Positions 1 through 64,000 of a stretch of 64,000 nt of DNA are shown here, piece by piece. The stretch's first letter is position 1, and every line of letters begins with the position of its first letter. The position numbers were made by a program, and so were the translations under genes. Source of the DNA: Exophiala sp. HKRS030 (taxonomy: Eukaryota > Ascomycota > Eurotiomycetes > Chaetothyriales > Herpotrichiellaceae); assembly GCA_023897205.1 (NCBI GenBank), contig JAHWDD010000001.1:868001-932000 (forward strand). The letters run 5' to 3'. The notes below the pieces were generated by a model. It saw nothing but the letters and a program-made list of their open reading frames with translations. It made no database searches and was not told the origin of the DNA.

Positions 1-2
1 TC

Positions 3-320
3 CTCAAGTACAAGGTCGCAAAGACGGTCAAGGCCTACTGGGAAGCCAACAAGGTCCTCGCAAAGCGACAGTCCCTCCCTCCCCCGCCCCTCCGCCGAGT
101 CGGTCATCTCCCACCTCGGTCTGGATACAACCGTGACCTCGAGGTCGCGAACATCCTCGACTACCACTCCTTTGCCTACGATCGCCACGACTTCTTCCCC
201 TGCGGAAATTCAACATGCCAGCAGCATATGCGGTGCGGGATGGGGGCGATGCCAAAACGAAGAAACAAAGCATGGCAGATCTTAAGCTTAGACGGCTTCA
301 AGAGCTCAACTCAAGGCTGA
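3..320 (+). other. Open frame running in from the window edge, overlapping the G-gamma start
   Basis: An open frame enters from the left edge and closes at a TGA inside the first exon of the G-gamma gene, in a different frame from it. Its first 20 codons have coding-like character (many AAG, GTC and CTC codons) and include a Lys/Ala-rich stretch, but I do not recognise a family. It could be the 3' end of an upstream gene, an upstream ORF in a long G-gamma leader, or chance. Low confidence. Confidence 0.15.
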
Positions 321-571
321 AGGAGGACCTCGAGAGGCCGCGTGTCAAGGTTGCAGAAGCTTCAATGAGGTGAGCTCTGCTCCAGAATTTTTGTTTACTT
401 GTGCGATTGGGAATTTTACTGACGGCGCCGGACTTTCACAACAGCCTCATCAACTACTGTAATCAGACCCGAGATTACATGGTACCTTCTGTCTGGGGAC
501 ATGTCGACCGAAAAGAAGATCCTTACAACCCACAGTCTGGCGGAAGCGATGGTTGTTGTTCAGTCATGTAA
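215..571 (+). CDS. Heterotrimeric G-protein gamma subunit
   Basis: Two exons, 215-369 and 445-571, separated by a 75-nt intron (GTGAGC..ACAACAG), give a 93-residue protein. It matches fungal G-gamma (GpgA/Ste18 type) along its length: a basic N-terminal helix with [12 protein letters not shown], the segment DLERPRVKV, then [17 protein letters not shown], and the C-terminal CCSVM. The last four residues form a CaaX box for prenylation and the preceding Cys is a likely palmitoylation site, so the protein should be membrane-anchored with G-beta. Its role is to form the G-beta-gamma dimer that relays pheromone and nutrient receptor signals. The start is the ATG giving [11 protein letters not shown], the usual length for this family. 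The gene was found by splicing; neither exon stands out as a long ORF. Confidence 0.93.
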
Positions 572-1577
572 TTGGAGCCTAATGGAGTTTGTTTTATTGA
601 GAGACAAGAGGAGAACCAAAGAAAGATGAACCGATCAATGTTGACGGACAGGAAGTGTGATTCGAACCAAGAACAAAAAAAAGCATACGGCGCACCAGGG
701 CGTTTGTTGGACCAATTTTTTCAACGGCGACGATTGTTTCATGCCAGAGAGAGCAACCATTTGTTGCTATGCTTTTCTACTCGGTCTAGTAGTCGGGCTT
801 TTACCGTTCCTGTTGATAGCATTCTATGAAAGAGACCCTCAGTAGGGCTAGGGACCATAAGGTAGTTCAAAATAAAGAAAAGAAAACAAAGAGTCACAGT
901 CTCACTACTGGGTTGATTTAATGTGTATTTTGTGGGATCCGTTTTGATTTTAGTCATTGAGTAAGAGGGACTGATCGTGTTCCAAACTACCTACTGACAT
1001 TGATATCGATGCCCCAACGAGAGAGGGGTCCAGGCAGAGCATTAAAACACGCCTCGTCTTTTTCAAAAGACTCAATCATATCTCTGGACTCCGTCCTGTT
1101 TACCATATTTGATCGACCGCATCTCTGAGGTCTTTGAAACAAAGACCAAGATCGAGTGACTCGTATAAAACAGTAATCAGATCTCTACAATCTCCACTGA
1201 TCTGATCATCTTTTTCTTTCCAGGGATCGTCTCAGCCTGGGCCACAGGGGGGCTCTATTGTGGGCATCTGATTGTGGATTTTATGAGCGTCTCCGATACA
1301 ATAGGCGCCCCCAATAGGCTGAAGGATGACTTCGAAAACCCTAAAGAAAGGGCTTTTGTTCCAGTACATAATCCCGGGCGAGGATGACATATTGGTATGT
1401 ACAGTATTGCTCCAACATCAAATTTATATTTACTCGGCACAAAATGGTTTCTTAAACTTACGTTCTTGTTTTTGTAACGACATTGCACTTCTCTGCCGAC
1501 TTGAAAAAGTCTTGCGCTTGATTACGAAGAGAGGGCCCTCTCACATTACTCGTTGCGTTACGCGACGGTGATACAAA
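572..1577. other. Intergenic, G-gamma to Rdx gene
   Basis: Contains the 3' region of the G-gamma gene and the promoter of the Rdx-family gene. I see no further gene. Short open frames here lack family resemblance and plausible splice partners. Confidence 0.6.
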
Positions 1578-2424
1578 ATGACGACGCAGGCACAAGCAGC
1601 AGCAAGCTCGACGGCGGTGACGAGTCAACAAGCCACGACGGCCGTCCAAGTTCCAAGGATATCGATCAAGTTTTGTACACAATGTAAATGGAACCTGAGA
1701 GCTGCTTATGTGAGTTGCATTCCCTTTTTCCCCTGACCCCAAAACCAGGCCTACTGTGGGTTGTGTTTTCATGGGGGGGAAAGTAGTTCCAAATATATCA
1801 AGGCCTGTTGGGAGTGAAGGTGGGAATGGGCTTAGCATCACAAGTGGTGTGCTAGGTATATATTCAAACGTCGGAAGGACACTCTACCACAGAATCACGA
1901 CATCAAAAATCCCCCGTCGAACACAAAACTGACTCAAAGGACAACAACAGTACGCCCAGGAACTTCTCCAAACTTTCGGTACGAGTGTAGGAGAAATCGC
2001 ACTTGTGCCAGCCACAGGAGGAATCTTTACCGTGACAATGACTCATGCTGTTGCAACTTCAACTTCAACAGACTCGAAAGTCACCCAAAAGTCGGAAGAA
2101 TCTCCTGAACAAATGGAACCGACGACGACGACAATGACAACAACAACAGTGACAGCGACGGACACTATACTTTGGGATCGGAAAACTGACGGCGGGTTCC
2201 CAGAGACAAAGGAACTCAAGAGTCGAGTGAGGAACATTATCCAGCCAGGTCGAGATCTGGGCCATATAGATAGAAGTTTGAACAAGGCAAAGACGACGCC
2301 TCAGCAGCAAGCAAGCCAGGCTGAGGAAACAGTGAGGGATGGCAGTTCAAACGGTAGTAATCAGGAGACTGGTGGCGGTGAGGGAGAGGCAAAGTCAAAG
2401 ATAGAGTGCGAGGATTGCAAGTGA
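1578..2424 (+). CDS. Rdx/SelWTH-family thioredoxin-fold protein
   Basis: Exon 1 (1578-1709) and exon 2 (1951-2424), joined across a 241-nt intron, encode 201 residues. After an Ala/Thr/Gln-rich N-terminus comes ISIKFCTQCKWNLRAAY, then YAQELLQTFG and EIALVPATGGIFTV, and later ILWDRKTDGGFPETKELK. These are the hallmarks of the Rdx (SelW/SelT/SelH-like) fold: a CxxC redox motif (CTQC, residues 33-36) after the first strand, and the WDRKxxGGFPE segment near the end. Selenocysteine is replaced by cysteine, as expected in fungi. A Ser/Thr-rich stretch of roughly 35-40 residues interrupts the fold between the third strand and ILWDRK. The C-terminus is Gln/Ser/Gly-rich and ends in another CxxC (CEDC). 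The cellular role of fungal members is not well defined; redox regulation is the usual inference. Confidence 0.88.
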
Positions 2425-3078
2425 GTGAGTGAGTGTGGTTTACGACGTGCATGTTGCAATAAAACAACACATCATATCATATCAAAGACCAGAATACCTT
2501 CGCATTCAACGATCAACTTCAACACAGAATCGAGAAATCTGGATGACATTAGAATTGCGCTCCGGTACTTTCGGGATTCTATTACTCGTGGAAGATTTTC
2601 CTTTCTACATTGACAAGCCGATCAAGTTCTCACAACACAATGCCGCAACATCCCGTTCTTCAGAAGTAAATTACACCCGAGCTGGGATAGGGGCGGTGAA
2701 GCTGAGAATGGAACGTTGGGAGGTCGGGTGCTATCTCCCTCTTCGCCTTTTCGACATCTTCGAGAGATCGTAAACAGCTGCACCGATGCTGATTGACACA
2801 CGTGGCTTGTGATAATGTTGTTGAGCCCATTTCGGGGAAGAAATCTGGACCTGAGATGGCCCGCCTTTTGATGACAGTGACTAACATGGAGTTCCGAACG
2901 GGCAGGCTATGATGCCACATAGTTGACTCTAAAGCCTTCCAGTAGTAGGAGATTTTCTTCCCCCTCCGATCTCGTGCTGCGGTGTATGCTCCAAAATACA
3001 GAAATATACTCGCTGATAGTGCTCACCTGAATCTTAACATGAATTGCCAGGTACTGAATCAACAAGCCAGACCAGCAT
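2425..3078. other. Intergenic between convergent genes
   Basis: Lies between the Rdx gene (+) and the next gene (-), which converge here, so it should hold two 3' regions. No gene or repeat recognised. Confidence 0.6.
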
Positions 3079-3882
3079 TCACTTGTTCTTGAACTTCTTC
3101 TTGACGTATTTCATGACTCGTTTATCACTCATGATGAAGCCACCGATAGCAGCTCCGAGAAAGACTTGGGACGCAGTGGTGGCGCCGGATTCTGGTGGCA
3201 AGGAATTTGTTGGTTGGCCTGATGATGAAGATGTTGCTGTCGGATCATCAGCCATTTTGAAGCCAAGTTCAGGGTACGCAGTAGTCGTCGAGGCGGCAGT
3301 TGGATCAGCTGAATCCTCGTCCGACTCCTTCTCAACAGCCTTGGCCCTTTCTTCAGCCTTAGCCTTTCTCTTCGCTGCTAATTCCTTCTGGTGCTCATCG
3401 TCTTTCACGATCCATTCGTCCAGAACTACCTGGTCGGGGAACATTCGCCTGTGGAAGGCAATCCAGATCGGCACCAGGAGTCGATGCAAACGTTCCTCTT
3501 CCTTCTTGTCATCCTTGCTCACCTTCTTCGTGGCACCGACCCAGGTCGCCCGACTCCAACCGGACTGGAAGTCGCTGTTGATCCGACACCAAGGATGGGC
3601 AAATCGCGAGGTGACGAATTTCTGTGTGCACGTCCTATAACCTTCCCTGCTGCCTGGTTCGAGCAACGTGATGATGGTCGGTTGTTCTCGGAACGTTTTC
3701 AGGTCGTGGAAGAATTGAGCACGAGAATCTCTCTGTATCAATAGTGCATCGAAGAAGCGTGTGTAGCAAGCTGGTGATTCGTCCAAAGATGTGATGTATC
3801 GGTATAGTCTGGGTTCAATAGTCGGCTCTTCGTCCTCCACGACTAGTTGGGTATTTGCAGGTCTGTGTGCGGAGGGCATCAT
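3079..3882 (-). CDS. Conserved-looking hypothetical protein, 267 aa
   Basis: A single open frame on the minus strand from an ATG-ATG pair. I do not recognise the family. The N-terminal half looks globular, with several Trp and Cys residues and segments such as SRFAHPWCRINSDFQSGWSR. The middle, about residues 125-200, is a highly charged helix-prone region rich in Lys/Glu (KKEEERLHRLL, then KELAAKRKAKAEERAKA), followed by an acidic and Ser/Thr-rich linker. The C-terminus has a short hydrophobic stretch (VFLGAAIGGFIM) and ends in a very basic tail, KYVKKKFKNK, which could be a tail-anchor or peripheral membrane signal. Codon composition is consistent with a real gene. An additional 5' exon cannot be excluded. 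Confidence 0.7.
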   Translation of the reverse strand: MMPSAHRPANTQLVVEDEEPTIEPRLYRYITSLDESPACYTRFFDALLIQRDSRAQFFHDLKTFREQPTIITLLEPGSREGYRTCTQKFVTSRFAHPWCRINSDFQSGWSRATWVGATKKVSKDDKKEEERLHRLLVPIWIAFHRRMFPDQVVLDEWIVKDDEHQKELAAKRKAKAEERAKAVEKESDEDSADPTAASTTTAYPELGFKMADDPTATSSSSGQPTNSLPPESGATTASQVFLGAAIGGFIMSDKRVMKYVKKKFKNK

Positions 3883-3990
3883 GGGTGGTGACTTTTTGAG
3901 ATCAACTATACCATCTGCAGACCAAAGATTGAAAGATCAGATGCTGTACGACCCGAGTGAGACGTGCAATGTGTAATCCAAAGTCGACTG

Positions 3991-4945
3991 ATGCTGCGCA
4001 GACTTGTGGGTGAGAATATTCGGATGTTGGTGGAAGGGTATTCGATGAGGCATTATCCGGTAAAGGAGAAATATCATCAACTACCAGGTACGGGAGAAAG
4101 CTGGTCTTGTCGACATCGTGAGTCCAGCCAAAGCTGGGAAAGATGTTATTGTTGTTGATCCCCTCAAGGTAATGCCGAGAAGGTCCTCATCTCATCACGC
4201 TTGTACATTTAATTTGATTGGATTTGCACACGAAAGCAACAAAATAAGTCGAAATTGTGGCACTCACACAAGACGTACCAAGAAATGACTTGCAGGCAGC
4301 CGACAGTGTCCATTTGGCCTTGGCTGGCCACTGTATGGAGCGCCCAGAGAAGGGAGGCTTCACGAGAAGTGCCCGATAGCCTTGGAAGGGTGTAAGCTCC
4401 AACTTTGGATCCCTTCACCCATCTTATCAGGCCTCTGTTGGTATTTTATATCACTTGAACTGATGGACCGGAGTAAACATGAGGTTTGGAAGCGATATTC
4501 GACGGGGGCGCCTAGTGAACCCTTTGCGGGTAAGAAAACCGCAGGTACTGACGGCTAAACTGCGCTAGTCCCAACTGATTATCCCTCGTCCAACAACGCT
4601 CGACATCTGCCCCGGTTCTTTGTACCCAATTCTCGAGATATGAACCCTTGAAAAGAAACCGGTCTCTTGCCAGATATTGTTTCTGCATGTCGGGAAGCCC
4701 CAGCTGAAGAAGATCACGACAGGATCGGCGGCCATGGAGCGTACCCTCAGGATCCTCGTGAGATGATGATGGGCAGTTGACCCGAAGGCTGAGGAAGGTA
4801 TGGTGGTAACGATGAGGATAAAGATCACTTTGGCCACGAACAAGACGATGAAGGTGAAGTTTATAGCGGGGGTATGATGGGTATGAGTATGGGTATGGGT
4901 TTGCCTTGGGGACGCGATACGTATGCAGTTCAACCACCTCAGTAG
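3991..4945 (+). pseudogene. Doubtful multi-exon or degraded reading frame with three in-frame TGAs
   Basis: Several plus-strand segments look protein-like but cannot be joined with confidence. One encodes EKAGLVDIVSPAKAGKDVIV followed by VDPLK, then GTAATG (about 4102-4171). Another starts at an ATG at 4463 (MDRSKHEVWKRYSTG). From about 4556 one frame stays open to a TAG at 4943-4945, apart from TGA codons at 4649, 4778 and 4790. It includes HLPRFFVPNSRDMNP, DHDRIGGHGAYPQDPR and a Met/Gly-rich end (GGMMGMSMGMGLPWG). The last two TGAs could be removed by a 36-nt GTGAGA..GCTGAG intron, unusually short. All three could also be CGA-to-TGA transitions in a pseudogene. No family recognised. Confidence 0.3.
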
Positions 4946-7900
4946 GGATCTCCGACAACAGGGTGTTTCTATCAGATTGTGTTGTCCTAAGCCACGACCA
5001 CAAGGCCAAAGAATCCATCGAAGAATACCTACCCTGTCTACTCCGTACAGAGTAGTGAACCCAGCTAGGTCTCCTCAAGATATCATCCACTTGAGAAGAC
5101 TCATGCCGGGAGTGCGAGCTTTGCAATTTGTATGCTAGAGTCAGTGAACATGAGTGAGTAAATGGTACCTACAATGCAGTATTCCCGTTCTACCCTTACT
5201 GTTTATAATTCACCTACAGCATCACCGACCTTGTAATTGTAAACAATTACTTTCATGCAGTTGGGGCAAAACATTTCACTCACCCTCCGAGAAATGTTTA
5301 CCGTCTGACCCATGCCTCAGATACGCAGCATGTACACGCACACACATGCACACGCGTATAATGTGCAGCAAAACTTGCAGAAGGTATATGAAGCTCACAA
5401 GCCAAGGCTCCAAGACAGGCTTGAATCGCGTCTTGTGTCGCTTTGACGTCGAGGGTGACTGTGAAGATGTGTTTGATCGCCATCATCTTCTCAACTCCAA
5501 GACTCTTGGCCGTGATATACGTACTGTACTCAAACGACTTACGAGTCGCCAAGGCGATTGTTTGCAGTTTGGTGGTCCACGTACAGTAATAATACGTCTC
5601 TTCTTATAAAGCACACCGTTACGAGTATTAGGGGGATGTTTCAGGGGGGAAATCGTTTGCGGGTGAGTAAGCTATTTCTTGGCGGCTGAGCTTACCTCTC
5701 GCCTTGATCTCCGGGGGGCTTTGATACTGCTTCCAAGAAGCTGCATACGTAGGTACCTAGACCTGAGAGACAAAGTTGAAGCCATCCGCAGGTACCTTGG
5801 CACATCCCTAAATCTCAAAACATTGCACGTCTGTATAAAGTCAACAACAACACGCTGATCACTCTTCGAATGGTGTTTCACATTACCTTGTTCGAGTAAA
5901 CTTACCTACTATATATGGACTCCGTAGAATTAAGCTCACTTAGTTCTCGCTTGAGACAATAGATCGGCAGCTCCTGAACCTGATACATTGACGTTGGGGC
6001 CTTTCTAAGCGAGAGTGATGCCCGTCTTGTCTGGGAACAATTAACCAACAACATACTGTTACCCCGTAGTATTTTCTGCAAGACCATCAATGGTCACGTT
6101 CATGTGATCCACCACGAAGAAGTCGGATGGTCAAGACGTGTCTGACATCTTCCCCCCTTGCCATGTCTTCGGGCGGGAAGAAAATGCGGTGAGCATACAA
6201 AGTTACAAGCAACTCATCATGTGAGGAACGGCTTGGGACGAAGCGGAGATTATTGTGATGCTCCCTCGCATTGTAGGCTACGCTCGGCTTGCTGTTGATC
6301 CTGGAACAGAACAGCCCGACGCCACAGACGAAGCAGAAGCAGGGTTGACAGAATGCGGTGAAGCACCATATTCACAAGAACAAGGGTTTTGATGCCGACT
6401 CTGCAAAGCAGGTGAGGTGCGCAGAGGTTGGTCACACTGGTATTAAGCATCCCGTACGAGTACAACATACGAGTAACGACCCCTGCTGCACCAAGTATGC
6501 TTTGGCCTTTTGGTTGGCTTGTACGGGCTTGTTGGTCGACGTATTTTGCAGGTACCTCCGAATTAGGCAAGTCTGGTTCCTGATCCGGCCTTTTCTCAGA
6601 AGGCGTTTGCATTCTCCGTACATGCGATGGCAATTGGTTGGAAACGGGTTCCCTCGAAATGCGACCTCGCTTGACCCATCCTTTGGTTGTGTGTGTTTGC
6701 ATTTGCACAACGGATGACCCTTCGAAATGACAACGGGTCATCGGAAGATATCGTAGAAGAGGAAAAGCTTCCAAGCTTCTGCATGTCGGTATCCAAGCGT
6801 GGGGGGAGGTGCTTGAGCGAGCGGTGCATTAGCTCTGTCGCCTGTGATTCGTCATTTGGAAAATGCCTCATAGTAAAAATGTCAACTTGCCGAGGGAATG
6901 GTCCACCTCGTCCGACTCCAACAGCACAATGTTGCCTCTTCACACCCAATTACGCTGCTCTTCCATGCGCTCACAACCCACTGACCAGTGGCCGTCATAT
7001 TGGATAGACTGCTGCTAACTTTTTCGGCATGCAACAACACAGCTTGTCTGAGAAGGTGGGTGCAGCTGCGAATTGCATCTCCTCCTCACAATAACAGACT
7101 AGGCCAGCATTGCATGCAGCCAGATGCTGATCGACAAGTACTGTACTCGTACCAGCATCTGATGTCGAGAGAACCCTTGAACCTGTTCGCAGCGGACCCT
7201 TTCCCACGCGTTTGGTTCTGGCCTCGATTTGTATCAATTGTGAGCTCGTGGATAGTCCGAGCGTCGATTCATACCACAACCCGCGTTTTCGAATCATTAC
7301 GCAACCATTCTAGAATCTAGAGGTCTGAGCACTGTCCTGACCGTTTGTTGACCGCCTGTCTTTGCGCAGTGCTCCTTTGTGTTCAATGGGTGCTAGCTTC
7401 CGCAGGATGGAGTTGACAACCTCGAAACACGGGCCGCTGTGGATTCTCGCCATGTTGTGGAGAGCTATGAGACGAAGCAGTCCTCCGGTCATACTTTTGA
7501 TCGCGTTGGGTGATGCGAGTAGCGCGTACACAAGGGGGTGGTGGGCTCGCCAAAGCTCGATGAACTCGCATGTATGCATGCACGGGTGTGAAGGGGTCAG
7601 GTGCGGCAAGAGTCGAGGGTTGGAGATTGTGTTTGTCACATATTGGGTTACGATTGCACACTCCAACAAGTCATCTGCATCTCGTATGCGGCAGGTGTAT
7701 TCGCTCTGCACGGCCCGCCCGTCAGAAAACGAGGGTGTAGGTAAGATTGTGAGACGGTCAGATCAACAGGTCATGCAGGATCGCCAATGTATGCCTGAAC
7801 AATGGTGAGCTGAAAATAATAATTTGTGTGTGTGTGTGCGCGCATGTGTGTTGTGTGTGGGAAGCAATAGAACGTATCCACGAGTGACAGTTTTGGTAGC

Positions 7901-9639
7901 GGATCGGTTGACGTCATCTCACTTGCTTGTAGGTAGATCCGGCTTCGTCTGTGCAAAAACTATTGTGGTGCTGGGGATACTTGTAGGAGTAGGACTACTC
8001 CGAAGATGTTGGAGGGTTGTACAGCAGTATAGCCACGACACATGGGCATAGCCCGCTGCAGGGCACGACCAGGTATGATGCGCGTAGATGAGACTTGGGG
8101 TGTCTGATGCCCTGAACCAGGCACCAAGGACTCAGATGCCAAGGACCTCAAGAGTCAGGAATTGGAGGTGTTTCTGGTCGCTACTGATGCATGTCTGCGT
8201 CAGCTCTTGAGTAGTATGTACTCCGTATATTGAAGACATACTAGACGATTGGATCATCAACTTGAAGACGGGTCAACACGGAGAGCATTGCACTACACGA
8301 GTAGCATGGGGGGTCGTTCGAGACGCGGCACAAGGGAATAGTGACGAGCGACCTATACAAGTCCCTGGAACATTGCTACATTCGCAAGGGCATCGTCCAG
8401 CTGGGAATGGCATGATTGAGGTCATACCCTTCCATACGAGTGTGAAGAGTATATTGCCGGCCTTGCCGAACAGGGTCTATGTTGCCAGGGAATTCATAGT
8501 TTGAAGCCCTGGTACTCGGTACTCGTACATGGCAACCTTTACTCAAATACGTCAACGACAATAATACAAGTACCCTGACCCGTGTCGCTGGTTAACAAGA
8601 ACCCTGATCAGCGATACTAGAAACGTGACGTTGCCTGGCAGGCCAGGCACAAAGGCATCATGGACCCTAATAGTGGTCTTGTGTTTTGTTGTTGTATGCG
8701 AAAAGATCGGCATGGCTTTGACATGAACATCAAACTGTTGATGCGACAAAATTAGGACAGCGACAACACGCTGTTTATCATTTGTGTGAAAGATTGTATG
8801 GTAACCATAGCACAAAGACTCTGTTAGACATGTTTCCAGCGATACTCTTGCCTCGTTGCTTTTCTCACCGATCAAAAGCTGTGATGAGTTGCCAGTGGGT
8901 GGCTACAATTTCTGCCCTTCATCCGATTCGATCCATGACATTGAGCAAGGGGGCCGAGGAGGTCGGTGGGTTTTTTGTTTTGAGTTGCAAGAGGTCGAGG
9001 GAGAAAGGGAAATGCTGGTTGGATGAAGATGAAATTCCCTGATACCTGTGGCATATTCCGCAGCTACATGCCTGCAATTATTCGTTACCGTACGGAGTAT
9101 TGTTGGTTTGTTAGATCATACCATATTGTACGGAGGAGAAGCTGCTAGTGTAGGCGCCTCTGACGCCCACCAACAAAGCCTAAAGATATGTCTGTCGTGG
9201 GCTGCCAATTTAGAGGCTAGCGCAGGGAGCCGGGTTGCTGGCAGGCCCCCCAAAGGGAATGAGGACTGCGCCTAGGGCACCTCCTACTCAAGTCTTCTGC
9301 GAGAACCGTCACATGGGCCCAAAATTGCCACTTGTCTGACCAAACATAATTTCCCGGCGTAAAAGGATTTTCCTTGTCCACACCCCCCCAAAGACCGACT
9401 ACCGGTCCCCGTCCGGACAAAATTGTCTCCTTATAGGGAGTAGTCCGTCCCTGACTCGTAACAATACAGGTACTGACTGTATCCACCGCACCAGCGAAAA
9501 ATCCTGTTTTCCTCTCGTCAGTCAACGTTTTCTCGATCTCCCATCGACGCCAGAATCCCTGCTTACCCTCGCCTATTCTACTGGCTGCCACCGCCAACTG
9601 CTCGCACTGCCGACCTGCTCACAAATCTCCAATTCTCTC
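4946..9639. other. Gene-poor stretch
   Basis: About 4.7 kb in which I can support no gene. Many short open frames occur on both strands, but none has family resemblance, coding-like codon use or plausible splice partners. The stretch contains a (TG)n microsatellite and several copies of the palindrome-like decamer TACTCCGTAC/GTACGGAGTA (for example 5039, 8219, 9091). A noncoding RNA or a degraded element could be missed by eye. Confidence 0.5.
7825..7860. repeat. TG/CG microsatellite
   Basis: An alternating purine-pyrimidine tract of TG repeats with an embedded CGCGCA segment, within the gene-poor stretch. It has Z-DNA-prone composition; no coding role is seen. Confidence 0.8.
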
Positions 9640-10235
9640 TTCTTTGGCTCTGCTGTTGCCCGCACTTTTCCCTCATCAAAACAGCCATATCCCGATCTCT
9701 CTTCTCTTCCCTCCAACCCTAACACACCACCACCTCCTACCTACCACTCTCCTCTCCCTCTCCTTCCGTCCTCTTCCTTTTGTTATTCAACTCTATCGCC
9801 TTCTCTCCGCTTCATCTGGAGTTTGCGTAAGCAATCTCCTGTTTGTTCGCACGTATTTGGCTCTTCGAAATCGCGTCTAGCGTTTCGTTCATCCTACGGC
9901 TTCCGACACCTCTGCGCAGTCCGTACATCGCCACCCGCCCTGCTCGACCTTTGTAGACATCACCTGCGTCGTCTCTGGACGATTCCCTCTCCTTTACTTG
10001 TTTCCTACTCTACGGTCTATCCGGTTTTCAGTCGAGTCCAACCATTTCCAACATCCCATCACCATGTCGAGATACAATTTATAACAACGGCGGTCCTCAG
10101 GGCCAACCGTACCAAATAAACACCAGTCCTCTCCGGGATTTGTGTTCTTGTCGTGCCTGACGAAGTTCTCTCTCCAAGAAGGATTCATAAGATTCCACGG
10201 CCCATCCACCATTCTATCACCTTTCATAGACTCCG
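9640..10235 (+). promoter_or_regulatory. Pyrimidine-rich promoter and leader of the DUF3295-like gene
   Basis: A long, strongly C/T-rich plus-strand region (especially 9640-9830) directly precedes the 758-codon ORF. Such CT tracts are common around transcription starts of highly expressed fungal genes. The leader has several short upstream open frames, which could affect translation. The exact transcription start cannot be seen. Confidence 0.5.
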
Positions 10236-12512
10236 ATGGCACACCACCAAAAACATCAAACAGACGCCCGCAGAAATTCAACCATGCAGAGCCTACTCAA
10301 AATGTTGAATCTCTCCACTGCTCCCACCGTTGCTCTGTCCGACGAAGAGGTCAACGCTGAGGCAGATGAACCTCCGGACGATCACATCGCATCCCTCAAG
10401 ATGCCTTCCCGAACTCGCTCCGTCGCTCTACCGCGTACTCACCGCGAATCTCTTTTGACCCGCGCCATAATGGCAGAGTCAAAACACGACGAACGTTCTC
10501 CTACCTCTTCTTCGACCCGCGGCCTTTCGACTACCTCCTCCCATAGTACGGCGAGCATGGCCTCTACCGCCGAGTTGACCAGCGATGGAGACCTTACCAG
10601 TCCCTCTCGTTCGGCCACGCCAAGTCCGCCACCGCCTCCTGGTCGTTTTACCCAGTTGGTGAACGGCAGGAAACCCTCTCCCATACCCTCGAAGATACTC
10701 ATCGCACCGAACTCTAAGGATGAAAGACCAAGCGTTGCCAATGTCGGTGAAGCCGCGGTCGAGAAGAGTCTTGGCCGAAAGCGCTGCATCATGTTTGCTT
10801 GCGCTGGCACTGATTCTGAGAAGAGCAAGGATGATGTGTCGGTGCCGAAAGATAAAGCTACAGAACCAGAGGTCCCGAAGAGAAAATGCATGCTCACATT
10901 TGCTTGCCCTACCCGCACAAGTTCCGGCGAAGGCAAGCCTCAACTCTCCAAGTTGCGCGTCGAGCACAAATCTCCTCGTCGTTTGTCGCCGGCTCCTACT
11001 TCAAGACGTAGACCGAGTACAGAGTCTGCCGACCTTACCGGTCGATCGGCCGAGACTGCTATTGCAGCATCCGCCGACCGGACCAGGGTCAACCCTCCTT
11101 CTCCCAAGTCAGCTTTCCATGAATTTGGCAGCTCACACGATGAGACGGATGCATGGATCGACAGGCCTAACCAGCACAAGGGAAAGCTGACCCTCGACGA
11201 CTGTATGAAGAAAGAGAACAAGATCCGCCAGATCGGTCGAGAAGCTGAAGAGGAGGCTGAAGAGGAAGAGCGTGAGCAAGAAGAGTTTGAAGAGGAGCTC
11301 GAGGACAATGAAGCACATGTTGATGACTTTGCTCCCTCTGACGAGGAGTCGGATGGCGGAAATGAGTCCGATGATGAAGGTGGTTTCGCCAGCTCTGACG
11401 AGGAAAGTGATGCTGGATCAGAGTATCAGTTCTGGGCACCCACCAGAACCACCACCCGCAACACGAGCATTGACAACATGCACATCACCCATTTCAGCTC
11501 TCGTCGCCAATCGGACGCGAGCTCTATCGACTCCGAAGAACACTCTGGTGGTCTTCCACTCTTCTCGGCTAGAAAGCAGCTCGGCAAGTACCATGGCAAT
11601 GGTCATCGAATTTCCAAGATGCGACCTGGAACACCAGAGCTGCCGGATAGCACTGACTTCGTCTGTGGTACTCTCGACGAGGATCGTCCGTTGGAGGCGG
11701 CATATATCTCATGTCGTGAACAACGCAAGCGAGAGAAACATATCCCAATCCCCCAGGACATCGACCCAAGTTTCCCTACCACCGATCCTGAGGAAGAGGA
11801 AGACGAAGTCGACGATGTGGTCCAGTCACAGCCTAGTTCGGATGAGCCTCGCTGGCTCACAGAGCAGTTTGGTGCACTCGAAGATATCCGTGGACGTCGC
11901 AAGACATCAATAACTTCTCCGCGGGAATCTTCTCCACGACCTGGATATCCAGCTCGCCGAGGGCTACACCGGTCACCGCCACCAAAGCACATGGTAACCC
12001 GCTCTCCTCCGCCAAGAAGGCTTTTTGGACATTCTCCCACGAGAATGAGGTCTCCCCCTCCACCTGCCCGTCTACGCTCGCCACGAGGATCCCCAACTGG
12101 TCTCAAGACTCCTCAGCTCAACATGAGGGGCTTGGCTCAGCGGCCCAACATGGAACGTACAGCTTCTCTTCCAGACACTCCAAACCCATTCTTCAAAAAC
12201 TTCAAGGTTGGAAGTGCATCCATTTCCAACATTGCTTCTGGGGCTGTAACCCCTGCTATTGAGGAACCTCCACGTGCTGATATGCACGTCAGAGGTCCAG
12301 TCGACATTGTCATTGGCCTTGAGAAAAAGCGTCAGAAGAGAAAAGAAAAGTTCTGGCGTCAGCACTGCCGCAAGGTAGCAAAAGAACAAGCTGAACGAAA
12401 ACCCCTTCGCGGCCGCGGTGCCGAAAGAATGAAGGAGCTTGGTCTTGAATGCGCCGAGCGTATGAAGGGCTATGGCGTCGGCCAACAAACCCAACTGGTG
12501 ATTTCACTTTAA
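10236..12512 (+). CDS. DUF3295-like acidic regulatory protein
   Basis: Uninterrupted 758-codon ORF. The layout resembles the fungal family with DUF3295: a Ser/Thr/Pro-rich N-terminal half with ALPRTHRESLLTRAI near residue 65, the two related motifs GRKRCIMFACAG and KRKCMLTFACP, and a long acidic run (about residues 328-400) rich in Glu/Asp ending in SEYQFWAPTR. After that come FVCGTLDEDRPLEAAYISC, a Pro/Arg/Ser-rich low-complexity region, and a basic C-terminal segment (EKKRQKRKEKFWRQHCRK). No catalytic domain is visible. The composition suggests a disordered nuclear or signalling regulator, but function is inference only. The first ATG is used; a second at codon 17 (MQSLLKMLNL) is an equally good start, since that short helix looks conserved in character. 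Confidence 0.75.
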   Translation: MAHHQKHQTDARRNSTMQSLLKMLNLSTAPTVALSDEEVNAEADEPPDDHIASLKMPSRTRSVALPRTHRESLLTRAIMAESKHDERSPTSSSTRGLSTTSSHSTASMASTAELTSDGDLTSPSRSATPSPPPPPGRFTQLVNGRKPSPIPSKILIAPNSKDERPSVANVGEAAVEKSLGRKRCIMFACAGTDSEKSKDDVSVPKDKATEPEVPKRKCMLTFACPTRTSSGEGKPQLSKLRVEHKSPRRLSPAPTSRRRPSTESADLTGRSAETAIAASADRTRVNPPSPKSAFHEFGSSHDETDAWIDRPNQHKGKLTLDDCMKKENKIRQIGREAEEEAEEEEREQEEFEEELEDNEAHVDDFAPSDEESDGGNESDDEGGFASSDEESDAGSEYQFWAPTRTTTRNTSIDNMHITHFSSRRQSDASSIDSEEHSGGLPLFSARKQLGKYHGNGHRISKMRPGTPELPDSTDFVCGTLDEDRPLEAAYISCREQRKREKHIPIPQDIDPSFPTTDPEEEEDEVDDVVQSQPSSDEPRWLTEQFGALEDIRGRRKTSITSPRESSPRPGYPARRGLHRSPPPKHMVTRSPPPRRLFGHSPTRMRSPPPPARLRSPRGSPTGLKTPQLNMRGLAQRPNMERTASLPDTPNPFFKNFKVGSASISNIASGAVTPAIEEPPRADMHVRGPVDIVIGLEKKRQKRKEKFWRQHCRKVAKEQAERKPLRGRGAERMKELGLECAERMKGYGVGQQTQLVISL

Positions 12513-14272
<1,760 letters not shown>

Positions 14273-16104
14273 ACCGTACACAACACCACAACGTTGCTGT
14301 ACATGACAAAGTCGAGACGGGTTCTTCTCTCCGGGTCAATCCTCCCTGCCAACATGAATCGTTATGTTTGACCTCTCGGGAGGGGGGAACTCTCAAGCTC
14401 GAGATGGGTTGGCTCGAGTCCCGTTCCAAGCAAACACAATTGGATGCGCAGTGAAGTAGCAAATGCATTTTATTGTGCCGGCCAAAATGCTTTTGTCGTT
14501 CCTGTTTCCTACGTGTCTTGTGTGCCTGCGTACAAGCTCAAGAGGACTCGAGTTCAATCCCCGCCGTTGGAGAATCAAGAATACCAAAGTACCTAGGTAG
14601 TAATGTCAAGACCATGAAATTCGAATACAGAGCGATATTATTATTGTTATTGTTGATTAGACGACAACGACGTTTTGTTTTTTTGTTTTTCCTTTTGGTT
14701 CTGGCCATGGTTTCGTTCTCTATACCGTCAAGGTCGTTTTTCTGGCAGATTCGATGGCTTCGCTGATTTCAAGTTCCATGTTTGACAGACAGTGGACAGG
14801 ACAATGCATGCACCGGTGAATGGTTGGACCTTTTCTTTTTAAACTTTCCAACCCGACCTCTTTCTCACTTTTCTGTCCATCTAGGTACACTCATATGGAC
14901 CTTGACAAAAGGTCAAGGAGGTGTGAGACGAGAGAATATCCCTCACTCTTGTATCACGAGGTCAGAAGGGGGGGGGAGAGAGAGGGATTGGTTGTCCTCC
15001 CCCAAAAAAACCTACACACATCACCATAAACGAATCAATCAGTGTCAAACGTAAACGAAAGCAGACGCCGACGCCCTTTGAACAACATCCTCAAAAAGAT
15101 CTTGTCCCAAAGATACCGACCCGATCGATGTCGGGATGAGAGGATTGAAACAAAGACGACGACAACCTCTGGGAGGCAAAGTGATAAAACAGTCCTTGCA
15201 AAAGCAACTCCTCACTTTACAAAAAACTTTCGCCTGCTTCTTTGAAAGGGTATTCTTTCCTTGACAAGAAAAAAAAGAAAGAAAAGTAAGGCACATGTTC
15301 TACTATTCTGAAGGGAAAGAAACACAACTCGTCATCTCTGCTGGCAATGCTGTGCTGGTAATAGATATTCTTGCGTACGATCGTCGTTCTAGTCGAGGAA
15401 AGGCTCTAACTCGTCAGGCATCAGAACATCAATGGATAGAGAGAGAGAGAGAGAAACAGGTAAAAAGCCATCTTGCATGTTACAGGAGGAGGATCTGAGA
15501 AGATGCGTATCCGACGCCTGGCCGCCCTCGCATTTCGTCTCCCCATCATCTTCCAATTCTCTTTCGTTTGCTCACACACTTTAACACAGCGGTAAAAAAA
15601 GGGGAGGATTGCATCTTGAATTAGTATCGCCAAGGCCAAAAAACTAATGCCCATATCCCATAGTCCCATAGTCCTGGATCCCAGAGAGTCGATCTGTCCA
15701 TTGCCCTTTTCAATGACTTGTGAAAGCATGAGAGAGAAAGTCCGTGCCTGGTTTCAACTCGATCCCCCGTGCTTGACAGCCTTGTTTCAAGAATGTGCTG
15801 GATGGTTGCAAGTACATGTTTTCGTCGCGTTTGTTGTGTAACTCATCGAGTATGATTTCGCCGAAGAATCGTACTCGGCCAAAGGGAATTCGTCAACGTA
15901 TGGAGGCGAGGAGGCTAGAACTGGCAAAAAAAACTCGTCTACAGGACCAATATTGAGGCGCGGAGTAAGGTAGATTGTTTAGTCGCACACTGCCGAACCG
16001 AGGGAGAATAGACACCGATTACCGTTTCGTAGGGGAAGGTAGAAGGCGATCCTATCTTCTTCCAAATCTGCTATCACGTTCTCGTATCAGCCCAAGTCGA
16101 GAGA
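14273..16104. other. Intergenic between convergent sar1 and PP1 genes
   Basis: About 1.8 kb between two converging genes, so it should contain both 3' untranslated regions. It includes T-rich tracts (around 14640-14700), a short (GA)n run near 15437 and poly-A stretches. No gene supported. Confidence 0.55.
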
Positions 16105-17307
<1,203 letters not shown>

Positions 17308-19213
17308 GGTGTACTCGCCGCGGGCGGGGCAGGGAGGAAGGGGGAAGGCGCCGACCAGATAGGGTCGGGAGGAATGGAGAACGGGAAATCGATACGCGTA
17401 GGTTGTTACGAGAAGCTCACAACTCTATCTAAACACAATCAGGATCGATTCGAGATCGTTTCGGCGTCGAGGAGGGGAAGCTGACGCAAGTCACAGACTC
17501 GGTCAGGGTGAAACATACCAGGTACAGAATAGGGAATGCAGAATAGCCTGCAGAGCGCTCAGCTAGAAGAACGCCCGGGAAACCTGGGGCCTCGATGGAA
17601 GGATGTGCGCAGGTTGACGACTTTTGGAGCAGTCTGAGGTGTTGTTATCGCGTCGGGAGTCTGTGGAACAAGCAGGCTGAGGGGGCCCCAATTGTCTGCG
17701 GTGCAGGACAAGCGGTTTCGACGGCAAGGGCGATTGTTTTTGGATCAGCTTGGACGGCAATCCGTTCGACAGTAACTAATGCCGGGTTGCAGATGGAAGT
17801 GAGTACAGGTAAGAGCAAATTGGGAAGCGTAAAAGCAGTGTCGACGGCGGGATGAGGAGGGCGGATTTGCTATTTTCAATCCTGGCAGCGGTGTTGGTCT
17901 TGGCGCTGGCGACAAAGAGAGTTGAGTGATGAGGAGGAGGAAGAGCAGGCGAAGTCGACGAGGCGCTCACTACCATGTACGAGAGTTACCCCTACCTCAG
18001 GTACCTCAACCCAGCACAGGGAGGCACTCATGCGCCTAAAAGAGCGCCCCTAGATAGGACCCAGGGGAGGGGCCGACCACCCAGCGGTAACCCCTTCCTG
18101 CGCCCCCAACTGGCCACTACAGATCCTCCCTGGGCTTCCTCGGCTTCCCCCCAAAAGACCCTCTGTGCTCGTACCATAGTTCCAACGCGCGCTGAGTCGT
18201 CTTCCCCTTTTTCGCGAGATGCCGATCTCAGATTTTACCTAGGCTACCCTACGGTCTGGAACATTTATCGCTTGACTCGGCGTCAGCCTCGCCATCCGCT
18301 CTCTGCCTCTGAGAAAACGCTAACGTGAGATCTGCCCCGAGAAGAAAAAATACAGAGAACACGTTCCCACCTTTGCTGATGTTTTGGCGACAACCGGGCC
18401 AACCCAGCAGCAGAGGAATGTAGGCTAATCGCGCGACAGCCCTCGCTAGCGTCAGCGCATTGCGCCCATGCCATCCCATGCCCAGTGAGGTCTTTTTGGC
18501 CTCTTGCTGTCGCCAACTCGACGAGTCGGCATCTGACCGAAAGAGATGGTGCTATCTTGGAATTTTCCACGCGTTTCCGGGGAACATGTTGAGATCCGCC
18601 ACGTACCGTTGCCATCTCGATCGACAGACATGTGCCTCTCTACAGGTGAGACAGACGCGTACGAGGGAGCAGTGTCAGAACTCTGCTGGCTGACCTAAGG
18701 AGTTAGGTTGAGCCTGGAACTCCCAGAGTGGAGTGATCGAAGGGTCAATACTGTCACTAATCAAATAGTTGCGCGTCAGAAGAGAAGGAGAACGGTTCAT
18801 ATTTCCCACGCGCGCCAAAATTATATCAAGAAGGGAGTGTCTTAAGACATCTCGTCCGTCAAGTCATACTTCGTCTTTGCCCTCCCATGCATCAAGCATT
18901 GCAACAACAAAAATATATCAAACAACCCGTCCGACCACGGAACACCGTCGCTATGCGTCAAACACAAATCTTTCGTGACAAAACCACAACAACATATTGC
19001 AAACATCATACCCATACCAGAATCCCTTGCAATGCCTCCGTTGTCTTGCAGTGATACGCAAACGAGTGGGTATAAAATTGCAGTCATGAAAAACCATTGC
19101 CCAAATCGATCAGAAAAACAGTCGGTCTAAAAAATGCCCAATTTGCAGGCGCAAAAACAGAAAAAGGGTTGATGTAGGTGCAGCAACCAGGCTGTGGCCC
19201 TTCTCTGCTGTTC
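17308..19213. other. Intergenic, PP1 promoter to LRR gene 3' side
   Basis: Contains the upstream region of the PP1 gene and, further right, the 3' region of the minus-strand LRR gene. A plus-strand open frame at 17975-18328 has no recognisable content. Nothing else supported. Confidence 0.5.
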
Positions 19214-21659
19214 TTAACCCAGAGTACGACCCCCGCTAACAATGACTGGGCCGGGACGGTGCAGGGTGTGGTGTCCCAGATTCTTCTGGCCCTGTGTTAT
19301 TTCCATGTGGTGGCTATTGTGCCAATTCTGGTCTCCCAGAACACTGAGCCAATTGCTGCCGAATTCTTGCCGTAAGGCTTCGATTTTGGCTCTATAATCG
19401 TCTTCTGGCATGGCTTGAGTGCTTGATCCCACGGATGCGACTTGCGTGGATCCATCATACATGTCGTCTTCTGCGGTCTCTCCCGGACTCGAGAGAGGTA
19501 GTCGCGGATTTCCATCTGCTGCCAAAAGGTGATGAGTGGCAGGAGATGGCAAAGGGATGGTGGCCGCAAGGTCCTCATCAGGAAGACGTGCGAATGTCTC
19601 GTCTTTTGCCAGGTCGACTATGCGTCGTCGAGGAATCTTTTTCCGACGCGTAGTGTTCACCGCACTTTCAATCTGCTGATTGTGACCTTGTTGCGCCTGC
19701 TCAGACTGCTGTACAACGAGCGGCAACTCGACTATCCGGATCGACGGTGGTGCAATTTGCCTCTCCAGCTCAGGGACCCGGTCCACCAGTTGCTTTCGCT
19801 CCGAGTACCCGGGGCCAGACTCATCAATCACAATGTCATCCACGTATCCGGGCGTCTTGCGGAAGAGGTTAAAGGTAAGCACTCGATAGTCGGACGATGT
19901 TTTGGTAAAGGGGTTCCGTTTGACCCAGATGCGCTTCAGGTTCGGAATACAAGTGAGCCTCGCCATATCCATGGGGTCGCAAATCTTGTTGTCCTGGATG
20001 TTCAGCTGTTCTAACGACAGGAGCTTCTCGATGCCTGCCAGAGATCGAAGGCGGTTTGCCTTCAGGTTGACCGTCAAAACAGCTGGCAGGGGATATTTAG
20101 ACAGCGATTGGAGAGACCCAATCATACAGTTGGACAGATCTAACGACACGAGCCTGGTGAGGGAAGCAAGGCTATCTGGTATCTCCGTGAAAAGGTTCGA
20201 CGAGAGATTCAGGGAGCGAAGCGTGGTGGCTACCGGTGCCAGGCTTCTGGCCGAAATGGTTGTTAGAGAATTGTCTGCCAGGGACAAATACTTCAACCGC
20301 TGCCACTTGGCTGGGGGGAGAATGTTTAGGCTAAGGAGGCTGGAAGTGCTGTCGCTACGATGGGGCTGAACGGAATACTCGCTCGAGTTGGAGCTTCCCG
20401 ATCCTGATCTTTTCACCTTAGAGGAGTAGGAGCGGACATGCCGATATGAGCTTGTCGGTCGCCCCGGGCTAGGTCGTTTTGGCGACACGCTCCCTGACAT
20501 TTGTTTGTCTCGAGGCATGAACTCGACATGATCGTCGTGCTCGAGACTTGCTCCGGCAGGTGATCCTGGATCCGAATGCGAATGTGCATACCCTGCTTGT
20601 GGAGTAGAAGGCACAGTCCACGAGTTTGTGGGAGTTGGCGAGGCTCGACCACCTTTGGTCGAACGTCTTCGACGCTTCTCAGCGTCATCCAATACGATGT
20701 CGGTCAGAAGCTCAGCGGGGTCATCTAGATTGGCGCGTTTGACCGTTAGCAGGGTAAGCTGCTCAGCCAGTCTATCCCAACCGTAAAATCGACGGAAGTC
20801 AAGATCGACTATGTCCAGCTGCTGCAGGTTTTTGAAGGCGAAGAGTGGGACAGCAGTGTCAAATGGAAACTCTTCATACCCTTGAATGAGCCTAGCGCGA
20901 TGATCGGTGGTTAGTCGTAGCGATGGCAATTTGGTGAATGCTGAGTAGAGGTATGTTAGATCTGCCTCTGCAAGTGCCTTCGCCTTTTCACTTTTTGAGC
21001 TACTGCCACCCAAGCCGATCGACGACCAGAAAGTACTCATTCCTGACATGACGCTCCGCATGCTGGAGACGGAATGTATCGAGTCTCTGTCACTGCGGCC
21101 CTTTGATGGCTTGTGTGATTGGAGAAATGACACATAGTTGGACGGAGAAGGATCTGTATTCAGGTTTTCCAGGCGGATGTTCATGGGGCCTACAAGGATA
21201 TCCAGCTCTTCCATCCGCGATAAAAGGTAGAAAAGGTGGTGAGGTGTCAAGGTTAGTAAGGCCGCTTTCGCTGCATGAGATCTGAAGTTCAGACCAGCGA
21301 AAGAAAATGCTGCAGCAAGGGCACTCGACGAGGTACTCGTGCTCGCTGCAGAAGTACCAGAGGTATGGCTCGAGGCGGCCGCGGTGGTGGAATTCAGTGA
21401 GGTCTGCCGCCTGTGGACAGACATTTGAAGGCTGTTGGCGAGAGCCTTTTCATGCTGGCGGATGAACTGCGCCAGTGACTAGCCACGAGGTTTCGAATTA
21501 GTCAAGGTTCTTGTATCCCTAGTTGCTCGAACGCCACGCCCGTGCACCTTTCTTTCCTCGCGTTCTGCGGTTGACATCTGCGGGGCTGTGTGTATATGAC
21601 TGAAGTATAGTACTCACGCGAATGAAGTGGTGTCCATCTTCAGTCTGCTGGTGTTCCAT
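19214..21659 (-). CDS. Leucine-rich-repeat protein, 768 aa
   Basis: Two exons: a 42-nt first exon (21659-21618, MEHQQTEDGHHFIR) and a long second exon (21478-19214) that opens SLAQFIRQHEKALANSLQM. The short upstream exon is supported by a clean GTGAGT donor, a CTAG acceptor and the helical FIRQHEKALANSLQ segment that would otherwise be lost. Residues about 400-530 carry LRR units such as LKYLSLADNSLTTI, LRSLNLSSNLFTEIPDSL, LVSLDLSNCMIGSL and LEQLNIQDNKI, followed by an LRR-cap-like segment (IPNLKRIWVKRNPF). The N-terminal third is Ser/Thr-rich; the C-terminus has a basic RRKKIPRRR patch. It resembles fungal LRR proteins distantly like STK11IP or nischarin. A scaffold role is likely; the specific function is unknown. 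Confidence 0.85.
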
Positions 21660-24600
21660 CTCCTTCTTGGGCAAACCTCAGCGTCCCAGCTCGAGGTGCC
21701 AAATGCAGAAAGTCAAGACGATTCGAACGGCAACGCCTATCGTAAAGGAATGTGGGAGACCAGTTTGCGCGATCCTAAGCCTGTTGAGAGGGACGTGTCA
21801 GAATCAATTGGCCGTATACGAGTCGTGCGTGGGCAAGAGCGAGAACATACCAGTCTTGTGTAGAGAGGGCATCGTGGCATCTAGAATGTATAGAGGTGCC
21901 CGGGTTGGTTTCGACAAGAGAGGCCGACGGCGAGCGACGTGAGGTCTGTAGCCGCGGAGAGAATATGTGCAGTGTTATCGTGGATTCTCTTGCAGCGTGA
22001 TCCACTGGTAAGACAATTAAATCCACCCGGGAGATTAAGTAGAATGCTGTGTATGCTGGGGGATTCAGGCCCGGTGTTCCCAGGCAGTTGTGTAAGCAAA
22101 GGAGGCTGCGTGATAACAAGGACAAGGCGAGTGCGTGACCGTCAGCAGTGAGGTGAGCCTTGAAGGAGGAAGGAGAGTCGTCGAGGATGGTGTATAGCAG
22201 TGAGAATAGCAGCAGCCGGAGAACGAGATGGAGGGGTGGAAAGCCGAGCAACAACAGACGACGGGGTGCAAAGGTTGAGTAGGAGTAGAAACTATAACTC
22301 TTTAGCCTGACGGCGGGATGGAGCGTGCAAAGTTTTGCTATCAAGTTAGATTGGAGGGCGCAATATTATCATATCACTGACGAGACAAAGCTCATCCACT
22401 CACCAACCCAAACCCTGCATCGACTTCTCTTGATAGCCGCAATAATTCCAGGCTTCGGCTACCATGGTCTACGCTACCTTTACCTACTCCGTACCAGATA
22501 TTTCCAGTAGCTCAGCTTCACTAGGCTCACTAGGCTCGCCAGACGCCACTGAGGGACTTCAATACCCACTACTTGATGCGATGCCGGCACCTGACTGCCC
22601 TAAACATGTTGGTGCTAACGAGGGCGGGTGAAAGGGTTCAGTATTATCCGTATTTTCGAGCCCAATGCTCAGGATCGACGACGACCTCCTTTGCATCAAG
22701 CCATGCAAGCCGAGCACAATCCCCGCTACATGTTCTATCAACAAATTTTTACAGAATCATTGACTACTGCAGAGACTTTTGTGCATCGATGAGAAAAGAG
22801 GTATTGTGTATGCTTCTCCCGATGGTCAGAGATGCGAGGGCTACACACCCTCACCATAGATTTCTACACACCATCTTCGACGTCAGGGCGCACGTTCAAT
22901 ACATCTTTTGACTCTCCCGTAAACAATTACCCTTCGCCTTCCGCGATCATCACGTCCCTGCGCATGTCATCATACGACGCTTGACGAGCCGTATATGGCT
23001 GGCGGACAGGCTCGGCCCTTGGTGGCTCAAGATCATCAGATCGAAGGGACTCTCCTACCTGGGTACAGAGTACGTGAAATCCTCAAGCTCGTACGAGTAC
23101 TGTGACGAGGCGTTGCCCCTCTACGCATGGCCAACCCCTCCCGTAGCGGCCTCAGCGGACACAACGGGCTCAGCGGGCCTCGCATCTCGTCAAGGTGCAG
23201 CCAGTTCAAGATCACTCGTCGGGCCTTTTTAGAGGTCTGCTTTCGGTTCAAGCCCCTACCACCACATGCAGGCAAAGACCCCAGGGTGCCCTGCATGTCA
23301 CGTCTGACCCACGCCATCCAAGCCAGCTTAGGGCCCAATGGGCGAGCAGGGCACCCCGGTGTGGTCATCGCGCATACAGTAGGGCCTGTCGTGCACCAGC
23401 ATTTCTTAAGATTTCTGGGCCCTCCCGACCCAAAGGAATCGCCTTGAACGTAGAATTCGAATCTTCACTACGATTACAGTGGGTTTCACTTTTAACCTCA
23501 GTCAGGTGCGAGCCGTCTACAACCATCGTTGGACCCTAGGGTTGAGGACCACCAACCACAGCCTTAATGTCGACCATCAGCATCAATCCTGCAACGTCTT
23601 GCGGACGATCTTCTTGGAACACTTGGGAATGGTCACAAGTTGGCACACACCAGCGGCACTGACCCAACGTCAAGTTGCCGCTTCTTGGATGATTCGCCTC
23701 ATGGTCTGATGGCGACAGTGTGTTCCATGTCATTCATTCGTGCTCATGTGCAAAATGATAGGTCACAAAGACCAAGCGCCTGACAGATGGCGCTAGGCCA
23801 GAACATTCATGGCCAACAGCCTGTGCTGAGGCGATCGACTGGCCAGGCTTCTGACCGCTCTTCTCCTTCCCCCAGTCTACGCAGGAGTCATTCTTAGTCT
23901 CGACCAGTTGAGTCAAAACGCATACGAGACGACCGTCTTGTCACACCTCCTCGGCCGCACGGGCTCTCGCAGGAGTCGTCTCACCGTTCGTGAAGCATTC
24001 CATGGCGCGTGGAATGGGTGTGTGAGCTAGGGTCTGGCAGGAGGAGGAACATCTCGGAGTGCTGCATGTGTTCAGCTCACCTCGTTCGGCCTACGTACGC
24101 GGTAGGCGACGCGGCTGCATGTCCAACTGACCGCATGACCGATGGAGTATCAGGCTGATATTCCTGAATCCTCCAATGGGCTTCTACTATGACACGAACT
24201 TCTATGTAGATAATAATACTCGTATTTCATGTTTTTGTGGAGATGGCCAAATGCTCCGCAGTCCATGGGCCCCAGATCACGAACCCTCGAGGCTGTACTT
24301 CAAGACCCTGTTGCACAGTTGTCAGTGGCAGGAAGCCCTGCCCAGGCGTGAGAATATGGAGATATTATTCGACTTAACATCGCTTCCGAACTTTTTATTG
24401 CCATCAACGTGGTGATCCTCGAGAACATGACTCGAAAACACGACACGGACTTTCGAGTTCTTCGTGCCACGTCGCAGATGATACGTCAAAGATGTGCGCA
24501 GCATGTAGCCGTGCTGCTGTGTTGCATCGTGATTGCAGCTAGGCATTGTTGCCCATTGGTTATTCGAGCGCAGTTTGGGGGCTCTCTGAAATCGTGGCTA

Positions 24601-26645
24601 AATACTCCGACCACCGAGCCAAAGACGAGGCTCTCCATTCGTTTATTGCCGTCATGATGCAGTGTAAGGTGGTTTATTGTTCCGACTATGCATACTAGGC
24701 ATAGTGCTCAAAGCTCCCCAAGGTCACTAGTCTGTGATATGCTATCGAGGACAGTCTCCTGGGCCGCTGTGAAGCGAGTAACAAACCGCACCAAGAGTAG
24801 CTAGTAGACACTGTAATGTCGAGTCAGCAGTACTTTTCACATGCTCGTAATTTTTGTGTTCTCATTTCTCGAGAATTTGTCGACACGAGACCACCTCTTT
24901 TCTTTCACAGCCGATGTAGCCATCACCGTGAGGACGGGAGCGGTGAGTCTGCTCATTCTTGTGACGGGTCACATACCTAATTGGGGTGAAGGTGTCTTTG
25001 ACAGAGATCTGCGTCTTGCCACCAGCGTTTCAAGATCGTCAGGATTGTTGTATTCGTAGAAGCATACGAGTTCACACGGATTGCACTCGCGCTGTATTGC
25101 AGGACCAGCCAGATTCGCCCTGTCTCGAAGATTTCTCGGGCAAGTGGTCGGAAAGAAAGGACACAAGCGCCCGCTCTAAGATGGAATCGGAGGTGACCAA
25201 AGGGCTTGCTTGATGCTATCCATGTACGTCAGGCTTTAGCTGCAGCAAGTGGCGGGACTGATGTTGCACGCATCACAGCACCATGCACGTTCGACGGTCG
25301 AAAGAGGCAACAAGGGAAACCTAACCCCCACAGTATCCGCTACACATGAGTTTTTCCTCCTTAAGCGTCTTGACAAATGATCTACGGCGCAATCTTCTGC
25401 AGGACCGAACTAATCTTGAGGAAAGGTTGGAATCTGAAAAAGTCCTGTCTGCAGCTCTTTTTTCTCGCCGAGCAACGCGTGGGGTGTTTGGCCAGTGCTC
25501 GTATCGCGGAGGGTTTTGGTTCGGTACAAAGTGATGATTTGTGACCAGGAGAGATATCATGAGAGTTAGGACCGACCCGAGATTAGTGGCCACTCGGCAC
25601 GCAGGAGGTCCGCAGAATCCCGCGAAGTTACGTGAGTGACCTCTCGTGATGACCCCTAGCCAAGATTATCGAGGAGTTATGGGAATGGTGGGAGAGCGTG
25701 AGAGGGCCGTAGGAGCGAAGGAGCGTTTGGATGGTGGGATGTGAGGAGGATGTTGGTGTTTGGAGGGGCAGCCAAAGGGGTCGAAGGAGCCCATGACATC
25801 ATTCTGCTTTGCCTACTATCGTACTTGTAGTATTACTCCGCAGGTCAAAAGTGCTTGCACCTCGTTTTCGTTTAGATGTGTGTAAGCATTCTGTACTCTG
25901 TACATATATCCAATTTAACAACAAATACCAGTTGGAGATTGGTCCACAAAGACGCATTGACTAGTGCGCCGGACCAGAATTGCTACACCCTTCGTATATC
26001 CATAATGCAGTTGAAGCAGGACAGACCAAGAACTCCCACGGAGAAGAATCTGGGTAAGCAGACCTCCTATTCTGTCATCTGCGCCAGTCGAGCGATGATG
26101 ATACGCACAAGAGGACGTCATAACTGTCCGAGTGATTCTGTTCTATGATTTTTGTATGAATGTCGGCCTCAACAACTTCTTTATTCAAGTACGATTAGTC
26201 AATCTCCAGAATCACCACTGCTGAGCTGGAGCAGTGAGGGGAATGTGTCTTACAGGCATTGGTTGTGTTATTATTGTACTTGTATGTCACTGGAAGCTCT
26301 GAGTATCTTTTTCGTATAGCCCCTGGTCGACAATTAGAATTCTCTTCCCTGTTCATGATCTGGGGGTAAGAGTACTCCATGCTGTAGCTCCTGAGGTCGA
26401 GAACATATGTGGCGTTCTCCAGTGGCTTGGTGCGCGGATAGATGGCGCCAAGCCTGTGGCGAGACTTTATTGGCTTGGGGCTGGAAGTCGGACGCCGATG
26501 TCATCGTCCCCCAACAATCATGTCTGCAGCTTAGCATTCCACCCCATCACATTGACTTCCTTCCGTGCTTGCGAGTGTTGTTCTGATACAAAACCCCTCT
26601 TGTCAACTTCGAGTCATCTTTAATCATGCTGTGGCATATTTCAAA
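21660..26645. other. Gene-poor stretch
   Basis: About 5 kb with no gene I can support. Open frames are short and overlap each other on both strands. On the minus strand one frame (23916-23536) stays open for 380 bp apart from a single TGA at 23734-23736 and contains QCRWCVPTCDHSQ; it may be a remnant of a gene but matches nothing I know. One TACTCCGTAC decamer occurs at 22485. The right end is the promoter of the patatin-like gene. Confidence 0.45.
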
Positions 26646-28787
26646 ATGAATGGGGAAGCAGAACGTCCCCAGTTGACCGGCAATGGATCATACGATCCGT
26701 CCTGTTTACCCGATTACGACAATGACTTCATCGACCGCGAGGACCTTGAATCATTTGCAAATGCGCTTACAGCACCCACTACCGAGCCTCTGGTAGCTCT
26801 CAATGACTGGGGACCCATCCGGCAGAGAGTGAAGAGAGCTCGAGTTCGACGCAAGGTGCCTAGAAGGTCCAAGGATGAGACTCGGGAGGGGTTTGTGTAC
26901 AGCTTACTGTACTACCCTTTGTTGTTCGTCGTGTGTGCCTGGATCGTCTTTTTATTCATCATTTACAACCTCACTCGCTTTTACATTTATGCATATGAGC
27001 ACCTTTTCACCTGGACTGGCCGGCGAGAAAGACTACGCCGACAGTTACAACGAGCTGACACGTATGAGGAGTGGAAAGACGCTGCTAATCAGCTTGATGA
27101 ATACCTTGGGAACGAAGAATGGAAACAACATGATCAATATTCTTACTACAATCACCAGACAGTTCGCAAAGTCACCGCTCAATTGATCGAGCTTCGACAA
27201 AAAGCCGAGACTGAGACGGAGAACGGCCGAAGTGGACTCAGTGGCTCTAGTGCTGCCTTCGATGAGCTCAAGGCACTACTCGAAAGCTGCGTCAAGAACA
27301 ACTTCGTGGGTATCGAGAATCCCCGCTTGTATAGTGAAACCTACCTCGGCACCAAAGTCTTGATCCAGTCATTCGTTGACGAGGTGGAGAGGAGCTTGAA
27401 ATTGGTCCTCGATTCGAAAGAGCTGACGGACAAAGACAAAGCTGTCTTCTTTCGACATCTGGAACTCAACTATGGTCGTACAGCATTATGCCTGTCTGGA
27501 GGAGCGACCTTCGCTTACTACCATTTTGGCGTTATCAAGGCCCTCCTCGACGCAGGACAGCTACCTGAGATCATCACTGGGACATCGGGCGGTGCGCTAG
27601 TTGCGGCTTTGGTAGCTACCAGAACTGATGAAGAACTCAAACAGCTCTTGGTGCCGGCACTTGCCCACCGCATTCGAGCCTGCCATGAAGGGTTTGCAAC
27701 GTGGGCTCGCAGATGGTGGCGCACCGGCGCCAGATTTGATTCTATAGATTGGGCCAAGCAATGCAGCTGGTTCTGTCGGGGATCGCTGACCTTCAAAGAA
27801 GCCTTCGAGAGGACTGGCCGTATCTTGAACGTCTCTTGTGTCCCATCCGATCCGCATTCCCCTACCATTCTCAACAACCATATCACGAGTCCCGATTGCG
27901 TGATTTGGTCAGCTGTACTTGCTTCCGCCGCTGTACCTGGAATCCTCAATCCTATTGTTCTCATGCGAAAGACGCGCGATGGTCAATTGGTCCCATACTC
28001 TTTTGGCAACAAGTGGAAAGATGGTAGTCTGCGTACCGATATTCCCCTCAAAGCGCTCAACCTCCACTTCAATGTCAACTTCTCTATTGTCTCTCAAGTC
28101 AACCCGCATATCAACCTCTTCTTCTTCTCACCGAGGGGTTCGCCAGGAAGACCTGTCACTCATCGCAAGGGTCGTGGTTGGCGAGGTGGCTTCCTCGGCT
28201 CCACTATCGAAACATCTGTCAAATTGGATCTACAGAAATACCTGAAGATTTTGCGACATCTCGAATTGTTGCCTAGGCCGATGGGTCAAGACTGGAGCGA
28301 AATCTGGTTGCAACGATTCTCCGGTACCGTGACCATCTGGCCAAAAACAATAGCCAGTGATTACTGGAACATACTAAGCGACCCAAGTCCGCGAAGACTG
28401 GATCGTATGATCCGTGTCGGGCAACGAAGTTGTTTTCCTAAGGTCCGCTTCATCTCAAATCGCATGAAAGTTGAAAGAATCATTCTCGAGGGCCTGCGCC
28501 GCGGCGGACCGATAGACGACAGTCACCGTGTGCCAAACCCCGTTCATGAACAACAAGCACAAGAAGCCCTTCTCCGTGCCAGGAGACAACCGGACAGTCT
28601 ACGACCTGACGGATATGATGAGGAAGCCGAGGGTCGAACTACTCGCCGTCAAAGTAGTATTTTGGCGGAGCTCACCCGACAAGCTTCAGTATTCTGGCAG
28701 GATGAGAGTCATACAGAAGGCGAAGAGGATGTAATCGAGTCACCAGATGAGGCCGAGGAGGAAGTGTATGATATGCATCGAGAATGA
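26646..28787 (+). CDS. Patatin-like phospholipase / triacylglycerol lipase
   Basis: Intronless 713-residue protein. The start at MNGEAERPQ is preferred over an in-frame ATG 27 codons upstream, because the acidic DYDNDFIDREDLESF segment follows directly as in related fungal proteins. Residues about 82-120 form a membrane hairpin or hydrophobic segment flanked by the DUF3336-type region. The patatin domain has the nucleotide-binding-like GGATFAYYHFGV, the nucleophile elbow GTSGG (Ser314) and the DGS motif completing the Ser-Asp dyad (Asp459 in KWKDGSL). The C-terminal region is charged and acidic. This is the Tgl3/4/5 and SDP1-like class, which hydrolyses triacylglycerol or phospholipid at lipid droplets or the ER. 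Substrate is inference. Confidence 0.93.
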   Translation: MNGEAERPQLTGNGSYDPSCLPDYDNDFIDREDLESFANALTAPTTEPLVALNDWGPIRQRVKRARVRRKVPRRSKDETREGFVYSLLYYPLLFVVCAWIVFLFIIYNLTRFYIYAYEHLFTWTGRRERLRRQLQRADTYEEWKDAANQLDEYLGNEEWKQHDQYSYYNHQTVRKVTAQLIELRQKAETETENGRSGLSGSSAAFDELKALLESCVKNNFVGIENPRLYSETYLGTKVLIQSFVDEVERSLKLVLDSKELTDKDKAVFFRHLELNYGRTALCLSGGATFAYYHFGVIKALLDAGQLPEIITGTSGGALVAALVATRTDEELKQLLVPALAHRIRACHEGFATWARRWWRTGARFDSIDWAKQCSWFCRGSLTFKEAFERTGRILNVSCVPSDPHSPTILNNHITSPDCVIWSAVLASAAVPGILNPIVLMRKTRDGQLVPYSFGNKWKDGSLRTDIPLKALNLHFNVNFSIVSQVNPHINLFFFSPRGSPGRPVTHRKGRGWRGGFLGSTIETSVKLDLQKYLKILRHLELLPRPMGQDWSEIWLQRFSGTVTIWPKTIASDYWNILSDPSPRRLDRMIRVGQRSCFPKVRFISNRMKVERIILEGLRRGGPIDDSHRVPNPVHEQQAQEALLRARRQPDSLRPDGYDEEAEGRTTRRQSSILAELTRQASVFWQDESHTEGEEDVIESPDEAEEEVYDMHRE

Positions 28788-29815
28788 TGCCGTTGGTGTG
28801 TCCTGGACAGCTGTATTCTTGGTAGAAGGTACAAAATGAATCGATTACAGCGAGCATTGAATTGCGAAGTTGGTAGAAGAGTGTCTGGTATTGTTAAATT
28901 CTTATCTAGAACTATCCTCCTGTGTCTGTTGTAAGCACCAAGATATGCCTACCTACAAGACACCACCCAAGTCGATGGCTGTTGCTGGCAGGGAGGGCGA
29001 ATCACGTGATTATCAAAAGTACCGTGCGGAGGGTTTGTTATCCCTGCACCGACGATAAGCTTCTCGCGAGGCACAACCGAGATCTGACGTCGATCTTTGT
29101 GGTATCGTCTTCACCAGTTAAATATTTCTACATATTCTTGGGCTCGAGGCATGGCCTATCTGGGGCGGCGGGGGTGCTACAAGTCCGATAAATGTTGTCG
29201 CGTAAGGCTCCGATGCCCATTCCGCATATATTTGAGTGCTGAAAGATTCGGCGCTGTGGTTGTCGAGATATTGGATATTTAATGTCTTCAAAAGTGCTGT
29301 TGAGATTCAATCTTCTGCCTGTCGGAGGATGCACATTCAGCCGCTCTGATTGGCTATCGCTGTTAAAGAGTGGGTCTCAGCAGATGCTTGGCGCGGCGCC
29401 TTCGCCTGCGCCTGAGATTGAGAAACACGCCCGCCCCCCCAAAAGAGTCGTCAGGATCAATCGAATCACCATCATCTAGAATCATCATCATCTTGTCTTG
29501 GTGTATCTATAATCCGGCGCTTTACCTGCTGCTTTCAACGCAGTTCACTACCTCAGTCAAGCAGAGGTATCTCTTCTGTTACTTAGCCGGACACAACCAC
29601 CATTTCAACTGACAACACGCGCGACCTCTGCTCCTCCCGTGCGAGTCACTCCTCCATCGCAGCTTCGGACTGTACGTATCGCCTCCGCCGTGCTCCAGAC
29701 ACGAGAATATCATGTCACTAGTCCTTTCTGTGATGATTTCGTAACGCGCTGCATCCAAGCGGTCCCCTGTCTCCGAGTCGATCACCTCAATTCCAACTCT
29801 TTGTAATCTTCCATC
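28788..29815. other. Intergenic, promoter of the AAA-bromodomain gene
   Basis: Contains the lipase 3' region and a C/T-rich leader (about 29580-29815) for the following gene. No gene seen. Confidence 0.55.
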
Positions 29816-30784
29816 ATGCCGAGCTATCGCAATAGCAACAAGCGAACCCTCGAAGAGGTCGCCATGGCGGAAGACCCTGAGGATTTTGACTACGATGATC
29901 GCGCCACCAGACCGTCAAGGCCTCGCCCAAGCAAGTCTCGTCGAACAGGTCCACCAGCGCGAAAGAAGCAAAAACGTGGATACAGAGGCTCGGACATTGA
30001 TACTGATGGCGAGGAAATCTCTTCTGACGAAGATTCCCTCCTAGAAGAAGAGTCTGAGGAAGAAGAGGTCGAGACAAACGAAAGAGGTCGACCGGTCCGC
30101 AAAAGTGCCAAGAAGACTGTAACATATGAAGAGTCAGACGAATCTGAGGACGAGCTGATTAGGTCACCCTCGAGTGCACCTGAAACTCCGCCCAAGAGAC
30201 ACAGCAAACACCTTATAGTGACCCTCAAGACAACTCCAATGGCGACTCGGGAATCTACACGCACCCGAAACTTCGGCGCAAAGCAACCATCGACTTCTGC
30301 CGCTCAACCCCCAGAACTTCATAGAAGAAGAAGCAGCCGTCTTTCTCATGACCCGGAAGAGCCTCTAGTCGCTCTGACTGATTCTGGCCACCACGCTCAG
30401 GTCATTCGAGCCAGTTCGCGGGATCCGGACAATTCAGATGACGCGGTCCCGCCACGGGCGACAAGAGGCGGAAAGAGCTTGAAATACCCATCCAAGAGCA
30501 CAATCGATGAAGAATCACAACAAGCAGTGAAGCATGAGCAGGCAGAAGAGGACGGGGAAGGCGCCGAGCCTGTAGGTGAAGAAGTACTAGAAATCGAAGC
30601 TTCGCAACATGAAATGCTTGAGAGTGATGCTCAGGGGGCGGAAGAGGAGGTCGATCAGGCAACCCCCAAATTGCTGTCAGACCTCTTTGATCATGCTGAA
30701 GCTGAAAGTGACGGAGATGATGATTTTGCAGCAGAACAGGCCCCTGCCACTCAAGAGGAGGCGCCAGCCGAAGAGGTTGCAGCT

Positions 30785-30819
<35 letters not shown>

Positions 30820-33800
30820 TGATGTTGTTCCTCGGGGACGACTGACTAGAGGTGCCTCCAAGAGACAGGCCGAGTCTCCTCCGTTCGACCCTGCACAGTC
30901 ATCGAGGCGCTTGCGTGGACGTGCTTTACGGAGCGGAGCGAAGCAAGCTGCATCTCGGAGTCGCCGGCGCAAAACACAAGCGGAAAGCAGTGATTTTGAC
31001 CCAGAAGAAGAACAAGCAGCCCAAGACGATCTATCCAGCAGTAGCGCATCTGAAGCTTCGCCTCAAAAGCCCGATGACTATGATAGTAGCAACAACGGGC
31101 GTAGATCAACGCGTCTTCGAAGCAAGGCAGTCTCGCGTCAGAGATCGGAAGCTAGTGATGCTGATGAGCTTGCTGCAGAAGTCGAGGAGCTCAAGCGAGA
31201 CGAAAAGAAGAAACGCCGTGAGCAAGAGAAAATTGTTTTCGAGCCGCGGCAACGAAGAGGCGGCAAGAAGCCGAATTATGACCTGCTTAGGAACTTGGCA
31301 CCCATTGAAGACGAGGAAGAGCCTGCGCCATCTCCATCGCAACGACCACGGAGGGCAGCAGGCGGCGGATGGCAGAGAAGTCTCTTCAATACCTATGGGC
31401 CCTTCGGTGGAGGCGGCGGTGCTGCACCAGTCCTTGGAGGCGGTCCTCCACGGGCTCAAGGCGACGTCGATTCAGACAGCAGTGACGACGAAGTCATGAA
31501 GCGACCAAGACCTGTGGGTGGCACAGTAGGAATGACGCCAACCACTGGCGGTGCCTTCAATTTATTCCCGCAAACACACAATGCAGATCCTGCGCAAGCG
31601 GCTGGTGGCACTCCAGCAAATTTGGGCAAACTCAAAGACAAACAGGCACTTGCAGATGCGGATCCTTTGGGGGTTGACCAGAACGTCAACTTTGACGGCG
31701 TTGGCGGCCTTCAGGGACACATTGATCAACTGAAGGAGATGGTAGCCCTGCCTCTTCTCTATCCAGAGATTTTTGCACGCTTCAAAATCACCCCTCCTCG
31801 TGGTGTTTTGTTTCATGGTCCACCTGGAACAGGTAAAACATTGCTCGCCCGAGCTTTAGCTACCAGCGTAAGCTCGCAAGGGCGAAAGGTCACCTTCTAC
31901 ATGCGTAAAGGTGCAGACGCGTTGAGTAAATGGGTTGGTGAAGCCGAAAGACAACTGCGGTTGCTATTCGAAGAAGCTCGGAAAAACCAGCCTAGTATCA
32001 TTTTCTTTGATGAGATCGATGGTCTTGCCCCGGTTCGGTCTAGCAAACAGGAGCAAATTCATGCATCCATCGTGTCCACTCTACTGGCTTTGATGGATGG
32101 TATGGATGGGAGAGGTCAAGTCATAGTCATTGGTGCGACTAATCGACCTGATTCAATCGATCCTGCTCTCAGACGACCTGGGAGATTCGACCGAGAGTTC
32201 TACTTCCCTCTACCGAATACTGATGCGCGAAGAGCCATCATTGACATTCATACCAGAGGCTGGGATCCTCCTCTTCCGGACCCAATCAAGGCTGAGCTAG
32301 CTAAGTTGACAAAGGGTTACGGTGGTGCAGACCTACGTGCACTGTGCACCGAAGCTGCTCTCAATGCGGTTCAGCGCCGTTATCCACAAATATACACCTC
32401 GACAGAAAAGCTGCTGATCGATCCCAAGACGATTGAGGTGACGCCCAAGGATTTTATGATTTCACTAAAGAAAATGACACCTTCTTCGGAGCGATCAACA
32501 TCCTCTGGAGCCTCTCCACTGCCCCCTAATGTGGAGCCACTGCTACGAAACCAACTCGCAGAGATAGAGAAGCTTCTGGCTGATGCGCTACCGCGAAAGA
32601 AGCGGCTTACTGCATTGGAAGAAGCCCAGTACGAAGAAGTTGCTGATGGCCATAGCTTTGGTCGAGAAAAGATGCAACAAGCATTCGAGACGTCTCGAGT
32701 CTTTCGTCCGCGCTTGCTCATACAGGGCAAAATTGGAATGGGTCAACAATACCTTGCTGCTGCTCTCCTCAATCATTTTGAAGGTCTCCATGTGCAAGCA
32801 TTTGATCTACCCACGCTGCTGAGTGACACAACAAGCTCAGCTGAATCGACCCTGACGAGACTCTTCTCTGAAGTCAAGATGCACAAACCAAGTGTGATAT
32901 ACATTCCAGATGTTCAAGAATGGTGGGATCGAGTCGGAGAGACTGTTCATGCGATCTTTCTGGGTCTGTTGAGAGCTGTCAAACCGACAGACCCTGTATT
33001 GCTGCTCGGCTACACCGAAGGAAACCCCGATGACATTGACGAAAGTATGAGGCGGGTCCTTTTTGGATACTCTCCCAAGAACCAATTCCAATTGGAAGTT
33101 CCTAATCACGGTGAGCGATATGAGTTCTTTCGAGTTCTCAAGGACTACATCAAGACTGCTCCCAATGACTTTCCCGACCCGGAAAATCGTAAGAAGCGTG
33201 AGCTGGAAAGATTACCAGTGGCACCCGTGGAAGAGAAAAAACCGCCACCAATGTCCAAGGAAGAACTCAAAGCACAAAAGAAGAAAGATCGACTCACTCT
33301 CAACATGCTCAAACTCCGTCTACAGCCTATTATGGATCAAATCCGGACCAAATACAAGAAATTCCGAACTGGAGTGATCGACGAGAGCCAGATTCGCTAT
33401 CTCTACGATGAGGCCGACCCAGCTACTGTCACTTCTGACCTGCAAGCCGAAGTCTTAGCTCATGCCTCGTACAGACCTTTCGAGATCGGCAAGGATGCTC
33501 ATGGTGTGTTGGGTCTTGTGGACCAGGGTAATGACAATTTTTATTATAACCTTGATTCCGTGACCATCGAAAAGCGTTTAAGCAATGGTTACTATAAACG
33601 ACCGAAGGATTTCCTCGCCGATATCAAGCGTTTGGCAAAAGATGCCAAAATGATTGGTGATGAAGATCGGTTACTCAAGGCAAATGAGCTTGTGGCCAAC
33701 GTTGAGGTCGACATTGCAGCCATCGAGATGGGGGAGCCCACTTTGAACGCCGAATGTGAACGAGTCTACGAGCGTGAGCTGGCCCGAGAGAAAGAGGTGT

Positions 33801-35197
33801 TGGACAAGGCAAAAGCGATGAATGAGCAGAGCCAGGAAATGCCTCCGCCTCAGACTATTTCGAACGTTGCTCATGGCAATTCTGGACCCTCTGTTGCCAC
33901 GGAATCTACCGGCCCGGTGCTTCTGGGCGAGCCGATGCAACGACGCCGTGATTTCGCGCAACGTCTGGCCCCTGCCACAATAGATGGCGCAGATTCTGCT
34001 TCTGTGCTGACCAACGGCCTACACCCCCATGAGAATCTCGCGCAGGACGACATCACCAATGGCGCTTCGCAAGCAGATGCCGAAGGTGATACGCCAATGG
34101 GCGGCGTTGATTCTCACCCTACGTCCAACGACAAGACCAATGACACCCAAAGAACGCATACGACGAGTTCATATGGTAATCGTGAATCCGCACAGCCTAG
34201 ACCCCTTCATACCTGGACCGCACCTTCGCAACAATTGCTCAAAGAATCGGGCATATCGGCACCACGATCTCAAACTGGCCCATTCACTCCCATGCCTCAT
34301 GGCAGCCAGGCTGCTGATCTCCAAAACGACGCAAGCACAACCGAAACCCCGACCGAGAAGAAGACATCGTCCGGTGACCTGGATCGGCACACCCCGCCCC
34401 TGCTAGGACCCAATCTATTCGAACACCCAGAGACTCGGTCTGCCGCAGGTAGCCAGATCCCCTCGACCCAAGGTACGCGCGTCCCGCTCAAAGGCCCTTT
34501 TTCGAATGTGACTTGTGCCCCATTCTCCCGTGTTCTCAACGTCGCAGCTCCCGCTTCGACGGCGTCGACTTCTCCGCCTCCCTCCAGGTCTGAGTCTCCC
34601 CATGGCTCCAGATCATATGGAGGATTGTCAACGCGTGCTCTGTTCTCCAAGCTAATCAATTTTGGTCCCGCAGGAAATGTGCCCGCTTCCCAAGATGTGG
34701 CGGATCCACTCGCCGGCGCCACCCATATCCGACCCTCTTCTTCGCCCTCACAAGGTCAAGGCCAAGGTCAAGGCCAGGGCCAGGGCCAGGGCCAAGGGGC
34801 ATCATCTTCACAGCCACCGATTCCACAATTCAACGAGCAGCGACGACCGTCACAATCGAACGGCGCCGTCGGTATTCACGGCCTCCTGAACCCTTCAGGG
34901 TCGTCACCGACAACCAGCACCGCGGCCACCACGACGCGACCGAATCTCGTCCAGGTCGAGGAGCGGATATTGGACAATTTCATCGCCGAGATCACCGACC
35001 GATCGACCAACCTGTCGGTCGAGCAGTTGGAGCAGGTGAATTCCGTGCTCATGGATACGTTGTGGGCGACGCGCGGAGTCTGGGACCGCGGAGAGGTTCT
35101 GCGAAGCATGGGCGAGAGTTTCAACATGGTCCTGGACGACATGAGGAAGGCTGGACAGGAAGTACCCGAGTCCGGAAGTTGGGGGAGAAAGGAGTGA
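29816..35197 (+). CDS. AAA-ATPase with bromodomain (Yta7/ATAD2/Abo1 family)
   Basis: Intronless 1,793-residue protein. A long charged and acidic N-terminal region (about residues 1-600, with an ED repeat near 325 and many basic-acidic blocks) suits chromatin and histone contacts. The first AAA module begins near residue 622 (VNFDGVGGLQGHIDQLKEM) with Walker A GPPGTGKT at about 668, Walker B IIFFDEID near 730 and the arginine-finger segment RRPGRFDREF near 787. The second AAA module (about 960-1110) has lost the canonical Walker A, reading GKIGMGQQ. A bromodomain-like helical region follows at about 1160-1290 (RLQPIMDQIRTKYKKFRTG). A Ser/Pro-rich linker with a (QG)n tract precedes a C-terminal helical domain (LDNFIAEITDRS). 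Family members remodel histones H3-H4 and maintain nucleosome density. Confidence 0.95.
30784..30820 (+). repeat. In-frame GACGAG hexanucleotide repeat
   Basis: Tandem GAGGAC units inside the AAA-ATPase gene encode an alternating Glu-Asp tract. It is likely length-variable between strains. A second in-frame repeat in the same gene (about 34749-34797) encodes alternating Gln-Gly. Confidence 0.8.
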
Positions 35198-35797
35198 TTG
35201 ATTTTGAGAGGATGCGTTTTGGCGTGCTGCTGCTGCTGCTGCTGCCGTCGATGTGCTTCTTGTTTTTTTTTTTTGGTAGAAAAAAACACCCCTTCCCTTG
35301 TGCTTTTCGGTCTTTTATGAGATGAGGAACGGGCGCGGGTAGATATGGCGTTCTTCGGCTTGTTTCTTTTTTACTCACGAAGGAACCACCAACGTTTGCA
35401 TACTCGGAGCACAAGGGCCGGCCTCCTTTCGATGGGACAATGGAGGGTTCCGAGGGGATTTGGAGAATGGGCCGCGCTGCACTTCACCATGGGACGTTAT
35501 AACACATGTGCTGCTTTCCGGGCGGCGTGCGTGCTTTTGGGCAGGCGGCGGGCATTTTATATGGCTTATGCGGTATGGCAATGTGAAAATCAAACAACTC
35601 CCCAACAAACACAACACATGAACATGACATGACTCAAGTACAGAAAAACACTGAAAGTCACTTTTTATCCTTTCTTTTCTCTTTTCGGTCTACTCTACTC
35701 TAGTCTACCTTGTATTCTTTATTCTACAGTAGTTGGTGGTGTCTCGTCCCGTATCGTCTTAGAGACGTAAACATTGTCGTGGTATCGTGGATTTTTC
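35198..35797. other. Intergenic between convergent genes
   Basis: Holds the 3' regions of the AAA-ATPase gene (+) and the transporter gene (-). A CTG trinucleotide run is near 35226 and a T-rich tract near 35262. No gene seen. Confidence 0.6.
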
Positions 35798-37201
35798 TCA
35801 CAAGTTTTTCTTTTTGATATCATGCTCCTTTTTCGTTTTTGAACCTGAAGAAGTTCCCGATCCGGTAGGCATAGCGTACAGTGCACCGCCCAGAAAGACG
35901 ATGGCGGCACCTACCATGACGCCGCTGGGCAGTTGGTTGCCGAACAACCAGATACTCAAAAGCAAACTGGCGAGTTTGCGAATGTTGAGGACGATGCTGA
36001 CGGTCAAACTCGACGACTGCGCCGACAGTCGATTGACGCCGACGATGCAGAGGAGCTGCGTGGCGGCGTTGAGGACGAGGAGCAGCACGGGTCGGGGCAC
36101 GTGCAGAGCGAGTGAGAGACCCAACAACCAACTCGAGGGTGACGAGGACAACAAAGGTACGAGGGAGCCCAAAAGACCCACGGGGCCCGTGGTTGTCGTC
36201 TTGTTTGGAGTCTCCAAGAATGGAAAAGCGGTGACGTGCTCGGCGTTGTATCCGTAGTCGGTCAAGGCGGCGGCCTTGACGCTGGCGAACTCGCGCATGA
36301 GCGGCTTCACCTGGCTGGCAAAGTAAGGGAGGGACATGGCGTGGCTGTAGAAGAGCGTCTCGGAGGCGACGGAGCTCGAGCGACCGTGCTCCGAGTGCAT
36401 GTTGTCCGTGTACAGACCCATGCAGGCCGACAGGATCAGGGCCGAGGCCAAGAGTGCAAATCCAGGCGCCTGTTGTGATGCTGCCGTCGCCGTCGCGCTC
36501 GTTTGGGGTACGCTGGCGGTGGGTTGCTCAAAGTCGGACGAGTGGTGGGCCTCTTTGCTCGCGGCGTCCGCAAAGGCCGCCAGGACCACGCCGACGAACA
36601 GCAAAAACACCGCGACCACCTTGTGCGAAGGGTAGTGCTTCCCCCCGTACAGGCGGCCCACGGCCATGGTGGTCACGGGCCCCGCCGACCGCAGGATGAT
36701 GTGCAGGGGGATGCTGATGCGGTACTTGAACGCCATGTTGTTGAGGATGTTGATGCTGAGGAAGTAGGCCGTGTAGACGAGCCATTTGCGCAGAGGGATC
36801 GCCCGGGGTCGGAGGTAGGCGTGGCGCCAGCCGCGCGAGAGGGACAAGTGCCGGGGGAGCGTCGCGAGGGCGACGAGGAGGAATTGGAACGCCGTGATCA
36901 GGGGACCCGAGGAGGGCGAGGTCTTGATCAGGGACTCCAGGGTGTAGACGTTGGAGCAGCAGCCGCCGAAGATGAGGACGAGCGTCGGCGCCCAGATGGA
37001 GAGGAGGATCGAGACGGTTTGGTGGGACGACGTCGTGCTGCTGGGTGCGGGTGCGGGTGCGGGTGCGAGAGACTGACCAGGCTCGGCTCGTGCTTGTTTT
37101 TTCGACGGCGAGGAAACTGTTGCAAGGGCAAAGTAACCTCCATTGTAGCCGTTTGGATGTTGTGAGGGAGATTCTACCTTCTTGGCCTTACGACGGGTCA
37201 T
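35798..37201 (-). CDS. Nucleotide-sugar transporter, Yea4/SLC35B type
   Basis: Intronless 467-residue multi-pass membrane protein. A basic N-terminus and a Pro/Ala repeat are followed by hydrophobic segments typical of the UAA/SLC35B family: WAPTLVLIFGGCCSNVYTLE, LITAFQFLLVALATL, then WLVYTAYFLSINILNNMAF followed by KYRISIPLHIILRSAGPV, the signature region of Yea4-like UDP-GlcNAc transporters. A hydrophilic loop separates two halves near residues 215-245. The protein ends in KKNL, which fits a KKxx di-lysine ER-retrieval signal and agrees with the ER location known for yeast Yea4. The likely role is to supply UDP-N-acetylglucosamine, or a related sugar, to the ER lumen; substrate is inferred from family. 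Confidence 0.88.
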   Translation of the reverse strand: MTRRKAKKVESPSQHPNGYNGGYFALATVSSPSKKQARAEPGQSLAPAPAPAPSSTTSSHQTVSILLSIWAPTLVLIFGGCCSNVYTLESLIKTSPSSGPLITAFQFLLVALATLPRHLSLSRGWRHAYLRPRAIPLRKWLVYTAYFLSINILNNMAFKYRISIPLHIILRSAGPVTTMAVGRLYGGKHYPSHKVVAVFLLFVGVVLAAFADAASKEAHHSSDFEQPTASVPQTSATATAASQQAPGFALLASALILSACMGLYTDNMHSEHGRSSSVASETLFYSHAMSLPYFASQVKPLMREFASVKAAALTDYGYNAEHVTAFPFLETPNKTTTTGPVGLLGSLVPLLSSSPSSWLLGLSLALHVPRPVLLLVLNAATQLLCIVGVNRLSAQSSSLTVSIVLNIRKLASLLLSIWLFGNQLPSGVMVGAAIVFLGGALYAMPTGSGTSSGSKTKKEHDIKKKNL

Positions 37202-37867
37202 GGTGGTTTCTCTTCCAAAGACGTTCAGGGTGATGGGTGAAGGGAGAGTAAGAGGGCTATCGTCGAGAAGAGGGTGCCATGGTGGTTGTTGTTGTCGTCG
37301 TTCCAGCCACGAGAGCCTTTGTCGATTTCAAGGAGAGTGGTGTAAGGCTATCTTACAGGCGAGAGATGGAGTTCGACATATCTATGTCACCATCACACAC
37401 GTTTCTCAGGCTGCGAGAGTGCAAGTCACAAATACGGAGTACGAGTAGGAGCAACGAGGTTGAAAATGGCCGGGGAAGGTCGAGCGACGAGGCTGTCGAG
37501 ACGAGGCTGGGGGCGCATGCCACAACATACGAAGTACACACAATCCCGATCTCGACTCAAAAGCTGAAGATTGAACTCAGTGCGGGCCCATTCTCCTGCT
37601 TGCTATATCCTAAATGACCTAGCTAGGTACAGAGAGTCCATATCTCGACACTTTCCTGCGCCAAATGTGCCGACTTGATTCAACAGACCCCCCCCTGAAA
37701 GATTTATCTTGCTGACCATCCCAGGTCAGCCTCGTCTAAAACTTTTTGGTGTCTGAAATGAAGAAGAGAGACCTCTTTCAATCGCGCAAACGCTGCATTC
37801 AATCAATAACCACCCGTCCTTGATCCCAATCTAAGCTCCTTTCTACCATCCATCCATCATCTTGCTA
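37202..37867. other. Intergenic, transporter promoter
   Basis: Contains the upstream region of the minus-strand transporter gene and the 3' region of the carbamoyl-phosphate synthetase gene. One TACGGAGTAC decamer occurs at 37433. No gene seen. Confidence 0.55.
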
Positions 37868-40800
37868 TTACATCATCTTAGTACCAGCAAATTCGCTCCA
37901 GCTCTTGACTTCTGCCGGAATACCGTCCTTTCGGGGCAGTTTCGCGTTCATGCATTGAGCAAACAACAAAGCAGTCTAAAGGAAAAGGGTCAGCTAATTG
38001 CGCACACGGGCAGAGAGGGACAGAATGTGACAACACTTACCTTTGGTTCCATGAACAGTGGTACTCCAAAGTCAACAGCATTCCGCCTCATAACGTAGTC
38101 TTCGTCAACTAATGTCTTACCCCTATTCTTTGCCAGATTGAAAACACCCCTGATGTTGTATTTCTGGAAGACCTTTCGTAGCTCGTTCTTATCCGTCTTT
38201 GGGAATTCAATCACCTCGATCGACACTCCTGATTTTGAGAGATGCTGCTTCACCTCGTTGCTGGCAGCAAGAAAGTTGTATCCGAGAGGTCTGAGGTATT
38301 CAACAATCTTTGGCAGCTCGGGCAGCTCAGTGGATCCACCGAGAAGGATACCCTCGCCAGGCTCCGGCATTCGGAAATTCATTGTCGACTGCAGGGATGC
38401 CCAGTATGCCTCAACGAGGTCTTGACCGAAGCAGGCGATCTCACCGGTACTGCTCATCTCGACGCCCAAGAAAGGGTCTGCACCGGCCAGGCGAGTCCAC
38501 GAGAATTGCGGAACCTTGGTGGCTACGTAGTCACGTTTCTCCGCCATAAGATCACGAGGCTCGGGAACATCGTTGTCCACCAAGGCCTTTGTAGCTGTAT
38601 CAATGAAGTTGGTACCGAGAACCTTGCTGACGAACGGGAAAGATCGAGAGGCTCGGAGATTGCATTCGATGACCTTGAGAGCTGGTTCTTCGCCGGGCAC
38701 ATCGGCCTTGATGATCTGCATGTTGAAAGGACCAGTGATGTTCCATGCCTTAGCGACTTTCTCAGCAATCTGCTTGACTCGACTCATCACGCTAGCTTCG
38801 AGATTGACAGGGGGTAGGACCAGGGTGGCGTCACCCGAGTGAACACCTGCATTTTCGATGTGTTCCGACACGGCGTGCAGAATGAGTTCTCCCTTAGATG
38901 CCACGGCATCCACGTCAATTTCTTGTGCTCCGTCAATAAATTTGGTGATGACTACGGGGTGATCTGGAGAAACAGCGGAGGCAGACTCCAACTTGTCCTT
39001 TAGCTCGGCTTGCGAGTGGATGACCGACATAGCAGCACCGGACAGAACGTAAGAAGGTCGGACCAGGACGGGATAACCAACAGAATCAGCAAATGCTTCA
39101 GCCTCGTCAACAGAAGTAAGCTCTTTCCACGCAGGTTGATCCACTCCAATCGAGTCAAGGATCTGGGAAAATTTGTGGCGATCTTCAGCCTTGTCAATGT
39201 CCTTGGGATCCGTACCGAGAACCTTCGCGTGGCCTTCCTCTTGGAGTCGGAGTGCGATGTTTTGGGGCAGCTGACCGCCCACACTGACCACAACGCCTGT
39301 TGCACCCTCCATTTCGTAGATATCCATAACACGCTCATATGACAACTCTTCAAAGTAGAGCTTGTCTGCCGTATCGAAATCGGTGCTGTACGTCTCTGGG
39401 TTCATCTGGATGCAAAAGCAAAAATACAGTCAGTAGAAGTAAAAAAAGAAGAGATGCAAGAAAGTAAAATAAGAAGGGCTAAATGTGGTCAGACAAAAGG
39501 ATTGGACGATGTCGTCGAGAATGAATGGGTGAAAAGCGACGATGTCGATCGTGTGACTTGTCGAGATCCAGTAAGAGAGAAGAAATGGATACGTGAGAAT
39601 CGACAGCGTCGATCGTGTGACTTGTCGAGATCCAGTAAGAGAGAAGAAATGAATACGTGAGAATCGACAGCGTCGATCTTGTGGCTTATCGAGGTCCAGT
39701 AAGAGAGGAGGAACAATGCTAGGTAAATGTAGATCCAAAAAAGGTCCTGGTATAAAGCGAGCCTAGACGAGCTACGAGCTCGACTGGGCGGCGGCGAGAG
39801 CGGCGACAGCATTGCGATGGCGCTCTGTTCTCTGGTGGCGAAGGAGATTGCTGTTGTTGTGGAACCCAAGGTTACAGGGAAAACACTTGTAGGGGTTATT
39901 GGCCTCTTGCGATTTTCTCTTATGTTTGGCCGTCTTCTCATGGTCCTGTAGCCTCTGCTTGGTGCCGAATGATATATTGCAGCGGTGACAATGGAAGGTC
40001 TTCTCAGCCAGAGCCTTTTCGATGCGGTCGGCTTGGTGCTTTGCGTCTCTTCCTGGATTGTTGGCTCGGGAACGAGCGACTCGTTCGCTGGATTTGCCGA
40101 TATACTCATCATAGTTCTCTGCCATCTGCTGATAGTGCCAGTCGGCTTTAAGCTGTACCTTCTTCTCCTGCTTGTCTTTTTCAAGGTCTTCAAGTTGCTC
40201 TTCAGTAAGGTCGAACTCGCCACGAATGGTCTCGTTGACAGCAGGGTGGGAGCATAAGCCGTCATATTCCAAAGTGTCTCGGTCCCAGAGGCAAAGATGA
40301 AGACATCCCCAGTCTCCTCCCTTTGGCGAGTACATGGTCCAGAAGATGAAGGCTAATGCTGCTTCAAGGGCGACGAACAAAAGCCGCCAGATGGGGATGT
40401 ATCTGACTGGTGGCATTGGTCTCCAACAGAGAAGCCCTTTGTGGACGATTGAGAAGCCCTCATCCAGCTTGGCTGCAACTCGAGAAGGAAGATATTTGAG
40501 AGCATCATACTGATTCAGGCGAACGATGGCACTACCATTCTTGTTTGTTCCGGAACCAATATAGACTGCAGGCCGACAACCAGGTTTCTTGAGGACGACT
40601 GCATAGATACCCCAGCATGGGACCAGACAGACGGGTAGGCCTTCAAAAAATTCGATGCCAGGTGCATCAGCACTTTGCATAGTATCCCACAGTTCAGGCG
40701 CGAATTCAAGGCCAGCCTTCAAGGCTATTTCTTCGATGGCATCTTGGCTTGTGAAGAAGCGAGCAAAAAAAGGTGACTTCCCAGATACAGGCATGCCATT

Positions 40801-43800
40801 GAGTGTTGCCCAGATGGCCAGACACAAAGTCTTGACTATGTCGTCGAGCATCAAGGGATGCTTTGACTCGTCGACTTGATCAGGAAGGCCTTCCATAGAA
40901 GAATCGACAGCGTCCATTTCGTGGCTTGTTGTGGAGACTAATTACCAAAGTGTAGTGTCAAGAATCACCGATGGTGATTAAGCAGACTGTTGAGAATAGA
41001 ACTGTATCGAGTGACACGATCGAAAGGACTTCTTGTCTAGGAGGATCGTCGATGTGTGAAGAGTCTTGAAATGACCGGTGGTGATTAAGCAGACTGTTGG
41101 GAATAGGACTTAATCGACGCCGACGAAAGGACTTCTTGTCTAGGAGGATCGTCGATGTATGAAGAGTCTTGAAATCACCAGTGATGATCAAGCAGACTGT
41201 TGGGAATAGGACTCAATCGACGCCGACGAAAGGACTTCTTATCAAGAAGGATTGCTGATGGAAAGTGTCTTGAAATGACCGGTGGTGATTAAGTGTCTGG
41301 AATAGGACTGTACCGAGTGACACGATCAATGGACTTCTTGTCAAGAAGGATTGCTGGTGGAAAGTGTCTTGAAATGACCGGTGGTGATTAAGTGTCTGGA
41401 ATAGGACTCAATCGACACGGTCGAAAGGGTATGAAACAAGCAATTTCAATCCGACCAAAGCGTCGCAGCCAGATCAAAGAGAGTGGTTTGGAGAGAAGAG
41501 AAGAGAGAAGAATCTGTCGAAGAAAACACATCTCAGGTAGGTGGCGTGTTGCAGCAGGAAGGTGCGTCCGAAATTTAGTGGGAAGGTGGGAAGTGAGTAG
41601 GAAGGTGCGTCCAAAATCCAGCCAGAAGTGCTTCCAATGGGAAGTACCGAAGTTTCAGATAACCAGAGTTTAGAGTCCAGAGTCCAGAGTCCAGAGTCCA
41701 GAGTCCAGAGTCCAGAGTCCAGAGTCCAGAGTCCAGAGTCCAGAGTCCAGAGTTCAGGGCCAGAGTCCAAGTACTATCCAGCCTGGCGCAAGAGGGAGAA
41801 TGGAAGGAGCATCAAACACCAGATGCAGCGAAGCAAGTAAAAGGGGTACTTACGTTGATCATGACGGTCTTGTGACCCATATTCCGGAGTGCTAGAGTGG
41901 CATTTACAGCACACCAATCGAACTCAACCGACGAACCAATACGATAAACACCAGAGCCGAGGATGATCGTACCATGATCATCGAAGGTAACGTCATGAGA
42001 AGATGCGTTGTAAGTGGTGTATAGATAGTTCGTGTCTGCAGGGAACTCGGCGGCAAGAGTATCGATCTTCTTGACCCACGGCCTGATACCAAAGCCTTGT
42101 CGCCGAGCTCGAACCTCGCCCTCGGTAGACTTGGTGTACATGCCAATCTGCTTGTCGGAGAAACCTTGCCTCTTCGCCTTGAGCATGAGCTCGTGCTTGA
42201 TTTCAGCCAGAGACCCAATTTCTTGGATCTCGATCATGGTGTCTTTCAGGTTCTGTAGCTTGTGGAGGAACCACTTGTCGATCTTGGTCAGATCGTGGAT
42301 CTTCTCGACGGAGTAGTTCTCGTGGATCATGGCCTGACCCACAGCTAGCCATCGTCGGTCAGTAGGGTTTCGTAGCGTATCGTCGAGATCTTCGAACTTG
42401 TCACCCTGAAAGCCGACGTATCTAGGGTCGACCTGACGGATGGCTTTCTGGAAAGACTCTTCGAACGTGCGACCGATGGCCATGACTTCTCCGACCGATT
42501 TCATGGCGCTACCGATATCGCGCTTGACATGTTGAAACTTTGACAAATCCCAACGAGGGATTTTGACAACAATATAGTCTAGACTGGGCTCGAAATTCGC
42601 CGTTGTCGTCTTGGTCACGGCGTTTGGCAGCTCAGGCAGTGTGTGCCCAAGGCCGATCTTTGCTGCAGTGTAGGCGAGAGGATATCCAGTGGCTTTGGAG
42701 GCCAAGGCAGAGGATCGAGAAAGACGGGCGTTGACCTCGATGACACGATAGTCGAGTCCATCTGGTTGCAGGGCATACTGAACGTTGCACTCGCCAACCA
42801 CACCAAGATGTCGAACGATTTTGATGGCTGCAGTTCGGAGCATGTGATATTCCTCATCGCTCAAGGTCTGGCTGGGAGCCACCACAATACTGTCACCAGT
42901 GTGGATTCCCAGGGGATCAAAGTTCTCCATGTTGCAGACTGTGATGCAGTTGTCCTCGGCATCACGGACGACTTCGTACTCAACCTCTTTCCATCCTTTG
43001 AGCGACTTTTCCACCAGGATCTGAGGGGAAAGAGACAAGGATCGCGAGGCAAGATTGCTCAATTCTTCTCGGTTTCCGGCAAAGCCAGACCCGAGACCAC
43101 CCAAAGCGTACGCAGATCGGACAATGATAGGATAACCAACTTTCTCCGCGGCGTCCAAAGCTTCGTCCACAGTGCCGACAGCAATTGACTGCGCGATAGG
43201 GATGTTGATCTCGTTCAATGCTTTGGCGAACAAGTCTCGATCCTCACTGACTTCCAATGTGCGAATACTAGTCCCGAGTACTTTGACTCCATATCGTTCA
43301 AAGATACCCATCCTGTTCATCTGTACACCCAGATTGAGACCAGTCTGGCCACCAAAGGTGAGGAGGATACCATCGGGCTTTTCTCTCTCGATCACATATG
43401 TAACATACTCGGGCGTGACGGGTAGGTAGTAGACCTCGTCTGCGAGTTTGTGGTCGGTCTGAATGGTCGCAATGTTCGGGTTGATAAGGACGGATTTCAC
43501 ACCAGCTTCTTTGAGAGCCTTGAGAGCTTGAGAGCCTGTCACAAACATGTTAGTTTCTAGTATCTTCGTGTGCTAGCAGCTCTTTTGCCATTCCAATCGC
43601 AGCCACCAAGGCTCGTGCTAGCTTTGCGCTAGATATTGAGCTCAACTCACCTGAGTAGTCAAACTCTCCTGCTTGTCCAATGCTAAGACCACCACTCCCA
43701 ATCACGATCACCTTAGACACGCCCACCAAATTTTTTCCTGGCTCAACCGCACCACTCTCGAGGTAGGCCTCGGGGCGGGGAGCGCTGTCGACCGCTGCAT

Positions 43801-43996
43801 ACCGCTTTGTAGATCGGGTAAACTTTCTGACCTGCTGCCATGAGGGTGTCTTGGGGCTCAGAAGGTGTTGTCTGGTCGCAATTGGCGCAATGCGAGTACG
43901 GATCGAGAAAGCTCGGTGAGAGGGACATGGTTTAGGTGCGCAGTCTCGCAGCAGAAGACCACTGGCCTGTCGGAGGACTCGAGTGGAGGACGCCAT
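37868..43996 (-). CDS. Arginine-specific carbamoyl-phosphate synthetase, large subunit (split by a 2.4-kb intron)
   Basis: Four exons (43996-43651, 43535-41854, 39405-38041, 37975-37868) encode 1,166 residues, normal for fungal Cpa2-type enzymes. A basic, Ser/Arg-rich N-terminus looks like a mitochondrial transit peptide. The first synthetase half starts at [21 protein letters not shown] and includes [20 protein letters not shown] and the ATP-grasp segments ([35 protein letters not shown]). The second half resumes [20 protein letters not shown] and contains GGQLPQNIA and [15 protein letters not shown]. It makes carbamoyl phosphate from ammonia, bicarbonate and 2 ATP, with a separate glutaminase subunit. 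Introns 1 and 3 are 115 and 65 nt; intron 2 is 2,448 nt and carries a nested ORF. After splicing, the residue before NPETYSTD is Met, where related enzymes have Tyr or Cys. Confidence 0.95.
39485..39725 (-). repeat. 64-bp tandem repeats that duplicate the nested ORF's 5' end
   Basis: Three units of 64 bp (common point GTCGAT at 39544, 39608 and 39672) lie just downstream of the nested ORF. Their content resembles the ORF's own first codons: GAATCGACAGCGTC is shared with 40901-40914, and the region around 39488-39530 resembles 40816-40860. Translated, both give a HPxxLDDIVxxxCL pattern. They form a direct repeat flanking the ORF. Confidence 0.8.
39772..40917 (-). CDS. GIY-YIG nuclease-like protein with two C2H2 zinc fingers, nested in an intron
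   Basis: Intact 381-codon ORF on the same strand as the host gene. Residues 103-105 are GIY and 119-121 YIG, in the order WGIYAVVL...PAVYIGSGT, followed by a conserved-type Arg (R133, IVRLNQY). A hydrophobic helix near 176-193 carries a Glu (E185, [10 protein letters not shown]) in the place of the metal-binding catalytic Glu of the GIY-YIG fold. A charged helical linker (about 235-300) leads to two C2H2 fingers with CxxC-x12-HxxxxxH spacing: C310/C313/H326/H332 and C345/C348/H361/H367. A nuclease plus DNA-binding fingers is the design of a site-specific homing endonuclease. The N-terminal 100 residues match nothing I know. The assignment of the active site is by pattern only; activity is not shown. 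Confidence 0.75.
   Translation of the reverse strand: MDAVDSSMEGLPDQVDESKHPLMLDDIVKTLCLAIWATLNGMPVSGKSPFFARFFTSQDAIEEIALKAGLEFAPELWDTMQSADAPGIEFFEGLPVCLVPCWGIYAVVLKKPGCRPAVYIGSGTNKNGSAIVRLNQYDALKYLPSRVAAKLDEGFSIVHKGLLCWRPMPPVRYIPIWRLLFVALEAALAFIFWTMYSPKGGDWGCLHLCLWDRDTLEYDGLCSHPAVNETIRGEFDLTEEQLEDLEKDKQEKKVQLKADWHYQQMAENYDEYIGKSSERVARSRANNPGRDAKHQADRIEKALAEKTFHCHRCNISFGTKQRLQDHEKTAKHKRKSQEANNPYKCFPCNLGFHNNSNLLRHQRTERHRNAVAALAAAQSSS
40945..41425 (-). repeat. Five imperfect tandem repeats of about 99-108 bp
   Basis: Units share TCTTGAAATGACCGGTGGTG and GACTTCTTGTC blocks. The common point falls at about 40970, 41078, 41181, 41282 and 41381. They lie upstream of the nested ORF within the intron. 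The last two units share changes (GTGTCTGGAATAGGACT) that mark them as a younger subfamily. Role unknown; a promoter array or recombination by-product is possible. Confidence 0.85.
41672..41755. repeat. 7-bp minisatellite (AGAGTCC)n
   Basis: About 11 copies of the heptamer AGAGTCC, nearly perfect, inside the large intron not far from its 5' splice site. A 7-bp unit reads through all frames and gives a 7-residue repeat on the minus strand, which is a repeat artefact rather than a gene. Confidence 0.9.
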
Positions 43997-44759
43997 GGTG
44001 CACCCTTGGCCGCCAAAGAGAAGAGACACTGCCAGAGGTTGAGTGGGCTCCCAAGACAGACAACAGCTTCACCGCATCGACAGGAATCTCAAGGGATAAA
44101 CACGAGCAAAAGTAAGGTAGACAGAGGGGGATTTAAGAGTCACAGACACCAAAAATTGTGAGGATGTTTGCGCGGGAAGCCAAAAAAAAATCCAACCAAT
44201 AGATAAGCTGGAATCTTTTTTTCCCGAAGACGATTCACTACACACTGAAGGCATCCCGATCTCTTGAGCTCCAGCAAAATACCCACATCGATCGGACAAG
44301 GGAGGTTGGAATCGGATGTGGTTAAGATCCGAGTGAAAGTGCGATTTGAGGTACAAGCACAGAATATGGTGTATACCGTATCTATCAACAGGAAGCAACT
44401 CACTCTAGATACCCACACAACACGATAGGTATCTACATAATTGATACAACCATCAATCTCTCACATTACTCTTCCCCACTACCATCTGCTTAGACAAGAG
44501 CTTCTACTGCATACCGCCGAGTGACGATTCTTTGGACATTCGTCATGTTTCCTGACAACACAGAAGCTGATACAACTTCTGTAGGGCACTTACATTCGCA
44601 TGCATAATTCGTAGAGCGACAGGGAATTTGCAACGCCATTTATAGGGAGGAAAAACATCATCATTTTTTGGTTCTAACTGACTTGGCTAGCAAGGCTTTT
44701 TTCCTCCAACCCCAATGTCAACACCACCAACATCCCTTTCAGAGCACATCTAGGTAGTC
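43997..44759. other. Intergenic, carbamoyl-phosphate synthetase promoter
   Basis: Upstream region of the carbamoyl-phosphate synthetase gene and 3' region of the Abp1 gene. No gene seen. No arginine-attenuator-type upstream peptide was recognised; in other fungi that belongs to the small-subunit gene. Confidence 0.55.
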
Positions 44760-47390
44760 TCATTCGTCCAGCTTCGTGTAGTTCGCGGGGAAGAGTCCCG
44801 AGTCTCCGTTGTACTCGCCATGCCACCAATCCTCATCAGGGAACGTCTGGAGACGATCTGTTAGCCAGCGAAAAACCTCACTCCAGCAGATGCCAAAACT
44901 TACCACATTGGTGATCACGGCATTCTCAGGGAATGACAGCTCGTTGTCTTCTCCTGCTTCATAATCATAAAGTGCTGTCGCAGTTGCACCATGTGAGGCA
45001 GCAGGCTGGGGCGCTGCTGGAGCTGCTGGAGCTGCTGCGGGTGTCGCTGCACTCGGTGGAGCAGCAGCGGCCGGCTCGTCTTCCTCCAGCATAGTTAAGT
45101 AGTTGCTTGGAACAAGCCCGGTCTACCAGAACACATTAGTGATACAGCATCCATGGATTGTAGTGCAAAGGAGCAACTTACTTGTCCCGCCTCGTTCTTT
45201 ACTAGCCACCAATCAGGGTCAATTCGCTGAATGTCACTTACGAGTTCACCTGTAGAAGTTAGTGAATCGTCGTCATTGGATCCGAAACCTTGTAGGCTCA
45301 CCTTCACGTAGGGAAACTTCGTTGTCTTCCGCGGCTTCGTAGTCGTATTCGGCTCTCGCCCGCTCACCGCCAGGGACCGCTGCAGGTGCAGCTTCAACCG
45401 CTTCCTGGCCCAGAGTTGCTGCGGCCTCTGCTTGCGCGGCAGCTCTGCCAAAGTCTGGCTCGCGCGCAGGCTCGTCATCCTCTGCAGCAGGTGTAGGGAT
45501 GGCTCTGGCCATCGACGCGGCCGGCATGGCGGGTGGTGGAGATAGTTGTTCGTCGTGCACGTCGGCGACCTCGGCTGGGGCTGCCGACGCACTGACCGGC
45601 ACTGCTACTCGAATAGGCGATGCTTCTCTCATGTCTGGAGTGGGAGGAGTAGGGCTTCGAGGCTGCGGAGGTGGAGTTGGCAGCGCAGGGGCGCTCTCCT
45701 CCTCTGGCTCGTTCTGTGGCATAGATAGACCTGGGATCGGGATACCACGGTTGGGCTTGTTGCTTGTGTCAGGTTCTGGTGCGGGGGGCGGCGCCCGGTC
45801 GAAAGAAGCTGGAGCGCCCATCGGAGGAGCACCACTGAACCGATCGCGAAGAGATCCAAAACCGCCACTGGGTGAAGTAGGGACTTCCTCCTCTTGTTCT
45901 CTGCTTACACTACCCCCGGTGACTTGTTGGCCGATGCTGCTGCGGCCCGTGTGTGTCGTCTGCACAGGCGCCCAGCTCTTGCCCGTGTAACTGCTCTTCC
46001 ATCCTCCATCACCACTCTTTTGTGAGACAATTGGACTCTGCCCGGAATACCCAGACGGAGATAGAGGCGGCTCTCCAGACCCACTAAGCCCTCTTTCGCG
46101 CGCCTTCTTCTCAGCCCAAAGTTGCGCAGGTGTCTTGCCTCCTTGGTCAGCGAACGTTCTGCTGGCTGCTCCTACTGGCGCCGCCGGAGCAACTGGCTTA
46201 GCCTCGAAACCTCCTGGGACCGGCGCTTTTGTACCCGTAAATGTCGAACCTCCGCCAAACTTGTTGGCTACTTTTGGCTTGGGTAAAGACGTAAGGCGCT
46301 CTGGACCCTGAGAAAAGGCAGCTGACCGCTCGGCCAGCGAGCGTGGCCGTTCTGGTTCTTCAGCTGGGCCGGTAGAAGAAGCAGAAACCGGTGCAGGCCG
46401 TGAATAGTCAAGAGAGTCTTCTGGCTTTTGTGCCTTGGCCCGGATCGCAGCGATATCAACCTTACCAACCGGTTCATAAGATCCTTTCACAATAGTTGGT
46501 CGATCATCACGTAGCTGGCCAGACTCTTGAGCCTGGCGTCGAATAGCGGCGATATCGACCTTTCCTACCGGTTGATATGCACCTTTGACCACATCAGGTC
46601 TGTCATCTCCCTGGCTGCTACTAACTGTCGGTGGAGTCGGTTGAGATGTGAGCTCCCTCATATTGACCTTTGTAGGCTGGTAGGCTGGTTGGACTTTTTC
46701 CAATTGCGTACGAACTACCGGGGGTGCGTCAGCTCCCCAACCATCCTCATCGACATTGGTCTCCCGCTTTGGTGCCGTCCGTCCAAGGGGATTGTACCCT
46801 CCAGATACACCGCTGCTTTGCGTTGGAGTAAAGACAGGTTTTGAGGCAACAGAAGGCTTCGTGGACGCTGCAACTGGCGGAGGGGCAGAGCTGCTGGAGG
46901 AGTATTTGGAACCAGACGCATCGGCAACCTTCTGAATGATCCCTTCGGGCGTGAGGTCCCGGTCCGATCTTGCAGTTATTTGTACATGATAGCCGTGGAA
47001 GAGTTTCGCAGCGGTATTCATGTGGCTGGTGAAATATCCCTTCGTTCTTTCCGGTACTCCCTCTCCACACCAAGCAATCAAGGCACATTTGGGCAGACCG
47101 GTGTTCGAGTCCTTGACCTTGACAAAAGCAAACTGTATCCGTCCGTCCGAGAACTCGTCTACCAAATCAATGAGCTCTCCCTCGCCGGTACTTTGAACTT
47201 TAAGGACACTCTCCTTGTTCGCCGAATCTTGCTGAAATGCATTCGCCAAAGGAGCTGACACCGAGAAGATTGCCCATTGTCCATAAGTTGGGGAGCTCGC
47301 GGCCGCCCCAGAGGGAGCAGGAGCATTGACGACAGCTTGGTAGCTTTTAGAGATCGAAGGGCCATTGGTAGAAGTGTTGAGGGAGGCCAT
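44760..47390 (-). CDS. abp1: Actin-binding protein Abp1 (ADF-H plus two SH3 domains)
   Basis: Four exons (47390-45302, 45249-45182, 45122-44904, 44846-44760) encode 820 residues. An N-terminal ADF-homology domain (about residues 12-160) contains STGEGELIDLVDEFSDGRIQ, WCGEGVPERTKGYF and FHGYHVQITARSD. The centre has repeated KVDIAAIR motifs, each after a DRPxxVKGxYxPVG segment, typical of fungal Abp1, followed by a Pro/Ser-rich region. The C-terminus has two SH3 domains, ALYDYE-type: the first (about 678-735, AEYDYEAAEDNEVS to TGLVPSNYL) is spread over three exons, the second (about 767-820) ends GLFPANYTKLDE. Abp1 marks cortical actin patches and recruits Arp2/3 and endocytic kinases. The short exons encode SH3 pieces, so the boundaries are well supported. 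Confidence 0.95.
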
Positions 47391-48350
47391 GGGGGGCTAT
47401 AATAGGGACGAGGTCCGGGCGGAACCTGGATGCCTGGCGTTTACAATAGGATATGGGCGGGTTTGGAGTAGGTTATTGAGGGCGAGGAAGTGTAGAGGAA
47501 GGTGTTGAAAACGATGTTCTCCTGGTTCTCACACTTACAATGAACAACAGGACTGTGCGAGAGAATGCAGTAAACGAGGTCGCAAATTCAGCTTACTGGG
47601 CCTTTATTCAAGGAACCAGTTCAGCGCATTGGAGTCTCCGTAGCAGCGGCAGCAACATTGGAGATGGCGCAGTTGCGGTCTCCGTCATCACTGGCTTGGC
47701 AGGACAAGCGAGCTCCCGACGCCGCTTTTAAGACGACCTGATTGCGACTAGTCCCTCGTACTCGTACGCATTTTCGTCTCGCTGCTTTTCGACTTCACCC
47801 TCTCTTCTTTGGCACGCTTTAGATCTATTGGGACTTTCATACATAGGTGATTAATAACGATCAGAGAGACTCTAGTGATGGATCCCTATAAAGAGGTCTT
47901 GAATTTCAGACCTAAGCTTCGCTACTTCTCTTCTCTCATCGACTCGCTGTCTCTATATGAAAGACGCCCGCCCCCCTCGCAAAGATCTATTCAGAAAAGA
48001 TTGTGTCTTCAGGGTGCCAATGCATCATCCTTCCGGCCGTAGATGCTTCCATCACTTCATTGTAGTCCTTCTGTGATAACGGCCTTGCAGACATTGCGGG
48101 CAATCCACGGGGGTGAATCCCCAACGTCAAGGCTATTTGCTCCCCGGATATCCCGCTCCATCCTTGTTCGTTCTTTTGACCATCTTGTCGACGAACGGGA
48201 TGCTTCCCGCCAACATGGACCTCTGTCATGGTCCGTTACCCTTGTTCATAAGGTATGATTGTCTGAGTGTGGTTCTGTGGGACACACATCCTTCGCTGCA
48301 AATTGGCAGAGAGGCTTCAAGAGCGCGTTGTTTCTAAATGTGAACACGTC
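47391..48350. other. Intergenic, divergent promoters of abp1 and the P450
   Basis: Separates the housekeeping Abp1 gene from the accessory cluster. It contains the CGG-N8-CCG site described separately. No gene seen; the minus-strand open frame at 47987-48229 has no recognisable content. Confidence 0.55.
48196..48209. promoter_or_regulatory. CGG-N8-CCG inverted repeat in the P450 promoter
   Basis: CGGGATGCTTCCCG, a perfect CGGGA/TCCCG inverted repeat with a 4-bp centre, about 140 bp before the P450 start codon. It has the shape of a Zn2Cys6 target but one base wider than the CGG-N7-CCG sites near the other cluster genes. Confidence 0.45.
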
Positions 48351-50214
48351 ATGGCAGTCATTTCACCGATCCTAGACAACCCTCTGAGGGCTCTTGGTGT
48401 TCTTATCGCAGCATACCTCATCTACAGCGTGGGAAAGGTGAGCGAGCCATCCTGAGAGCCACGCCATGACCGAAGACGAACACAAGACTGACAGGCTGAC
48501 AGTACACCTACCGGCTGTGGTTCCATCCACTTGCAGGCTATCCAGGACCTCTGCTTGCTCGCGTCTCTTCTTTCTGGGCTACATCACATGCTCGCAAGCT
48601 ACGAAGAGCTCATGCCATCCGAGAAGCCCATGAACAGTACGGGACAGTGGTGCGAGTGGGTCCCAACGAGCTGTCATTCTCCTCGCCAGCAGCGCTGAAG
48701 GACATCTACGGACACGGCCAGGGGTTGCCCAAAGCCGATTTCTACAAGGCGGGCAAGTTTACGACGGAAGATAGCGTGTTCAGCGTCCGTGACAGAGGCC
48801 AGCACGCCGGTAGGAGATCGCTGATGGCAAAAACCTATTCGCAGGGAAGCATATGGGGCTATGCTCCTCTTATGTCGGAGAAGATAGTCCAGGCGCTAGA
48901 CCAGCTCGCCATCAGGTCCCAAGGAGGAACACAAGCTGTCAATGTCTATCCGTGGTTTCACTTTCTGGCCTTGGACGTCGTGTGTGAGTCACGTTCTGCC
49001 ATCCAGTATCAGACGGCAGCCATTGACATTCTATCAGTCCACTTCACATTGAACCACGAAAGCGGAACACTAAGGACAGGCGAAGAGCATCCCATCATCC
49101 GGGAGCTCGAAGCATTTCAAGCAGCATTCGCATGGGTGCGAAGACCGATCTTGTGACATCACAAAGGCTAACTTCGTCAAGACGGCATTGCTGCCACCAA
49201 TACGGTCCATTGGACGATTTCTTCCCTGGGCAACCGTCCGAGAACCTTTCACTCTCTTGCACAATTGGATCGAGGTGGGCTATAATACAGTACAGCCGGC
49301 GATATATACTGCACAATGTTCTAACTATCAGCGTGTAGTTCTGTGTCGAAATCGTGCGACGAGAGCGCGGGAACGATAAGCGCGCTGCTGTGATGACCAG
49401 CCTGACCGAGAAGCCCGACACGTGGTTACGACGCAAATTGACCGATGTGGAAGTCGCGGAAGAACTTCTGGCCATCATGTTCGCCGGTAGTGGGACGTCA
49501 GCCAATACCATAGTCTTCCTGATTTGGTCCGTCGTGCGCGACAAGGACATTTACAACAAGCTCAAGGCAGAACTTCGAGGAGTGGCTCCCGACCCTAAAG
49601 ATGTCCCAGATATCACGGCGGCGAACAAATTCCCATACACCAACGCAGTGATCATGGAGGCTTTGAGAAGGTTCCCAACAATTCCAGGCAGCCAGCCCCG
49701 GATCGCGATTGACGATGATCTTGTGGTGGACGGGCACAAGATCCCCAGAGGAGTAAGTATGAGGCGACAGATAGTCAAAGCAAACAACTGTTTGAATAGC
49801 TAACCAGTGGAACTCGGGGCAGACGGTTGTGGGAGTTCAAAACTACTCCATTCACCGAGATCCCGGCATATTCCCAGATCCAGAACGATTCATTCCGGAC
49901 AGATGGCTAGGTAGTGACACTTCAAAACAGCGTGCTGCCTTCAACGGCTTTGGAACCGGTCCTCGAGCTTGTATCGGACGCAAGTAAGTATCGCCAAGCT
50001 TGGATCGTATGATATACAGTGGGAAGTGTCTCTGACGCTTGCTGTTGTTAGTCTTGCTATGATGGAACTTCAGCTCGTGGTGCCCTCGTTCTTTCGGCGT
50101 TTCGACGTCGAGATGGCACCCAGCACGACCGATGCCGACATGGTCATGACTGACGGGTTTAGTGGAGGCCCAGCTGGAAAGAGCTTGAACCTGTACTTGA
50201 AGGAGAGCAGGTAA
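48351..50214 (+). CDS. Cytochrome P450 monooxygenase
   Basis: Seven exons (48351-48437, 48503-48983, 49038-49135, 49182-49274, 49339-49752, 49823-49983, 50052-50214) encode 498 residues. The N-terminus is a single membrane anchor ([12 protein letters not shown]) followed by a Pro-rich hinge (HPLAGYPGP). Later motifs are the oxygen-binding I-helix AGSGTSANT, the K-helix ExxR in MEALRRFP, the PERF segment ([10 protein letters not shown]) and the haem ligand loop [15 protein letters not shown]. The third intron is only 46 nt with a clear CTAAC branch point; its acceptor choice is the least certain. Such ER-bound P450s hydroxylate small molecules. It heads a run of accessory genes, so a ring or methyl hydroxylation in their shared pathway is inferred. 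Confidence 0.93.
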
Positions 50215-51248
50215 TAGTCATCATATCATGGATTGCGGAAAAACGCAAGCGCAGAGTTGGCGGAGAGGCGTTTTGTGCCTCGAATGGGAAAAAGTCATGC
50301 TCTTTGGGGGGGCGATTGGTATTACGCACACTCACCTCTGCATTACGCACAAGGCTACCTACCAGGTACACATATCACTGAAGAACCCCTTGAACCTGTC
50401 GTGTCATTTCTTGGTATCAATACCTAGCAACAGACTGTAATGGTAACCGACAAATACAAATCAGTCAAGAGACACTCTTAAGGACATTGAGAATGACGAG
50501 TATCGAGACACTAATAAGGACAGTAATAACGACCAAATTGTTAGTAACTTAGTCGTGTGCCTTTGATAAAGGTATCTCTATAGCGAATGACAATTGAGGG
50601 TAACTCCAACGATGAGTATACTGATCCATGACAATACCTTTTATTCGCAAACTTCTTTCGCCATGCCCAGCGTTCCCCCCAAAGGGGATGTACAGGGGAG
50701 GTCCATGGGAAATGGCACATTTTGCGCAGAAGACGGTAGGAACTTTCGCTTGCCAATCCTGCGATATTGTTCGGATCTCTACCGCTCTAGTAGATTCATC
50801 TCTAAACAGGAAAGACAGCGCGCGCTTACCCCGGTCCGAGCACTCGAGAGCGATTGTGGTGCTTCGTATCAGCATCTTTCCGAATATTCCCATCAGTCAC
50901 TTGGTGAAAGGTGAAAAGCGACGACCGGGATGATCCCGACATCAGCAAAGATATCGACTCCCCGTGAGGCCAGCTGGTCTTTGTTGAGTTACGGGATCAT
51001 CGAACAGGGGGAGGGGGTTTTGCACAGGCGGAAGCAAGTGTGAAGTCCTTGGGCCCATAAAAAGGAGCTCTACGAAGCCCCGTACCCCGGATAGCATTCT
51101 CACAATTCCAGTCCACATTTCGGTAACCTCTAAGGCTTTGCATAAATACCAGATTCTACCGAAAGCTCTTGGGCTGTGTACTTTGGTGTATTGAACACAC
51201 TCTCTAGCCGCTCAATCACCCCCTGTCAGATTCAAGCCTCGCGACTAT
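50215..51248. other. Intergenic, MFS transporter promoter
   Basis: P450 3' region and the upstream region of the MFS gene, including an A/T-rich element (CATAAAAAGG near 51055) and the CGG-N7-CCG site described separately. No gene seen. Confidence 0.55.
50926..50938. promoter_or_regulatory. CGG-N7-CCG inverted repeat in the MFS promoter
   Basis: CGGGATGATCCCG, a perfect CGGGA-N3-TCCCG palindrome about 310 bp before the MFS start codon. It has the spacing expected for a dimeric Zn2Cys6 factor. A closely similar copy lies in the decarboxylase/lactonase promoter. Confidence 0.55.
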
Positions 51249-52918
51249 ATGTCTGAATCTCCTCCTCCCTTCGAAGAGAAGGACCCCAATGCCGCCGCTG
51301 CTACCTTCGTCGAGCAGCTCCCAAGAGACTCGAACCCAGCGTTGAAGGTCTCCAAGGATGGCCTCCCCCTCGAGCCCCAGCCCGCCGACGATCCATTCGA
51401 CCCCCTCAACTGGCCCCGGGTCCAGAAGCTCGCCATCCTCGCAGTGCTATGTATCTGGGCTTTCCAAGGACCTGCCCACATGATCACTATTGCCCCTGCA
51501 TTCTTTGTGATTGCCGAAGACCTCAAATGCAGTATCAATGTAGTCACATACCTCGTCGGGTCGCCACTGCTGGCCTACGGAGTCAGTTCTCTCTTCTGGG
51601 TCGCTCTCGGCAACAAGTTCGGAGTGCGCAAATGTTTCGTCATATCCAGCCTCGTTGCCGGTCTGTTCTCGATCTGGGGCGCGAAGGCGGACTCGTTTGG
51701 CTCCCTCACGGCCGCGCGAACCCTGGCGTCCGCTTTCATGGCGTCTCCTGAGACGTTGGGCCCACAGGTCATCGCCGATGTCTTCTATCTGAACGATCGG
51801 GCCAAGTGCATGGCACTCTTCACCCTGTTCGAGTCTTCCGGTTTCGCAATCGGCAGCTTGATGGGGGCGTACACCACCGTGAACTTGGGCTGGCGCTGGA
51901 TTGAATGGGTCCACGTTATTCTGTGCCTGATATGCTTTGTCTTGCTGCTGCTATTTTTTCCGGAGACACAGTACACCCGCGAGTCTAATGCTCAGCACCA
52001 CCGCAAGCGACGCCTCATAGACAATTTGACATTTCCCAAGGTCAGTGGAGGTGGAAGAAGCAAAGTCAACAAGTGAGTCCCCATTCCTTCGTCCCCTTCG
52101 GCCTTGAAAGATCCCTGGTGCTGATCGTGTATGTGTTTGGTGTGCTCACAGCTTCTGGCACGCATTCATCTATCCCTTCCGCTATATCCCTCACCCAGCT
52201 GTGTTGGTCATGACGATCAATTTTTCGCTCCTGTTGATGGTAACCAACTATATGTTGACCTCCAACACATTCATTTTCGAGGGCGAGTATGGGTTCAGCA
52301 TCAAAAAGACAGGCCTGACTGCCCTATCGCCTTTCCTGGCTACCTGTCTTGCCATTCCGTACTCTGGAGCCCTTAATGATTGGTATATCGCGCGAAATCG
52401 ACATCACGCTGACTTCCAACCGGAATGGAGGTTGGTATTCTTCGCACTCAGTGCCGTCTTGTCACCGGTGGGCTGCATCATCGTGGGTGTCTGCGCGCAG
52501 AACCATGTTCAATTTGTATCGATTCTTGTCGGAGAAGGACTGAGTAGGGCTCCCCCTCTGCTCCTGCATATGAACGGATGGTACTAACACACAGTTTTCT
52601 TCTTCAGTCATGTTCTCTTTCCTTGTCGCCTGCAACCTCACACAGACCTATTTGGTAGACGTGTATATTGCACGTGCAGATGCAGCGTTAGTCATCCAGA
52701 ACGGCTTCAAGAATTTCGCCGCCTTCGGTATCTCCTACGCCATCGTTCCGTGGAATACCAGTGCAGGCTATGCCATTCCTTTCGGCGTTCTCGCAGTTAT
52801 TTGTTTTGTGGCTCACGTTCCCATCTTCATCTTTTGGTGGAAGGGACCTCGGATCAGAGCGTGGTCCGCCAAGATCTGGAAAGAAGCTCGTCCATCTCAT
52901 CACGGCGACAGTTTCTAG
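51249..52918 (+). CDS. Major facilitator superfamily transporter
   Basis: Three exons (51249-52072, 52152-52543, 52608-52918) encode 508 residues. After a hydrophilic N-terminus with DPFDPLNWPRVQKLAIL come about 12 hydrophobic segments. The loop after the second segment has LGNKFGVRK (the MFS A-motif position), and the fourth to sixth segments include ARTLASAFMASPETLGPQV and GWRWIEWVHVILC. The central cytoplasmic loop carries RKRRLIDNL. This is the drug:H+ antiporter-like class common next to fungal metabolic clusters. It may import the substrate or export a product or toxic intermediate; direction cannot be told from sequence. The second intron has a textbook TACTAAC branch point. Confidence 0.93.
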
Positions 52919-53166
52919 AAATCAAGACCTGGTCGGGAAGTCGGAGAGGAAGAATATTTGACCTAGATAACGAAGAGGTCCAATGTCGAAGAAGGCTCGT
53001 GGTGCAATAAGAAAAGATCGATGCAATCAAAGATTTGGTGGACTTGAACAAGGATAGAATTGGTTTTTGCACTTGAACAAAGCACTTGAACAACCAGAAC
53101 ACATGTTTCTTTCGTTTACGTGGGGTCAGTATTAACATTCTCATCATTGGGGCTGAGCCTATTCAA

Positions 53167-56100
53167 TCAGCCAACAGTCGAAGAATCAATGTCGATGTTG
53201 GGGTCAAAAGGGATGTTTGCCAGCCACTCCATTTCCGCAGTATCGAGGGCCAAGTTCCAGGTCAAGCCACCAGCGCCTGGAAATTGTAGGGTTGGGTCGA
53301 GGGAGAACCCAGAGTCGGCAAAAACATCGTTTGTGTTACCTCTCTGGACATCTGACTGCTGGTAAACACCATCATTCGCGGTAGCATCTAAATCCGGAGA
53401 GAATGTTTGTGCTATGAAATGTGTTAGTTTCGACACAGCTATGTATCCATCACGGAGGGGCCCGTACCTCGGTCTTTGGCCCGGAAGAACTTCTTGTCAA
53501 TCAAATCAAGCACTTTGAAACATCTTCTCGCCGAGACGCTCTGGGACTCATATCTGTGAAGGCCTCGGAGGCATTTGTCCCAGCATTGTTGCCATTGGTC
53601 ATCATCTCCCGCTGGCATGAGATGAGGACACAGCCGTTGCGCCACAAATATGGTGGCAGTAGTGTATAGGTCTGGGTTAAAATTTAGTGGAAGTCCCGAA
53701 TATATCCGAAGATGGGGGTTGGTGCTTACAGAACACGTTATACCACCAAGCAGGCAGTGCGGCGTCTTTGGATATCAAGCTGTCATATACCAAAGAAGTA
53801 AGATCTTGAGCTGCTTGAATACAATGTTTGGATATTTTTTCCAATATGGCTTCATTCAGCACTGTTTGGAGTGCATCTGTGGAGCAGTAAGACCCAGTGG
53901 AAGCATCCGAATTCGAAACAAGGACCGCCAGTACAGGACGAGACAATAAGATTTTGATATGAAGGAAGCTGTGAGAGTTGCAGTTAGTAATAGTGGGACG
54001 ATTCAAATGTTGTGGGATAAGCCCTACCGAGCTTGTAAGATTTTTGCCTGTCGGGTGAAAGTGTTGAGAAACGCAGGGGCTATTTCGGCAAGAATGGGAG
54101 AACTCTCTTGGGCGAGAGAGTTGGCGGATGCTGCTTTGTACGTCGAGAGTTGGAGGAATGATGGAAGATTGTCTCGCCATTTGGTCAATTCGGCATCGAG
54201 CTTCAATATATCGTGAAGATTCCCGGTCTTGACCTTGTCGATCAATGAGGAACCCTTGCCAACACCAGCGGTGTCGGGGCTTATACCAACGTCTGTTGTG
54301 CCATCAGAGTATACTGCATCGAGAACTTCACCCACGACCTGGCAGAGCTTCACAGCATGCGCGAAAAAAGCTATCGGTTTGGGTGAGGTGGATAGTCGCC
54401 TGCCCGGTGTAGCTGCAACATCCATCAAATCTTCTTCTTCAATGCCCTCTGGGAAAGTAGCATTGCGAACAGAAGCAGGAGATAGCATTAGCTGTCGGCC
54501 AAACATCATGGATGCAACTCTGTCAAAGGTCAGTGACGACTAACGACGGATAGCGTAGCAAGGCCTATATTGCAAGAAATGATGAGCAACGGACAACCCG
54601 GAGTTGCTTACCTGTCCTGTAGTATGCATCCCCCCCATAACCGTCTCCTGATCTCTTCATCAAGTTTGCTCATTCGTCCGTTAGGGTGATGATGACGCCG
54701 CGCTGGCTTATCAAGTCCGATCGATTGTGCAGTGCGAATGGCCAGGCCAACAATGTTCCAACACATACTGGACCTGTCGGTGCTCTGGAGATAGTGGCCC
54801 ATAAGTAGGAGAGCTTGTACCAGGGTTACTTCTCCACACCCTAGACTGTCGAGATTGATGAAGTCTTTCGCACGTTGGAAAAAGACTTCACCAGTCTCAC
54901 AACACTCACCAGGGTCAATCATTGGACTATACTGCGTCCCAAGAGCGAACGCCAGGTTGAGTATGCAGAAATATGTGAGCTCATTACAATAGTAGTCTTC
55001 AGTGATCTGGCGGCCTTCTGACACGTTCGTTGACCCGCACGCCTTTTCGTGCGGAGGGGACCACAATCTTTGATAGCGAACATTGAATGCAGACTTGAAA
55101 AGGTACGGGTAGATAGGATGAAAGTATTTCCAATAGCTGGAAAGCAATGCATCTGCAATCTCTCTTGTGGGTATAACGTAGTTTCGATGACCAAAAGGTA
55201 TGGCCTTTGCATTTTTGAAACCTTGAGGGTTGGCTCACCAGGTCAGAACATTCTTTCTTCGTTGGAAGAGACTCTACCTTGTTCTCGAAAGCCCTTATTT
55301 CTCGCCGTGTTGATAACCTTTGAGGGGCTGTTAAGTTGAAGCACAGCTTGAATGGATTTCATGAATCCCAAGGTGCTCGAAGGGCCAAAATATGCCCTCT
55401 CCAGGGCGAAGCTGCCAGTCTTTTCGTGCACAGAGATGGACGCTATGGCACCCATCCCATCACCTTCGGCTTCAGATTCATCGGCCTCGTCCAAGTCGTG
55501 ATCAAGCTCTGTCGCCTTAAAACAACCATGATCTTTTGTGGTTTGGGCGCCGTCAACAAAGGAGGAACCGGGTCGCGACGTGCCACTAACCTGCGCGGGA
55601 ATGCGAACAGGATAGGTGGCAGGCTGCGTAGGCGTTGGTGAGCCGCTGATGGCGTCCAGTGAGACTGAAGATGTTTGGTTGTGGGCATTGGAAGGCCTCG
55701 AGTCGGAAGAGGACCCCACGACGATGGGAGGTGGTGGTTGCCACGTTGAGAGCGGCCTTACGGATTGTTCATGGGCAGACACATCGAATGCAATGCTCTG
55801 ATCTTCGGTGCACGTGGATGTGAGTGAGGTGGTTGGAGGCGTCAGAAGCATGCTCTCGAGCTGGCGAACTCGGTTCTGCAGGGACATAACATACCTGCGA
55901 TAATGTCAGCATCGCAAGATCACTCGTGCCATAGTGAGAGAACTGGCAACATACTCAGAGTCATGAAATTTGTCCGATTTGTCCGAATCCCACATGCAGT
56001 TTTGCTCGCCTTTGGTCTTGACAGAGCAGGCTCCACAGACAGGTCTCTTTCCATCACATTTCCTTTTTCGGTCTCGACATGCATTACAAGCGACCGCTGT

Positions 56101-56184
56101 CTTGCTTCGTTTTGGTCGAGCTTCCGCTGGCCGGTCGGCGTGACGCTTGTTCGAAGGAACAGTAACTTTGTCCAAGCTGGCCAT
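53167..56184 (-). CDS. Zn2Cys6 transcription factor of the cluster
   Basis: Seven exons (56184-55955, 55894-55278, 55221-54612, 54519-54028, 53968-53730, 53671-53468, 53411-53167) encode about 878 residues. The binuclear zinc cluster is at residues 33-63 (CNACRDRKRKC, CGAC, then C63 after nine residues), preceded by basic PKRSK. A coiled-coil dimerisation helix follows (MSLQNRVRQLESML), then a Ser/Pro-rich linker and a fungal-specific regulatory domain (LLSSYWKYFHPIYPYLF, LGTQYSP, RRRLWGGCILQDR). The second intron has two possible acceptors (55234 or 55222), both in frame. The C-terminus is acidic and hydrophobic, a likely activation region. The start is the ATG before ASLDKV. Being central to the cluster, it is the natural candidate for its regulator, and its promoter holds a CGG-N7-CCG site that could allow autoregulation. 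Confidence 0.9.
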
Positions 56185-57015
56185 TTCACTCCGCGCGAAG
56201 GCCTCACTCACGGGCTCGACAATTTAGGTGGTAAGTATAGCTGCGAGAGTGGGAAATCAGGAACCAAAGACTTTCCTGGAGCTGTCTCGTATATCGTGGA
56301 GACTGGGAAGAGTGCAGCATCCGATCCAGACTTCTGGAGAACGTGGGGTCCATACAAAAGCCCATGGACGATCGCCGGTGCTGATACTGCCGATTTCTGA
56401 CCCGGAACCGCTCCGATAGGTGAGCAAAGGACTTAGTGGGACTGTGGTATGGCGCGACTTTACCTGCTCGAGACTACCAACAACACCATCTCCGAGTCGT
56501 TCTGGGTGGGAGTCAGCATACCAGTTGATGCAGTTGATAGAAGAATGGTTCTATTTGTGTAGTGTTGGTCGAAGCAAGAAAGAAGCTTGATTGATGGAAA
56601 GCAGTAAGAAAGAATTCTACACGTACTTCCCAATAGAGTTAGGGGCCAACAGTAACCAACAAGGCGAATTCTACTGTGCACAAAGTCTTCGTCAATTCTT
56701 GTTATTCAAGGTAAGCATAGCACCACGGAACCATGCCCTGAGTGACGTTGTGATCGGCGCCCTTCAGCTGCTACACCTATGCTTGTAAATATCATCAGCC
56801 AGCGTCAATCTCCTGCACAAGATTGTTGTGAACAGTGTGGGCAACTCGCCCCGCCTAAACATTGATTTCGGACGATTTCCTATCGGCGACTGGCATTTCC
56901 TTCTGCCTCCTGCGAAGGTGGCAACAACATGGATCCAGATCTTGACCACATCAAGCTTTATCGTCGCTGTGGCATATACTTGAACGATGTCACATTTGCC
57001 TTTTGCTCAGGACGA
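56185..57015. other. Intergenic, regulator promoter
   Basis: Upstream region of the Zn2Cys6 gene and 3' region of the dehydrogenase gene. Contains the CGG-N7-CCG site at 56403. No gene seen. Confidence 0.5.
56403..56415. promoter_or_regulatory. CGG-N7-CCG inverted repeat in the regulator's own promoter
   Basis: CGGAACCGCTCCG, about 220 bp upstream of the Zn2Cys6 start codon. Same half-sites and spacing as near the other cluster genes. Confidence 0.45.
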
Positions 57016-58322
57016 TCAAATATCAGCCCATGACAGAATCGGTTTGACGACCTGGAACCACTTAGTGTCTGGATGCACATCGTTGAGCTGCGCTTACCAG
57101 TCCTCTTTTGAGGTCTCGCAACGCGTCCTCGATTGAAGTTGCTGGATAGATCTTTCCGAGTTTGTCCACTGGAAACTTCCCTTCCTTGAAGAGCTCTATC
57201 AGCCGAGGCAAGAACTGTTCGCAGTTAGTTTCATACAATGTATGGCAGAATGTCCAGCCATGGCCTTACCGTCAAAGGATCGCTTCTTCCCTCGATGACG
57301 CCTGTGATGGTTTTGCATGCGAGCATGGTTTCCAGTGGATCGATCTGAATGGGCGCCTCCGGTCGCGGAAGACCAACCAAGGCAAAAGTTCCTGCATGGT
57401 TCAGTGCTTTGATGCCCATTTCAATCAACGAAGACACGCCAGTAGTGTCAATGATCTGGTCAACTCCAATTGCTTGTAGAGCAGTAACGAGATTTTGCTG
57501 TTTGCTGGTGTTGATAGTGTGCCTCGCCCCAAAGCTGATTGCGTTGTCGAGTTTGCTCTCCACCAGGTCGACTGCGATCAATGTTTCTACTCCCACTGCT
57601 TTAGCCGCCAGCAATGCCGCTATCCCGACTGCACCGACTCCGAAAACGGCCAACCGCGTCCATTTCTCTGGCTTGAGGACGTTAATCACTGTACCTGCTC
57701 CCGTATTATATCCACAGCCGAGAGGGGCTAGTAATGCCAAAGACTCCTCTGGAAGGTCGCACGGAATGACACATTCTTCTGGAACGATGGACAGGTTACT
57801 GAACGAAGACTGTCCGAAGAACTGCCCGCGAGCAGGGCGCCCATCTATTAATCTGGCTGGGGCAGTTCCATCTGAGAGCCTTGTCCCGGCGAAATTGCTA
57901 GGTGTCATTTCAGGGCAATTGCCCAACTTTCCAGCCTGACAGTGAACACACTTTCGACAAGTGTGGAAGCTGAGCAGAACGTTCTGGCCTTCTTTGAGAT
58001 TTTTGTTTTGGACCGCACTGCCCACCCGACGGATTATTCCTGCACCTTCATGACCCAGGATGGCAGGATACTCTCCAACAGCCATGGCACCATTTCTGAC
58101 AGCAAGATCCTTTTATTCAGTCTCAGTTTGCCGGGTTTCGAGCCCAGAATGAAATGGAGACAAACTCACTGTATGACAGACCCCAGAATACTTTATCTCG
58201 ATAAGTAATTCATCACTTCGCACTTCGTCCAAGACAATGTCCACTAATTTGAATGGTGCGTTCACCTCTTCAACAACCAATGCTTTCGTTGGTATGTTGG
58301 TTGATGGAAGTTCACCCGCCAT
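57016..58322 (-). CDS. Zinc-dependent alcohol dehydrogenase (aryl-alcohol type)
   Basis: Four exons (58322-58170, 58109-57270, 57214-57098, 57051-57016) encode 381 residues. It shows the medium-chain dehydrogenase layout: the catalytic-zinc Cys in YSGVCHTD, GHEGAG with the zinc-proximal His/Glu, and the structural-zinc lobe CRKCVHCQAGKLGNC. LGCGYNTGAGTV and the Rossmann motif FGVGAVGIAALLAAK follow, with a C-terminus in LPRLIELFKEGKFPVDKL. The last exon is only 12 codons and restores the VKPILSWADI end. It resembles benzyl/aryl-alcohol dehydrogenases (XylB-like, and PatD of patulin pathways). It probably oxidises a hydroxymethyl group made by the P450; the substrate is inferred from context. 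The start MAGELPS is preferred because upstream residues in the same frame have no family likeness. Confidence 0.92.
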
Positions 58323-58424
58323 TTCGTCAAATCGATTGATACTTCGCAACCATGTACGAGTTCTTGCAAAACGCGGTCCTCTAGTGACTCGACACTTATA
58401 CGTGCTCATCGGAAGAGATCACGA

Positions 58425-58437
58425 CGGCTGGATTCCG
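58425..58437. promoter_or_regulatory. CGG-N7-CCG inverted repeat in the dehydrogenase promoter
   Basis: CGGCTGGATTCCG, about 100 bp upstream of the dehydrogenase start codon, in the 419-bp gap between that gene and the 3' end of the decarboxylase gene. No other feature is seen in this gap. Confidence 0.45.
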
Positions 58438-58741
58438 GGGCAGAGTTCCCCCCGTCACTCCCCGCTGATACTTGCGGTAAAGCCCAAAAAGGGGCTGGAT
58501 CTCTTGTACCGCACCAAGAGGCCACGCCATGTCTATGACTGGGCTCCTAGGATCGATGTCGGCATACTACTCGATTATATGAATACTAATAGATTGACGG
58601 CCAAACATATACAATTTTACGCTTCGGGATTAGCTGTCCGAATAAGCTAGCCAAATTGGCTCTTTTATGTTTTTTAGGATAAACCCACACGCGGCACTGA
58701 GTGCCTTACATGCCCAAGGACGTAGCAAAGACATGTTCTGG

Positions 58742-59994
58742 CTATTGCAGTTTAGCATATTCCTTAGCCAATCGTGGGAAAAGCTTGAGGGAGTTGTTCC
58801 TGAAAATGTCCTCCATTTCTTGGTCATTAAATAAGCCAGAAGCTCGCGGTGCATCCGCTCCTGCCAGATAACAACTGGTGGAGTCACCACGCCTCGTGTA
58901 AGGGAAATCAGTGGCATAAAGGAGACGCTCATGAGGAACACCCAACTCCTTCAAAAGCGGATACTGATATGAGCTCGAGATACTAGTGTCGAAGTATATG
59001 TTCTTGGTAGACAAGATTTCTCGCAGACGCAGTCCGTTATTGTTTTTGGCGATGATTTCGTCAATGTGTTGAGCACCAATGCGGTCAGCCAGGAAGGGGA
59101 ATGCGCCACCGTTGTGAGAGAAAAGAAACTTCACATTGGGATGGCGAAGGAGCAGTCCAGAACTGATGACCGTCGTGATGGCACGGCAAGTGTCGAATGG
59201 GAATTCTTGAACGACTGTCGCGGTGTTGTTAGCCTAGAGACAAGCGGCATCGAACAGAACCAAAGTCACATACAGGGGCCAAATGGTATGCCCGGTGGCA
59301 TGACGGTGTCTGCAGGATGAACAAAAACAACTGATCCTTGTCGAGCAAGTTCTGCCCATACAGGTTCAAATGCTGGATCTCCAAGGTATTTCTCGCCTGT
59401 CAAATCTATCAGTACAATCGAATTGAAGGGAGTTTTACGGCGGAAAACATACCCATTGCTGTCGTCACACCCCAGCCGTCAGGGGGCAGAGGCAGAATCG
59501 ACGTTTTCTTGATGAAGGCGAGAGTTTCCTCGATATGAGGCAATGGTAGAATGGCAAAACAGCCTGCAATCGGGTCTTGTCAGCTTCGACCATCCCATTA
59601 ACGTGGTTTTGGACGTACCGAATCTTAGCGGGTTATAGGAGACGTATTCCAGCTGTGCTTTGAGGGAGTCTTCACACAGCTGTAGAAATTGGTCTTTCGT
59701 AAATCTGTTGTGCCATTCATTCTTTATGGATGGAGTCTACACGAAGGGAGGTCAGCAGCGGTGTCCGCCTCTGGTATTCGCAAATTGACTTACAACAACA
59801 GCGGTCTGCACACCAACCTCATCCATATACTGGATATGCTCTTCAGGCTTCACAGGGAAGTCGGTAAAGGCAATCCCAAACTTGTTATCCTGGAACTCCG
59901 ATCGCAATTCAGCGACAGTGGCTGGGAAGCAATGATGGTGCACATCGATGCGACCAGCACCCTTGAAGGTGGTGGATTGCTTAGCTGAAGACAT
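58742..59994 (-). CDS. ACMSD-type amidohydrolase / aromatic decarboxylase
   Basis: Five exons (59994-59794, 59736-59619, 59563-59453, 59396-59274, 59214-58742) encode 341 residues, the length of fungal aromatic-acid decarboxylases in the amidohydrolase-2 family. The metal-binding HxH is in RIDVHHHCFP (residues about 16-24). Later markers are LPLPHIEETLAFI, the strand ending VFVHPADT with a zinc-ligand His, FSHNGGAFPFLADRIG, and YATDFPYT with the catalytic Asp. Relatives include ACMS decarboxylase, 2,3-dihydroxybenzoate decarboxylase and 6-methylsalicylate decarboxylase (PatG type). Non-oxidative decarboxylation of an aromatic or related acid is the best guess. It is divergent from the lactonase gene with a 426-bp shared promoter, so the two are probably co-expressed. 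Confidence 0.92.
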
Positions 59995-60184
59995 TGTGTT
60001 GGATAGGGGCGAAACAACAATCGGGAACGACACAGTAAGTTTTGGTTAGGTGTCCTTATCGAGAACATCTCAGCCATTGCTAAGGCGTATTTATGTTCCA
60101 TACTTTCGATCTCTGGAGACTCGCCCATCAGCATTGAAGTGAATTCAGAGGCAGGGAATGATCCCGCCATTGCCCCACAACTTG

Positions 60185-60197
60185 CGGGATTGTCCCG
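60185..60197. promoter_or_regulatory. CGG-N7-CCG inverted repeat in the decarboxylase/lactonase bidirectional promoter
   Basis: CGGGATTGTCCCG, a perfect CGGGA-N3-TCCCG palindrome, about mid-way between the two divergent start codons. A partial copy (GGGAATGATCCCG) lies near 60155, and TCCCGGGA overlaps its right half. Confidence 0.55.
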
Positions 60198-60420
60198 GGA
60201 TACTTCAAACATCAACATCTCTTCCCCGGCACATGTAAATTCTCCCCGGCCAAGCCCCCGTATTAGGGAACGGGAATACTGTGTGTGACGAAGCGGAGGC
60301 AATCTCATAATGTAGAATAAAAAGGGTGCGCAAGAAACCGTGCTTCCCTACTATAGTCGATATCGTCTTCGCTGACAGCAACTGAGTCTCTTTTGCGCTT
60401 TGGACCAGGCATTCAGCGCC

Positions 60421-61710
60421 ATGTCGAGACCAGTATACCGACCATGTCCGGACGGGACCAAGATGTGGGTCTGTAATGTCCTCGAAAGACTCGTTAAGCA
60501 TCTCAACTGACAATTCACATCAGTTGCTCAATCTCGGAACCATTGAGATCGATGCCAACTACGTTCTTGCTGGACACCCCAATGGTAGAATGCGATTCAT
60601 ATCCCCTGTCATTCATCTTATAACTCACATAAAAATGGCTCATTCAGCTGACCACAGCCACAGCGGGAAGCGCGAGCAATCCAAACCCGAAGCACGAGCG
60701 GATTGACCTCGTTCTAATTGCTGTTCTCATCGAACATCCTAAGGCAGGGCTGATTCTGTTCGAGACCGGCTGCCACGATGACATGAAAGAACAATGGGGC
60801 CCCGTGAGTACTGCCCTCCTTGATCTCTTGTCTCCCGCCATTCCCAGTGCTCACGTAAGGCCCACTTGACAGATGTACGATGTGTCTCCCCGCAAGAACT
60901 ACACTTCGCACAATACGCTCCCCGAACAAATTGCCGCCACGGGACACGATATCAAGGACGTTACGGCAGTCTTGATGGGCCATCTTCGTTAGAATTCACG
61001 TCTTCCAGCGAGTCTGCGTCACACTGACAGTGACCATATTACAGATGCGGACCATTCGGGGGGATTGATGCATTTCATCGACACCGATGTCCCCATCTAT
61101 GTGCATGATGAGGAACTCCACACTGCGCTGTGGTCACTTTTCACAAAGGTAGGTACCCGGAATGGTCTAGACGAGAACATCTAGATTCCAAGTGCGCTGA
61201 CACCATCCCGCAAAGGCCGATCGAGGTCCATACCAAGCGTCGTACTTGACACCACGACTCAACTGGCAAACCTTTGACGGCAAGGTGACGGAGATTTTCC
61301 AAGGGCTCTCGTTGCATCATTGCCCAGGGTCAGTTCAACCTCTCAATCCTGTGTCTTTGTCTCTTGGGTTAACATTATTTTCAGTCACACGGCAGGACTA
61401 TGCTGCTTGCAAGTTGACCTCAAAGACGCAGGTACCTTCATTTTCACAGGCGACCAGTTCCATGTCAAGGAGAATTATACCCTTCGGCAACCACAGGGCA
61501 AGTAATAGAGTCGTGTATCACAAAGCTTCTGGACATTTATTGACTGATCATACTTTACATGTAGGATTTCTGGGAAGAGATAGAACGACGTGGCTACAGT
61601 CATTGACCTATATCGAGAGGCTGGAAAGACTACTGGACGCTAAGATCGTCTATGGGCATGATTCTGAATGCTTTTATGAGATGAAACAATTGCCACAGTT
61701 CTATACGTGA
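60421..61710 (+). CDS. Metallo-beta-lactamase-fold lactonase
   Basis: Eight exons (60421-60468, 60524-60584, 60658-60803, 60873-60987, 61045-61148, 61216-61328, 61385-61497, 61565-61710) encode about 281 residues. The metal site is complete: HLHADHSGG (HxHxDH), PGHTAG, FTGD with the bridging Asp, and VYGHD. The arrangement, with IDLVLIAVLIEHPKAGLILF before the first motif and QPQGFLGRDRTTWLQSL after FTGD, is that of AiiA/AttM-like lactonases that open lactone rings. Intron 7 has a GC donor (GGCAAGT..TGTAG), needed to keep the frame. The third exon's acceptor has two in-frame choices. Ring opening of a lactone intermediate, or detoxification, is the likely role in the cluster. Confidence 0.88.
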
Positions 61711-62931
61711 GAAAGAAATGAACATGTCTTAGAGACCAGAGAGTAGGTGGATGGTTCTTGGACTGGGAAAGTCTCCTGTCAAGTTACAAGATATAGTCAT
61801 AACTATTATCGATCTAAACCTCCTCTCTTTTTTGATCCATTCGTGATGAAGGTTCCGACATGGTGGCCATCGTGCTCCGTCTCTTGCAGGAGTTTCGCTT
61901 CTAACTCAACCGGAGCTGTGATGGGCTTCTCGTCGGGCGTCTGCATGCCTTGATTCTCGACGAACAACATGCTGAGACAACACACAAACATGGATGGTCG
62001 ATTCTACGACGTCGCTATCGAGTAGTTCTTTGTCATGAATAAATAGGTCTAGAGGCCAATATGCAGATGCGATCTCAACGTGCTCCAATCAATAAGAAGG
62101 CTACTCCATACCTGGTGACCCATGACCGGTGAGGCGAGGTGAGCAAGGGCGGCATCACCCTGTTTCCTGATCGGGGTTGAAGGTGTGAGCTTGGCACAAA
62201 GCGGGCAGATGAGTTATTATATTATGACTGACCAAAGCAAAGGAGCCTAATTGCGTAGAATTCGTCAATAAATTATTGTCAGACTGTCATAGTTTTCTAA
62301 ATAGGACTGCCGCCTACCTGCGCCTGCGCTCAACTTTGACCACCGCATACTCGTATGTGCATCTTTGCATCTTCCCTTACATCATATAACTTCACAATCT
62401 GCATTCGCCCCTCGATCAATCGACTGCCTGCCTCCCGGACCAAGTGTTCCTGCTGTCTCTGCCGACGAAGTCACTCCCGACTTGGCCGTACCTGCCGTAC
62501 ACCTCCTCTGCTCGTCGAGACACCGCCTCACATCTTCAGCCGACGCCCAGCGTGCGCATTTGCTCAGCGCACACAGCTCCCGCCACGACGGACATCCCTC
62601 TCGTAAATCCGAAAGCAGTCTGTTGCCCAAGTGCCCCTTTCCCGGGCGTTTTCTCCTGTTGATTGGTTCCCGTCGTTTTGGTTTTGCTCATGCTTCGAGA
62701 TCCATCAACTCACACCTGATCGCAGTTGCATTCGCGGCAACTGACTTGTCCTCGTACTTTCCTCAAGAATACATCCGTCGCTCGAGATGTTTTCGGTTTT
62801 GTCTCTATCATATCAAGCTTGGGTAGCACATTCTGATATCAGCCGCACGCTGATATTAATGTGCTAAAGATTTATTTTCTTCTGTCTGTTTTCGTTTCTT
62901 TTCATACGAATGGCTTGTATGGCCATCCGGC
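61711..62931. other. Intergenic, end of cluster and F-box gene promoter
   Basis: Contains the lactonase 3' region and a C/T-rich promoter and leader (about 62300-62800) for the next gene. The open frames in the leader look like CT-rich noise. No gene seen. Confidence 0.5.
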
Positions 62932-64000
62932 ATGGATTTTACCACTTCGTCGCATCACAGAGATGCAAAACTTCCTGGGAAAAGGACATGGACTCCAGGA
63001 ACCCCTGATCGATCTGCGGGCAGTCCGTTATCTAAACCATTGTCAGGTGAACATGCATCGATCATCCAGACAAGTGATGATACTCTGCCCAGGAAGAAAA
63101 CCAAGCTCTCCTCTCCGCTGCCGGTGTCTTCTCCACCACGGCCGGGAGGCGAGTTGTCCCGCACTAGGCGGAAGGTGGAGGATTTACCGGACAAAATCTT
63201 GCGGCATATTTTCATGTTTCTTCATCCTGTCACCCTGGGGCGATTGATTCGTGTCAATCGCCGTTTCCATTCGTTGCTTGACCCCAGCGTCCCCTTGCAG
63301 GAAGACCTGGCTCCAACGAGCCAAATTGCATTGCAAAGTCAGGATAAAATTTGGGCTGCGTCCAGAAGACGGTTTCTGCCAGGCTTCCCAAAGCCCTTGG
63401 AGAAGTTGACAGAGTTGGACATGTGGCGACTCATTCGAGGCCGGTCATGCCAATTCTGTCATGCTGCATCCTCAAAAGAGCGATCGGAGACTTCAACATC
63501 TCCTTGGAGCGCCGGTCCCGGACCAGTGGATGTACGTACGATCTGGCCATTCCGCATAAGAAGTTGTGGCAGATGCTTAGAGAAACGAATTGTCAAGGTG
63601 AGCTGGTGGTAAATGTTGATACTGGGCACCACTGACCCCGTTAGGAAACGGAAGTACTGATCACAGGCTCCTCCGTCCTCCTACCTGCCTTGGCCTATGC
63701 TATATTGACTTCCTCATTGGACTATGTTCCCTCAACACTGCTCGAGCGAACAGCGCCGCCTTCTCATGTTCAGCTTACCAAGTACTATCTAAAAGCTCAT
63801 CTCGAAGAAATGCAAGCCGAGCGTGGTAACGTCCAGGCACTCGGGACTGCTGCCTTGGAAGAGTGGTACAAGGGGCTGGAAAGCTTGGGGAGAGATAAAC
63901 TTTTGGATGCTGCAAAATTAGAGCAATGGGAACTTCAAGGCGGTCCCTCGAAGATCGCCGTACCCGTAGCGGATAGTGCTTTCGATACTATCCAATCGAC
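62932..64000 (+). CDS. F-box-like protein (partial, runs off the window)
   Basis: Exon 1 (62932-63597) and exon 2 (63645 to the window end) are joined over a 47-nt intron (GTGAGC..GTTAG). The N-terminus is Ser/Pro/Lys-rich with a nuclear-signal-like PRKKTK. An F-box-like motif follows at about residues 82-118: VEDLPDKILRHIFMFL, then RLIRVNRRFHSLL. Next come a possible zinc-binding segment, CQFCHAASSKER and SCGRCLEKRI (two CxxC pairs), and a helical C-terminal part with YYLKAHLEEMQAERG. No stop is reached by base 64000. F-box proteins act as substrate receptors of SCF ubiquitin ligases; the target is unknown. Confidence 0.8.

What the first reader, a model, noticed from the sequence alone, without database searches (positions are those of the whole stretch)
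39406..41853. Homing-endonuclease-like gene inside a spliceosomal intron of a nuclear arginine-biosynthesis gene
Seen: a 2,448-nt intron with GTAAGT donor, CTGAC branch candidate and CAG acceptor, in phase 0, splits the carbamoyl-phosphate synthetase large-subunit gene and contains an intact same-strand ORF with GIY-YIG and C2H2 motifs. All other introns here are about 45-240 nt. Known: GIY-YIG homing endonucleases are typical of group I introns in organelles and phages; self-splicing is what makes those insertions tolerable. Inferred: here the spliceosome provides the tolerance, giving a nuclear selfish intron that could spread by cutting intron-less alleles.
Basis: partly seen in the sequence, partly recalled or inferred. 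Interest (0 to 1): 0.95.

Follow-up and report, generated by a model that had tools for sequence, protein, structure and literature searches.

The report
Selfish homing intron in fungal nucleus
A predicted 2.4-kb intron in a fungus's nuclear arginine-making gene holds an intact gene for a predicted DNA-cutting enzyme, and relatives of that enzyme turn up at the same point of the same gene in distantly related fungi, so it is likely a selfish intron that would spread by cutting intron-free copies while the cell's own splicing machinery would remove it from the message.

Summary
CPA2 (arginine-specific carbamoyl-phosphate synthase large chain) is interrupted after residue 676, phase 0, by a 2,448-nt GT..AG stretch holding a 381-aa same-strand ORF with a predicted I-TevI-like GIY-YIG fold and two C2H2 fingers.

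Relatives of the ORF came back inside host-gene models in 18 of 138 proteins retrieved: 13 in CPS genes (11 CPA2, 2 of the paralogue URA2), 3 in aconitase, 1 in Hsp70, 1 in a DED1-type helicase. Nine of the 13 CPS models break or resume within one residue of the window's boundary. Host and ORF identities are uncorrelated; two close hosts (CPS 92.7% identical) carry ORFs only 46% identical at the same site. In this genome two other CPS paralogues carry short ORF-less introns there and one URA2 copy is empty; its E. xenobiotica counterpart is filled.

Best reading: a cellular "spliceosomal homing intron". The kind was named in 2025 for mirusviruses (PMC12768974); eight paper searches listed no report in a cellular nuclear genome. 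Splicing, cleavage and homing are inferred. The boldest open reading is that ORF loss leaves ordinary short introns behind, making homing a source of spliceosomal intron gain.

The parts
43651..43996 (-). CPA2 exon 1 (carbamoyl-phosphate synthase, arginine-specific, large chain)
   Evidence: spliced translation
41854..43535 (-). CPA2 exon 2, ends ...KTVMIN
   Evidence: spliced translation
39406..41853 (-). 2,448-nt phase-0 intron, GTAAGT..CAG, inserted after CPA2 residue 676
   Evidence: no Rfam match up to E 1 in 39300-42000
41848..41853 (-). 5' splice site GTAAGT
   Evidence: sequence
39429..39434 (-). candidate branch site ACTGAC
   Evidence: sequence; role inferred
39406..39408 (-). 3' splice site CAG
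   Evidence: sequence
39772..40917 (-). 381-aa ORF, predicted homing endonuclease (stop included)
40240..40620 (-). predicted GIY-YIG nuclease domain (residues 100-226)
39814..39996 (-). two C2H2 zinc fingers (residues 308-368)
   Evidence: Pfam
41663..41769 (.). 7-bp tandem array, 15.4 copies, in the 5' part of the intron
40963..41392 (.). 103-bp tandem array, 4.2 copies, upstream of the ORF
39544..39707 (.). 64-bp tandem array, 2.6 copies, downstream of the ORF
38041..39405 (-). CPA2 exon 3, begins MNPETYSTDFD (target-site half)
37868..37975 (-). CPA2 exon 4

Best explanation
This is likely a mobile spliceosomal intron of a fungal nucleus: a GT..AG intron in CPA2 that carries its own predicted GIY-YIG/C2H2 homing endonuclease, which would cut intron-free copies of the conserved CPS site so that repair copies the intron in, while the spliceosome would remove it from the CPA2 message. 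Shown here: the intact ORF and its predicted fold, the uninterrupted CPA2 frame after removal, the recurrence of relatives at the same codon boundary of CPA2 in gene models of other ascomycete genera and at the homologous boundary of URA2, relatives in aconitase, Hsp70 and DED1-type helicase models, discordance between host and ORF, and a filled/empty pair of URA2 genes. Inferred: that the zinc fingers aim the nuclease at the stretch coding (V/I)M(I/V)NxNPETxSTD; that splicing is exact; that spread is by double-strand-break repair, across species as well as within them; and that targets shift between paralogues and to other conserved genes.
Confidence: 0.8

Rival explanations
1. The endonuclease gene is a passenger that invades spliceosomal introns already present at these positions; the introns are old and not themselves mobile.
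For: ORF-less introns at the same boundary in CPA2-2 (350 nt) and URA2-C2 (284 nt), and at the aconitase EYHG boundary in both own mitochondrial-type copies (265 and 627 nt), where the Zymoseptoria model carries the ORF (P0134).
Against: URA2-C4 has no intron at the site, although its E. xenobiotica counterpart is filled; the frame of URA2-C2 is open for 600 codons on either side of this one intron; the aconitase QWDR site, filled in P0130 and P0133, is empty in both own copies, and the own DED1-type match lies in a 717-aa open frame.
Confidence: 0.3
2. An ordinary nested host gene, or a domesticated nuclease, in an old intron, inherited vertically with CPA2.
For: One copy found in the genome; the 46-row tree does not reject a sister relation of the two Exophiala ORFs.
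Against: Same site in different classes and in a paralogue, other host genes, uncorrelated divergence, AU rejections in the 20-row set.
Confidence: 0.06
3. An introner-like or reverse-spliced intron, with the nuclease only a hitchhiker.
For: Long introns at the homing-type sites of several genes of one genome.
Against: The window, CPA2-2 and URA2-C2 introns share no more than their exon edges and roughly the first 20 nt (75% over 44 nt at best) plus chance-level pieces (aconitase introns not compared); repeat use of one boundary points to a site-specific cutter.
Confidence: 0.05
4. A dead relic or an annotation artefact.
For: No expression data.
Against: Intact 381-aa frame; a deposited E. oligosperma protein differing at 1 of 381 residues (P0001); conserved predicted catalytic residues; confident model.
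Confidence: 0.04

Closest known systems
Mirusvirus spliceosomal homing introns, 'shintrons' (PMC12768974; abstract and passages seen)
   Same: Spliceosomal GT-AG introns with a nested endonuclease gene (132 of 334 are GIY-YIG), specificity for a target gene, no group I/II signature; homing inferred, not shown, in the passages seen.
   Different: There in virus genes, mostly virion morphogenesis; here in nuclear housekeeping genes (CPA2, and in relatives URA2, aconitase, Hsp70, DED1-type helicase) of fungi, with C2H2 fingers. The terms 'fung' and 'zinc finger' have 0 occurrences in that paper's main text.
Group I introns with homing endonucleases (I-TevI in phage T4, fungal mitochondria, nuclear rDNA; recalled and from search listings)
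   Same: GIY-YIG nuclease fold in part of them, insertion at conserved positions, spread across species.
   Different: No ribozyme found; intron borders are those of the spliceosome; the host is a nuclear protein-coding gene.
Fungal inteins such as the PRP8 intein (recalled)
   Same: A homing endonuclease in conserved codons of nuclear protein-coding genes of fungi.
   Different: Removed at the protein level by self-splicing; here the removal would be at the RNA level by the host.
Nuclear GIY-YIG relic of Ustilago maydis (PMC7593156; abstract and outline seen)
   Same: GIY-YIG homing endonuclease gene in a fungal nuclear genome.
   Different: A single, apparently non-functional copy of mitochondrial origin that truncates its host gene.

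Membership tests
Spliceosomal homing intron (shintron) | GT-AG borders and splice signals, frame restored on removal | tested here: met
Spliceosomal homing intron (shintron) | Nested gene for an endonuclease of a homing superfamily | tested here: met
   381-aa ORF, predicted GIY-YIG fold
Spliceosomal homing intron (shintron) | No group I/II intron signature | tested here: met
   no Rfam match up to E 1 in 39300-42000
Spliceosomal homing intron (shintron) | Specificity for a target gene and site | tested here: met
Spliceosomal homing intron (shintron) | Splicing from the transcript | not testable with these tools
   no RNA data held
Spliceosomal homing intron (shintron) | Endonuclease cuts the intron-free site and the intron is copied in | not testable with these tools
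   needs cleavage and crossing assays; discordance of host and ORF is indirect
GIY-YIG endonuclease superfamily | GIY-YIG fold with Tyr, Tyr, Arg and Glu conserved | tested here: met
GIY-YIG endonuclease superfamily | Match to the Pfam GIY-YIG profile | tested here: not met
   none of 40 members at E <= 0.01, nor the window ORF at E <= 1; so a divergent branch by fold, not a member of the Pfam family by sequence
Mobile group I intron | Group I catalytic RNA | tested here: not met

The most novel reading that the evidence does not exclude
Fungal nuclei host a widespread family of spliceosomal homing introns that attack conserved codons of core genes (CPA2, URA2, aconitase, Hsp70, DED1-type helicase), jump between paralogous targets and between fungal classes, and, on losing the nuclease gene, leave ordinary-looking short introns behind. 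That would make homing endonucleases a source of new spliceosomal introns, caught in one genome with a filled, two emptied and one untouched copy of the same site.
Probability: 0.35. Interest if true: 0.95.

Novelty: new variant of a known kind. Interest (0 to 1): 0.86.

Why it matters
Homing endonucleases were thought to need self-splicing introns or inteins to be tolerated in genes. Here the host's own spliceosome would do that job in a cellular genome, as was proposed in 2025 for giant viruses. It offers a directly testable route by which spliceosomal introns are gained and move between species, and a case of nuclear selfish DNA aimed at the same codons in many ascomycetes.

Tried and rejected
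Group I/II ribozyme: no Rfam match. Pfam GIY-YIG: none in 40 members. Foldseek against PDB: weak for the whole model (1ln0 at E 1.3); the second look by VIA-align gave the I-TevI match. PDB by sequence: the rows shown are zinc fingers (60 of 118, 60 of 287). Scans of genome contigs and viral contigs with the family profile: 55 and 30 pattern matches, no relative. ORF traces in the short introns of CPA2-2 and URA2-C2: none, best E 0.73; in the aconitase introns: none, best E 0.49. Overhangs of the 120 listed proteins (152 found) were printed where over 12 residues and read by eye, and 10 of 120 were scanned with Pfam: one host piece (Hsp70, P0093); others could have been missed. P0135 was first taken for a member with a Gly-rich tail; its tail matches DDX3X/DED1 (E 1.8e-6), so it is counted as a host model. 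Results against the reading: in the 46-row tree the AU test did not reject the two Exophiala ORFs as sisters (p 0.764, the held tree 15.9 log units better), the Pleosporales pair gave p 0.067, and the URA2-pair test did not finish there. The 20-row set and its groups were chosen after seeing the first tree, so its p-values are optimistic. P0136 is a partial model: 42.2% to the window ORF and 61.9% to Monosporascus in 147 common columns; the 74.6% is from a shorter local alignment. The 49 comparisons include three species pairs counted twice, once for each CPS half. P0122 and P0129 sit at other places in CPA2 (after residue 734 and before 622). Paper searches on the matter; among the papers listed, PMC12768974 alone says in title or abstract that spliceosomal introns carry homing endonucleases; the rest I saw as listings, except PMC7593156 (abstract and outline); the library lacks most subscription papers.

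Full report
What is there. The window lies on a 7.9-Mb contig of a 59.8-Mb genome. On the - strand CPA2 has exons 43996-43651, 43535-41854, 39405-38041 and 37975-37868 and codes for 1,166 aa. Its second intron, 41853-39406, is 2,448 nt; the other two are 115 and 65 nt. It starts GTAAGT, ends CATCCAG and has ACTGAC about 24 nt before the end. It holds a 381-aa ORF (40917-39772) flanked by tandem arrays of 7-, 103- and 64-bp units. The open frame is longer than in any of 2,000 mononucleotide shuffles. Reading from exon 2 into the intron meets 16 stops, so CPA2 from this copy would need the intron removed.

Where the relatives are. A first search found 152 relatives (120 listed); the organism names shown are fungal. 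Since candidates must be of similar length, long fused gene models were out of reach, so a second search used the same 381 residues with filler to raise the length limits (7,994 candidates scored) and a third used the GIY-YIG part of one fused model. Together 138 distinct proteins were retrieved, and 18 contain host-gene sequence: 11 CPA2, 2 URA2, 3 aconitase, 1 Hsp70, 1 DED1-type RNA helicase. Automatic gene prediction seems to have run host exons and the ORF together. Of the 13 CPS models, P0121, P0123, P0124, P0125, P0126, P0128, P0131, P0136 and P0138 stop or resume within one residue of the boundary of the window (CPA2 676/677, URA2 equivalent); P0127 and P0132 resume within 13 residues; P0122 and P0129 are elsewhere in CPA2 (coordinates; sequences read by eye for P0128 and P0131, where BLAST overran). 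The named hosts span Sordariomycetes, Leotiomycetes, Dothideomycetes and Eurotiomycetes (classes recalled from the genus names). Two aconitase models share one site (before QWDR), a third has another (after EYH). Glarea lozoyensis has members in two genes (P0129 in CPA2, P0135 in the helicase). Length limits favour hosts of CPS size, so the share of CPS is not an unbiased frequency.

Not vertical. CPS and ORF identities in 49 comparisons show no correlation (Spearman -0.007). Neocucurbitaria and Didymella share 92.7% in CPS and 46.2% in the ORF, at the same site. In 147 common columns the ORF of a Chaetothyriales isolate is 42.2% identical to the window's and 61.9% to that of Monosporascus, of another class. 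In a 20-row set the AU test rejects the Chaetothyriales pair (0.018), four Eurotiomycetes (0.0009), the Pleosporales pair (0.0005) and the two URA2-borne ORFs (0.011) as clades; set and groups were chosen after the first tree. The larger 46-row set is less clear: Exophiala pair 0.764 with the held tree better, Pleosporales pair 0.067. The 46-row tree puts the three aconitase-borne ORFs together (90/74; two of them 99/90) and E. xenobiotica's URA2-borne ORF with Elasticomyces' (98/88).

A natural series in one genome. The genome carries two CPA2 copies (89% identical over 456 residues), two URA2 copies (87.9% over 1,198) and a duplicated neighbour (79%), as after hybridisation or genome duplication. 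At the boundary the window CPA2 has the 2,448-nt intron with ORF; CPA2-2 has a 350-nt intron, AAT|GTAAGT..GAAAAG|TAC; URA2 on contig 2 has a 284-nt intron, AAT|GTGAGT..CTAAG|TAT; URA2 on contig 4 reads straight through, AAC GAT. No ORF trace was found in the short ones. Around the intron of URA2-C2 the frame is open for 600 codons on either side. E. xenobiotica's filled URA2 is 92.2% identical to the empty copy and 86.4% to the other, so counterpart genes differ in occupancy. Both own aconitases are empty at QWDR but carry 265- and 627-nt ORF-less introns at the EYHG boundary, where the Zymoseptoria model carries its ORF. The own DED1-type match lies in a 717-aa open frame. Either the short introns are scars of lost homing introns or they are pre-existing introns that the endonuclease gene can enter; the data do not decide.

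Mechanism. Best reading: translation of the ORF (own promoter or retained transcript, unknown), binding through zinc fingers, cleavage of the intron-free site by the GIY-YIG domain, repair from the filled copy, and removal of the intron by the spliceosome. Everything after 'intact ORF, predicted fold, site recurrence, discordance' is inferred.

Known or new. Mirusvirus shintrons are the same kind of arrangement in viral genes; [quoted passage not shown] Eight searches of the open library listed no report for a cellular nuclear genome; subscription journals are mostly absent from that library. I file this as a new variant: a cellular, fungal spliceosomal homing intron.

Noticed in passing
G000 C1:0.91 Mb and C1:3.51 Mb; URA2 on C2 and C4: Genome of 59.8 Mb with duplicated CPA2, URA2 and a neighbour gene at 79-89% amino-acid identity, like a hybrid or duplicated genome; aconitase of the mitochondrial type also has two copies (C4, C12; identity to each other not measured).
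   Followed up: partly
window 39403-39405: The residue just after the insertion is Met in the window CPA2, Tyr in CPA2-2 and URA2-C2, and Asp in URA2-C4 and in the filled E. xenobiotica URA2 model; it may mark insertion or conversion events.
   Followed up: no
L022 1139-1765 and L023 1343-1607: Long ORF-less introns (627 and 265 nt) at the EYHG boundary of both own aconitase genes, where the Zymoseptoria model carries a relative of the ORF.
   Followed up: partly
window 40963-41392, 39544-39707, 41663-41769: Three different tandem arrays flank the ORF inside the intron; by eye the 284-nt intron of URA2-C2 also looks like a diverged doubling, which the repeat finder did not report.
   Followed up: no
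P0137 (protein): A family member of 764 aa with a long tail and further zinc-finger-like motifs and no host piece recognised, hinting at another architecture.
   Followed up: no
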